Part shown: piece by piece, positions 1-47,836 of the stretch
How positions within the stretch are numbered: position 1 is the stretch's first letter
Layout of the letters: each line of letters opens with the position of its first letter
Source: a bacterium
GTDB taxonomy: Bacteria; Chloroflexota; Dormibacteria; Aeolococcales; Aeolococcaceae
Length of the DNA: 47,836 bases
Direction of reading: 5' to 3'
NCBI GenBank assembly: GCA_021803465.1
Contig: JAJZLL010000028.1
Location: 1 to 47,836, forward strand
Translations under genes and position numbers: made by a program
The notes under the pieces: model-generated
Told to the model about the DNA's origin: nothing
The model's database searches: none
Seen by the model: only the letters and a program-made list of their open reading frames with translations

Positions 1-588
1 TTCTTCTGGAAGAGTTTTTTCCGGTTTGGGGAGAAGCTTCATGTCAGGGGTGCGTACCTTCCCGTGTTTGGTGATGCGCCACGTGCAGGCTCGTACTCCG
101 CAACGCATCTTTCCCAGTACAACCAGATCAAGAGATGGGCCTGGGGAGCAACGGACATACCGTATGTCGCCATCCGCACAGTGGAGCATACGGAGATCCC
201 TGCTGCACTGCGGTTCCGGAGGTTCCGCTACCTCATTTTCAATCACCTTGCGTGGGCAACCCTTCCTGTCCTGCTGTTCCTTGGTGGTGCGCTTCCCGCA
301 ATGATCGATCTCGACTACAGTCTCACCACCACAGCGACCATCATTGGCTGGGTCACAAGCGGCATTCTCACAGTGACGCTCTTCAACACGATCGTGCTCA
401 TCCGGTTTGACAGGAAGATCTGTCCAAAGCCGGAGGAGTGGAGTCCATTGCGGAAGCTCATGTCAGACCTCCAGCTGTTCCTATATCCCGTTGTTGGCAT
501 TGCGCTCAGTGTCATTCCCGCACTTGAGGCGCAGACACGGCTCATGTTCGGCTCATACCTCGAATACACGGTCACGGAGAAGGAGTAG
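1..588 (+). CDS. Membrane glycosyltransferase family 2, C-terminal part (5' end outside window)
   Basis: The frame is open from the first base, so the gene starts upstream of the window; 195 residues are visible. A QxxRW-like element (QYNQIKRWAWG, about residues 39-49 of the visible part) is typical of processive GT2 enzymes that make or modify surface polysaccharides. Three or four hydrophobic segments follow (about residues 78-98, 105-130 and 155-175), as expected for the membrane-embedded C-terminus of a cellulose-synthase-like GT2. It is convergent with trpS and lies beside a polysaccharide export locus, which supports a role in surface glycan assembly. The sugar donor cannot be told because the catalytic DxD region is missing from the window. 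Confidence 0.75.
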   Translation, partial: FFWKSFFRFGEKLHVRGAYLPVFGDAPRAGSYSATHLSQYNQIKRWAWGATDIPYVAIRTVEHTEIPAALRFRRFRYLIFNHLAWATLPVLLFLGGALPAMIDLDYSLTTTATIIGWVTSGILTVTLFNTIVLIRFDRKICPKPEEWSPLRKLMSDLQLFLYPVVGIALSVIPALEAQTRLMFGSYLEYTVTEKE

Positions 589-622
589 CCTGTTCCATTC
601 CGCAGGATGGGGGGCAGGACTG

Positions 623-1708
623 CTAGTAGTACTTCGTGAACATGAGTTGCTGCACATCGCGAAGTGTCGCATCAGCCACTTCACATGCACGCTCATTCCC
701 CTCCCGGAGGATCGCCACAAGCTGGGCGGGATCTGCGATGAGCTGTGATCTCCGTTCACGGATGGGCTGGAAGTATGTGTTCACTGCATCGGTAACGAGC
801 GCTTTCAGGGCACTTGCTCCACCATCACCGATTTCCTCAGCAACTGCTTCCGGTGTGGAGTCGAGGCAGAGGGATGCGAGAAGGACGAGGTTGGCAACCT
901 CCTTCCGGTGTTTCGGATCGTAGGTGATGTTTCGGTCAGGATCAGTCTTTGCTCCCTTGAGAAGTTTTGCTGTCTCATCAGGAGTGGATGCGATCTGGAT
1001 CGCGTTGCGCCTGCTCTTGCTCATTTTCTCGCCATCCACACCCAGGAGCAGCGGAGCATTGCCGAGAAGACCAGTTGGCTCAATGAAGTAGGGAGCGTCC
1101 GGCGAATACCGCTCATTGAACCTGCGTGCAATCGTGCGGGTGAGTTCCAGGTGGGGAAGCTGGTCTTTCCCAACAGGAACGACTGTGCCGTGCATGGAAA
1201 GGATGTCAGCTGCCTGATGCACAGGATACGTGAACATCATTCCTGTGACGTAGTCCCTTCCGGAAGAGCGGATCTCATCCTTCACTGTTGGATTCCGCGA
1301 GATCTCTGACACAGTGACGAGGCTCAGGAACGGCAGCATGAGCTGGTTGAGAGCAGCCACATGGGAGTGGCAGAAGATGGTCGCCTTCCCTGGATCGATG
1401 CCACATGCAAGGTAGTCAGCGAGAATCTCGAGGACATCGGCAGGAAGAGTCGATGTGGCATCGCGGTCCGTGAGTGCCTGATAGTCCGCAATGAGCACGA
1501 AGAGGGGAACCCCCTTGTTCTGCAGGACTACCCTGTTCTCGAGCGTGCCAAAATAGTGGCCAATGTGGAGACGGCCAGTGGGTCTGTCGCCTGTGAGGAT
1601 GCGGTAGCGCTCAGGGTGGAGCGCGAGGTCAGCTCCAAGTGCCTGCGAGCGCGCAACACTGGAAGCGTATGAGGAGGCCTGGTGCGCTGCGTGGGCTGGT
1701 TCAGTCAT
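623..1708 (-). CDS. trpS: Tryptophanyl-tRNA synthetase
   Basis: This class I aminoacyl-tRNA synthetase charges tRNA-Trp in the cytoplasm. The 361-aa protein has the HIGH signature in GRLHIGHYFG (HIGH at residues 48-51) and an intact KMSKS loop (about residues 228-232). Between them lie the TrpS-type stretches ISRNPTVKDE and GKDQLPHLELTR. The TGDRPTGRLH beginning is the style of the TrpS variant seen in many Firmicutes and Chloroflexota rather than the short E. coli type. An N-terminal extension of about 35 residues precedes the Rossmann core, so an internal start cannot be ruled out. It lies 131 bp after gmd on the same strand, separated from it by a strong hairpin, so it is probably transcribed separately. 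Confidence 0.95.
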   Translation of the reverse strand: MTEPAHAAHQASSYASSVARSQALGADLALHPERYRILTGDRPTGRLHIGHYFGTLENRVVLQNKGVPLFVLIADYQALTDRDATSTLPADVLEILADYLACGIDPGKATIFCHSHVAALNQLMLPFLSLVTVSEISRNPTVKDEIRSSGRDYVTGMMFTYPVHQAADILSMHGTVVPVGKDQLPHLELTRTIARRFNERYSPDAPYFIEPTGLLGNAPLLLGVDGEKMSKSRRNAIQIASTPDETAKLLKGAKTDPDRNITYDPKHRKEVANLVLLASLCLDSTPEAVAEEIGDGGASALKALVTDAVNTYFQPIRERRSQLIADPAQLVAILREGNERACEVADATLRDVQQLMFTKYY

Positions 1709-1797
1709 TGCGGGAAGAGTGTCAGAGCTGCCATGTCACCCCATCGTAGCATGGGGTGAGGCGAGAGACCTGCTGGGTGGAAATCGCGGCCACACAG

Positions 1798-1832
1798 GTA
1801 CCCGCACTGCATGCGGGACGCAGTGCGGGTAC
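1798..1832 (-). terminator. Perfect 13-bp hairpin after gmd
   Basis: A perfect inverted repeat has arms at 1798-1810 (GTACCCGCACTGC) and 1820-1832, with a 9-nt loop. It starts 8 bp past the gmd stop codon. No T-tract follows on the minus strand, so it is either a non-canonical terminator or an mRNA-stabilising 3' hairpin separating gmd from trpS. Confidence 0.55.
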
Positions 1833-1839
1833 GCTGCTC

Positions 1840-2877
1840 CTAGGAGACGGGGGCAGTCTGGGCGATCGCGATTTCCTGCTTGACGAGCTCGAGGTCGTTG
1901 TTGACCATCATGTGCACAAGTTCCGTGAATGAGACGGTTGGCTTCCAGTCAAGCGTGGTCCGTGCCTTGGTGGCATCGCCAATGAGAGTGTCGACCTCAG
2001 CTGGACGGAGGAACTGGGGATCCGTCTTCACATACTGCTGCCAGTCAAGATCCACATAGGAGAACGCTGCCTCAAGGAACTCGCGGACACTGTGCGTCTC
2101 GCCAGTGGCAATGACAAAATCGTCAGGCTGCTCAGCCTGGAGCATGCGGTACATGGCATCGACATAGTCCTTCGCATATCCCCAGTCACGCTGGGCATCG
2201 AGGTTGCCAAGTGCGAGCGAGTCCGCTACACCAAGCTTGATCTTTGCGACAGTGTTCGTGATCTTCCGCGTGACAAATTCAAGACCACGACGTGGGGACT
2301 CGTGGTTGAACAGGATGCCGCTCGCAGCGAAAATCCCATAGCTTTCACGGTAGTTCACGGTGATGTAGTGTCCATACACCTTGGCAACTCCGTAGGGGGA
2401 GCGGGGATGGAAGGGTGTGAGCTCCGTCTGGGGAGTCTCGCGCACCTTGCCGAACATCTCGCTGCTGGATGCCTGGTAGTAGCGGATGTTCTTGTTCACC
2501 ATCCTGATGGCCTCGAGAACCCGGAGGGGCCCAAGTCCTGTGATCTCGCCAGTAAGGAGAGCCTGCTTGAAGGAAAGTCCCACAAACGAGATGGCTCCAA
2601 GGTTGTACACCTCGTCAGGAGTGGTCGCCTCAAGCGCATTGATGAGTGAGGACTGGTCTGCAAGATCTCCCTCGACGAACTGGATCGTTGGACAGATCTT
2701 CTCCACCATTGACTTGCGGGGGTTGTTCTGTCCACGGATGAGACCGTAGACAGTGTATCCCTTGCTCGTGAGGAGTTCAGCGAGATATGTTCCGTCCTGA
2801 CCTGTGATGCCTGTGATGAGTGCTCTCTTTCCCACAACTGTCTCCTTCGCTCCAACGTGCATTGGGAATTGCTGCAT
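1840..2877 (-). CDS. gmd: GDP-mannose 4,6-dehydratase
   Basis: It converts GDP-mannose to GDP-4-keto-6-deoxymannose, the branch point to GDP-fucose, GDP-rhamnose and related deoxysugars for surface glycans. The 345-aa extended SDR has the NAD(P)-binding GxxGxxG in [10 protein letters not shown] (residues 22-31), the active-site stretch SSSEMFGK (137-144) and the YxxxK pair in SPYGVAK (Tyr162, Lys166). NHESPRRG and the region around [12 protein letters not shown] are family hallmarks. The first roughly 15 residues are poorly conserved; a Met at residue 6 is an alternative start. A GGAGGGG lies about 16 nt before the chosen ATG, farther than usual. No reductase or epimerase partner (such as fcl or rmd) is seen in the window, so the final sugar is unknown. 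Confidence 0.95.
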
Positions 2878-2947
2878 TGCCGTGTTCGGTGTTCCCCTCC
2901 ATCATACGGAGTTTGGGGGTGGAGTGCGCATATACCCCTGGGGGTAG

Positions 2948-4072
2948 CTAAATGAGCGACCTGTACACTGCGATCGTCTGCTCGACAGTCCGTTCCCAGG
3001 TGAAGGTTCGCGCATGGGTGATTCCTTCTACCACATGGCTGGCACGGAGGGCAGGGGATTCCATGAGCTGGAGAATCTCCCGGGCCATGCCTCGGGTGTC
3101 GTACTGAGACGCCACAATGGCCACAGGGGCTGCGACTTCAGGAAGGGACGAGGTCGCAAAGACTGCGACAGGACTGCCGCTTGCAAGGGCTTCGAGGACG
3201 GGCAGCCCAAATCCTTCGTATTCGGAGGGAAAGACAACGCACGCGGTTCTGCTGTAGAGGGCACGGAGAAGTTCATCAGACACATGACCGAGGAGATGCG
3301 CATGCCCATCAAGTCCAGCATGGTGGATGGTCTCCACGACCCTGCGGTGAAAATTCCCCTGCTGGCCCACGATGACAAGGTCGCAGTCATATTCCTCCCG
3401 CACTGCGTTCGTCACCTGGCAGAGGAGGTCAATGCGCTTCCGTGGATCAAAGGTGCCTACAGCAAGGAGATAGGGACGGTCGAGGTGCAGCGGGGCCAGG
3501 ATGCGTTCCGCTTCAGCCTCGGGCAGCGGGTGGAACCGTGGAGACACGCCAAGCGGAATGACATGGATCCTTCCAGGATCGACACCAGCATGTTTCCGGA
3601 GATCTGCTGCAGTGGCCTCGCTGATGGAGATGAGGGCATCAGCCCGCTTCAGGAGCTGGAGTGCGAGAAGCCTCTCGCGCCGGAGCCAGGGGTACCACGC
3701 TGGATAGAGGAACGGGATGAGGTCGTACACGGTGACAATGACTGGGCAGGGTGCAGAAACGGGCTGGGCGTATTCGAGGCTGTGGTAGAGTGCAGGCCGC
3801 ACCTTTCCAAGAAGGCGTGTCATGAGAAACGGATCCGCAACTGGCTGAAGCCGCGCCTTCATTGTGGGAATGTGGACATCGAGAGGTGGAGCAAGTGCTG
3901 CATCCCCTTCCTCAAGATCTCCGTTGCGTGCTCCAAGGAGCAGGCGGATGTCGTCCCTGTACGTGGACTCGCCAAGTCCCCTGAGGAGCTCACGCGCGTA
4001 TGTTCCGATACCGCGATATCGGGATCCGCCCTGGAGCGGCCTTCCATCAAGGACGATGGGCTGCATGTGCAA
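2948..4072 (-). CDS. Glycosyltransferase family 4 (GT-B fold)
   Basis: This retaining glycosyltransferase is about 374 aa and probably adds a sugar from a nucleotide donor to a lipid-linked surface glycan. The N-terminal half shows the glycine-rich acceptor-side element GSRYRGIGTYARELL. The C-terminal GT4 domain has LAVGTFDPRKRIDLL and the EX7E motif in SEYEGFGLPVLEAL (Glu pair near the donor site). The family often transfers mannose, which suits the GDP-mannose enzyme next door, but the specificity is inferred. The start overlaps the end of the preceding GT gene by 26 bp, so the two are translationally linked; a Met two codons later is equally possible. Confidence 0.85.
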   Translation of the reverse strand: MHMQPIVLDGRPLQGGSRYRGIGTYARELLRGLGESTYRDDIRLLLGARNGDLEEGDAALAPPLDVHIPTMKARLQPVADPFLMTRLLGKVRPALYHSLEYAQPVSAPCPVIVTVYDLIPFLYPAWYPWLRRERLLALQLLKRADALISISEATAADLRKHAGVDPGRIHVIPLGVSPRFHPLPEAEAERILAPLHLDRPYLLAVGTFDPRKRIDLLCQVTNAVREEYDCDLVIVGQQGNFHRRVVETIHHAGLDGHAHLLGHVSDELLRALYSRTACVVFPSEYEGFGLPVLEALASGSPVAVFATSSLPEVAAPVAIVASQYDTRGMAREILQLMESPALRASHVVEGITHARTFTWERTVEQTIAVYRSLI

Positions 4073-5228
4073 CCTCCGTGAGGAGTGCGGAGACGTTTGC
4101 CACTACAGTATCCCATGCATACTCTGCTGCCACGTATCCCATTCCAGCAGCTCCGAGCTGTGCAGCCCCACGAGGATCGTTTAGGATGTGCAGTGCACCA
4201 TCCGCGAACTCTGCTAGAGTCGCAAACCTGATGCCTCCCTGGGAGCGGTCTATGTGTCCAGAGAGCACTGTGGACGCACTGTTGGCAAGAACGGGGCGGC
4301 CAAGGGACCACGCATCGAGCGCCATGAGCGAAAGTGATTCATGGGCTCCTGGAATGATCACTGCAGTGGCTCCAGCGATCGCATCAAGCCGATCCTGTTC
4401 GGAGAGATAGCCAAGGGGCGTCACTCCAAGTGCAATGGGAACGTTGCTGCTGTCACCAATGAGGACGAGGGACACATCTGCATGGGCTGAGCGCAGCTGC
4501 TCCATGCCAGCCATCATGAGCTCTATTCCCTTGCCTGGAGTTGTCCTTCCTCCGTAGAGAAAATAGGAACCAGCTATGTGGTGGCGTGAGCGGAACCGTT
4601 CGGGATCTGCTGGACGGGCAATGGTGACGCCAGTTGTGCCTGTGAGAGAGGGCGTGTACTGCGTGAGCGGATATGCTCCGTTCACCAGCGTCTTCTCCTC
4701 TCCTGTGTTGAAAAGCAGTCCATCTGCATGCTCGAAGAGCAGGGCTGTCCCTGGGAGATGGAAAGGCAGCTCATCGTGGGCGCAGGGAAGGAGGAGACGT
4801 GGTCCAGGATATGCAGCAAATCCTGCCACTGTTGTCCAGAAGAGATAGGGGACAAACACTGTCGGGACCGGTTCTGCAGTGCGAAGCGCATCAGCAAGCG
4901 TTGGAGCATAGGGTCCCTCATGCCGTAGCCACGAAGCTTCCCACTGGAGCATGCGGGGAAGCCTGAAGAAGATGCGTGACTCCAGTGCGAACCGGTGCGG
5001 ATGGCGGAGGCGCTCAACAGGAAATCTCGTTACTGTGAGGTTGGGCGAGTCCGAGCCTTCATCATTTGTTCCAGCCCATGTCGCCTCATCCTCAGCCCCA
5101 GTTGTCCAGATCTCGATCTTCCAGCCCCTTTCCGCAAGCTCCTCTGCAAGGAACCGCACAAGGGTCTCAGCTCCTCCGAGAATGGTGGAACCATACCGGG
5201 GAACGACAAAGCGGAGTGCAGGGGCCAT
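4047..5228 (-). CDS. Glycosyltransferase family 4 (GT-B fold)
   Basis: A 393-aa GT-B glycosyltransferase. The N-terminus has a GT4-like strand and glycine loop, FVVPRYGSTILGGAETLVRF. The C-terminal domain has the donor-side elements YFLYGGRTTPGKGIELM and VIIPGAHESLSLMALDAW, the latter in the position of EX7E with Glu and Asp at its ends. It starts 9 bp after the Wzt-like ATPase gene and overlaps the next GT gene by 26 bp, placing it in the export operon. The product is a likely assembly enzyme for the polymer the ABC exporter moves. Donor and linkage are not readable from sequence. Confidence 0.85.
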   Translation of the reverse strand: MAPALRFVVPRYGSTILGGAETLVRFLAEELAERGWKIEIWTTGAEDEATWAGTNDEGSDSPNLTVTRFPVERLRHPHRFALESRIFFRLPRMLQWEASWLRHEGPYAPTLADALRTAEPVPTVFVPYLFWTTVAGFAAYPGPRLLLPCAHDELPFHLPGTALLFEHADGLLFNTGEEKTLVNGAYPLTQYTPSLTGTTGVTIARPADPERFRSRHHIAGSYFLYGGRTTPGKGIELMMAGMEQLRSAHADVSLVLIGDSSNVPIALGVTPLGYLSEQDRLDAIAGATAVIIPGAHESLSLMALDAWSLGRPVLANSASTVLSGHIDRSQGGIRFATLAEFADGALHILNDPRGAAQLGAAGMGYVAAEYAWDTVVANVSALLTEVAHAAHRP

Positions 5229-5237
5229 GGAGTGTCC

Positions 5238-6494
5238 CTACACGTGCGTGGGCTGTGTTGGGGGAGTGGGCGACAGGGAACGGAGGGACCAGCTGCCAGG
5301 CATGCTCATCATTCCGGACCGCTGGTGCTCATCAAGGACATGGAAGGTCGCTGTGTCTGTGAGCGAGTCGTACACATCGCTTGTCATGGGATCGAACAGA
5401 TCGACAGAGAGGGAATAGGAACCCTCAAGGAGGGGAAGCTCAGGAAGCGCATACACGAGGTGGACAGAACCACCCCGTTCAGGAGCTGTGAACGTGTGGG
5501 CACGGCCATCGAAGTCGGATGTCGCAAGAAGGGTTCCATCAAGACGTGACAGCGCAAGCCTGCAGGCGATGTCTGGGCTTGTGGCACCAGTGTTCCCGAC
5601 ATGGACATGGACCTCGAAGGGCGCATCAGTGAAAAACGTCATGTTGGGTCGGACATTGTCCTGGGTTGTGAGGAGAACGTGCTGGATGGAGTAGGTGGAC
5701 GATGTGCTCTCGAGATGCTCCTCTTCGGCAAGGGGACTGCCATTGTCGATGTTGCCAAGCTCCCCGATGCGGCGCTTGTACTCAGTGATGACGTTCTGCG
5801 GCTCACCGTCCGCAATGAGCTTGCCGTGGTCCATGAGAATGACCCTGTCGCAGTACTGGGAGACTGCTCCAAGATCATGGGTGACAAGGATGATGGTCTT
5901 TCCTTCCCGCTTGTACCGTGCGAAGACATCGAAGCACTTCGACTGGAACCGGGCATCGCCGACTGCAAGCACCTCGTCCATGAGCAGTATGTCTGCGTAC
6001 GACTGGATGGCCAGTGAAAAGGCAAGACGCACCTGCATGCCGGAGGAGAAGTTCTTGAGCTTCTGGTCTGCGAACTGTTCCAGTTCTGCGAACTCGATGA
6101 TCTCATCGAACTTTCGGGTGAGAAAGCGCCTCGTGAGTCCGAGGACTGCACCACCAAGAAAGACGTTCTCACGGGCAGTGAGTTCCGGATTGAATCCCAC
6201 TCCAAGTTCAAGGAATGGGGAGACGAGGCCATTCACGTGCATGGTTCCTTCGCTTACGAAATAGATGCGCGCCAGGATCTTGAGGAGCGTGCTCTTCCCG
6301 GATCCGTTGTGTCCGATGATGCCAACAAACTCACCCCGATCGACTGCGAACGACACATCGTCCACTGCGGAAAGGGTGCGGTACCGGGAAGTCGTCCGGG
6401 GATGGGTGAGACGGTATTTCAGGGAATTCGACCGGTCGAGGGGAATGCGGAACCGCTTCGAAACGTGGTCAAGATGGATGACTGGATCCGTCAT
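5238..6494 (-). CDS. wzt: Polysaccharide ABC exporter ATP-binding protein, Wzt-type with C-terminal glycan-binding domain
   Basis: This 418-aa ATPase powers export of an undecaprenyl-linked polysaccharide with the permease encoded just upstream. Walker A is GHNGSGKST (residues 61-69), the ABC signature is NFSSGMQ (about 148-154), Walker B is ILLMDE (169-174), and THDLG marks the switch His. After the NBD (about residue 245) comes a Wzt C-terminal domain of about 160 residues, predicted to be beta-rich. In O-antigen systems this domain reads the polymer terminus. The ATG at 6494 was chosen because it forms an ATGA overlap with the permease stop, although the frame stays open about 230 codons upstream. 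Confidence 0.92.
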   Translation of the reverse strand: MTDPVIHLDHVSKRFRIPLDRSNSLKYRLTHPRTTSRYRTLSAVDDVSFAVDRGEFVGIIGHNGSGKSTLLKILARIYFVSEGTMHVNGLVSPFLELGVGFNPELTARENVFLGGAVLGLTRRFLTRKFDEIIEFAELEQFADQKLKNFSSGMQVRLAFSLAIQSYADILLMDEVLAVGDARFQSKCFDVFARYKREGKTIILVTHDLGAVSQYCDRVILMDHGKLIADGEPQNVITEYKRRIGELGNIDNGSPLAEEEHLESTSSTYSIQHVLLTTQDNVRPNMTFFTDAPFEVHVHVGNTGATSPDIACRLALSRLDGTLLATSDFDGRAHTFTAPERGGSVHLVYALPELPLLEGSYSLSVDLFDPMTSDVYDSLTDTATFHVLDEHQRSGMMSMPGSWSLRSLSPTPPTQPTHV

Positions 6495-7294
6495 AGGTGC
6501 TCTGCAAATTGGGAACTGAGCCTGGAGAAGACGAAGGCGCCCACCAGGATCGAGATGGCGACAAAGACATACGGCACAATGTACAGGCTTCCGAGGAGGT
6601 GGTTGAGAGGCTCGATGGACTGGGTGACGATGCTGTACCGGACATCCTCGATGACCTGAGTGATGGGATTGATCGCAATGATTGTCTGGGCAACATGGTT
6701 CGGGATGAAGGTGATCGGATAGACGACTGCGGATCCATAGAAGAGCAGCTGGGAGAACCATTCCCAGACATGGCCAACATCGCGGAACTGCACATAGAGT
6801 GCGGAGAGGAAGAGGGAGAGTCCAATGGCGAAGAGGTAGATCTCGAAGCAGAAGAACGGCACAAGGAGACTCTGCCACCCAGGATGGATCGTATGGAGAA
6901 ACATGCCAACAATGAGGACGAGGATCATGTTGATGACAAAGGTCATGAGCGAACTGATGGTCGTTGCAATGACAAGAATCCAGCGGGGGAAGTAGGTCTT
7001 CTGGACAAGGCTGCCGTTCGCCACAATGGCGTTCATTGTCTGTCCTGTCGTGTCTCCAAAGAAGTTCCAGATCACGATCGCCACAAGGAGCTGGAAGGGA
7101 AAGTCTGGAGTGCCCTTTCCCATGTGGAACATCTTCGCGAAGATGATGTACATCGTTGCGAAGATCATGAGCGGCTTGATGAGTGACCACATGTACCCGA
7201 GGATCGAGCCCGCATACTTGAGCTTGAACTGGGTGATCGAGAGCTCAAGTATGAGGTTGATGTTCCTCTTCGATTGCGTAAGGGCAGCAGTCAT
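6491..7294 (-). CDS. wzm: Polysaccharide ABC exporter permease, Wzm-type (ABC-2)
   Basis: A 267-aa integral membrane protein of the ABC-2 type. The LKYAGSILGYMWSLIKPL segment is the N-terminal amphipathic and interface region typical of Wzm, TagG and KpsM permeases. Six transmembrane helices follow, with a VQFRDVGHVW cytoplasmic loop and an INPITQVIEDVR element before the last helices. It is the first gene of the minus-strand glycan operon, and its stop codon overlaps the wzt start (ATGA). Together they should export the finished or lipid-linked glycan across the cytoplasmic membrane. No obvious Shine-Dalgarno precedes the ATG. Confidence 0.92.
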   Translation of the reverse strand: MTAALTQSKRNINLILELSITQFKLKYAGSILGYMWSLIKPLMIFATMYIIFAKMFHMGKGTPDFPFQLLVAIVIWNFFGDTTGQTMNAIVANGSLVQKTYFPRWILVIATTISSLMTFVINMILVLIVGMFLHTIHPGWQSLLVPFFCFEIYLFAIGLSLFLSALYVQFRDVGHVWEWFSQLLFYGSAVVYPITFIPNHVAQTIIAINPITQVIEDVRYSIVTQSIEPLNHLLGSLYIVPYVFVAISILVGAFVFSRLSSQFAEHL

Positions 7295-7316
7295 GGAGAT
7301 GTGTCGTCCCTAGCTC

Positions 7317-7365
7317 GTAGCCGTTTAATTGGGTGCTGTTCATACTATTCTATGCACACGGCTAC
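7317..7365. promoter_or_regulatory. Divergent intergenic inverted repeat between wzm and rpiA
   Basis: GTAGCCGT at 7317-7324 and ACGGCTAC at 7358-7365 form an 8-bp inverted repeat with a 33-bp spacer. It sits in the 126-bp AT-richer gap between divergent genes. TACTAT at 7343-7348 is a possible -10 element. A regulatory role is inferred from position only. Confidence 0.3.
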
Positions 7366-7420
7366 CCATGCGGCTCTGGTGCAGCATGCGCCAGGACCAT
7401 CATTACGGAGACGGTGTTGC

Positions 7421-8092
7421 ATGGATGACATGACAGAAGCGAAGCATGCAGCTGCGCGCGAAGCCCTCTCACATGTTTCCCCAGGCATGCTCCTTGGCAT
7501 TGGGAGTGGCAGCACTGTCCACGCCTTCATAGAGGAGCTTGCGAAGGATCCAAGAGGAGTGATGTGCATTGCCGCATCCCGGAAGAGTGCTGACGCGTGC
7601 ACGAAGGCGGGCATACCTGTTGAGGAGTTGGGGCCCTCAATGCTCGACCTTGTTGTCGATGGTGCGGATGCCATTGACCAGGGTGGCCAGGTGCTCAAGG
7701 GACTTGGAGGCGCGCTTGTCAGGGAGAAGATCCTTGCTGAGGCTGCAAGGAAATGGATACTCATTGTCGATGAGACGAAACTTGTCGATCCGCTGCGGGG
7801 GACTGTGCCAGTGGAGGTGCTCCCGTATGGAATGCAGCGCACAAAGTGCCGCATTGAGGAAGCAGTTCATGCTGTGGGCACACTTCGGGAGGCTGGTGGT
7901 GTGAGATACATGACGGACAACGGGAATCACATCATCGATGTGAAGCTGCCCCGCATTGATGATGCGGAGAAACTTGCTGCCCTACTTGCAGCCATACCCG
8001 GTGTGGTGGGCACTGGAGTGTTCGCAAATCTCCATCCCCATGTGATTGTAGCCACTGCCACTGGCGAGACGCGCGAGTGGGATTGTCCATAA
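7421..8092 (+). CDS. rpiA: Ribose-5-phosphate isomerase A
   Basis: It interconverts ribose 5-phosphate and ribulose 5-phosphate in the pentose phosphate pathway. The 223-aa protein matches the usual RpiA length. It shows the phosphate loop GIGSGSTV, the active-site strand DLVVDGADAID (catalytic Asp), KGLGGALVREKILA with Lys, and VDETKLV, LPYG and TDNGNHIIDV. The frame is open upstream, but the ATG at 7421 has a GGAG 10 bp before it and gives the family-standard N-terminus; an ATG three codons on is an alternative. It is divergent from the glycan exporter. Confidence 0.94.
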   Translation: MDDMTEAKHAAAREALSHVSPGMLLGIGSGSTVHAFIEELAKDPRGVMCIAASRKSADACTKAGIPVEELGPSMLDLVVDGADAIDQGGQVLKGLGGALVREKILAEAARKWILIVDETKLVDPLRGTVPVEVLPYGMQRTKCRIEEAVHAVGTLREAGGVRYMTDNGNHIIDVKLPRIDDAEKLAALLAAIPGVVGTGVFANLHPHVIVATATGETREWDCP

Positions 8093-8102
8093 TGGAGGGA
8101 TT

Positions 8103-8179
8103 GGGCGGATAGCTCAGCTGGTTAGAGCGTCTCGCTTACACCGAGAAGGTCACAGGTTCGAATCCTGTTCCGCCCACCA
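8103..8179 (+). tRNA. tRNA-Val (anticodon TAC)
   Basis: A full cloverleaf is visible. The acceptor arm GGGCGGA pairs with TCCGCCC. The anticodon stem TCTCG/CGAGA holds loop CTTACAC with anticodon TAC, and the T-arm contains GGTTCGAATCC. The discriminator is A at 8176 and CCA is encoded at 8177-8179. It lies 10 bp after rpiA. Confidence 0.95.
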
Positions 8180-8227
8180 CCCGCATGAAACGAACGTCCA
8201 CCAGAATAGCCCGCATGGAGTGTGCTC

Positions 8228-8836
8228 ATGGCAACAGTTGCCTCGGTGATGCGTGGTCTCCTATCCCGTCCTCCACGGAATGGACGGTATTATGCAGTCG
8301 CCATTGATGGCAGGGGTGGATCGGGGAAGTCGACACTCGCTGGTGCTGTGCAGGACCATCTCAATGGCTGGACAGTCATTGCTGGTGACGGCTATTTTGA
8401 GCCCCTTTCGGATGGTGAACGCACGATCAGTCCCTCTGGCTTCACGATCTGGGGCGGATTCAATGACAGGAGATTCCAGGAGGATGTGCTCAATCGTGTC
8501 GTGCGAGGTGAACCTCCAGCCCTTCAGCCGTACAGCTATGCGCACCAGGCGTATGAAACACCTTCTGTCCTTCGTGTTGAGAGCGGTATTGTCATCGAGC
8601 GGTGCTTCACCTTTGCGATGCCTGTCGAGTGGGATGCTCGCATCTGGGTGGAAACACCACGCGACGTGTGCCTTGCACGGGCGCTCGTCCGTGAGGAACT
8701 CCCGAGGGAGCAGGTGCGTGCAGTGTGGGAGGAGGTGTGGCAGGTTGAGGAGGATGCCTACATCACTGCCACCCATCCCAGCGGAATGGCTGACTGCATT
8801 GTCGATGGGAGGCTGCCAGTGCTGGATCAGCTGTGA
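8228..8836 (+). CDS. Uridine-kinase-like P-loop NTPase
   Basis: A 202-aa nucleoside-kinase-like protein. Walker A is DGRGGSGKST (about residues 27-36). It is followed by the VIAGDGYFEP strand, where uridine kinases have the catalytic Asp-Tyr-Phe region, then WGGFNDRRFQEDVL and the YSYAHQAYE acceptor region. RIWVETPRDVCLARALVREEL resembles the lid and arginine region of the P-loop kinase superfamily. It probably phosphorylates a nucleoside or small sugar-like substrate with ATP, but the substrate is not determined. The ATG at 8228 was chosen for a GGAG 7 bp upstream, in preference to a GTG two codons earlier. Confidence 0.8.
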   Translation: MATVASVMRGLLSRPPRNGRYYAVAIDGRGGSGKSTLAGAVQDHLNGWTVIAGDGYFEPLSDGERTISPSGFTIWGGFNDRRFQEDVLNRVVRGEPPALQPYSYAHQAYETPSVLRVESGIVIERCFTFAMPVEWDARIWVETPRDVCLARALVREELPREQVRAVWEEVWQVEEDAYITATHPSGMADCIVDGRLPVLDQL

Positions 8837-8932
8837 CTGCCATTTAAGTGCTCCTGGCTTTCCCAGAGGGAAATTCCTGGCAGTGGTATCGTAGAGGTGA
8901 TGCATCGTGGGACAGGGTTCAGGGGAGAGCGT

Positions 8933-9868
8933 ATGGATCGGACTGCTGCTGGTGTGCAACGTCGTCGAATGGGCAAGACCAGATTCGAGGTGTATCCACT
9001 CTGTCTTGGTGGGAATGTCTTTGGTCGGGAAGGTCGCACGGATGAGGCAGCCGCCTGGGAGATTCTGGACAGGTTTTTCGAGGCGGGCGGCAACTGCATT
9101 GACACGGCGGACATCTACGCTGATGGTGCATCGGAGGAGATCATTGGGAAGTGGATGGCAGCACGTCACAATCGTGAGGACATTGTCATCGCAACGAAAG
9201 TGGGTTTCCATGGTGGACTTTCGCCAGAGAACATCCGCCAGGCACTTGAGGGCTCATTGAGACGGCTTGGAGTTGACAGCATCGACCTGTACTATGCCCA
9301 TACGGATGACAAGAGCGTTCCCCTGGTTGATGTCGTACGAACGTTCGATGCCCTTGTGCAGGAAGGAATGGTTGCAGTGCTTGGCGCATCAAACTACTCG
9401 GTGGAACGGCTTGATCAGGCGCTCATGCTTGCACGGAGCGAAGGGCTCCATGAGTTTCAGGTCATCCAGCCACACTACAACCTTGTGCACCGGACAGAGT
9501 ATGAGGGTCTGCTTGCCGACCTGGCAGTGCGCGAGGAGATCGCAGTGTTTCCCTACTATGGTCTCGCAAGTGGCTTTCTCACAGGGAAGTACCGGAAGGG
9601 AGCAACAGTGGAAAGCACCCGTGCTGGGACAGCATGGAAGTATCTCGATTCCCGGGGAGAGCGCATTCTTGCTGCTCTCGATCGCGTTGCGGAAGAGCAG
9701 CATGCCACAGTGGCCCAGGTTGCTCTGGCATGGCTCGCAGCCATGCCAGGCATCACAGCTCCCATTGCAAGCGCTCGCACCCTCGGGCAGCTCGAGGAAC
9801 TTCTTCCCATGGCGGACCTTGTCCTCAGCCAGGAGGAGATGGCATTGCTCAGTGCAGCATCGTCATAG
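8933..9868 (+). CDS. Aldo/keto reductase
   Basis: A cytoplasmic NADPH-dependent oxidoreductase of about 311 aa with a TIM barrel. Tetrad candidates are all present: Asp and Tyr in IDTADIYADGASEEIIG, Lys in IVIATKVGFHG, and His in DLYYAHTDD. LGASNYS, VIQPHYNLVHR and the C-terminal cofactor region PIASARTLGQLEEL are typical. It resembles the YghZ/Tas-like AKR branch acting on small aldehydes or ketones; the substrate is unknown. The ATG at 8933 has GGGGAG 5 bp upstream, so the longer N-terminal extension from 8900 is less likely. Confidence 0.9.
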   Translation: MDRTAAGVQRRRMGKTRFEVYPLCLGGNVFGREGRTDEAAAWEILDRFFEAGGNCIDTADIYADGASEEIIGKWMAARHNREDIVIATKVGFHGGLSPENIRQALEGSLRRLGVDSIDLYYAHTDDKSVPLVDVVRTFDALVQEGMVAVLGASNYSVERLDQALMLARSEGLHEFQVIQPHYNLVHRTEYEGLLADLAVREEIAVFPYYGLASGFLTGKYRKGATVESTRAGTAWKYLDSRGERILAALDRVAEEQHATVAQVALAWLAAMPGITAPIASARTLGQLEELLPMADLVLSQEEMALLSAASS

Positions 9869-9985
9869 CGCATCCCCTGAAGTCGCGAAGATGCAACATC
9901 CCTGAGGAAGTCCTTCACAATTCCCATTCCCTGGTCCATGATAGGGAAGGGTCACTCGGAATCAGGATGACTGGAGGGCGGGCCG

Positions 9986-10255
9986 TTGCCAGAAGACAAA
10001 AGGGACCGGCGCTGGTATCAGCTCAGCGTGGTTGTATCGTTTATTGCCATTGCAAGCACAGCACTGACGATTGTTGGTGCGAGAATCGGGTATCCACTCA
10101 GCTTCCTCTTCACGATGATGGGCATCGCAGCTCTCACACTGCCGAAGTGGGACAGGAAGCAGGAGCGTGGACAGATCATTGCTGTGAATCTCGTTGCACT
10201 CTGCATCGAGTCCCTCATTCTCTACTTTGGGTTGACACTGTCAGGAGCAGCGTAG
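9986..10255 (+). CDS. Small membrane protein of unknown function (TTG start)
   Basis: An 89-aa protein with a basic N-terminus (MPEDKRDRRW) and about three hydrophobic segments (residues 12-30, 34-52 and 66-85). No domain is recognised. The start is a TTG at 9986, supported by a strong GGAGGG 7 bp upstream; no in-frame ATG fits better. It stands alone between the reductase and the convergent dtd gene. A real gene is likely, but the function is unknown. Confidence 0.6.
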   Translation: MPEDKRDRRWYQLSVVVSFIAIASTALTIVGARIGYPLSFLFTMMGIAALTLPKWDRKQERGQIIAVNLVALCIESLILYFGLTLSGAA

Positions 10256-10259
10256 GACG

Positions 10260-10727
10260 CTAGCCTGCATCCGCAGGCCATGGTGGCTCATCATGCGAGA
10301 GAACGATGGTCACAGGACCATCGTTGAGAAGGGAAACCTCCATGTGCGCTCCGAACTGTCCTGTGGCAGCATGGATGCCAAGCTCTGTGAGTGCCTGGAC
10401 AAACGCCTCGTAGAGGGGAATGCTCTCCCCGGGAGGCGCTGCATTGAGAAAGGAGGGCCTGTGGCCCTTGTGGGTGTCCGCATAGAGGGTGAACTGACTG
10501 ATGACAAGCGCCTCACCGCCTGCATCACGGAGTGAGAGGTTCATCTTGCCTGCAGCATCGGGGAAGATGCGGAGCGTTGCTATGCGGGATGCAAGGTGTG
10601 CTGCAGTGTCCGCAGTATCACCATGTCCAATGCCGAGAAGGATGAGGAGACCCTGTTCCACTGCACCTACAGTTTCTCCCTCCACACGTACAGAGGCATG
10701 ACCGACACGCTGGATGACAGCTCGCAT
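10260..10727 (-). CDS. dtd: D-aminoacyl-tRNA deacylase
   Basis: A translation proofreading enzyme that hydrolyses D-amino acids (and glycine) from mischarged tRNAs. The 155-aa length is near the 145-150 standard. Both DTD signatures are present: SQFTLYAD (SQFTL motif, about residues 78-85) and NDGPVT (NxGPxT-type motif, about residues 132-137). The N-terminus [17 protein letters not shown] is canonical. GGAG lies 9 bp before the ATG. It starts 16 bp after the stop of the glycosidase gene, so the two are probably co-transcribed. Confidence 0.95.
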
Positions 10728-10743
10728 GGGAGGGAACTCCTTT

Positions 10744-11928
10744 CTATGGGGTGTGCTGTGGGGTGGATATCATCCTGAGGGCAACGTAGGAAAGCGCAGT
10801 CCACGATTGGGGAACAGCACCATGGCCAGCACCAGTGATGGGGTTCCAGTACTCCGCGAAGTGGCTGTGGAGTGCACCACGGCACAGGAGTTCCGTGAGC
10901 TGCACTGCCTGCTCTTCACGTCCATGCTCAATGGCAGCGCAGATGAGGAGGAATGTGAGTTGTGGCCATGCGGGTCCACGCCAGTACTGGTCAGGATCGA
11001 AGTGGTCCTCGCCGAGGTGTGCACCTGCAGGACCGAATGGCGTGCCATAGCCCGAAGGGTCGAGGATGTCATGGAAGACTCTGTCGATCCTGTCGTCATT
11101 GCCACAGATGAGTACAGGAAGGAGACTGTCGAGAGTTCGGGACTGGCTTCCTGGATCTCCATGCGGTGTGCAGTCTGTCCATGTGTGGAGCTGCTCATCG
11201 TACTGAAGATCGATGCGTGCAGCAAGGGCGTTGGCCTGGGTGAGCAGATGGGCATCATGGAGGGTGAGTGCAGCATGCATGGCATTCCATGCGACAAGCG
11301 CATTGAAGCCGATGGAGCATACAGCAAAGACTGGTGACGAGACTGCGAAATCGTTCACAAGATGGAGTGCTTTCACCATGTCCTGCTTCCGCACATTCCA
11401 CTCTTCCTTCACAAACGGCTGAGGCTCCCAGTCATTCCATCGGAGGGAATCATCACAGCCGGTTTCCCACGGGTGTACGGATGCGAGGAGTCCTGTGGAT
11501 GTCATCCTTGTCCGGAACAGGTAAGAGAAAGCACTGAGAACAGCACGCTTCACATCAAGCGGGATGGGATGGTTGTTCCGTATGAGAGTTGCAAGTGCGA
11601 AGCCGTAGAGGGGGGGCTGAGTGATGGTGGAGTGGCCAGGAATGCCCCACTGCTCGATCGCTGCATCAGGGTCTCCCCAGTACGTCATGTGGGGAATGGC
11701 GCCAGAGTTCAGCTGGGTGCTGAGAAGAGTCTCCAGCTCCTGCGAGCTGCGGGGATCCTCGATGGCTTCCCAAATGAGGGAATGGAAGCCAGAGTCCCAC
11801 AACCACTGCCAAGGATACACGGTGGAATTGGGGGCAGTGAAGTGGTAGGTGTCATTCCACTGCATGTTCATGACACTCCGGGCAGACTCTTCCAGCCGGG
11901 GAGCATTCTCTTCAAGAAACGGTGTCAT
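10744..11928 (-). CDS. GH63/MGH1-like glycoside hydrolase
   Basis: A 394-aa inverting-type (alpha/alpha)6-barrel glycosidase, cytoplasmic since no signal peptide is seen. Diagnostic stretches are [18 protein letters not shown], where the Trp-Asp-Ser-Gly-Phe-His group forms a substrate pocket and likely carries the general acid Asp, then [25 protein letters not shown] and [21 protein letters not shown] near the C-terminus with the probable catalytic Glu. Relatives hydrolyse glucosyl- or mannosylglycerate and short alpha-glucosides. That could mean turnover of a compatible solute or oligosaccharide here, but this is inference. It is divergent from the asparaginase gene and upstream of dtd in a likely two-gene operon. 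Confidence 0.8.
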
Positions 11929-11991
11929 GGATAGATGCTACCGTAGCACGAGAGGAACACAGGTGGCTCAGTCTGGGCTCAAGGAGGGGAC

Positions 11992-12933
11992 ATGATCATC
12001 TTCGGCAGTGCGAACGCTCTTCCGGGTCTCGATGCAGGGTGGGAGAGGATTGAACGGGGTGATTCCGCGATGGATGCAGTCGAAACTGCTGTCCGCATCA
12101 TTGAGGACAATCTCGAGGATCATACTGTTGGCTCTTCAGGACTCGCGAATGTGCTCGGGGAAGTTGAGCTCGATGCATCGATCATGGATGGCACCACGAG
12201 GGCGACTGGAGCCATTGGAGCACTCCACGGATATGCGCATCCCATCTCAGTTGCCCGTGCTCTCATGACTGCACTTCCCCATGTGATGCTTGTCGGAGCA
12301 GGAGCCGATGCGTTTGCCCATGAGATCGGAGCCGAGAAGAGGGATCTTGCGACAGCCGCATCACGGGAGCTCTGGGAGGCACGGTTCCGCGCACTCGCAG
12401 TGGAGCATCCTGAGCCTGGCAAGGCAGTTGCTGCAACGAATGCGCTTCTCACCTATGCTCATGCTGCAGGCACTGTGAATGTGATTGCAGTGGATGCGCG
12501 GGGGCATGTCGCCTCAGCAGTCAGCACGAGCGGATGGCCATGGAAGTATCCTGGACGGCTTGGGGACACGCCTGTCATTGGTGCAGGGAACTATGCGGAT
12601 GGCAGACATGGCGCAGCTGCATGCACAGGATTTGGCGAACTCTCCATACGGGGTGTGACTGCATATTCCGTTGTCAGGAACATGCATGATGGCACTGATG
12701 TGCTTGAGGCGTGCAGACTGGCCATCCTGGATCTTGCTCCCATGGCGGATCCTGCGATTGACAATCTGACAATGAGCATTGTCGCATGCTCCCGTTCTGG
12801 AGAGGTTGCTGCAGTGTCCACCATTCCCGGTGCTGAGTATGCTGTCAGGGAAGAGGGTATGGACAGGGCTGCGTGCCGCCCACGTCTCCATGTACCGTTC
12901 CATTCTGGGGAAATGGCGAATGGGCAGGGCTGA
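11992..12933 (+). CDS. Asparaginase/glycosylasparaginase-type Ntn hydrolase
   Basis: A 313-aa member of the isoaspartyl peptidase/glycosylasparaginase family. These precursors self-cleave before a Thr that becomes the N-terminal nucleophile. The probable nucleophile is the Thr in HAAGTVNVIAVDARG, followed by the substrate-pocket stretches STSGWPWKYPGRLGDTPVIGAG and ACTGFGE. The N-terminal half shows ALPGLDAGWERIERGDSAMDAVE and SSGLANVLGEVELDASIMDG, as in the family. Likely substrates are L-asparagine, isoaspartyl dipeptides or GlcNAc-Asn. The His-Asp-Thr seen before the nucleophile in glycosylasparaginases is replaced by Ala-Gly-Thr, so the subtype is uncertain. A GGAGGGG precedes the ATG. 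Confidence 0.85.
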   Translation: MIIFGSANALPGLDAGWERIERGDSAMDAVETAVRIIEDNLEDHTVGSSGLANVLGEVELDASIMDGTTRATGAIGALHGYAHPISVARALMTALPHVMLVGAGADAFAHEIGAEKRDLATAASRELWEARFRALAVEHPEPGKAVAATNALLTYAHAAGTVNVIAVDARGHVASAVSTSGWPWKYPGRLGDTPVIGAGNYADGRHGAAACTGFGELSIRGVTAYSVVRNMHDGTDVLEACRLAILDLAPMADPAIDNLTMSIVACSRSGEVAAVSTIPGAEYAVREEGMDRAACRPRLHVPFHSGEMANGQG

Positions 12934-12961
12934 ATCAGTGTGGATGCTTTAGCATTAGGGC

Positions 12962-13666
12962 ATGGCCTGGTTCAAGAAAAGCAAAGACGCACCCGCTCCT
13001 CAAGAGGAGCCTGAGGAGGAACCCCAAATTCTCGTGATTGAGGGGGACCGTCCCTGCAGCGAGATTGGCTGTGCTGCCACAAATGGGGCTCCATGCTCGT
13101 ACAGGGATCGGCGTGGACATGCATGTCCCACTGCGTGGTGTCCTGAACATCAGGCTGTTGTGAACGGGCAGTGCTACTGCCGTCGCCATGCGAATACGCT
13201 CGATGCTGTCGGGACAGCGACAGAGCAGGGGTTTGGACTTCCTGATGTGACCAATCGCGTCCCCACACTTGTCCGCTGGATAGGACTCCATATAGACGAG
13301 TCGGTGCATCTCCTGCTCGAGTCACTCCGGCAGAAGCACGAGCGGTATTCGCGGATTGCTGTCCATCCTGTGAGAAAGGTCGATGGCAAGATCCGCTGGG
13401 AGACGACATGGCAGCTCTACGACCATACTGGTCCTGTCCTCAAGGTCATAGTCGAAGTCAACGAGACGGATCCGACTCTTGTCGTTGTGCGTGTGGGACA
13501 GCAGAGTGTCTACAGCGAGATTCCTCCGTGGATCATGCACCGTGAACGGCATGAGGATGTCGATCCCGAGATCGATGCCCGTGAACGGGAAGTGTTCTAC
13601 CACTACATGCTCGAGGCTGTCTACAGCGAGGTCATGGCGCAGCGCAGTGAGCAGCAGCCCCTGTAG
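12962..13666 (+). CDS. Novel zinc-site protein, copy 1 (paralogue at 37415-38056)
   Basis: A 234-aa protein I do not recognise. An acidic, proline-rich N-terminus (residues 9-21) is followed by a Cys/His module: C32-x4-C37-x7-C45-x9-C55-x4-C60-x2-H63-x9-C73-x2-H76. Eight ligands suggest two zinc sites, a little like a cross-brace (B-box or RING-style) finger. The rest is mixed: LPDVTNRVPTLVRWI, then a TTWQLYDHTGP strand region, then PPWIMHRERHED and a helical tail, EREVFYHYMLEAVYSEV. The same spacing and the tail recur in a second gene 24 kb away. It is cytoplasmic (no signal). The context (asparaginase upstream, GGDEF protein downstream) gives no clear role. Confidence 0.75.
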   Translation: MAWFKKSKDAPAPQEEPEEEPQILVIEGDRPCSEIGCAATNGAPCSYRDRRGHACPTAWCPEHQAVVNGQCYCRRHANTLDAVGTATEQGFGLPDVTNRVPTLVRWIGLHIDESVHLLLESLRQKHERYSRIAVHPVRKVDGKIRWETTWQLYDHTGPVLKVIVEVNETDPTLVVVRVGQQSVYSEIPPWIMHRERHEDVDPEIDAREREVFYHYMLEAVYSEVMAQRSEQQPL

Positions 13667-13728
13667 CAGGGAGCATCCTGTGAACATCCATCGACAGCTG
13701 TGGCAATGTGCGGTAGCATGCAAGTGAA

Positions 13729-14883
13729 ATGTCCCAAAAGCCCATGACACCTGACCATCTGGAGCATCATCTCCAGCGCGCTACCATCGTTCCCCTCATT
13801 GGACTGAGCATCAGTGCAGTCATCACCGTGTTTGTCCTTCTTGCTGGTGCGCTTTCGCAGTTGAGTTCTGTCCAGACGCAGATTCGTGGATATGCGTGGA
13901 TCATCATTGCTGCAGTGTGCATCATCTGGGGCATTGCCATCCTCTGGTCAATCATCCGTGCCCGGAAGATGAGGGACGAGGTCGTCATCCCAATCAGGAA
14001 GCTTTCCAGTGCACTGAGAAAGACTGAGCTCAGTTCCAACGCGAAAGGAGTGACCACGGAGCCGACATCCATCCAGGAGCTGCTCGAGCTGTACCAGGCG
14101 GTTGGCGGAATCATCAGGGAGCTTGCAACTGTGAGACAGCTCAACCAGCGCCTTGCGGAAGCGAATGAGAGCAAGGAGGATGTTGCTGTCGAGGTTGCAA
14201 AGAGGCAGATTGAATCCGAGCGGGAGAGTCTTACTGATGCGCTCACCCAGGTGAGCAACAGGCGGAGCCTCGAGCGTGACCTTCCACTCGCCATGGAGAA
14301 TGCGGACAAGAGTGGCGTGGAACTGTGTTTCGCCATGTGCGACATAGACCACTTCAAGCACTTCAATGACACGTACGGACACCAGACAGGTGACGAGGTG
14401 CTTGCCCACTTCGCTGAAATCCTTCGTGAGGGATTCAGGGGATCTGACCATGTGTACCGTTATGGTGGCGAGGAGTTTGGTGTCATTCTTCGGAAGGCCA
14501 CACTCGAACAGGCACATGCTGCATGTGATCGCATCCGTGAGCAGGTTGCTCAGTCATTCAAGGAGAGGGACCTTGCTGTGACAGCATCGTTTGGTGTTGC
14601 CATGTATGCTGCCGGGATTCCCACCCCAGAAGCGCTTGTGTCCCATGCGGACAAGGCGCTCTATGAAGCGAAGGAGAATGGCCGCAACAGGGTGGAAATG
14701 TACATTCCTGGGGAGAATGGCAATCCTGAGGATGAGCGTGCATCAGAGCCAGTTCAGGAAGCTTCAGGCAGTACAGATGGCGCCTCTCCAGTCAATGCTC
14801 AGGAAACACCTTCCGAATCTGACTCAGCAGTCCTTTCTGAGACGGGCGAACTTCCTGTACAGAAGCCTGCCACGGATGACTGA
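13729..14883 (+). CDS. Membrane diguanylate cyclase (GGDEF)
   Basis: A 384-aa cyclase predicted to make the second messenger c-di-GMP. Two transmembrane helices (about residues 19-42 and 56-76) border a very short external loop, so it is not a large periplasmic sensor. A helical linker (about 85-165) leads to the GGDEF domain (about 166-330). The active-site motif is GGEEF (246-250) in YRYGGEEFGV. An allosteric I-site RxxD (RGSD, 237-240) lies exactly five residues before it, so product inhibition is likely. The catalytic core is intact (DIDHFKHFNDTYGH). An acidic, Ser/Pro-rich tail of about 55 residues follows. It is convergent with the repeat protein gene. Confidence 0.93.
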   Translation: MSQKPMTPDHLEHHLQRATIVPLIGLSISAVITVFVLLAGALSQLSSVQTQIRGYAWIIIAAVCIIWGIAILWSIIRARKMRDEVVIPIRKLSSALRKTELSSNAKGVTTEPTSIQELLELYQAVGGIIRELATVRQLNQRLAEANESKEDVAVEVAKRQIESERESLTDALTQVSNRRSLERDLPLAMENADKSGVELCFAMCDIDHFKHFNDTYGHQTGDEVLAHFAEILREGFRGSDHVYRYGGEEFGVILRKATLEQAHAACDRIREQVAQSFKERDLAVTASFGVAMYAAGIPTPEALVSHADKALYEAKENGRNRVEMYIPGENGNPEDERASEPVQEASGSTDGASPVNAQETPSESDSAVLSETGELPVQKPATDD

Positions 14884-14915
14884 AGTGCATCTGCCTGGGA
14901 CAGGAGTCATCACCA

Positions 14916-16148
14916 TCATGGACCACTCGCAATCGTGACTGTCCACGTGGAGGTGTAGGTTCCAGCATAGGCGTCGCCTGGGACTGCAACAGCAATATTC
15001 AGCACGATGGATGCTGGACCCTCTCCTGTAGCTGACTGTGCGTTGAACACGCTCACTGCAGGGGGAGGAGTTGCGCCAGCAGGAACAGTTATGGGATAGG
15101 TGTCGGAGTTCGTGGGAAGTGAGCAGTAGCCTGCTGTTGGGGAGGCGGAGCTGACGCCAGTCACTGTTGCTGCAGTTGAGGGGAGAGCATGCCCAGCCCC
15201 ATCAGTGAGCGGAGAGGATGTAAGACTCATTTTCCAGCCAGCACCTGTGCCTGATTCATCATCGGGAACGAATGACATCTGCGCAGTGGCGTTCTGGGTA
15301 CTGCCATTCAATGTGATGGAAGAGAACGCTGTGGACCCAGGATTCGTGAGGCTCAAGCTTCCTCCAGCGCACACCATCGTTACCTTCTCAATGAGCGTCT
15401 GGTCATACGATGAGGCTGCAGTGTATTTGCCAGCAGTCATGCAGAAGGATGTCGACATGCAGGATATGGCGGACAGGTCATTGTTCTGTGTCGGCGATGT
15501 GTTCTGCACAGTGCCTGACAGCCAGTTTGAGACCGACCACTCTTCCACGAGCGTCTGGTCCCCACCCGCAGCAGCATAATCGCCTGCTGCAACACAGAAG
15601 GTGGTGGAAGAGCAGCTCACGCTTGCGAGCACGTTGTTGGCTGAGCTGCTTGCATCGATAGTGGTCTGCACACTCCATGAGCTGCCGTTCCATGCCTCTG
15701 CAAGTGTCTGCTCATACCCACTGACTGTGGCATACCCGACTGCCTCGCATGAGGCTGCTGCTGCGCACGACACGGATGAGAGGACGTTCGTCTGGCCAGT
15801 TCCGACATTCGGACTTCCCACGATGGACCATGCAGTCCCATTCCACTCCTCAGTAAGTGTCTGCTCCACAGTGCCATTGTTGTATGAGCCAACTGCGATG
15901 CACTGGCTGCCACTCGTGCAGCTTACCCCGTAAAGATCATTGTTCTCTGTTGAGCTCGTGTTGGGGCTTGGGAGAATGCTCCAGCTTCCACCGCTGTACT
16001 CCTCGATGAGTGTCTGGTCATAGGTGCCAGTATTGGCGTATCCCACTGCGAAGCATTGAGATGCACTCAGGCAGCTCACGCTTTCCAGCTCGTTGTTGTA
16101 GGACGTGTTCTGGTCGGGTGAGTTGAGCCAATCCAGGACTGAACCGTT
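14916..16148 (-). pseudogene. Cys-pair repeat surface protein, 3' part after an in-frame amber stop
   Basis: This stretch continues, in the same frame, the gene at 16149-17663; only the TAG at 16149-16151 separates them. It supplies the end of repeat 9 and repeats 10-14 of the pattern L-x2-VSC-x5-C-x-AVG followed by W-N-G-x2-W. A C-terminal domain of about 150 residues then follows, with VPDDESGTGAGWKMSLTSSP and TYTSTWTVTIASGP. It is reminiscent of WxL-type cell-wall-binding domains. If translation ends at the amber codon this anchoring part is lost. A GTG at 16079 could restart translation, but it is simply the Val of a repeat and lacks a signal peptide. Confidence 0.75.
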
Positions 16149-17663
16149 CTAGTACGCAGTGAATGTCTGTTTGGCCGATGTGGAGAGGTAGCGGTGGCCT
16201 ACAACGAAACAGAAGCTCGCAGTCGGGCAGCTTACGGAGAGCAGTGCAGTGCTGTACCCTGTCCAGAATACTGATGTCCCAGGATCGTACAGGCTCCATG
16301 TGGAGCCATTCCATAGTTGCGCTGTTGGTGCATTCCAGTTGTACTGGGAGTCGTTGCCAACGGACAGGCAGAATGAGGTGCTTGCACAACTGACACTCTT
16401 CAGGTCATTTGATACGGTGAGGGGCGAAGTTGCTGCTGCATCGAGGCTCCAGCTTGTTCCATTCCACTGCACTGCGAGGGGAGCGCTCGAATACGCATAT
16501 TCGACATTCGGATAGTACTCTCCTACAGCCATGCAGAAGCTTGCGCCTGTGCAGCTTATGCCAGCGAGGATGTTTTCATCGGATGTTGGCGACTGTGCTG
16601 GAACAGTGTCTGTGGACCAGGAAGTGCCATTCCACGTGGCGACATTGGGCGCGGGATAGCTGGAGTTGCTTCCAGTGGTGCCCGCCACCTTGCAGAGGGA
16701 GGCGCTTGCGCAGCTTACTGAAGCAAGGTAGTCGTTGGCAGTACCAGGACTCGTTGCTGCGAGGTTTGTCCATGTGGCGCCATTCCATGATTCAGCGAGA
16801 TTGAACACGTTCGTACTCTGGTAGTTTCCAGCAGCAACGCAGTACGTTGCACTGGTGCAGGACACACCACCGAGAGTCTGGTAGGTGCTGGGGTTGCTTG
16901 GATACGAGAGTGTCCATGATGATCCACTCCAGATGAGAGCGAGGGTGTCAGTGTTGGATGCGTTGAGGTAGCTCCCTGCTGCCATACAGAACGATGACGT
17001 TGTGCAGGCAACTGCCCTGAGGCTGTTGGCTGCACTTGTTCCAGCATCCGGGGTAGCCACAATTGTCCAGCTTGTGCCACCCCACTGCTCAACGAGATTC
17101 TGGCTGTATGAAGAGGGAGCGAAATATCCTGCAGCAATGCAGAACGTAGTCGCTGTGCAGCTCACTCCTTTCAGCTCATTGCTCTGCGTTGCGCTTGAAT
17201 TGGCAGATGCAACGATGGACCATGCAGTCCCATTCCACTGCTCGATGAGGGTCTGGTTGACAGTCCCAGTGTAGTAGTACCCTACAGCGACGCAGAAGCT
17301 CGTTCCTGTGCAGCTTACTGACTCCAGAACACTGGTGTTCGCAGTGCTGGGACTTGGCACGGTGGTGAGTGACCATGCAGTGCCATTCCAGTCCTGGGCA
17401 TCCGGCTGAGTGATGCCCGTCTGGGTCTTGAACCCGCCAACTGTCATGCAGAAGGTGCTACCGACGCAGGAAATCCCATTGGGAGTGTCATTGATCTGCT
17501 TGGCGTTGGATGATGCGACAATGGCTCCCTGAAGCGTTCCTGCATCCACTGGGACAGCCTGGAGCACAGCAGAGCCGAGCAGTGATGCTGTCAGCAGCAG
17601 GGCAGTACTCCACTGCAAGAAGCGCAATCGCATTGGGGTCAACAGGTGGACATGCATGTCCAT
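16149..17663 (-). CDS. Cys-pair repeat (beta-propeller-like) secreted protein, 5' part ending at amber codon
   Basis: 504 aa read before TAG. The N-terminus has a Sec signal peptide (LRFLQWSTALLLTASLLGSAVLQA), so the product is exported. Nine repeats of about 50 residues follow; each carries a Cys pair (SC...FC, probably a disulfide), a small AVG/AAG turn and a W-N-G-x2-W element. Counting the part beyond the stop there are 14 repeats, fitting two seven-bladed propellers. The amber replaces a Trp of the WNG motif, a one-base change from TGG. The start is uncertain: Met at 17663, or a Met 10 codons later, which would leave the palindrome at 17647-17662 in the leader. The ligand is unknown. Confidence 0.75.
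   Translation of the reverse strand: MDMHVHLLTPMRLRFLQWSTALLLTASLLGSAVLQAVPVDAGTLQGAIVASSNAKQINDTPNGISCVGSTFCMTVGGFKTQTGITQPDAQDWNGTAWSLTTVPSPSTANTSVLESVSCTGTSFCVAVGYYYTGTVNQTLIEQWNGTAWSIVASANSSATQSNELKGVSCTATTFCIAAGYFAPSSYSQNLVEQWGGTSWTIVATPDAGTSAANSLRAVACTTSSFCMAAGSYLNASNTDTLALIWSGSSWTLSYPSNPSTYQTLGGVSCTSATYCVAAGNYQSTNVFNLAESWNGATWTNLAATSPGTANDYLASVSCASASLCKVAGTTGSNSSYPAPNVATWNGTSWSTDTVPAQSPTSDENILAGISCTGASFCMAVGEYYPNVEYAYSSAPLAVQWNGTSWSLDAAATSPLTVSNDLKSVSCASTSFCLSVGNDSQYNWNAPTAQLWNGSTWSLYDPGTSVFWTGYSTALLSVSCPTASFCFVVGHRYLSTSAKQTFTAY
17647..17662. promoter_or_regulatory. 16-bp perfect palindrome at the 5' end of the repeat-protein gene
   Basis: TGGACATGCATGTCCA is fully self-complementary and lies at the proposed start of the surface-protein gene. 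If translation starts at 17633 it would be in the 5' leader, where an operator could sit. Its 14-bp core also occurs at 13115-13128 inside another gene, so a codon-driven coincidence is possible. Confidence 0.3.
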
Positions 17664-17834
17664 TTCATTATTCGATTGTGAGAGGCAAGATACGCTGTTG
17701 ATATCGCATTGTCATGTTCCTGTCACGGAGTGCGAGTTTCAATCGTACATGCCAGCTTTGTAACGTCATCCCAGTCAAACCAGGATGCGGCGTGTATCAG
17801 GCCAATGGAATTTCGATACACTATCATCTGTTGC

Positions 17835-17907
17835 GCCGAGGTAGCTCAGTTGGTAGAGCACAGGTCTGAAAAACCTGGTGTCGACAGTTCGATCCTGTCC
17901 CTCGGCA
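17835..17907 (+). tRNA. tRNA-Phe (anticodon GAA)
   Basis: An intact cloverleaf: acceptor GCCGAGG/CCTCGGC, D-arm GCTCAGTTGGTAGAGC, anticodon stem CAGGT/ACCTG with loop CTGAAAA (anticodon GAA), T-arm with GTTCGATCC, and discriminator A at 17907. CCA is not encoded (CAC follows), unlike the tRNA-Val gene. Its 3' half is the left attachment site of an integrated element. Confidence 0.95.
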
Positions 17908-17914
17908 CACTCGA
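17867..17914 (+). repeat. attL: left 48-bp direct repeat overlapping tRNA-Phe 3' half
   Basis: Identical over 48 bp to 22987-23034, from the anticodon loop to 7 bp past the tRNA end. The base before the repeat and the base after it differ between copies. A tRNA 3'-half duplication is the classic footprint of tyrosine-recombinase integration. Confidence 0.9.
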
Positions 17915-17923
17915 ATGCTGGTC

Positions 17924-18372
17924 ATGGACTCCCGGAATCCGCGAACTGACTACGAGAGTGACGACGTGCGAGACAGACAATCCTGGACGAAGCCAGAGAA
18001 ACTGTCAGACGAGGAACGCTCCAGATTGACTGAGAAGTTCTTCTCGCTGAAGACTTCATCAGGAAGGTCCAGGATTTTGGACGTCCTGGAGGAAGACTGT
18101 CATCCACAAGCGATCGCACTGGCTATCAAGAAACTGCAGAGTCAGGATCCGATCGAGCGGGTGGCTGCCTGTGAACTTCTCTACCAGCCCGGCGCACAGG
18201 AGGGGCTTCCCTATTGGCGGGAAACTCTCCGGGCCATCACGGAGCTTCTGGAGCAGGAGCAGGAAGCCGTTGTGCTCAATGCCTGCATGCAGGTGATTGG
18301 TAGCCTTGCAATGGAATACACGGAAGAGGAACTAGAACGGGCGCTGCTGTCCAGGATGGACATCTGGCTCAG
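17924..18372 (+). pseudogene. HEAT-repeat protein, 5' fragment (split by IS3 element)
   Basis: The fragment encodes about 150 residues before the insertion sequence. It starts just after attL; an ATG at 17915 is an alternative start. After a charged N-terminus come paired amphipathic helices typical of HEAT or PBS-lyase repeats, for example HPQAIALAIKKLQSQDPIERVAACELLY. In the current sequence translation runs on into the IS and stops at 18406. Removing the IS and one target copy joins this frame directly to 19650-20166, giving one protein of about 321 aa. HEAT solenoids bind proteins or act as scaffolds; the partner is unknown. Confidence 0.85.
18370..18372. repeat. Left 3-bp target-site duplication of the IS (CAG)
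   Basis: CAG directly precedes the IS left end and recurs directly after its right end at 19647-19649. Three-base duplications are usual for IS3-family elements. Confidence 0.8.
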
Positions 18373-18438
18373 TGAGGTGGACCCCGGAAACTGGACAGAA
18401 GGCTAAGCTTTCATCAATGAACGAAAAGGAGTTCAAAG

Positions 18439-18744
18439 ATGAAAGGAAAGCGGAACAAATACAAGCCGGAGTTCAAGGCTGAGGTTGCCATGGAGGCCCT
18501 CAAGGGAGACTTGACTACTGCTGAGCTTGCACAGCGGTACAAGATCCACCCAGCCATGGTGACGCAGTGGAAGAAGCAGCTTGTCGAGCATGCGCGTGTC
18601 GCCTTTGAGAAGGGTTCACAGAGTGATGAGGAAGCTGTTGATGTGGATGCGTTGTACAAGAAGATTGGTCAGCTCGAAGTGGAGCGGGATTTTTTAGCAA
18701 GCAGGCCCGGTCTCATGGATCTCATCAAGAAAGGAAAGCGATGA
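18439..18744 (+). CDS. IS3-family transposase OrfA (helix-turn-helix)
   Basis: 101 aa. The N-terminus KRNKYKPEFKAEVAMEAL with TTAELAQRYKIHPAMVTQWKKQL is the HTH_Tnp_1 DNA-binding fold that recognises IS ends. A coiled-coil or leucine-zipper stretch follows (DVDALYKKIGQLEVERDFL), used for multimerisation. A T6 run at 18691-18696 lies near the end, but no frameshift is needed because orfB has its own ATG overlapping the stop codon. Confidence 0.93.
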   Translation: MKGKRNKYKPEFKAEVAMEALKGDLTTAELAQRYKIHPAMVTQWKKQLVEHARVAFEKGSQSDEEAVDVDALYKKIGQLEVERDFLASRPGLMDLIKKGKR

Positions 18745-19571
18745 TAGACCGTGGCCATGACGACCTTTCTGTGCAGCGTCAGTGTGAGCTGCTGGGCCTC
18801 TGCAGAGCCACGCTGTATTACCATCCCGTTGAGCCAGCACCGCCAACCGTGGACTTCTTTCGTGTTGTGGATGAGGTGTACCTGAAGTTTCCCTTCATGG
18901 GAAGCCGGCAGATCACATCGACCCTCAGGGGAATGGGGTATGGAGTCAATCGCAAACGGATCCAGCGGATGATGCGGATCATGGGCTACGTTTCCCTGGC
19001 TCCCGGTCCCCATACCAGCAGGAAGCATCCCACCCATCAGGTCTACCCATACCTGCTTCGTGACCTCACTGTGGAGCGGTCCAACCAGGTGTGGTGTGCG
19101 GACATTACCTACATTCCCATGGCAAAAGGATTCCAGTACCTCGTCGCAATCCAGGACTGGCACTCGCGCAAGATCCTGTCCTGGAGGGTGTCCAACACCA
19201 TGGACACGGACTTCTGCGTGAGTGCACTGAAGGAGGCGCTTGCCAAGTATGGACACCCAGACATCTTCAACACCGACCAGGGTGCCCAGTTCACTGCAGA
19301 CGCATGGGTGTCCGTCCTCAAGGACAACGGCATTGCCATCAGCATGGATGGCCGTGGTCGGGCGCTCGACAATGTCTTCATCGAACGGTTCTGGCGCACC
19401 GTGAAGTATGAATACCTCTATTTGCACCCTGCCGAGAACGGCTCGGAGTTCAAGAAGGGGCTCAGTGAATACATCCAGTGGTATAACCAGCAGCGGCGGC
19501 ATTCCTCACTTGGAGAAGCCACTCCAGACAGGATCTACCAGGAGGGCAGGCCTATTCCCAACGTCGCGTAA
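18741..19571 (+). CDS. IS3-family transposase OrfB (DDE integrase core)
   Basis: 276 aa. After an HTH_21-like segment (KFPFMGSRQITSTLRGMGYGVNRKRIQRMMR) comes the rve integrase core. The catalytic triad is intact: Asp in QVWCADITYIPM, Asp in FNTDQGAQFT, and Glu in NVFIERFWRTVKYE, with typical D-D-35-E spacing. The end WYNQQRRHSSLGEATPDRIY is standard for the family. It overlaps orfA by 4 bp. Nothing suggests decay, so the element may still move. Confidence 0.94.
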   Translation: MIDRGHDDLSVQRQCELLGLCRATLYYHPVEPAPPTVDFFRVVDEVYLKFPFMGSRQITSTLRGMGYGVNRKRIQRMMRIMGYVSLAPGPHTSRKHPTHQVYPYLLRDLTVERSNQVWCADITYIPMAKGFQYLVAIQDWHSRKILSWRVSNTMDTDFCVSALKEALAKYGHPDIFNTDQGAQFTADAWVSVLKDNGIAISMDGRGRALDNVFIERFWRTVKYEYLYLHPAENGSEFKKGLSEYIQWYNQQRRHSSLGEATPDRIYQEGRPIPNVA

Positions 19572-19633
19572 TCGTCATGTTCGGTACAATGCAGGATGAA
19601 AGCTTAGCTGCCCCCAATTCCAGTCCAACCGAA

Positions 19634-19649
19634 GGGGTCCACCTCACAG
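19634..19649. repeat. Right terminal inverted repeat and right target duplication of the IS
   Basis: GGGGTCCACCTCA (19634-19646) is the exact complement of the left end. CAG (19647-19649) repeats the left flank. The HEAT-repeat frame resumes at the next base. Confidence 0.8.
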
Positions 19650-20166
19650 GATGGCCCGGCATCCATGGTGGCAGGTGCGAAAAGAGACTGCCATGGCACT
19701 TCCACATATGGCGGAGGAATCAGCGGCTGCAAAGGGTGCTTTGTTCGCGCTCACGAGGGACAGGTCGAAGCACGTGCGGGACTTCGCGACATTCGCGCTC
19801 GGCATGATCTCGGATCTCGATGATGCAACAGTGAGAGCAGTGCTCAGCGAACGACTCGCTGACTCCCATGCGGATGCGCGCTGGGGAGGAGTCGCTGGGC
19901 TTGCCAGAAGGCATGACATGCGTGTCCGCAACACCATTCTCGAGGGGCTGAATGAGGGATTCCCGGATATCGAGCTCGTTTCCATCAAGGCCATTCTGGA
20001 GACTGTTCCTGGCTACGATGATCAGGATCTTATGGATGCGATGGTCATATTGGCCAAGAGGTGGGATGAGGAGCCACCGTACAACTTCTGTGGCATCGAT
20101 CGCGTTCTTCACGATGCTGGTGTGGAGATCGACTGGATCGTACTCGAGCAGGATGCCTTCTCGTAG
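19650..20166 (+). pseudogene. HEAT-repeat protein, 3' fragment (split by IS3 element)
   Basis: About 171 residues continue the HEAT solenoid. Repeats include HPWWQVRKETAMALPHMAEES, HVRDFATFALGMISDLDD and HADARWGGVAGLARRHD, each with the Arg/Asp pattern of HEAT_2 repeats. An ATG at 19651 might allow internal initiation, but no clear ribosome site precedes it. The frame joins that of 17924-18372 exactly once the IS is removed. The end (EEPPYNFCGIDRVLHDAGVEIDWI) is less repetitive and may be a capping region. Confidence 0.85.
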
Positions 20167-20181
20167 GCATTCAAGCACCAA

Positions 20182-20565
20182 CTACGATCCGTGTGGCTCG
20201 TGCGACAGTGCCTGATCTATTGACTGAGCTGCCATCCGCTGCATCTCCTCATTGACATGCGAATACAGATCCAGTGTTATCGAAACGGTCGAGTGGCCGA
20301 GAATCTCGGAGACTACCTTTGGACTCGTGCCGAGCTCCATCATCAGCGTTGCTGCCGAATGCCTGAGGTCGTGAAACCTGATGCGGGGGAGTCCAGCTCT
20401 AGCGAGTAGCGGGAGAAACGAACGCCTCAACAGGTTGCCAGGTTCAATATGATTGCCGACAGCATTGCTGAACACGAGGTTGTTGTCATTCCAGCAGTTG
20501 GCTGCAGTGCTCCGCTCCACATCATTATCGCGATTCCCCTGCGAGATAGGCGGGAACGCCTGAGG
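20182..20565 (-). pseudogene. int: Tyrosine recombinase (integrase), C-terminal remnant
   Basis: The open frame covers about the last third of a phage or ICE-type integrase. It shows the NLVFSNAVGNHIEPGNLLRR entry strand and the catalytic box HDLRHSAATLMMELG (His-x-x-Arg). ILGHSTVSITLDLYSHV supplies the second His and the nucleophile Tyr. The first catalytic Arg, the core-binding domain and the N-terminal arm-binding domain are absent; upstream there is a stop codon and unrelated sequence. A GTG at 20518-20520 could start a 112-aa product, but it would be inactive. It is probably what is left of the enzyme that placed the island in tRNA-Phe. Confidence 0.85.
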
Positions 20566-20721
20566 AATTCGTCACACTAGCTGCTCACCTAATGGAGATT
20601 GAATGCGCCCTCATTACGGGAAGCGACTTCAGGGTGGACAGTGGTGTCGCTGCCTTCTACCATATTGGCGAATTCGCTACCCAACTACATTCAGTAGAAT
20701 ACCTCCAGAGGAGATATCGAC

Positions 20722-21126
20722 ATGGAAATTTCACGCGAAGCCCCGACCACGAAGGGCCCTGAAGAGACTTTTACGGGCGAGGTATGGCTTGATCCCATCA
20801 CTAGGGGTCTGCCCACATCACAACTGAACGTCGCTGTCGTCCGCTTTTCGCCGGGCGCTCGCAGCGCCTGGCATTCCCACGACGGCGGGCAGACTCTTTA
20901 CGTGATGGAAGGCCGTGGTTTCGTCCAGGCACGAGGTCAGGACATCGTCGATCTGAATCCAGGCGATGTCATCTTTGCACCCGACGGTGAGGAGCATTGG
21001 CACGGAGCGCGACCGGACCACTTCATGACGCATATCTCTATCACGGAGGGCTCCCCGCACTGGGGTGAGCACGTCAGCGACTCCGAATACCTGGAACCGT
21101 CACGCTCCGGTTCTCGGAATTCGTAG
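20722..21126 (+). CDS. Cupin-domain protein, hydroxynitrile-lyase/GtHNL-like
   Basis: A 134-aa single-domain cupin. Metal-site motif 1 is SAWHSHDGGQTLYVMEGRG (His, His, Gln/Glu positions) and motif 2 is PGDVIFAPDGEEHWHGA (final His). The order KGPEETFTGEVWLDP, PGARSAWH and MTHISITEG matches the small Mn- or Fe-dependent cupins annotated as carboxymuconolactone-associated or (R)-hydroxynitrile lyases. The actual substrate is unknown. An AGGAGA lies about 8 bp before the ATG. It is a passenger gene on the tRNA-Phe island. Confidence 0.85.
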   Translation: MEISREAPTTKGPEETFTGEVWLDPITRGLPTSQLNVAVVRFSPGARSAWHSHDGGQTLYVMEGRGFVQARGQDIVDLNPGDVIFAPDGEEHWHGARPDHFMTHISITEGSPHWGEHVSDSEYLEPSRSGSRNS

Positions 21127-21200
21127 AGGTCCAGAAGTATTGAGAAGAGTCAACGAGGCTGACTATCGAGAAAGCTGTCAGAGATCGGAGCAGCGTGGGG

Positions 21201-21488
21201 ATGGTCACTCTGCTGATGCGTAAACGGTCCGAACTGCTGAATGCATCGCTGATGATGATTTGTGTGAGTGTGCTCCTCGGGCTTCTCATTCCGAATACGC
21301 GAGGCGGTTTGTTGAGCTTCGCTCTCATATGGATCGTGCTTTTCGTGCTTTACAGTGTGGTGACTAAATGGCGCTCGCGTACCCAGCGTTTGTTCTGGAT
21401 ATGGCTGATCGAATATTGCGCGTTACTCGTTGTGGGAATAGTGGTCTACGGAGTGACGTCTCTGTTGCGCGGTGGAACATTGAAGTAG
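21201..21488 (+). CDS. Small membrane protein on the island, unknown function
   Basis: 95 aa with three hydrophobic segments (about residues 14-31, 36-53 and 65-86) and basic stretches between them (RKRSE, KWRSRTQR), as in a small polytopic membrane protein. GGAG lies 10 bp before the chosen ATG; a GTG two codons earlier is an alternative. No family is recognised. Confidence 0.55.
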   Translation: MVTLLMRKRSELLNASLMMICVSVLLGLLIPNTRGGLLSFALIWIVLFVLYSVVTKWRSRTQRLFWIWLIEYCALLVVGIVVYGVTSLLRGGTLK

Positions 21489-21738
21489 TGGCAAAACGGA
21501 ATGCCGATGCCATTAGCAGCCACTATGAGTTTCTGCCGTCAAGGATGGACGTTGAGATAAGACCTCATCTCGAGACACTGACACAATGCTCGCACCTGAA
21601 TCATGCCGGAATATATCGCATGCGATTTCTTGTTTAGCTCATCATGAAACGAACTGCATGCGTTCCAAATGCCATCACTTGATACGATAGTCAAGAGTTC
21701 GGATTTCACCAGTACAACTTTTAGGCAACAGACAGCAG

Positions 21739-22314
21739 ATGAAGACCTACGTGATGATTGGAGCCGCCATCTTGGCAGGCATACTTTTGTCTGCGTGTGG
21801 ATCCGCGGCTGCTAAGGCAAGGCAAGCTGGGCCCGCAACTCCGACATCCACTATTGAATCGGCGCCTCTTTGTAGTGCTTCATCACCCAGTGGCTCCTAC
21901 TGTGAAACCCAAGCTCAATTGTCTGCTCATACGCAATTTGTTCATATGGCGACCGTGCCAGACAGCGTGTTTCTGGCCCAGGGCGACGAGTTGCTAGCGC
22001 CGAATGGAACACCGGCCGTCTCAAGGACTGCCGCATCCAATGCAGCGATCCACAAAATCGCCCAGCACTGGCCATTAGCCAAAGCAAAAGAGATTGTGTT
22101 GGCAGATAGCGTGAAGACTGGTGGATTGTCCAAGACAGGGTCACTACAGTGGGTCGTGAGTTTGACGCTTCCTTCGGGAATCACTCTTCCAGCAGTTCCC
22201 GCCAATGTTCCAGCCAACCATGCTGGAGTCGGTCAGCTGTCCCACACATACATAATTGTGTGGGTGAACGCGACGACCGGAGCCGTTGACGGGGTCGTAT
22301 CGATACAGGAATGA
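21739..22314 (+). CDS. Putative lipoprotein, unknown function
   Basis: 191 aa. The N-terminus MKTYVMIGAAILAGILLSACG is a lipoprotein signal peptide with lipobox LSAC (Cys20), followed by a Ser/Ala/Pro-rich linker. The body has two further Cys (in APLCSAS and GSYCETQ) and a short C-terminal module, SLQWVVSLTLP and HTYIIVWVNATTGAVDG, that resembles the end of PepSY-like or similar small extracytoplasmic domains. Its function is unknown. A 250-bp AT-rich stretch (21489-21738) without a gene precedes it and probably holds its promoter. It is an island passenger. Confidence 0.7.
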   Translation: MKTYVMIGAAILAGILLSACGSAAAKARQAGPATPTSTIESAPLCSASSPSGSYCETQAQLSAHTQFVHMATVPDSVFLAQGDELLAPNGTPAVSRTAASNAAIHKIAQHWPLAKAKEIVLADSVKTGGLSKTGSLQWVVSLTLPSGITLPAVPANVPANHAGVGQLSHTYIIVWVNATTGAVDGVVSIQE

Positions 22315-22396
22315 ACCGAGTTATTGTAGATATTCCCTTCTGCTGCTATAGAGGGGCAACTGACTTCTTCAGCCTTTGAACTAAGATTGTCGCGCT

Positions 22397-22636
22397 ATGG
22401 CAAGTTCTGTGAATCCATTGGTGTCTTGGGCGAGTTCGGCTCTCCTGGCTTTCGCTGCCATCTGCGTATCTATCTACTCTGTAGCCTGTCCTGAGAAGAT
22501 GGCTTCCTGGCAGAATCGTCAAAATCGTAAGATGGGTCTCCCTGAGTGGAATACTTGGCGAGGTGCGCGAGTTGGTGGAGTGATACTGTTCGTTTTCTGG
22601 TTTGCAGTGTTGGTGCTTTGTGTGTGGCCGAAGTAG
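22397..22636 (+). CDS. Small two-helix membrane protein, unknown function
   Basis: 79 aa with hydrophobic helices at about residues 12-32 and 58-77. The basic loop between them (QNRQNRKMGLPEWNTWRGAR) suggests a hairpin with a cytoplasmic loop. Its composition is credible for a real small protein, but there is no strong ribosome site and no recognised family. Confidence 0.5.
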   Translation: MASSVNPLVSWASSALLAFAAICVSIYSVACPEKMASWQNRQNRKMGLPEWNTWRGARVGGVILFVFWFAVLVLCVWPK

Positions 22637-23283
22637 CAAGACTCCACGGATAGTGGGATTCACGCGTGAATTATGGCCAAGCTGTCAGCATTCAGGTTGA
22701 GTAGCATTGATACCTGTCAACTTGATGGTTTCCTGCACAATTCATTCCATAACGGAGTCGCACTAATGTGAAGACCATTCCAATATGTACGTGCAGATCG
22801 GCGAGTATGGTCATTCAGCACTTGGAAGCAGGCTGGTGTGAGCGAAGGGTGCTCAAAGTGACTACTCGTTTGACTACTGGAGTGGACGGCCACGAGAGAC
22901 AACAGGAACCTGTTCCACAACCTTGGTGGCTGGTTAGTAGGAGGCATGATCGCCTATAGACACCGGAGTCCATCTAATGAACGGTTTGAAAAACCTGGTG
23001 TCGACAGTTCGATCCTGTCCCTCGGCACACTCGATTGTGGTGTGGATTGTTGCCCACAGAGCCCTATGCTTGCGGGAGAGTTGCACGGCGAACTCGCATT
23101 CTCGATTCCACGATTCTTCGCAGCTATTCAAGACAGCATTGTGCTATATGACTTGGACTTCGGGGAAGGTGTTCTTGCCCTTTCCTGTTGTGAAGGTGCA
23201 TGCGGTACCGATGAGCCACTAAGGTGTTGCTCACAAACTGAATTGGGCGTGCATGGTCCGTCAACGCTGTTCAGTATTGAGTC
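22637..23283. other. Gene-poor right end of the island, with palindrome and attR
   Basis: No convincing gene is seen in these 647 bp. They hold a 14-bp perfect palindrome (ATTCACGCGTGAAT, 22658-22671) and attR (22987-23034). Short reading frames crossing the region have composition unlike real proteins. Confidence 0.55.
22987..23034 (+). repeat. attR: right 48-bp copy of the tRNA-Phe 3' half
   Basis: Exact copy of 17867-17914. The 5' half of a tRNA is absent here, so this is the displaced host 3' end left by integration, not a functional tRNA. Confidence 0.9.
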
Positions 23284-24351
23284 ATGATGTTCCGCAAAGC
23301 ATTGAACCCGACAGAGTCGGAGACGCCACCGCAGCTTCTCCTGGAGAGGGTGTCAGTACGGGCTGCTCAGGCACAGGAATATGTGACCCAGCTCATAGAG
23401 GAAGCGCGTAAGGGTGATCTGGTTGATGGCTACAAGTCAGCTGGGGATGCTGCGAAGTTCAGGCAGAAGGCACTCGAGACTGTTGTCCCCTACATGGCAC
23501 AAAGATTGGGGGGGCTCCTTGCTGACAACTACCGATTCAGTGCTTCTCCAGTGAGGAACTACACAGCAGTGCGCTTGGGTGGAGAGCACAGGGCTGGACT
23601 TGCATTGGAGTCTGTGTACGACTGCAGCTGCAGACCTGACATTGACAAGGAGACGAATCCACAGACGGTTGGAATCGTGCAAAAAACGGGATATTGCACA
23701 CCATTGCATCATGGAATGAGACTGAAGTCGGGATCAGAGTCCATACAGCAGGAATTCTTTGATCTTATTCCAGACATCATCCAGTCATTGCCAGAACAGC
23801 TGCAGCAGGATGCGGATCCAGCCATTCTTGAACAGGCGACCACGCTGCTTGTGCAATTCTCCTCCTCTGCTGAGGAGCTTGAGCGCATTCAAAAGAAATA
23901 CCTCAGCCATTCCCCACACGGACTGAGCCATGAGGATCTCGAGATGCTCAACATGTATCAGGTTGCAAGTGGCAAGCGCATCGACCCGATATCGTGGCTT
24001 GCTTTGGTGAACCTCGCTGAACAGAGAATGGTCAACCAGGCAGCACTTGAGGATGCAGCAAACGTGCTCATCAACGTAGTGAAGACAGTTGCTCCCGGGA
24101 AATCGACAAAAGTGGACAAGGTTTTCTACGCAGTGGATAAGAATGTCCGTGGTGATTACGAGCTCTTCCGCACGGCGGACAAGTGGAGCACACCCTATGC
24201 GATCAATCCTTATCGAAGCGCGTTCAGCACGTTGAGGGAGCTTGTGGGAAATGCGCAGGCGATATGTACTGCATTTGGGCTCAGGGATGTGAGCCTCTCT
24301 GGTGGCAAAGCTGTACCACGACTGGAGGAACAGCTGAGCATGGGCAAGTGA
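23284..24351 (+). CDS. Uncharacterised 355-aa protein
   Basis: I do not recognise this protein. It is soluble-looking, with no signal peptide or membrane helix. The N-terminal third is helical and charged; residues about 110-145 contain a small Cys/His patch (DCSCRPD, GYCTPLHHG) that could bind metal. Helical stretches rich in Leu and Gln follow, and the Lys-rich end is VAPGKSTKVDKVFYAVDKNVRG. It starts 250 bp to the right of attR, thus outside the island. It is convergent with a TPR-protein gene, with a perfect hairpin between them. Confidence 0.65.
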   Translation: MMFRKALNPTESETPPQLLLERVSVRAAQAQEYVTQLIEEARKGDLVDGYKSAGDAAKFRQKALETVVPYMAQRLGGLLADNYRFSASPVRNYTAVRLGGEHRAGLALESVYDCSCRPDIDKETNPQTVGIVQKTGYCTPLHHGMRLKSGSESIQQEFFDLIPDIIQSLPEQLQQDADPAILEQATTLLVQFSSSAEELERIQKKYLSHSPHGLSHEDLEMLNMYQVASGKRIDPISWLALVNLAEQRMVNQAALEDAANVLINVVKTVAPGKSTKVDKVFYAVDKNVRGDYELFRTADKWSTPYAINPYRSAFSTLRELVGNAQAICTAFGLRDVSLSGGKAVPRLEEQLSMGK

Positions 24352-24666
24352 GTGACTGCTGAACAGGTTTGACGACGTTCTCACGCGACGCTCAGCGAGC
24401 TTTGCTGCTGCTGGATGGGTCAAGACCCATCCAGCAGCAGCAAAGCTGTCAGCTACAGTCCTCAATTCCGAGTACGCATGCTCCCATGGGGTGTGCGCAT
24501 GCCACAGCTCCAATCTCGCATCCTGGCGGAAAGAATGAGTGCAATGCGGAGCTTCTCAGCAATCATTTCTGTGCTGAAGTCCGTGTTCTGCATGGCGTGT
24601 GGTGCATCTCCCCTCGCCATGCGGCTATGTGGTCAGGCATGCAAGCGGGGGAGTTCAGCTGGTCTG
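24352..24666. other. Intergenic stretch between convergent genes
   Basis: No gene is supported. The only clear element is the long perfect hairpin at 24398-24447. Confidence 0.6.
24398..24447. terminator. Perfect 23-bp hairpin, probable bidirectional terminator
   Basis: Arms at 24398-24420 and 24425-24447 are exact complements with a 4-nt CAAG loop; the arms begin AGCTTTGCTGC. It lies 46 bp past the stop of the plus-strand gene and about 220 bp past the stop of the minus-strand gene. No T-run follows on either side. Confidence 0.65.
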
Positions 24667-25620
24667 TTACGCAGGTTCATTGAGCATGAATCCACCTGGG
24701 GCTGGAACGTTTCCCGAAGCAATCTCTGCGCGCACTCGCTCGATGGTGGAGCGGTTCGTCCACGAATGAACATTCATTGCAAGGAGTTCATCGCAGCAGC
24801 TGAGGGCCTCACTGAAACGTCCCTGCGAAGCATACCACCATGCCTTCTGCAGTCTGGCGTTGCACCTCATAATCTGTCGTTCAATGGCTATAGCCGCCTC
24901 AAATGAGGTTTCCGCATCCGTGCTGCGCCCAAGCCTGTCGTACACCATGCCACGGTTGATGAGCACAAAGCAGCGATCGAGAGGCTGAATCGGGGCATCA
25001 GACAGAATCTTCTCAATGGTGGAGAGGGCAAGTTCCGCCTGACCGCTTTCAAATTGCTGGCCGAACACCTGCAACTGCTGGTGGTATTCCTCGATGGTCA
25101 TGCCCATCGCTTCTGGGGTGTTGCGTTCTGTCGGTTGGAGATGGGAATCACTCCGCTGCAGTGGTGGAGAAGCGGATACTGCAGATTGCACACTTGATGA
25201 TGGGTATGTGCCGGCAGTGCTGTCACTGGCAATGGCACTTTTGAGTTCCTCAAGTTCGTTTCGTGTGACTGCATCGAAGATGTGGAGCGCAAGGATTTCA
25301 TCACACGTTGCAAGGGCTTCCTCGTATCGCTGTTGTGACCTGAGTCGCTGAATCTTCCGTATGCGCGCATTTGTGCGGAGCAGGGGGATCTCCAGCGCGA
25401 TTGCTTCTTCAAGCGCCCTCTCCGCGTCCTGAGGGAGACCCTTGCTGTCGAGGACAGTTGCACGGTTGATCAGCATGAAGCACCGGTCAATCGGCTGGAG
25501 TTGATCTGAGGCTAGCAGCTTGTCCACCAGTGACAGACTCTCATCAAATCTGCTCTCGCTGACAAGGTGCGCGATGCGTGTGACAGTTGAGACATATTCA
25601 TGGTGTGTCAGGGGTGGCAT
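24667..25620 (-). CDS. TPR-repeat protein with internal duplication
   Basis: 317 aa built from two similar halves joined by a Ser/Pro-rich linker (about residues 135-170). Each half contains a helix pair with PIDRCFMLINRATV (first) or PLDRCFVLINRGMV (second), then an AERALEEAIALE or AETSFEAAIAIE helix, then ARIRKIQRLRSQQRYEEALATCDEILAL or its counterpart ARLQKAWWYASQGRFSEALSCCDELLAM. These are tetratricopeptide-type helices, so the protein probably scaffolds other proteins. It is cytoplasmic. The Met start has a well-spaced GGAG-like element upstream (GGAGCC). The partner is unknown. Confidence 0.75.
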   Translation of the reverse strand: MPPLTHHEYVSTVTRIAHLVSESRFDESLSLVDKLLASDQLQPIDRCFMLINRATVLDSKGLPQDAERALEEAIALEIPLLRTNARIRKIQRLRSQQRYEEALATCDEILALHIFDAVTRNELEELKSAIASDSTAGTYPSSSVQSAVSASPPLQRSDSHLQPTERNTPEAMGMTIEEYHQQLQVFGQQFESGQAELALSTIEKILSDAPIQPLDRCFVLINRGMVYDRLGRSTDAETSFEAAIAIERQIMRCNARLQKAWWYASQGRFSEALSCCDELLAMNVHSWTNRSTIERVRAEIASGNVPAPGGFMLNEPA

Positions 25621-25783
25621 GGTGGCTCCTCATGTGTGCATCACGTGCATGGTACCCTGCGTCCCAGACTCTGCGCACGCTAATTGGAAGCTATGTGCTT
25701 CCAAACCCCACTGGCTTTCGCAGTACGATGTCAGTGATTGCGTGAGGAGTGCATCGCGCATATGTCATAAGGGGGATGGAATC

Positions 25784-26422
25784 ATGTTCAGCCGTTTGCA
25801 TCCAGTGCAGCGCCGCCGCGAGGCAGCTCTCCAGCAGCATCTTGCGGATGTCCTCGATGTGTGCGATGCACTTCTCGATCTTGCGGAAAAACATCCCATG
25901 GGAAAGGCACCGTATGAGGACGCCCCTCATCCAGTGTGCGACATCACTGGTGTGATGTCGCTTTCAACAGGCACTAGGCGTGTGGCAGTGAAGCGCGGGG
26001 AACAGCCGCATTTCCCGGATCCCATCCAGCAGACAACGCAGATGTATGTGCGTGTCAAACGCGATGCTGGGATATTTGGCAGGCTTCCAGAGCGCGAACG
26101 GACACTTCTTGCCAGCTGGTTCGATCTCACCCACGATGTCATGCTCAGCTTCACATCGCCAAGCGGAAGCATCTCTCTAGGCACACTTGGCACGGACCGG
26201 AAAGGAAGCACGTACATGACACGTGACATGGTCGAGAAGTGTGGGCTCGCATCCCGTGCGGATGCCCTTGTGGAGCGGCTGCGCACGCTGCAGCGGAACA
26301 CAGTGCGCATTCCCTGGACAGAAATGCTCCGTCATGCTGCAGCAGGGGATCAGGAGCGAAGGAAGCAGGAAGCCCTGCGACCGAAGCACCGCACTGCGCT
26401 TGGTGAGCTTCTGGATCTGTAG
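25784..26422 (+). CDS. Uncharacterised 212-aa protein
   Basis: No family is recognised. The N-terminus is helical (residues 8-40, EAALQQHLADVLDVCDALLD). The middle has a conserved-looking GIFGRLPERERTLLASWFDL block and a beta-rich stretch, SFTSPSGSISLGTLGTDRKG. The end is strongly helical and basic. The ATG at 25784 was chosen for the GGGGGATGGA upstream; the frame is open earlier but that part has poor coding character. It is divergent from the TPR gene. Confidence 0.6.
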   Translation: MFSRLHPVQRRREAALQQHLADVLDVCDALLDLAEKHPMGKAPYEDAPHPVCDITGVMSLSTGTRRVAVKRGEQPHFPDPIQQTTQMYVRVKRDAGIFGRLPERERTLLASWFDLTHDVMLSFTSPSGSISLGTLGTDRKGSTYMTRDMVEKCGLASRADALVERLRTLQRNTVRIPWTEMLRHAAAGDQERRKQEALRPKHRTALGELLDL

Positions 26423-26515
26423 AAGCCCTGGCTTTCGCGTGTGCTGGATTCACGCCTCAGGTCAGGTAGTGGTACTGGATAGCCGGTGCACCGCAGCAGT
26501 GAAGCACATGTCAGG

Positions 26516-27820
26516 TCAGTGTGGAGAGCGGAGTCGCAGCTCGCGGAGGTGCACCCTGCCACCAGTCTGCAGCACAGCAGCCCTGTAGATGCGTGCTGCA
26601 AGGAGTGCGACAAGCACTGTGGAAATGAGGGAGATCATGACTGATATGAGCACCTGCCACCATGACGCCACGCCAAAGCCCACAAGTGTCGTCATGGCGA
26701 ATGGTGCAGTTGGAGGGATGTAGGCAAGGATCGTCACGAGGAGTGATGGAGATCCTGTGCTCACGCCAATGAGAGAGACGATGTAGCCAAATATGAGGGG
26801 TGCGCTGAGGGGAAGCACAAGACTCTGCACCTGGTCCTGCCGCTCAGCAAGCGAGCCTGCTGCTGCATACACCCAGCTGTAGAAGGCATATCCGAGAATG
26901 AGCCAGAGGAGGGTCACGAGGATTACGGTTGGAGCACTGCCACTGAGCACCTTGGAGCCAGTGATGGCGCTCAGGACGAGTGCGACTACAACGAGCGAAA
27001 TCGCCTGCGTGAGTGCAACGACACCGATGCCGATGACCTTTCCCGCAAGGAGCTGGATCGGACGGACAGTGGCAAGGAGGACTTCCACGACACGGCTTGA
27101 CTTCTCCTCCATGACGCCCATGAGCGTCCATGATAGGTACTGGCCAAGCACGATGAAGATGAGCACCACACCAATGAGGGCTGTCGCCTCGCCAGTGGTG
27201 GTGATGGATTTCTTTGCGGTAAGACTAGTGATGGGAAGCGGGGATGCCTGTGACAGCACATGCATCTGCTCGGGTGTGAGCTTCGCATCAGCATAGGCAT
27301 GCTGCTCACCAAGGAGTGTCGCAGTGTCACGGACAAACGATGCAGCTGAAGACGTGTCAGTCGCTGAGAACGGTGCCTTCACGAGTATGGAGGTTGTTCC
27401 ATTGAGCACCATGTCGATGCTGCCAGCAGCAAGATCTGTACGTGCACTGGCCATGTCTGCTTCATTGACAATCGTGATGGTGAGATGGAGGTGCGCTGCC
27501 ACAGCATGGAGTTCATTCTCCAGTGTGCGTGTGCCTGCAACGAGGCCAATGGTCTGCGACTGCGAAGCACTCTGTGTGCCTGGCAGTATCACTGCAGCAC
27601 CTACAAGGAGGAGAAGTACGACCGAAATGCTGCGAAACATGCGGCTTCTGAACCGCTCGCGAATCTCCCTTCCAGCGATCAGACCAATCTCGCCAAACAG
27701 GTTGAGTTGGGTGAGCATCCTCAATGGGTGGGATGGCGCGCCAGATCGGCGTGAACGTGAGATGAGGAGCCTGATGCCAGTAACAAGAATGGCTGCAGCG
27801 GCAATGATGAGGAGCTTCAT
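26516..27820 (-). CDS. ABC-2 transporter permease, NatB-like
   Basis: 434 aa. An N-terminal membrane anchor, then EIGLIAGREIRERFRSRMFR (the usual cytoplasmic lead-in) and a second helix, precede a large external domain (about residues 85-210). Five or six transmembrane helices follow, with the loop MGVMEEKSSRVVEVLLATVRP that defines NatB/YhaP-type ABC-2 permeases. The partner ATPase gene overlaps its start by 4 bp (ATGA). The pair probably exports Na+, a peptide or a toxic compound; NatAB of Bacillus exports sodium, but the substrate here is not determined. Confidence 0.88.
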   Translation of the reverse strand: MKLLIIAAAAILVTGIRLLISRSRRSGAPSHPLRMLTQLNLFGEIGLIAGREIRERFRSRMFRSISVVLLLLVGAAVILPGTQSASQSQTIGLVAGTRTLENELHAVAAHLHLTITIVNEADMASARTDLAAGSIDMVLNGTTSILVKAPFSATDTSSAASFVRDTATLLGEQHAYADAKLTPEQMHVLSQASPLPITSLTAKKSITTTGEATALIGVVLIFIVLGQYLSWTLMGVMEEKSSRVVEVLLATVRPIQLLAGKVIGIGVVALTQAISLVVVALVLSAITGSKVLSGSAPTVILVTLLWLILGYAFYSWVYAAAGSLAERQDQVQSLVLPLSAPLIFGYIVSLIGVSTGSPSLLVTILAYIPPTAPFAMTTLVGFGVASWWQVLISVMISLISTVLVALLAARIYRAAVLQTGGRVHLRELRLRSPH

Positions 27821-28716
27821 GACTGCATTGCCTCCCTGAACACTTCCGAGAGACGTCTCCGTTCAAAGACGAACTTTGTGACTGTTCCTCTGGATCGTGC
27901 TGCATCAAGCACTGCATCGCTGTCTGCTGTGTCGGAGAGTGCGAGTCTGACTTCACCACCTGAAATCTCCGAGATGGTCACACCCGGTATGGCCTGTGCC
28001 CAGACTCCATCTCGCACACTGTCAATGCGAACGACCATACGACGTGCCCCCTGGGTTGTCAGCGCATCGACAGTCCCGCTTGCGACCAGTCGGCCATGGT
28101 CAATGATGGCGACTGACTCGCAGAGATCCTCCACGAGATCGAGCTGGTGGCTTGAGAAGAGCACGCACTTTCCTGCTCTGGCCTGCTCGACAAGGATATT
28201 GCCAATAATGTCAATGCCTGTGGGATCGAGGCCCGCAAGTGGTTCATCGAGGATGAGGACATCAGGGTTGTGGACAAGGGCTGAGGCAAGCTGGACACGC
28301 TGCTGGTTGCCATGGGAGAGGGATTCCACCTTGCTTGCGGTCCGGTCTGCGATATCGAGGTGCTCGAGCCATGCAGCTGCTTGAGAGGCTGCATCCGCTG
28401 CGCTGAGTCCATGGAGGCGTGCGAGGTAGACGAGCTGTTCGCCGACCTGCATCGAGGGATACAGTCCACGCTCCTCGGGCATGTAGCCGAAATGCCGCCG
28501 GTCAGCAGCCCCAAGAGGTGCGCCATTCCAAAGAATCGTGCCGCGGTCGAGATCCGTGAGACCGAAGATGGCACGCATGGTTGTCGTCTTTCCGGCACCA
28601 TTCGGTCCGAGAAAGCCGATCACCTGACCAGCGGGAATGTCGAAGCTCAGTCCATCGAGTGCTTGCACAGTGCCAAACGTGCGTGTCAGGCCCTTGAGTG
28701 CGAGAACATGATCCAT
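27817..28716 (-). CDS. ABC transporter ATP-binding protein, NatA-like
   Basis: 299 aa. Walker A is GPNGAGKT (residues 37-44), the signature is LSHGNQQ (about 133-139) and Walker B is VLILDE (153-158), followed by PLAGLDP and SSHQLDLVEDL with the switch His. The signature Ser-His-Gly-Asn replaces the usual LSGGQ, as often seen in NatA-type exporters. A C-terminal domain of about 80 residues ends with RRRLSEVFREAM. The ATG at 28716 has AGGAG about 7 bp upstream; the longer frame from 28809 is unlikely. It forms an operon with the permease. Confidence 0.92.
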   Translation of the reverse strand: MDHVLALKGLTRTFGTVQALDGLSFDIPAGQVIGFLGPNGAGKTTTMRAIFGLTDLDRGTILWNGAPLGAADRRHFGYMPEERGLYPSMQVGEQLVYLARLHGLSAADAASQAAAWLEHLDIADRTASKVESLSHGNQQRVQLASALVHNPDVLILDEPLAGLDPTGIDIIGNILVEQARAGKCVLFSSHQLDLVEDLCESVAIIDHGRLVASGTVDALTTQGARRMVVRIDSVRDGVWAQAIPGVTISEISGGEVRLALSDTADSDAVLDAARSRGTVTKFVFERRRLSEVFREAMQS

Positions 28717-28857
28717 TGGCCTGCTCCTGAAGTGAATTGCCCTGTAGCGACAATCGTATCGGAGAGCCTCAACTTCCCGCATGCCAAGGAGGCGGCCCTT
28801 GTGGCGCATCCTCTCAATGCACTGGTACGCTCTATTCCAGCACAGGAGGAGGGAATC

Positions 28858-29466
28858 ATGTCAGAAGCTGCTGCTCGGATACGGAAATTCTGGAGAGACA
28901 GGAATGTTCCTGCAGTCATGCTTGCATCCGTTCCCGCATTCGCATGCATTCCATTTGGGCCAGTTGTCGCGTACGCAGCATTCGCAGGAGCATTCATTGC
29001 GAGTCCTCGGATTGCGCGTGGCATTGTCCGGGTTGGCGAATTTCTCCACAGCAGGCTCCCTGAGCGGGTGACGAGATCCGCAGGTGTCGCTTCGAACGTT
29101 GCCCAGTGGGTGCTCATTGGAGGAGTCATTGTTGCAAGCTGCATCAGTCTTGCGGGAATCGCTGCGGCTGCGTATGTGAGCATTCCATGCCTTGGGGGGA
29201 CGTTCCTTCTTGGCAGTTACCGCAGTGCGAAGTGGATCGCTCGAAGGGCGGATACCAGGAAGCTTGCAGCACGTACAGCGGGAGTGCGGCAGCGGGATTC
29301 CTCAGGCAGTGTGGGTCAGGATGGCGGATCCGATGTGCGGCAGCATGAGATGCGCACAGTGCAGCACGTTCGTGGACAGCACACCCGCCCGATATCCCCC
29401 CGAAGGGAGATTGTGACGGTGCACCAACCACGATTGGGTATGCCTGACCGCACACTTGACCTGTAG
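28858..29466 (+). CDS. Membrane protein of unknown function
   Basis: 202 aa with a start supported by GGAGGAGGG a few bases before the ATG. Two to four hydrophobic segments lie in residues 17-50 and 80-120. A basic, low-complexity cytoplasmic tail of about 75 residues follows (RRADTRKLAARTAGVRQRD and onward). No family is recognised. It is divergent from the NatA-like gene and convergent with the MFS gene. Confidence 0.65.
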   Translation: MSEAAARIRKFWRDRNVPAVMLASVPAFACIPFGPVVAYAAFAGAFIASPRIARGIVRVGEFLHSRLPERVTRSAGVASNVAQWVLIGGVIVASCISLAGIAAAAYVSIPCLGGTFLLGSYRSAKWIARRADTRKLAARTAGVRQRDSSGSVGQDGGSDVRQHEMRTVQHVRGQHTRPISPRREIVTVHQPRLGMPDRTLDL

Positions 29467-29574
29467 TACGGCCGCTGCAGCGGGTGCGAGCAGGTGCGGG
29501 CGCTGTGTTGCAGCTCGAGAATGGCTGTTTGACGCCATGATGCGAGCCTTGCCTCCTTGCATCCGTGGTGGATG

Positions 29575-30906
29575 CTAGTCAAGCACCTGCGGAGGAGGAA
29601 GCAGTTCCTTGAGGAACTTGCCATCCTTACCATCCAGTCCATCCTGCTTCGCTGTGAGTGACTTTCGGAGCGTAGTCGCAAAGGCACCGCCTGCAATCGC
29701 ACCAGCTCCAACTGTGATCGACCAGAGCACACCGAGATGGGCCTGGATGAAGAGGGTGGCAATGATGGGACCCACCATGCCCCCCAGGCCGAAGACGAGA
29801 GTTGAGACGGAGTTGTAGCGACCACGGAGTTCCTCTGTTGCAAGGTCATTCACGAGTGCAGGACCGACAGGGGACCAGATGGTCTCTCCAAGGGCAAAGA
29901 CAATCTGTCCTGCGCACAGGGCTGCTGTTGCGCCAACTGCGCTGAAAAGCACGGATGCCGTTGCACAAAACCAGGATGCGCCCCAGAAGAGGCCAACAGC
30001 TCCAAGCAGCAGGGAACGGCTCTTCCCCTGGATCTTTCCAAGAACGAAAATCTGCGCAATGATGATCGTCATGGTGTTGAAGAAGAAGAGGATCCCGACC
30101 GTCCTTACGGGGTGGTGGAGCACCTGCGTGACATACAGTGGAATGCCAGCCTCGATGGAGCCATACCCGCAGATGAGGAGCAGTGCTGCACAGACGAGGA
30201 AGCGGAGAAGCTTCCTGTCCTGAATGACCTCCCGCCATCCAGCATGGACGGTCGAGCCATTATCCACAGCGGATGCGACTGACTGGCCGTGGGACCAGAG
30301 TGTTGCGAAAATGGCGGCTCCCAGCAGCATGAAGAGGCCGTTTCCCACGTACACGAACTGGAAAGTTCGGAGGTGGTGGATGTCCACAAACGATGGACCG
30401 ACAAGGCTGCCCATCGCGATACCAAGGTTGAGGATCATGAAGCTCAATCCGAATGCCTCCTGGCGCACATCCTCATGCACGATTCGTGCGAGGAGCACGT
30501 TGAACGAGCTCCACATGGCAGTTTGTGCAGGTGCAATGAGGCACACGACAGCAATGGCCTCGGGAATTGTCGCTGTGAAGGCAAAAAGCGCATACGCTGC
30601 AGCTGAAGCAGGGAGCGCCACGACAAGCATGCGTGAAGGACCATGCCGGTCGATGAGCGTTCCCATCAGGGGTGTGGTCAGCAGCGTGAGGACTGCCTGC
30701 CACGAGAGGAGGGCTCCAGCAACAATTTCGGGGAAGTGCCGCACTTCAGCGAAGTACACGACGAAGAGGGAGAGTGTCAGTCCGAATCCAATGGCGACAA
30801 TGAGCATGGCAAGGTAGAAGCGGCGTACAGGCGCGTTCTGGAGAATGCTTGAGTCAAACGGGAGACGGGAGAGGAAGCCGCTTCTCGTGCTGGGTTTGTC
30901 TTCCAT
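29575..30906 (-). CDS. Major facilitator superfamily transporter
   Basis: 443 aa with 12 predicted helices. The loop 2-3 region, GTLIDRHGPSRMLVVAL, is the MFS motif A (GxxxDRxGxRR-like). A second copy in the C-terminal half is weaker (LGKIQGKSRSLLLGAVG). LATEELRGRYNSVSTLVFGLGGMVGP resembles the drug:H+ antiporter (DHA1) branch, so it may expel small toxic molecules. The long linker after helix 6 contains WREVIQDRKLLRFL. It stands alone, divergent from a lipoprotein gene, with no regulator beside it. Confidence 0.9.
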   Translation of the reverse strand: MEDKPSTRSGFLSRLPFDSSILQNAPVRRFYLAMLIVAIGFGLTLSLFVVYFAEVRHFPEIVAGALLSWQAVLTLLTTPLMGTLIDRHGPSRMLVVALPASAAAYALFAFTATIPEAIAVVCLIAPAQTAMWSSFNVLLARIVHEDVRQEAFGLSFMILNLGIAMGSLVGPSFVDIHHLRTFQFVYVGNGLFMLLGAAIFATLWSHGQSVASAVDNGSTVHAGWREVIQDRKLLRFLVCAALLLICGYGSIEAGIPLYVTQVLHHPVRTVGILFFFNTMTIIIAQIFVLGKIQGKSRSLLLGAVGLFWGASWFCATASVLFSAVGATAALCAGQIVFALGETIWSPVGPALVNDLATEELRGRYNSVSTLVFGLGGMVGPIIATLFIQAHLGVLWSITVGAGAIAGGAFATTLRKSLTAKQDGLDGKDGKFLKELLPPPQVLD

Positions 30907-31014
30907 AGTCTCCCAAGTCTACACTGTGGTGTCCATCGGGTTTGGCGGTGTGCTAATAGGAGAGAATGGTGGAGTGATGCAGTGGTGGTGCAGACGCATG
31001 GAGGAGAGAGTGTG

Positions 31015-32217
31015 ATGCGGCAGGGATGGATTGGTGCAGTGCTCGCAGTTCTGCTTGGCGCATGCGCAGCATGCGGCTCCTCGGGAACGCAGCAGGTGCT
31101 GAACTGGGGACCTGCGCATCCTTTGGGGGGCACCAATGATGCGTACACCCTCACGTGCAGCTCCACCAGCACCTGTGCCCTCTGGGTCACGCACAGCAAT
31201 GCGACAGTCTCCACAGGCGTGCCTTTCCAGAGCATCCGCCTTTCATACATTCCTGTCTCGCAGAAGAACGGAGCGTTTGTCCAGCAGTCGCCTGAAAGAC
31301 TGCCACTCAGCGGAGGGGGAACGAAGGTTGGCGCATCGCAGCTCACGGGAAGCTGTGCAGGAGACGGCTCAGTGTGCATGGCGTTCGTTGCACTCACATA
31401 CAATCCCGCTTCAGCGGGGATGTCGGAGCATGATGAACTGTTCATCCGCCGTAACGGAAGCTGGAAACTGCTGCCGCTTCCCCTTCCAGGACGAACGTTA
31501 TCTGCATCGGTGACAGGCGTGTCATGCACTGGTCGCAGCAGCTGCTACATCGCAGGGAGCACAAAGACAGCAGCTGGTGTGGATGTGGCATATCTTGCCC
31601 GCTGGAATGGCACACGCTGGCTGGTGCTAGCCCAGGTGCAGGGCAGTTCTTTCGCGCAGTTCCACAGTCTCAGCTGCAGTGCGGGGAACACCTGCATTGC
31701 TGAGTACGATGATGGCCAAAAGCTTGACCTTCCCTACGAGTCCGTCTATGCGGTATCTGGCATGAGCGTGACAGAGCTGCGGATTTCGGCATCCGAGGTG
31801 CCTCCTGGATCTGCGCTTGCAGCAGTGGACTGCACGCATGGCAATCCCTGCATGGCACTCCTTGCATCACCATCGGGACACGGTCCTGACACCGCCTTCC
31901 GCACAGCAAGTATTTCCGCAGCAGGGATGGCCTCCGTTTCCGCTCCGTATGCGGGCAAAGACCTGCTCGAGCCTGTTGCCTTCACATGTTTCTCGCGGAC
32001 GTACTGCATTGCTGTGATGCAGGGCTCCTCCAATGGTGCCCATGCGTCACGTGTCAGTGCACTTGTGTGGGACAGTGGGCACTGGCAGCAATCTTCTTCA
32101 CGGGTGTTGGATGGTCCCATTTCCGCAGCCTGTTCTGCTCCAGGGGTCTGCTATGTGACTTCGACTGCATATGCGAAGGACACCATATCGAGCACAGTCC
32201 AGTCACTTGCGCAGTAG
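31015..32217 (+). CDS. Cys-pair repeat lipoprotein
   Basis: 400 aa. The signal peptide MRQGWIGAVLAVLLGACAACG has a lipobox near LGAC, so the protein is probably membrane-anchored outside the cell. The body has the same style of repeat as the large protein at 14916-17663: paired Cys 5-7 residues apart (VSCTGRSSCYIAG, LSCSAGNTCIAEY, VDCTHGNPCMALL, FTCFSRTYCIAVM) with WNGTRW or WDSGHW elements. About six or seven units fit a single seven-bladed propeller. GGAGGAG lies 8 bp before the ATG at 31015. The ligand is unknown. Confidence 0.75.
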   Translation: MRQGWIGAVLAVLLGACAACGSSGTQQVLNWGPAHPLGGTNDAYTLTCSSTSTCALWVTHSNATVSTGVPFQSIRLSYIPVSQKNGAFVQQSPERLPLSGGGTKVGASQLTGSCAGDGSVCMAFVALTYNPASAGMSEHDELFIRRNGSWKLLPLPLPGRTLSASVTGVSCTGRSSCYIAGSTKTAAGVDVAYLARWNGTRWLVLAQVQGSSFAQFHSLSCSAGNTCIAEYDDGQKLDLPYESVYAVSGMSVTELRISASEVPPGSALAAVDCTHGNPCMALLASPSGHGPDTAFRTASISAAGMASVSAPYAGKDLLEPVAFTCFSRTYCIAVMQGSSNGAHASRVSALVWDSGHWQQSSSRVLDGPISAACSAPGVCYVTSTAYAKDTISSTVQSLAQ

Positions 32218-32234
32218 TGGGTGCACTGGCTGTT

Positions 32235-34916
32235 CTACCGTGGCTGCGCTGTCCGCCGAGCCCTTCTGCGGACAATGGCATGACGGACATGCTTGTGTGA
32301 GTGGTGATGCTGGGGAGCAAACCGTGATCCCCGGCGGAGCACACGGCGGTGGTGATGGCGGGGAGGATGCTTTCGGAGTGGTCCAGGGTGCCGGAAGAAG
32401 AGCCATTTTGCGACTTCAACGAGGATGAGATATGCAGCAATCATGCCAATGAGCGCGAGGAAGAACTGTCCTGGAAGTGGCGTGAAGCCAAAGAGGCGTG
32501 CGAGTGGCGTATATGGGAGCACTGCTCCGACTGCCGTGATGCCAAGAGCGGCTGCAAGGAGTGGAAGACTGGGCCTGCTCCGGAAGAAGGGAACGCGTTT
32601 GGTGCGGATGACGAAGATGATGAGTGTCTGGGTCGCAATGGATTCAATGAACCAGCCACTCTGGAAGAGCGATGCATGCGCATGAAAGACCGTCAGCATA
32701 AGTCCGAAGGTGAGAAAGTCGAAGATGGAGCTTATGGGCCCGAACACGAGCATGAACCGCTGGATGAACTGGACATCCCACACAGTGGGTGAACGCACCT
32801 GCTCAGGATCCGCATGGTCTGTGGGTATGGTGAGCTGTCCTGCACCATAGAGAAGATTGTTGAGGAGAATCTGGCTCGGGAGCATGGGGAGAAATGGCAG
32901 GAGTGCTGAAGCGCCAGCTGCACTCACCATGTTTCCGAAATTGCTCGACATCTGCATGAGGAGGTACTTTGTCGTGTTCGCGAAGATTGTCCTTCCCCTG
33001 CGCACTCCTTCCGCAAGAACGCGAAGATCCTTCTCCATGAGGATGACATCCGATGCATCCTTAGCGATGTCCGTTGCACTGTCGACTGTGATGCCGACAT
33101 CAGCAGCATGGAGTGCAAGCGCATCGTTCACCCCATCGCCAAGGAATGCCACTCCGCCCCGGTCCTGCCGGAAGAGGCGAACGATCCGGGCCTTCTGTTC
33201 AGGGCTCACCCGAGCGAAGATGGCTGTTGCCTCTGCCAGGGGAAGCAGTGCTGCATCATCGAGCGCATCGATGTCCGTGCCAGTGAGAATGCGGTGCACT
33301 GGCATGCCGAGTTCCGTGCAGACTGTCCGTGCCACATCTGGATGGTCTCCAGTCACGATGCGGAGAGTGATTCCGAGTTCTGCGAGTTCAGTGAGCGAGC
33401 TTCGGGCATCATCACGGGGTGGATCCTCAAAGGCGAGATAGCCCCTGTAGGTGAGGTTCTGCTCATCATCACGGGAAAGTGGCGACTGCGCAGGATGCGG
33501 GGCTGTCGCGACTGCAAGCACACGGTAGCCCGCCTGGAACGCTGCAGCGATCTCGTCATGGTCTTGCGCAGTGGCAGCAGGGCAGAGGGGAAGCACAGCT
33601 TCGGGAGCTCCACGGGCAATGAGCATGGGGGAACCAGCGATGTCAGCACATGCGGACACACGCCGTCGCACATGGTCGAACGGAAGGAGGGCATGTCTAG
33701 TGACCTCATCATGGAACTGCGACTGGAGTGCAGGTGGCGCTGCCTGCCAGAGTGCTTCGTCCAGAGGATCTGGGAGATGGTCAGTTGGCGATGCAGGAAC
33801 AGCCGCCATGCTTGCGAGGCCAAGGAGCATGAGCGTGTTCTTGTCCGTGGGACCCTGTGCTGAACTGAATGTGAGCGTGCCAGTCGTGAGTGTTCCTGTC
33901 TTGTCAGTCAGGAGCAGGGTCATGTCCCCGAGATCCTCAATGCAGACGAGCCGCTTCACCAGCACATGGGAGTCCCGGAGCATGTGCGACCCTGCTGCAA
34001 GGCTTGTCGTCACGATGGCTGGAAGGAGCTGTGGGGTGAGCCCAACAGCAATGGCAAGGGAGAACAGAAGCGCATCAATGAACGGACGGTGGAGGAGAAG
34101 GTTGAGAACGAAGATGACTGCTGTCAGGCTGAGCGCAACGCGGATGAGGAGGAGGGAGAAACTCGAGAGTCCCCGCTGAAACTCTGTGGGGGGCACAGTA
34201 GCGGAAAGCTGCTGTGCGATCCTGCCAAACGTGGTGGCACTTCCAGTAGCTGTGACAATGCCCGTCGCCTCGCCACGCTGCACAAGTGTTCCCATGAGAG
34301 CGCACGGACTGCACTCCGCAAGGCTCTTCACACCTGCGACAGGGGAGGTCTGCTTTTCCTTGGGAAGCGCCTCCCCTGTGATGATTGACTCATCACATGC
34401 AAGTTCCTGCGCCTCGAGGATGCGGATGTCTGCAGGCACCACCTGTCCAAGGTGGAGATCGACAACATCTCCAGGAACGAGGTCACCAACATCCCTTGAC
34501 TGCAGAACTCCGTCACGCCTGACATATGTCCGGTAGCGCATCTCGTCGTGGAGGGCCTGGGCTGCACGTTCTGCACGATATTCGTTGAAGAATCCGAGTC
34601 CCACCGAGAGTGTGAGGATGATGACGATGATGATTGCGCTCTCCCGCTCCCCCAGGAGAAAGGAAGCCACAGCTGTCACTGCGAGAAGGATCAGCAGTGG
34701 TGAACGGAACTGGAGGAGAAGGACATGCATCCCTGCTGCCCGGTGGACATGGATGGTATTGGGACCAAGAAGGAGAAGCCTTCGCTGCGCCTCATCTTCC
34801 GTGAGGCCAGCAGGAGAGGCTGCAAGCTGTGCACATACCTCCTCCGGCGCAAGACCTGATGCCTGCACTGCATCAAGCTGTGCCAACAGTGGCGTCTTCC
34901 TGGTGGGCTCTGCCAT
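32235..34916 (-). CDS. mgtA: Mg2+-type P-type ATPase (MgtA/MgtB-like) with His-rich tail
   Basis: 893 aa. This P3B-type ATPase is expected to import Mg2+ using ATP. The phosphorylated Asp is D338 in LTDKTGTLT. The actuator loop ITGEAL (about 179-184) has Gly-Glu-Ala in place of the commoner Gly-Glu-Ser. The hinge is FLGDGVNDALALHAADVGI. Helix 4 carries VGLTPQLLPAIV, and MQMSSNFGNMVS is typical of MgtA. Ten helices are expected. The last roughly 45 residues are unusually rich in His and Arg, absent from classic MgtA, and may bind metal. No Mg2+-sensing leader is evident in the 80 bp upstream. Confidence 0.93.
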   Translation of the reverse strand: MAEPTRKTPLLAQLDAVQASGLAPEEVCAQLAASPAGLTEDEAQRRLLLLGPNTIHVHRAAGMHVLLLQFRSPLLILLAVTAVASFLLGERESAIIIVIILTLSVGLGFFNEYRAERAAQALHDEMRYRTYVRRDGVLQSRDVGDLVPGDVVDLHLGQVVPADIRILEAQELACDESIITGEALPKEKQTSPVAGVKSLAECSPCALMGTLVQRGEATGIVTATGSATTFGRIAQQLSATVPPTEFQRGLSSFSLLLIRVALSLTAVIFVLNLLLHRPFIDALLFSLAIAVGLTPQLLPAIVTTSLAAGSHMLRDSHVLVKRLVCIEDLGDMTLLLTDKTGTLTTGTLTFSSAQGPTDKNTLMLLGLASMAAVPASPTDHLPDPLDEALWQAAPPALQSQFHDEVTRHALLPFDHVRRRVSACADIAGSPMLIARGAPEAVLPLCPAATAQDHDEIAAAFQAGYRVLAVATAPHPAQSPLSRDDEQNLTYRGYLAFEDPPRDDARSSLTELAELGITLRIVTGDHPDVARTVCTELGMPVHRILTGTDIDALDDAALLPLAEATAIFARVSPEQKARIVRLFRQDRGGVAFLGDGVNDALALHAADVGITVDSATDIAKDASDVILMEKDLRVLAEGVRRGRTIFANTTKYLLMQMSSNFGNMVSAAGASALLPFLPMLPSQILLNNLLYGAGQLTIPTDHADPEQVRSPTVWDVQFIQRFMLVFGPISSIFDFLTFGLMLTVFHAHASLFQSGWFIESIATQTLIIFVIRTKRVPFFRSRPSLPLLAAALGITAVGAVLPYTPLARLFGFTPLPGQFFLALIGMIAAYLILVEVAKWLFFRHPGPLRKHPPRHHHRRVLRRGSRFAPQHHHSHKHVRHAIVRRRARRTAQPR

Positions 34917-34996
34917 GGAGAAACCTCTAGTGGCACGCTTAATGTGCCCTCCTTGTTCAGTCTATGCTCTTGCGGGGCTGGCGTACAGAAGTGCTG

Positions 34997-35557
34997 CTAG
35001 AGGGAGTGGCCAGCAGGAGGCAGAAGTCCGCGAACGGCTGACCGCATGCGGGACATGGTGGGAAGAGTCAGGGGTGTGGCTGCGGCAAGGAGTTCACGTG
35101 TTGCAGGAGGGATTGTGCCAGTGAGGATGCCGAGATGGCTGCGTTCCCAGGTGGCGAGAGCTGCACGCAGCGCTTCCTGCTCGGGTCCACATTCCCTGCC
35201 AGGGGGAAGGGCGAAGTACGCATCGAGCGCAGCACAGACATGCTGCAGGATCTCGGGTCGGCTGTGGAGCTCACGGACTGCGCTGATGGGAACGGAACGG
35301 GTGAAGAGCCAGGGCCATGCGGAAGAGATGTATCGTCCAAAGATAGAGGGGCGGAATACTGCTCCGCTCCCCGAGGCTGCGAAGACGTCGACTGTGCCAT
35401 CACTGCGCACTTCTCTGCTGAGGAGAAGTGTCGGATACCAGTTGCCAAACACGTCCTTGGCGAGCACTGACCGTGCAGCCGATGCGGAGATGGTGGGACT
35501 GTGAAAGAGCTTGAGCATGCTGCGGTACAGATCGCGGCTGTCAGTGAAGGTCGACAC
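34997..35557 (-). CDS. Uncharacterised 186-aa protein (GTG start)
   Basis: No family is recognised. The protein is soluble, with conserved-looking stretches FGNWYPTLLLSREVRSDGTVDVF and SGAVFRPSIFGRYISSAWPWLF, then a helical half. The GTG start at 35557 has an excellent AGGGGGAG 7 bp upstream. It precedes the Mg2+ ATPase gene on the same strand by 80 bp and could share a transcript. Confidence 0.65.
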   Translation of the reverse strand: MSTFTDSRDLYRSMLKLFHSPTISASAARSVLAKDVFGNWYPTLLLSREVRSDGTVDVFAASGSGAVFRPSIFGRYISSAWPWLFTRSVPISAVRELHSRPEILQHVCAALDAYFALPPGRECGPEQEALRAALATWERSHLGILTGTIPPATRELLAAATPLTLPTMSRMRSAVRGLLPPAGHSL

Positions 35558-35724
35558 AGTAATACTCCCCCTTGCGCATCATGGACTTCCCATATCCTGA
35601 CGGATTTTCCCGTGGTTCTGCCACTGGCTGCTGCCGGTGCAGTGCAGGGAGAGGCAGGGGATGCACAGACGCCGTTCCCGCAGTACAGTGGAATCGGAGA
35701 GGGCCCCACCTGAATGCCTGAGCA

Positions 35725-36819
35725 ATGGGACTGCACAGCATGATCGAGAACACGCAGACCGGAGCAGACAACCAGCCAAACGGGAGAATGCCACTCCACC
35801 CGCGAAGGCTCCATCCCCTTTCGACAATGCGGTCTGCAGTGCGTCACCACTGGACCACAGTACTTGGTGCAGTGGCACTTGCAGCGCTTGTCATTGCTGT
35901 GGACCCCCGCAAAGTGCTAGCTGCCATTGACCAGGCGGATGTGCGGCTCCTGCTCCTCATGGTGCCCTGCGTGCTGGCGTTATACACAGTCCGATCTGTC
36001 ACCTGGTGGGTCGAGTTGCAGTCTCTCAGGCTCCATGTCCGGTTCCATGACGCAGTCATCGTGACATTCATCAGCCAGCTTTTCGTCTTTCTCCCTGGTG
36101 GGGATCTCTGGAGGGTTCCCATCGTCAAGACCCAGGTGACTGAGCCTGTCGAGTCAGGAACCATCACAGGAGCTGTTGTGTTTGATGATCTTCTCTATTT
36201 CTTCGTCCTCACGCTCATCATGGGTGTGACCATGGGGAGGTCGCTTCTTCTTGTCATCGGATTTCTTGCCCTGCTTGTTCCCCAGTGCATCGTTTTTGGC
36301 ATCCTCCTCTCAAGGCGCGTGTTCACCCTGCTCAGTGAGGCAGTGCTCCGCTGGCACAGGATGGACAGGCTCGCACCGTACGTGCGAAGCATAGGACCGA
36401 CCTTCCGCATGCTTGCCCGTCCACGGATCATCGTGGAAGTGCTTGCCATCGATGCTGTCGCTGCACTCTGCGCAGTCCTGCTCTTCTACCTTGGACTCGC
36501 AGCTGTCCACGCGCATGTCTCATTCGCGCACACTGCTGCAGTGTATGCGTTTGGACAGGTGTCATCCAACTACACAGTCATTCCCGGTGCGCTGGGCGTG
36601 TACGAGGGGCTCATGACTGCACTCATTGCTGTGCAGGGAGTGAGTCCTGCACTCGCAGCAGTGGGTGCCCTCCTGTACCGTGCTGCGAACGATGTGCTCA
36701 TGGCTGTGGTGGGACTTGCGATCGCTCTCATCACTGGACATCTCCACAGCCTTGCTGAACGTGGAAGTGTGACGGGTGACACAGAGGAACATCCTGTGCG
36801 CTCTACGCAAGACGCATGA
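35725..36819 (+). CDS. UPF0104/LPG-synthase-like membrane protein (flippase-like)
   Basis: 364 aa with about eight transmembrane helices. The hallmarks of the YbhN/AglD/MprF-N family are present: SVTWWVELQSLRLHV, FISQLFVFLPGGDLWRVPIVKTQ (the F-x-P-G-G-x-G-D/E-like element) and NYTVIPGALGVYEGLMTALI (PGGLG-x-x-E-like). Members flip lipid-linked sugars or modified phospholipids. A role in surface glycolipid handling fits the glycan genes elsewhere in the window but is inferred. The first roughly 35 residues are hydrophilic and the start is uncertain. It overlaps the convergent YkoP-like gene by 17 bp. Confidence 0.85.
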   Translation: MGLHSMIENTQTGADNQPNGRMPLHPRRLHPLSTMRSAVRHHWTTVLGAVALAALVIAVDPRKVLAAIDQADVRLLLLMVPCVLALYTVRSVTWWVELQSLRLHVRFHDAVIVTFISQLFVFLPGGDLWRVPIVKTQVTEPVESGTITGAVVFDDLLYFFVLTLIMGVTMGRSLLLVIGFLALLVPQCIVFGILLSRRVFTLLSEAVLRWHRMDRLAPYVRSIGPTFRMLARPRIIVEVLAIDAVAALCAVLLFYLGLAAVHAHVSFAHTAAVYAFGQVSSNYTVIPGALGVYEGLMTALIAVQGVSPALAAVGALLYRAANDVLMAVVGLAIALITGHLHSLAERGSVTGDTEEHPVRSTQDA

Positions 36820-37404
36820 GGGTTGCACGGTCGAGCCAGAGTTCATAGGGCCAGCGCTGCGCAGCATGGTGGAGCGCATTCCAGTGATCCGGATGGTACT
36901 GCATGATGAGTCCTGCCATGAAATACCGCTCGAGCCGTACTGCTGTGGTGTGGGGGGATGGTGTGACATCGAACCCGAAGCGCTCTGCAGGAGTGCCGAA
37001 CAGTGTGGTGCCATGGAGCCCTTCCATGTCGGCGAACGCTTCCCGTGCCAGAAGGCCCTTGAGCATGAGGAGATCCCTGTGGAGCTGGCTCATGAGATGC
37101 AGGGGGAACCAGAGCCAAGTGTGGCGAGCCATGCGTTGTTGAAGTGGAGTTCAAGGATGGGGGCTCCAGGAGCAATGACTGCTCCGCTGGCAAACGTGTG
37201 CGCACCTGGTGCATGTGAACGGGCGTACCGGAGGAGGGAATGGGGAGTGAGGATGTGTGTGGGATGCTGGTGCTCGTACCAGCGTTCCCAGAGCCTCCAT
37301 ACGCTGAGCACGCCATGGGGCTGAGGGGAGCCAGCATTGAGGCGGAGCAGGTGCCAGCTGAGTGGAATGCGGGCTGGGGTGCTGTCGATCCTGGAACGGG
37401 TCAT
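36803..37404 (-). pseudogene. YkoP-like protein, frameshifted in a C-homopolymer
   Basis: Two minus-strand frames together make one YkoP-like protein of about 200 aa. The first (37404 to about 37107) ends in PILELHFNNAWLATLGSGSP. The second carries LHLMSQLHRDLLMLKG, then HGTTLFGTPAERFGFDV, AGLIMQYHPDHW and a WPYELWLDRATLMRL ending. One missing base in the run at 37102-37106 (five G on the plus strand; six would restore the frame) explains the break. YkoP-like domains are often linked to polysaccharide deacetylases and surface glycolipid genes. Either a real mutation or a sequencing error is possible. It follows the zinc-site gene by 10 bp. Confidence 0.65.
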
Positions 37405-37414
37405 GCTGCTGGCA

Positions 37415-38056
37415 TCAGGCGTCCCGGGGTGGAAACAGGTAGGTGCTCATGACTCCTCTCCGGACAGCATCGAGGATCGACTGGTAGAACACATCGCGCT
37501 CATACCTGTCGAGGGCAGCATCCACAGAATCTCCATGCTCCCGGTGGAGTATCCAGGGGGGCGTGCCATGGAACTGCTCCTCACCATTCACAAGCACTGC
37601 CACTGTCGTGGCTGCATCCTCCCGGATGGCAAGCTGGATATGGATGGGCGTTCCGTGCGTGTCAAGGAACTCCCATGCTGACTGCCAGAGGGTTGTTCCA
37701 TCATCGTCCTCAACAGCGTAGGCCGGGGGATGGGACGTGAAGTCTGAAGGACTCTTGTGCTGGCCAATCATTGCCTGCAGTGGAGGGTCGAGATCATTGC
37801 GGAGCCAGCTGATGAGCGAAGGAATGCGGTTGAACACATCTGGCAGATTCGCCTCGTCAGCGATGCTCCCCTCTATGCCGAGTGCAAGCACAGTGTTCGC
37901 ATGTCTCCTGCAGAGTACGGATCCGCCAATGACAACCCTGTGTTTCTGGCACCATGACGTATCGCAGTGGACATCATGCCGATCGACATACACGCACGGC
38001 GAAACTGGCGTTGCTGTGCAGTCGGGCATCGAGCAGGGTGTGGACTCAGCTGTCAT
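37415..38056 (-). CDS. Novel zinc-site protein, copy 2 (paralogue of 12962-13666)
   Basis: About 213 aa from the chosen Met; Met codons at 38065 and 38080 are also possible and none has a clear ribosome site. The N-terminal Cys/His module has exactly the ligand spacing of copy 1 (C-x4-C-x7-C-x9-C-x4-C-x2-H-x9-C-x2-H) and ends CRRHANT. Further shared blocks are LPDVFNRIPSLISWL, SAWEFLDTHGTP, PPWILHREHGDS and ERDVFYQSILDAVRRGV. Copy 1's acidic leader is missing. It probably heads a short operon with the YkoP-like gene. The function is unknown; zinc binding is inferred from ligand conservation. Confidence 0.75.
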   Translation of the reverse strand: MTAESTPCSMPDCTATPVSPCVYVDRHDVHCDTSWCQKHRVVIGGSVLCRRHANTVLALGIEGSIADEANLPDVFNRIPSLISWLRNDLDPPLQAMIGQHKSPSDFTSHPPAYAVEDDDGTTLWQSAWEFLDTHGTPIHIQLAIREDAATTVAVLVNGEEQFHGTPPWILHREHGDSVDAALDRYERDVFYQSILDAVRRGVMSTYLFPPRDA

Positions 38057-38213
38057 GGAATGCATACGGAGAAAAAGCATGTGGATATCAGGTTCGATGA
38101 TAGACCACTTCAGCATGCGATGCGCTGAAGGCACAATGTTGAGACAGTCATGTACCAACGTTTACTAAAGAGCTAAACTATACACAAGGAGACGGCTCAC
38201 GGAGGTGGCAGAC

Positions 38214-39494
38214 ATGAAGCACATCGTCATCATTGGCGGTGGAACTGGTGGGACACTTGCTGCCAACCGGCTCCGCAGACATTTCGCAGAGGAGGAGGTT
38301 GTCATTGATGTTGTTGACGGCAATGATGACCATCTGTACCAGCCAGGCCTCCTGTTCATACCTTTTGGCATCCTGAATCACGAGGACATCGTCCGCAGCC
38401 GCACTGCGCAGCTGCATGAGGGAATTCGGATGCACATCGACACCGTTGACCATATCGATCCTCATTCTCATCGTGTCGTCCTGGGAGGAGGATCGAGCCT
38501 ACCGTATGATGCGTGTGTCATTGCCTCGGGAAGCGTGCTCCTTCCCCAGGCAACTGAGGGCCTGCTTGGTCCTGGATGGATGGAGAGCGTGTTCACCTTC
38601 TATGATCCAGTCGGCGCGACTGCGCTTGCCCGGTCTCTTGGGGCCTTCCAGCATGGACGCATTGTCATCGACATTGCTGACATGCCCATCAAGTGTCCAG
38701 TCGCACCGCTCGAGTTCACTTTTCTTGCAGACTGGTACTTCCATGAGAAGGGAGTGCGGGATGATGTGTCCATCACGTTTGCGACACCCCTGTCTGGCGC
38801 ATTCACGAAGCCTGTCTGCTCCACATCCCTTGGCCATCTGCTGGAGGAGAAGCATGTTGAGCTTGTGCCGGACTTCCTCTGCTCGTCAGTTGATGAGGAT
38901 CGTCACATCATTGCTTCATACGATGGCAGGGAACTTCCCTATGATCTCGCTGTTGTTGTGCCCATCCACGAGGGTGCGCCTTTCGTGGGGCGCACGGAAG
39001 GGCTTGGAGATGCCCTCAACTTCGTGAAGGTGGATCCCGCCACACTCCAGTCGACGTCATATCCCGATATCTTCGCCATTGGGGATGCAGCGGACATTCC
39101 CGCATCGAAGGCAGGATCCGTCGCGCATTTCGAGGGAGAGGTGCTGGTGCGTAATGTCGACGCTGTGCTTCGGGGTGTTGCTCCGAGCGCAGCATTTGAC
39201 GGACATGTGAACTGCTTTGTCGAGACGGGCTTTGGGAAGGCGCTGCTCATTGACTACAACTATGACCAGGAGCCAGTGCCTGGCCATTTTCCGTCAGCGC
39301 TTGGCCTTCCGCTCATGAAGGAGTCGCGCATGAACCATGTTGCGAAGCTCCTCTTCCAGTGGTTCTACTGGCATGGTCTACTCCCTGGCCGGGAGATTCC
39401 GGGAATCCCCGATGCCATGCCGCTTTCGGGAAAGCAGCTCGTTGGAGCTGTTCAGGAACGGGTCCCTGCAGGGACCCGGAGAAAGGAGCATTGA
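38214..39494 (+). CDS. sqr: Sulfide:quinone oxidoreductase-like flavoprotein
   Basis: A 426-aa two-dinucleotide-binding flavoprotein that should oxidise sulfide to polysulfide and reduce membrane quinone. The FAD site is IVIIGGGTGGTLAANRL; the second FAD contact is YPDIFAIGDAADIPASK. Redox cysteine candidates are Cys161 in MPIKCPVAPLEF and Cys334 in HVNCFVETG, matching two of the three Cys of classical SQR. The third (near residue 128) is absent, as in some non-type-I SQRs. A near-perfect GGAGGTGG precedes the ATG at 38214, so the earlier GTG is rejected. It is the first gene of a sulfur operon, 1 bp before dsrC. Confidence 0.88.
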   Translation: MKHIVIIGGGTGGTLAANRLRRHFAEEEVVIDVVDGNDDHLYQPGLLFIPFGILNHEDIVRSRTAQLHEGIRMHIDTVDHIDPHSHRVVLGGGSSLPYDACVIASGSVLLPQATEGLLGPGWMESVFTFYDPVGATALARSLGAFQHGRIVIDIADMPIKCPVAPLEFTFLADWYFHEKGVRDDVSITFATPLSGAFTKPVCSTSLGHLLEEKHVELVPDFLCSSVDEDRHIIASYDGRELPYDLAVVVPIHEGAPFVGRTEGLGDALNFVKVDPATLQSTSYPDIFAIGDAADIPASKAGSVAHFEGEVLVRNVDAVLRGVAPSAAFDGHVNCFVETGFGKALLIDYNYDQEPVPGHFPSALGLPLMKESRMNHVAKLLFQWFYWHGLLPGREIPGIPDAMPLSGKQLVGAVQERVPAGTRRKEH

Positions 39495-39495
39495 C

Positions 39496-39813
39496 ATGCA
39501 GACCACACAACTCACTGGACACGATATTGCCGTGAATGACGAGGGATTCTTCCTCAACCCCGATGAATGGTCGGAGGCGTTTGTCCCGGAGCTTGCTTCC
39601 CGGGAAGGTATTGCGGAACTCACTCCACGCCACTGGGAAGTCATCCGTTTCATGCGCAAGGCATATGAGGAGCGGGGTGGCGCTCCGTCTGTCCGTGCAC
39701 TGAGCAAGGAGTCGGGCATACCCGTGAAGGAGCTCTATGCACTGTTTCCAAAAGGGCCCGCAAAGGTTGCTGCACGGATCGCTGGCGTACCAAAACCGGT
39801 TGGATGCATCTAG
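39496..39813 (+). CDS. dsrC: DsrC/TusE-like sulfur-carrier protein
   Basis: 105 aa, the usual DsrC length. Family blocks are DEGFFLNPDEWSEAF, LTPRHWEVIRFMRKAYEE, APSVRALSKESG and LFPKGPAKVAARIAGVPKPVGC. The penultimate Cys104 (CysA) on the flexible tail is conserved and can carry a persulfide. The second Cys of true DsrC (CysB, near residue 93) is Ala here, so it cannot form the trisulfide used with DsrAB. It should act as a TusE-like or related carrier. It sits 1 bp after sqr and 12 bp before dsrE, so it probably accepts sulfur released by sulfide oxidation. Confidence 0.92.
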   Translation: MQTTQLTGHDIAVNDEGFFLNPDEWSEAFVPELASREGIAELTPRHWEVIRFMRKAYEERGGAPSVRALSKESGIPVKELYALFPKGPAKVAARIAGVPKPVGCI

Positions 39814-39825
39814 GGGAGAGGACCA

Positions 39826-40293
39826 ATGGACACAGCCATCACGAAAGTCTCCATCATCGTGTCAAAGGGATCGCTAGAAGGCGTGTACCCTGGACTCATC
39901 ATGGCCAATGGAGCAAGGGCGGAAGGCATTGAGGCGAACTGCTTTTTCACCTTCTTTGGTCTCGATGTCATCAATGTGCACCGGTATGAGCACTTGAAGG
40001 TGGCCACAGTGGGAAACCCAGGACTCCACATGGCAACCCTCATTGGAGGGCTTCCAGGGGTATCGAGCCTTGTGACGCGCATGATGGAACAGAAGATGGA
40101 GCATTCGGACATTCCCAACCTTGGGGAATTTCTTGCACTCCTGTCCGATGCGGGATGTGGCATGTACGGCTGCAGGGCATCATGCGAGCTGTTTGGCGTG
40201 ACAAGGGAAGATCTCATTCCCGAGGTGAAGGACATCATCTCCGTTGGCGAGTTCTACCATCTTGCTGCTGGAGGGGAGATCATTTTCACGTGA
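39826..40293 (+). CDS. DsrE/DsrF-like sulfurtransferase
   Basis: 155 aa. The Rossmann-like N-terminus VSIIVSKGSLEGVYPGLIMANGARA and FFTFFGLDVINV are typical of the DsrE2/DsrE3-type family. Four cysteines are present: Cys39, and a cluster Cys111, Cys116 and Cys120 in GCGMYGCRASC that probably binds and passes sulfane sulfur. GGGGAGAGG precedes the ATG. As the third gene of the sqr operon it likely exchanges persulfide with the DsrC-like protein. No tusA or hdr genes are in the window, so where the sulfur goes next is unknown. Confidence 0.9.
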   Translation: MDTAITKVSIIVSKGSLEGVYPGLIMANGARAEGIEANCFFTFFGLDVINVHRYEHLKVATVGNPGLHMATLIGGLPGVSSLVTRMMEQKMEHSDIPNLGEFLALLSDAGCGMYGCRASCELFGVTREDLIPEVKDIISVGEFYHLAAGGEIIFT

Positions 40294-40300
40294 AGGAACG

Positions 40301-40909
40301 TCAGCTGCGGGAATTGAGATGTGACATTGGTGACCCCATGACACTCACGACAGTACCCTCCAGAACGTCATCGCTTCCGTGTGCGTCCTCAGCTCCTGTG
40401 TGATGGGCGAGATCCACATGGCGTAGCCACCGGTGATATTCGCTCGAGCTCAGCACAGTTCCTGTGTGATGGTCCTGGTCAAGGAGCACGTACGCGTCAT
40501 GGACCAGGCCACGAAGCGAGTGGAACCAGAGTGCAATGACTCCAAGTCCATCAGCAAGGATGAGTCTGACCGTTTCCGGCTCGCTCCCACCATGACGTGC
40601 AGCAAGGCGGAGCCGCTCCCGCAGCGTGTAGGAAAGAAGACCGACAGGACGGGAATGCATGGTGCGTGGCGCATCCTGCTCACGGGTGATGACAGCATGA
40701 TGGCTGCCATCTGAACGCTCGACAATCCAACCAGTCCCAATGTGGTGCGCATGCGCTGCAGTCATGAGCCAGCCATGCTGGTCCCGCACATGCCTGAAAA
40801 CGGGCAGGGCTGTGGACACGGGAGTGTCCGTCGCAGCAGCAACGGCTTCAGTCCTGCTTCTGTGCAGGAGTGCGGACAGTCTGTGGTGTAACCGAATGCT
40901 CACTTCCAT
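40301..40909 (-). CDS. Uncharacterised protein, about 202 aa
   Basis: No family is recognised. Features include LPVFRHVRDQHGWLMTAAHAHH, TGWIVERSDGSHHAVIT, LLSYTLRERLRLAARHGG and VLLDQDHHTGTVLSSSEYHRWL, a mixed alpha/beta His-rich composition. The start is uncertain: the ATG at 40909 has a possible -10 (TATACT, complement of 40969-40974) upstream, while an in-frame ATG at 41065 would add about 52 residues including HCVTAEG and HPCMRHM. It is convergent with the sqr operon, ending 7 bp after dsrE. Confidence 0.55.
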   Translation of the reverse strand: MEVSIRLHHRLSALLHRSRTEAVAAATDTPVSTALPVFRHVRDQHGWLMTAAHAHHIGTGWIVERSDGSHHAVITREQDAPRTMHSRPVGLLSYTLRERLRLAARHGGSEPETVRLILADGLGVIALWFHSLRGLVHDAYVLLDQDHHTGTVLSSSEYHRWLRHVDLAHHTGAEDAHGSDDVLEGTVVSVMGSPMSHLNSRS

Positions 40910-41121
40910 CCCGAGTGCAGTGTTGGCATGATGTAGATGCGGATGTGGCGCCTGTGCGTCCTGAGGAAAGTATAGCCCGTATCCTGCCATGTGGCGCATG
41001 CAGGGATGGATGCCACCAAGGCCATTTCCTTCTGCTGTCACACAGTGGTGGGGATGGATGACCATGCGGAAGACGTGTGGTATGTTCAGGCTGCATCGTC
41101 CATATCGCAGGCAGATCAGTG

Positions 41122-42012
41122 ATGAATGAAGACGAACTTTTCCCCATTGTGACCACACCGCCAACTGAGGAGCTGTGTCCTCCCGCACTCCTTGAGGAAG
41201 TGGCGCTTGCGATGCGGACAATCACACCTGCTCCACTGTCATCACAGGCGTGGTACGGCATTGACCAGGGAGATGACAAGGGGGAGTCAGGACGCCTCAT
41301 CTTCACAATTCGGGGAGTCCGGCTTGCCAATGATCCACATGTGCTTGAGGAGTTTTCCCACTATGTGGACCGTCCTGTCGCACGTGCTGAGCATCTCAGG
41401 CTTCCCAGACCCCAGTTTGTTCCCTATCCGGAACATGGTGTGCTGCCTGCCCCGTTTGTCCAGGAACACGCTGTGACAGTCTATGCAGCCCACGACCACC
41501 AGCATTCCCTTGCGCGGACACAGCTCAGCGATGAGACACGTGCCAGGATGGGGAGCGAGCTCAATGGCCGCAGCAGATCCGCCTCCACTCCCCAGGAGCT
41601 TGCGGATGTTGTGGGTGCACTGCTGCAGTACGGATTTGATGGATCTGCATTCGCTGCAACTGACAGGCTACTCGAACTGTCGCAGGGAAGCCTTGAAGCG
41701 CAGATCATCCGGATGGTGGTACTGGACCGGCTCTGTCTCCATGAGGCAGCTGTCTGGAGAGGCTGGCAGACCCGTGCACGAACAGGCGACCATCCACTGC
41801 TTATGCTGCAGATCGCAGTCGCGACCGCCTGGGCTGGAAACCTAGCCCAGGCTGCGGAACTTCTCACCATGGCCGAGGCAGGATGCAGGACGAACGGAAT
41901 AGCTGTGCCGCCCTACCAGCTCCAGGGCGAATCGGATGTGCAGGCACTCCTGGCAGCGGAGCGCAGGAGGCTCGCTGAGCCTGCTGAGCACAGGGGGCAG
42001 GCTTCGGGCTAG
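41122..42012 (+). CDS. Uncharacterised 296-aa protein with helical-repeat C-terminus
   Basis: The N-terminal half is Pro-rich and contains RLIFTIRGVRLANDPHVLEEFSHYV and LPRPQFVPYPEHG. The C-terminal half (residues about 150-285) is helical with TPR-like alternation: ELADVVGALLQYGFDG, RLLELSQGSLEAQIIRMVVLD and AVATAWAGNLAQAAELLTMAEAG. No enzyme motif, signal or membrane segment is seen. The ATG at 41122 gives a credible N-terminus, though no strong ribosome site is present. It is divergent from the 40301-40909 gene and convergent with the mannosidase. Confidence 0.65.
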   Translation: MNEDELFPIVTTPPTEELCPPALLEEVALAMRTITPAPLSSQAWYGIDQGDDKGESGRLIFTIRGVRLANDPHVLEEFSHYVDRPVARAEHLRLPRPQFVPYPEHGVLPAPFVQEHAVTVYAAHDHQHSLARTQLSDETRARMGSELNGRSRSASTPQELADVVGALLQYGFDGSAFAATDRLLELSQGSLEAQIIRMVVLDRLCLHEAAVWRGWQTRARTGDHPLLMLQIAVATAWAGNLAQAAELLTMAEAGCRTNGIAVPPYQLQGESDVQALLAAERRRLAEPAEHRGQASG

Positions 42013-42021
42013 GCTCCTGTT

Positions 42022-44136
42022 CTAGGCGAGTGAGCGGCCTTCGCTGCTGACACTGTTCACCCGGGGAAGGGGAAATCCGTTAGTGAGCGTGAGGGGATGC
42101 ATGGAGATCGCATGGTCCTGACTCGTTGCGAACGTGCGGATGCCAGTGGGGAGCACAGCTGAGAGCACTCCGTCTGGCACATGGGCAAACGGTGTTCCCC
42201 GTGCGGGGAGCGTTCCCCCTCCAGCGGCACTGAACCGTTCCATGGGAAGGGAAAACATCTCTGCCTCCTTCCATGGCAGACATGACTCGTCATGCCAGGG
42301 CATGACACCAATTTGCCAGTCAGTCCTGCCGAGCATCTGCGTGTCATGGGTGGGAATGCGTGGACCTGCTGGTCCTAGCCGGTAGGCGGGATTTGTTCTG
42401 GACAGGGCACCATGGCTCCGGAGGAGGGTTATCGCAATCTCGTTCGTCTCCGGCAGGTATTCGTACTCTGCCATGCGGTCGAGGAAGATGGCGAAGCCAC
42501 CAGCGACAATGAACTTTCCTGCAGGAAACCCGTTGAGCCTGTCCCGCCCCTGGATCTCCTTCACAACGGCTTCCCGCTCAATGTGGCCAAAGGGGGTGTC
42601 AGCGATGATGCGCTCTGGACGTCGCGGAAGCTGGATCATGAGCCGCATACGGTGATTCTCCGCAGTGTTCATGATGGCAACGTTGAGCCGAGCGAATGGC
42701 TCCGAAGGATTTGACGCGACACGTACGGGAGGATCGATGACATGGGGATCTCCCTGCGGATTGAAGGTGTAGGTGTCTCCAGTATCGGGTTCGTCAGTGC
42801 AGCGGAGGGGCGGAATGACGGGTGAATGCTGTCGTGCGCGTGGTTGGGGAGAGATACGAGCCCAGCCAAGTGGTGGGACATCAACTGCACCATACCAGAT
42901 GCCATGCTTCCGTACAGTGATGCTCCGCGGAAAGTTTGATGGATTCCACACGTATTCGCCACGCTGGGCCAGTCGCTCTCCAAGGGACCCGAGCGCTGCA
43001 GTGACTATGCCGTCCGCTGTGTCACGGACCTGCTGCGCACGGACACGCACTGCTCGTGTGACATCGTCAGTGCCTGTGGCACACGCGGAATCATGGGCAG
43101 CATTGAGAATCTGGTTGCGCCAGCATTCATCAAGGAGCGTTGCAGGATACCTGTGGAGGAGAGCTGCAGCGAGTGGTTCCGCATACCGCTCAAGCCGTCT
43201 CTCCGCATGGGCTACCTCGTGCCGCTGGTCAACCCGGTTGCTTATCACGTTCGGAAGCAGTGCCTTGTCTCCAATGGAGCGGATCTCGCCAGTGTAGGTC
43301 GCTTCTGGCCGAGTGCGTGCAAGATCTTTCCAGAATGATGCCAGCGAAGACATCCTGGCTCCTGACGCATTGACGGCTTTTGGCAGGTCGGAGTCTGGAA
43401 GGGAATGGTCAAATCCTGCCATGAAGACAGCAGGAGCACCACGGGATTTCCGTGCAAGCGCCCTCAGCGCACTCCCACTTATCCGGGACTGGAAATATCC
43501 ATCCTTGAGGTTGAGTGTGTCCACCTGGGAACCATCACGCGTAGTCCAGAGAAAGCGCTGTGGAAGGCTCCGCTTCATGCCCCGCTCACCGATGACCTTC
43601 CTGAGTCCAACGAAATTGAGGATCTTGGGAAGTTCCTGGATGAGCCCGAACTGGTCTGGACAGTAGGCGATGTCGAGATATCCACCAAGCTCTGTTCCCC
43701 GTTTCATCCCACGCTCCAGGTTCCTGAGTGTCGTCTCTCCGGATACAAGGTACTGGTCGGAGAGGGTGTACCAGGGTCCAATGGCGAGGCGGCCCTGCAA
43801 GACGAGCCTGCGGATGCGCTGTTCCGCTGCAGGACGCTCTGCTTCAGGAAGGACAGCAAGATAGTCGTCTATTGGAGCAACCTGTCCATCGAAGGTGAAG
43901 CTTGCAAACGCGGGATCCTTCTCAAGAAGATCGAGAAGCGACTCCACAAGAGCAATGAGCTTCGGACGGTAGCCTTCGACTGTTGTCCACCACTCACGGT
44001 CCCAGTGGGTATGGGGAACGACATGGACGTGCTGCATCCTCTCTGGTGATGCCGATTGGGGTAGTCCAATACGGCCCTTGGTCATGCGCCTGCCATCCCG
44101 GACAAGCTGCTGCAGCTTTGCAAGCTGTGGATTCAT
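42022..44136 (-). CDS. Glycoside hydrolase family 38 alpha-mannosidase
   Basis: 704 aa. It is expected to hydrolyse alpha-linked mannose from glycans, in the cytoplasm as no signal is visible. The N-terminal beta/alpha barrel has the zinc-binding and active-site motif PHTHWDREWW (His42, His44, Asp46), VAPIDDYL, and YCPDQFG with Asp161 as probable nucleophile. NAAHDSACATGTDDV supplies the further metal His-Asp. Beta-sandwich C-terminal domains follow. The ATG at 44136 was chosen for the G-rich ribosome site; the longer upstream frame is not protein-like. It may recycle mannose glycans related to the gmd/GT4 locus, or belong to the small bacterial mannosylglycerate-hydrolase branch of GH38. Confidence 0.9.
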   Translation of the reverse strand: MNPQLAKLQQLVRDGRRMTKGRIGLPQSASPERMQHVHVVPHTHWDREWWTTVEGYRPKLIALVESLLDLLEKDPAFASFTFDGQVAPIDDYLAVLPEAERPAAEQRIRRLVLQGRLAIGPWYTLSDQYLVSGETTLRNLERGMKRGTELGGYLDIAYCPDQFGLIQELPKILNFVGLRKVIGERGMKRSLPQRFLWTTRDGSQVDTLNLKDGYFQSRISGSALRALARKSRGAPAVFMAGFDHSLPDSDLPKAVNASGARMSSLASFWKDLARTRPEATYTGEIRSIGDKALLPNVISNRVDQRHEVAHAERRLERYAEPLAAALLHRYPATLLDECWRNQILNAAHDSACATGTDDVTRAVRVRAQQVRDTADGIVTAALGSLGERLAQRGEYVWNPSNFPRSITVRKHGIWYGAVDVPPLGWARISPQPRARQHSPVIPPLRCTDEPDTGDTYTFNPQGDPHVIDPPVRVASNPSEPFARLNVAIMNTAENHRMRLMIQLPRRPERIIADTPFGHIEREAVVKEIQGRDRLNGFPAGKFIVAGGFAIFLDRMAEYEYLPETNEIAITLLRSHGALSRTNPAYRLGPAGPRIPTHDTQMLGRTDWQIGVMPWHDESCLPWKEAEMFSLPMERFSAAGGGTLPARGTPFAHVPDGVLSAVLPTGIRTFATSQDHAISMHPLTLTNGFPLPRVNSVSSEGRSLA

Positions 44137-44249
44137 GCATCCCCCCGAAGGAGAGGCGTGGAATGCCCCTCTCGTATTGAGATTCTGTCGCTTGCCAGTG
44201 TCGGATGTCAAGGCTGCAGGAGTGCAGCAGGACATGCAACCATGCACAT

Positions 44250-44723
44250 ATGGAACTTGACTGGTCGGATGGCCCATCCAGGACATCGCTTTCCCCGAAT
44301 GAACAGGACACACGTGTCCTGCCACTGCATGAGCGGCTTCCAGCAGAGGTGCTCATTGTCGGTGGCGGCTCCAGCAGGTCATATCCCAGGCTCCACAGGG
44401 GTGAGGTCGGACTCGATGTTGCAGTGCATGCAGCGCCTGACGTGTATGGCACCATCCTAGAGGCTCCATTTCCTGAGCGGACCTTCAGGCGTGTTGTCTT
44501 CCAGTGGCTGCCAGTCGCGCTCTGCTGGAATGCGTCTGCACTCCGCGACGCGCTGCGACTCCTTCGCGAGGGTGGGGAGCTCCGCATTGAGACATCCCGG
44601 AATGCTATTCCCTGGGATGTCGAGGATCTCCTTGCGGAATGCGGCTTCTCCCATGTGAAGATCGTTCCCCTGGGAAGAAGCGACCTTCCCCATGGAGTGG
44701 CAGTGACTGCGCTCCGTGTGTAG
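44250..44723 (+). CDS. Minimal methyltransferase-like protein
   Basis: 157 aa. AEVLIVGGGSSRSYPRL resembles SAM-binding motif I. TILEAPFPERTFRRVVFQWLP takes the place of motif II (LPFPDxSFD-like) and ALRDALRLLREGGELRIET that of motif III, as in Methyltransf_11 proteins. The protein is shorter than normal (about 200 aa or more), and the acidic end of the SAM strand is GLDVAVHAAPDV. It may be a reduced or degenerate class I methyltransferase; activity is uncertain. It is divergent from the mannosidase gene with 113 bp between them. Confidence 0.6.
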   Translation: MELDWSDGPSRTSLSPNEQDTRVLPLHERLPAEVLIVGGGSSRSYPRLHRGEVGLDVAVHAAPDVYGTILEAPFPERTFRRVVFQWLPVALCWNASALRDALRLLREGGELRIETSRNAIPWDVEDLLAECGFSHVKIVPLGRSDLPHGVAVTALRV

Positions 44724-44763
44724 GCACGCCTGTGCTGAGAGGGGTTCCTTCTGTGGGGCTGTC

Positions 44764-45774
44764 TCAGCTGGACTTCAGACGGGGTGGGTCTTTGCGCTTG
44801 GTTGGCGTTCCTGAAGACTGCAGTGGGCGTGCTGGACTGCGTGGCGAACGAGCTGAGGGAGGGGTCCTGTACACGCTGTGGAGCTGGAAGATGTCGCAGG
44901 TGTCGAGCACGAGGTTCCCAAGATGCCTGAACCGCTTCCGTTCATTGACAGCGACACGGTAGGCAAGCACTGCAAGGAGTGGACTTGTGATGAGGAGCCA
45001 GAACGCGCACCAGTTGTACCAGTGGAGTGCGGGCACGAGGTCAATGCGGAGTGCCTTGAGGGAGTTTCGCACATGGGGCACATGGAAAGTGACATGCCTG
45101 ACGGAGTTTCCCTCAACGCGTGGACTCCTTGCATGGGGATTCGCTTCGTCAAAGGCCTGGAGCGGCATCCATCCGTAGTTGATGACGGAGGCATGCACAG
45201 CAGTGTCAGTCACTCCTGTGAATGCGACATCAGCTCCTATGAGTGGCTTCTCGACATTGAAGAGATACACGATGGAGACCGTTGCGACTACGCTCACGAG
45301 CGCAAATGTGGGAATGGAGAATGCGAGGTAGCGGGAGGAAAGATACCAGATGCCGAACGCAAGAAGGCCACAGAATGTCGCGACACGGAGTGCAGCGAGG
45401 AACCATGCGAGGTTGGGAATGATGGCGACTTCCCTGCCAACGATGTCGCCTGGTGCGACTGTCCATGGGTCGATGCCTGGAAGCGCATCTCCCTTGGTGG
45501 TGAAGGTGCCATTGGCGTGTGTGGCGTGTATGCGGTGCATGAACACCTGGGTGGGTGCGAGTGGTGGACGGAAGGCGATGATGCGGCCAGGGGCTATGTG
45601 GTGGTCCGCAGTGTTGACAACAACAATGCTTCCCACTGGAATCGTGGGCACCATCGAACCAGTGGTGACAGTGTAGAGCCGGTACGGAGTGACACGGGGA
45701 AAGAGGAGGACTGCAGCAAGGATGCATGCTGACAGTCCGCAGAGTGCCACAAGAAGCTTCGCTGAACGGGTCAT
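44764..45774 (-). CDS. sipW: SipW-like signal peptidase I (S26B, Ser/His type)
   Basis: 336 aa. The N-terminal transmembrane anchor is followed by the catalytic Ser40 in TTGSMVPTIPVGSIVVV. His80 in VFMHRIHA replaces the Lys of ordinary signal peptidases, the mark of the ER/SipW type. DALPGIDPWTVAPGDIVG is the conserved box E. After the protease come two more helices, an external domain (about residues 165-250) and a final membrane segment, longer than Bacillus SipW (about 190 aa). It overlaps the LamG gene stop by 4 bp (ATGA), so it probably processes that protein. Confidence 0.9.
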   Translation of the reverse strand: MTRSAKLLVALCGLSACILAAVLLFPRVTPYRLYTVTTGSMVPTIPVGSIVVVNTADHHIAPGRIIAFRPPLAPTQVFMHRIHATHANGTFTTKGDALPGIDPWTVAPGDIVGREVAIIPNLAWFLAALRVATFCGLLAFGIWYLSSRYLAFSIPTFALVSVVATVSIVYLFNVEKPLIGADVAFTGVTDTAVHASVINYGWMPLQAFDEANPHARSPRVEGNSVRHVTFHVPHVRNSLKALRIDLVPALHWYNWCAFWLLITSPLLAVLAYRVAVNERKRFRHLGNLVLDTCDIFQLHSVYRTPPSARSPRSPARPLQSSGTPTKRKDPPRLKSS

Positions 45775-47834
45775 ACAACACTTACAGATGCAGTGGCACT
45801 GTAGTTCACAGCTGCTGTGAATGCTCCAGCTGTGGATGAGATGGCAAGGGGAATGGACAGGTTGAGGCCAGCAATGGCTGTGGTCGAGTCCTGCAGGGTG
45901 ACGGTGAGGGAAAGGGGAGTGCCTGGGACGACATTGGGAAGCACGAACTGCGCATTTTCAAGGGAGGCGAGCGTGGTGGTGGAAGCTGGTGCAGGACAGG
46001 CGCCACTGCCAGAAGGGAGAAGGCAGCTTGTGCCTCCCGTGTTGTTCTGGATGGTGATGTTCACAAGCGCGCAGATGTCGGTCGATGTAAGTGGCCAATA
46101 CGAAGTTGGAGCATCTGCAAGGACTGTGGACTGAAACTGAGTCTGGGAGGATGCCCCATTGAGGGCAGATATTGCGGCCTGGCTGAGAACGGTGGGGAAC
46201 ACCATGACATTCGAGAGACTGCCAGCGAAATATGCCTGGGATGGTGGATCCGGCCAGCCAATGGTCTCGTTGCCCCAGCCGATGTGCCAGTACCCTGTGT
46301 ACACCTGGGCAGTAGTGACTGTGGGATTCGTAGCGACCAGTGAGCCATCGACATAGAGCTTCATGCCAGTCGAGGCGGAGAGAGTGGCGACAGCGAAGTG
46401 CCACGCTCCGTTGTCGTACGTTCCAGGGCTAGCTATTTCCTGTGTGGATCCAGGGTAGATGCCGAACACGACATGCCCAGTGCTGTCCACCCAGATGTTC
46501 CGGTCCCAGGTTGCCTGACCACCATTGGCCTGGGAGTTCGCAAAGCCGATGATGGTGCCACCGCCACTTCCTGGCTGGGTGTTGAACCACCCGCCTATGG
46601 AGAATGTCTGGGGATTGGCGTACTGGTTGGTGGTCTGGATCCATCCTGACGTTCCATCGAAGGTGTACGAGGTGACACCCCCGAAGGGTGCGCCTGATGC
46701 CACACTGTACCCTCCAAGGAGCGACCCTGTGTTCGCATTGCCAGAAAGGTCTGGTGCTGAGGTCAGCAGGCCTGGAAGGGGGGCTGTGGTCGAGTCAAGG
46801 GTGGTGAGTGGCCAGTAGGAGGTGGGAGTGAATGTGGCAATGTCTGCAGCAGCTGCAGCCTGTGAAGTCTCTCCCGAAAGGGTAGTGGCATCCGCCTGGG
46901 TGAGTGCTGCGGGAATGACTGCGACATTCGAGATGTCCCCGGAGAAATACGAAGATGCTGGCGCTCCTGCCCATCCTGTGAGGTCCCCAAATCCGAGGTG
47001 CCAGTACCCTGTGTAGCTCATGGCACGGAATGGCGGATTGTGCGTTCCTGCAGCAGCACCATCAATGTAGAGCCGCATGTGTGGTGTTCCACCTCCATTC
47101 GTCAGCACAGCGACAACGGAATGCCACAGGCCATCATTGAGGCCTGAGACAGTGCTCGTGAGCTCCTGCTTTCGGCCGTTGTTCTGGAGCACGCTAAAGA
47201 CCACCTTGCCAGTGGCATCAACCCAGAGGGCTCTGTCCGATCTCGTTGCACCGGCTGTTCCCTGGACATTCGTGAAATCGATGAGGGGGCCAGAAGCAGT
47301 GGTCCGGAACCAGACGACAAGTGTTGCGGGAGTGGGATCTGTCTGCTGGACAACAGTCTCGATGTGGCCTGCTGTGCCATCAAAGGTGAGTGCTGTGTCA
47401 GAGGGAAAGGGGGCTGTTGACGACTGCTGGACACCATACTGGAGGACGCCAGTGTCGTTCGCTGCAGTGGATGTGTCTGGCGTCGTCAGCACACCGCAGC
47501 TCGATGCAGCGAGAGTGACGTTCTGTGCTGTAAGGGTGCTGAGTGAGGAAATGGTGTCTGTCGTACTGGCGCTTCCACCATTGAGGCCAGTTGGAAGGAG
47601 GGTGCCGGTGCAGTTCGTCTGGACATCAGTGGAGATGGTCGTTGATGTCGATGTGCACGAGGTGCTCCCCTGGGACTTCAAGACGAGCGCTCCGCTCCCG
47701 TACTGGGATGCATTGCCGGCAATCTGTGCAGTAAACGCGTTGTTCACATTGGGAACAGCTGCGAGTACTGCAATGGCTCCAATAACTGCCCCAATGAAGG
47801 AAGCGGACACTGTCCGTGTCCGCTTCGCATTCAT
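45771..47834 (-). CDS. Secreted double-LamG surface protein with SipW-type signal
   Basis: 687 aa. The N-terminus has a basic start (MNAKRTR), a hydrophobic stretch (about residues 11-30) and NNAFTAQIAGN, resembling TasA/CalY-type proteins cut by SipW. LamG-like (concanavalin-fold) domains lie at about 148-310 and 388-550. Each runs from LTFDGTAGHIE or YTFDGTSGWIQ through LYIDGA or LYVDGS to GDISNVAV or GSLSNVMV. A Thr/Ser-rich region with paired Cys precedes them (about 60-113). The C-terminal 130 residues form a beta-rich tail. It could bind glycans on the cell surface or in a matrix. Its stop overlaps the peptidase start; upstream sequence is outside the window. Confidence 0.85.
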   Translation of the reverse strand: MNAKRTRTVSASFIGAVIGAIAVLAAVPNVNNAFTAQIAGNASQYGSGALVLKSQGSTSCTSTSTTISTDVQTNCTGTLLPTGLNGGSASTTDTISSLSTLTAQNVTLAASSCGVLTTPDTSTAANDTGVLQYGVQQSSTAPFPSDTALTFDGTAGHIETVVQQTDPTPATLVVWFRTTASGPLIDFTNVQGTAGATRSDRALWVDATGKVVFSVLQNNGRKQELTSTVSGLNDGLWHSVVAVLTNGGGTPHMRLYIDGAAAGTHNPPFRAMSYTGYWHLGFGDLTGWAGAPASSYFSGDISNVAVIPAALTQADATTLSGETSQAAAAADIATFTPTSYWPLTTLDSTTAPLPGLLTSAPDLSGNANTGSLLGGYSVASGAPFGGVTSYTFDGTSGWIQTTNQYANPQTFSIGGWFNTQPGSGGGTIIGFANSQANGGQATWDRNIWVDSTGHVVFGIYPGSTQEIASPGTYDNGAWHFAVATLSASTGMKLYVDGSLVATNPTVTTAQVYTGYWHIGWGNETIGWPDPPSQAYFAGSLSNVMVFPTVLSQAAISALNGASSQTQFQSTVLADAPTSYWPLTSTDICALVNITIQNNTGGTSCLLPSGSGACPAPASTTTLASLENAQFVLPNVVPGTPLSLTVTLQDSTTAIAGLNLSIPLAISSTAGAFTAAVNYSATASVSVV

Positions 47835-47836
47835 GG

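Follow-up and report, generated by a model that had tools for sequence, protein, structure and literature searches.

A probable decayed integrative genomic island at tRNA-Phe in a Dormibacterota genome

The window, a stretch of 47,836 nucleotides that is one entire contig (G000:C10) of a 2.03-Mb draft genome in 73 contigs, very probably carries a decayed integrative genomic island in its tRNA-Phe gene, 5.1 kb in size and of a known kind. The locus puts tRNA-Phe on record as a hotspot of repeated integration in the candidate phylum Dormibacterota, whose mobile elements are little described and which none of the surveyed papers on genomic islands, tRNA and integrases names. It also shows clearly what an island looks like once its integrase is lost; it is of an ordinary, known kind and would leave ideas on how such islands work unchanged.

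The tRNA-Phe (GAA) gene, called by ARAGORN at 17835–17908 on the plus strand, is the one complete tRNA-Phe gene in G000 and is identical over 75 bp to that of G001, the only other genome of the same genus that was searched (95.2% over 104 bp). The 48 bp at 17867–17914 (attL-type, plus strand), which start in the anticodon loop just before the anticodon and end 6 bp beyond the gene, recur at 22987–23034 (attR-type, plus strand) with 48/48 identity. This exact recurrence had been reported in the initial annotation, which placed the end of the repeat 7 bp past the tRNA. Within the window nothing else matches at three or fewer mismatches, against 0.00 matches expected from 100 shuffles, and beyond the two copies the whole G000 genome holds only weaker matches, which fall in further tRNA-like sequences and at the end of an IS. 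The mismatches described just outside the repeat are real, but similarity carries on past them (53/55 over 17863–17917; 95% over 60 bp). On the right only a 3′ fragment of the gene is present, downstream of the intact gene and in the same orientation; ARAGORN did not call it as a tRNA, and short ORFs overlap it.

A displaced 3′ fragment downstream of an intact tRNA gene, in the same orientation, is the signature by which islands in tRNA genes are mapped, and Islander-type islands carry a tyrosine integrase in the interval, span 2–200 kb and include a class whose attachment site is centred on the anticodon (PMC4383910). The segment resembles these islands in pairing a full tRNA gene with a displaced fragment on the same replicon and in the same orientation, in having an integrase ORF between the two, in its anticodon-centred site and in its length, which falls within the 2–200 kb range, and the fragment is not a complete tRNA gene. 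It differs from them in that the integrase is represented by a C-terminal remnant only and in that an insertion sequence interrupts the island. Among the island ORFs there were no conjugative or mobilizable genes (relaxase, coupling protein, secretion or Rep) and no phage structural, lysis or replication genes, PHROGs matches being confined to the integrase.

We propose integration through recombination by a tyrosine integrase at a 48-bp core common to the attP of the element and the 3′ half of tRNA-Phe. The element's own copy would have completed the tRNA-Phe gene at the left end, thereby regenerating it, and the original 3′ half would have been pushed 5.1 kb rightward. Since G000 holds a single complete tRNA-Phe gene, the genome probably has no other copy than the restored one, as far as an incomplete assembly can show. 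Later, the N-terminal two thirds of the integrase would have been lost and an IS3-family element would have landed in a HEAT-repeat gene, and after this decay the island would no longer have been able to excise itself; what remains would be a hydroxynitrile-lyase-type cupin, a genus-specific lipoprotein and two small membrane proteins. We infer that the integrase whose remnant is present made this insertion and that the decay events took place in this order.

The truncated tyrosine integrase noticed in the initial annotation is a C-terminal remnant on the minus strand at 20182–20568 (ORF 20182–20520, with homology extending to 20568). It matches Phage_integrase (PF00589, 1e-13) over positions 92–171 of 172 only, matches phrog_1 (3e-23), and aligns to residues 249–371 of the 377-aa G030 integrase. 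RFHDLRH, the GHS region and the tyrosine are retained; the N-terminal, core-binding and first-arginine parts are gone, and no N-terminal remains were found in other frames upstream of 20568. Since the first-arginine region is missing, the integrase should be inactive, and with the N-terminal two thirds lost the island should probably be unable to move itself, the complete tyrosine recombinase catalytic domain of a self-mobile island being absent.

Relatives of this integrase sit at many tRNA genes, and of the 47 with a tRNA no more than 1.5 kb away, 41 are convergent with that tRNA, facing its 3′ end, as is the remnant. The remnant is 2.3 kb from tRNA-Phe (about 1.0 kb with the IS discounted), compared with about 0.1 kb for most relatives. 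Its closest homologue of known context, the G030:C83 integrase (JAKAXE010000110, YP5.bin5; 61% identity over 106 aa), is likewise at tRNA-Phe and convergent with it, and a homologue in G040 (58%) is also at tRNA-Phe. Unlike the remnant, the G030 protein is full length, and it adjoins a 404-aa ORF without a Pfam match; no cargo in common was detected between its element and the island. Assigning the remnant to a tRNA-Phe clade from trees was tried and not retained: it grouped weakly with tRNA-Phe types in a tree of 33 sequences (84/74), and its placement among tRNA types did not resolve with 82 sequences. Elsewhere in G000, on contig C8 (L061), a 401-aa tyrosine integrase at 4005–5207 lies 491 bp from a tRNA-Pro (TGG) gene, with no tRNA repeat detected at that locus.

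The IS element that had been recognised inside the segment belongs to the IS3 family and occupies 18378–19647 on the plus strand. Its orfA (18439–18744) and orfB (18741–19571), both on the plus strand and both intact, overlap and carry HTH_Tnp_1, rve and rve_3 domains as in the IS3 family, but its exact ends are putative and the AGG at 18375–18377 and 19648–19650 is a candidate 3-bp target duplication only. Partial copies of both ends of this IS occur in G000:C8, and G001:C199 carries a copy of it (79%). At about 7030–7290 of G000:C8 (L061), a rearranged fragment contains both ends of the same IS3-type element.

Where the initial annotation listed a single HEAT protein, two ORFs lie one on each side of the IS. 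The left (17915–18377, plus strand; PRK09687-like) matches NF007244 weakly over positions 19–118 of 285 (E 0.006), has a HEAT_2 match below the cut-off and continues into IS sequence to 18406. The right (19648–20166, plus strand; ORF called from 19651) matches positions 144–244 of 285 (E 9e-19) and HEAT_2 (1e-7), and both ORFs score below the NF007244 family cut-off. As they match consecutive parts of one model, they are most simply, and most likely, the halves of one gene split by the IS.

The cargo of the island is mostly uncharacterised and consists of ordinary passenger genes. The cupin reported earlier, at 20722–21126 (plus strand), belongs to the (R)-mandelonitrile lyase (hydroxynitrile lyase) family, scoring 152.9 bits against NF049940 (NCBIfam; cut-off 140). 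It matches the PDB entries 4bif, 4uxa and 8oz8 (E 2e-26 to 5e-28), the first of which is a manganese hydroxynitrile lyase; of the genomes searched, G010 holds the nearest relative of the island cupin (65%). A 97-aa small membrane protein (21195–21488, plus strand) has a distant homologue in G001:C63 that adjoins a paralogue of the lipoprotein, and a second small membrane protein, of 79 aa (22397–22636, plus strand), has no homologue in 40 relatives.

The lipoprotein (21739–22314, plus strand) belongs to a dispersed, genus-restricted family: G000 has 10 matches, counting the protein itself, G001 has six, and 39 other relatives have none. The loci of this lipoprotein or secreted-protein family are L115–L129. 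The paralogues are scattered, mostly without the other island genes, and the lipoprotein looks native to the genus. It has no Pfam match or solved homologue, and its model (pLDDT 76) consists of a helix followed by a four-stranded sheet. Because its fold matches, which include YpeB (the best, E 0.24), YpmB and another lipoprotein, are none of them below E 0.2, a PepSY-like (PepSY/cystatin-like) C-terminal domain is only a suggestion from the model. We consider it improbable that the lipoprotein and a small membrane protein make up a surface module specific to the genus, with PepSY-like proteins scattered through the genome, and that this module is spread partly by tRNA-targeting islands.

Comparison with the sister species G001 indicates that the site has been used by more than one element. 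The left flank matches up to tRNA-Phe, including the gene at window position 12962 (97%) and a GGDEF gene (82.6%), and in G001 the GGDEF gene and tRNA-Phe are followed by a different, full-length tyrosine recombinase of 329 aa. This G001:C179 recombinase occupies the same chromosomal site as the island, but it resembles the island integrase at only 27% over 66 residues (E 0.017) and, unlike it, lies on the same strand as the tRNA; no island cargo was seen on the short contig. The two species thus hold different elements at the tRNA-Phe site, which makes it a hotspot. The HEAT gene, the cupin and the 79-aa membrane protein are absent from G001. The initial annotation had pointed to relatives in which tRNA-Phe would lead straight into the sequence from 23035: none was seen, G001 bearing the other recombinase and also lacking 23035–25772. 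Nor did we see any relative with the genes of 17915–22986 at this position and no second 48-bp copy. Two ORFs for repetitive secreted proteins (SVSC-type repeats) lie between the GGDEF gene and tRNA-Phe at window positions 14916–17663, and these genes are missing between GGDEF and tRNA-Phe in G001.

On the right, homology to G001 does not restart before 25773; the matching flank is on a separate G001 contig of 4.9 kb, next to an ArdC-type anti-restriction fragment and without a tRNA-Phe fragment. The 2.7 kb at 23035–25772, which encode a 355-aa protein and a TPR protein, are absent from G001 at the DNA level, so the species-variable segment is larger than the island bounded by the 48-bp repeats; the 355-aa protein has no family matches and a 25% relative in G000:C30.

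A further reading, which would refine rather than exclude a decayed island, is that the 5-kb segment forms one layer within a bigger region built up by accretion, reaching from tRNA-Phe to about 25772 and made of the remains of two or more elements, with the integrase remnant possibly belonging to an element older than the att repeats. We regard this as a real, if lesser, possibility. It would accommodate the absence of 23035–25772 from G001, where the ArdC-type fragment borders the same chromosomal gene, as well as the unusual distance of the remnant from the tRNA and the existence, in genus g6, of genomes with several tRNA-Phe 3′ halves and a shared arm; however, there is no third tRNA-Phe fragment in the window and no integrase or Rep gene was found in 23035–25772.

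Counted against the decayed island itself are the missing empty site, the distance of the remnant from the tRNA, its weak grouping with tRNA-Phe types in trees, the G+C content (54.0%, only slightly below the 56.7–57.7% of the surroundings) and the native look of the lipoprotein. The small difference in composition, the lipoprotein family and the 73-contig draft state of the assembly would also fit a right-hand copy produced by stray duplication of part of tRNA-Phe or by faulty assembly, with chromosomal genes in between. The exactness of the 48 bp, the geometry of the displaced fragment, the integrase remnant inside, the three genes missing in G001 and the different recombinase at its tRNA-Phe make such an origin highly unlikely. 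Just as unlikely is a selected defence or fitness module relying on cooperation between the HEAT protein, the lipoprotein and the membrane proteins: homologues of a small membrane protein and the lipoprotein are neighbours in G001:C63, but the HEAT gene is disrupted and the lipoprotein paralogues mostly stand apart from the other genes. The initial annotation had read the segment as a degenerate tRNA-Phe island with perhaps a defence or fitness cargo. Its island is borne out by the att repeats, fragment geometry, integrase remnant, G001 recombinase and absence in relatives; its defence cargo is not, as PADLOC returned only weak, generic HEAT matches (E 0.0045) rather than a known defence family, and PHROGs only the integrase.

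Across the order, no copy of the decayed island, full-length or second, was found in 50 genomes; island DNA had no match in phage records, and the 41-bp 3′ half of tRNA-Phe had no exact match in viral contigs. A tyrosine recombinase or its remnant, of at least three types, lies near tRNA-Phe at 10 of the 23 loci that have over 1 kb of sequence downstream, among them C-terminal remnants in G036, G035 and G027. Copies of the repeat scattered without an element, which had been named as evidence against an island, were not seen in G000. The nearest case is in genus g6 of the same family, where 3′ halves of tRNA-Phe occur without the full tRNA at several places per genome (L025, L026, L027, L028 and L071; G023, G019 and G015), matching 39–43 of 43 bp. 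Upstream of these halves runs a conserved arm of up to ~130 bp, downstream the sequence diverges, and no neighbouring integrase was found. Their arrangement suggests right ends or attachment sites of another element family, possibly element ends or islands in tandem. In a different family, G028 carries at L064 a near-copy of the tRNA-Phe 3′ half (45/50) 8.7 kb downstream of tRNA-Phe, together with an ORF of 452 aa whose call begins within the end of the tRNA-Phe gene, and this locus is likely a second tRNA-Phe island.
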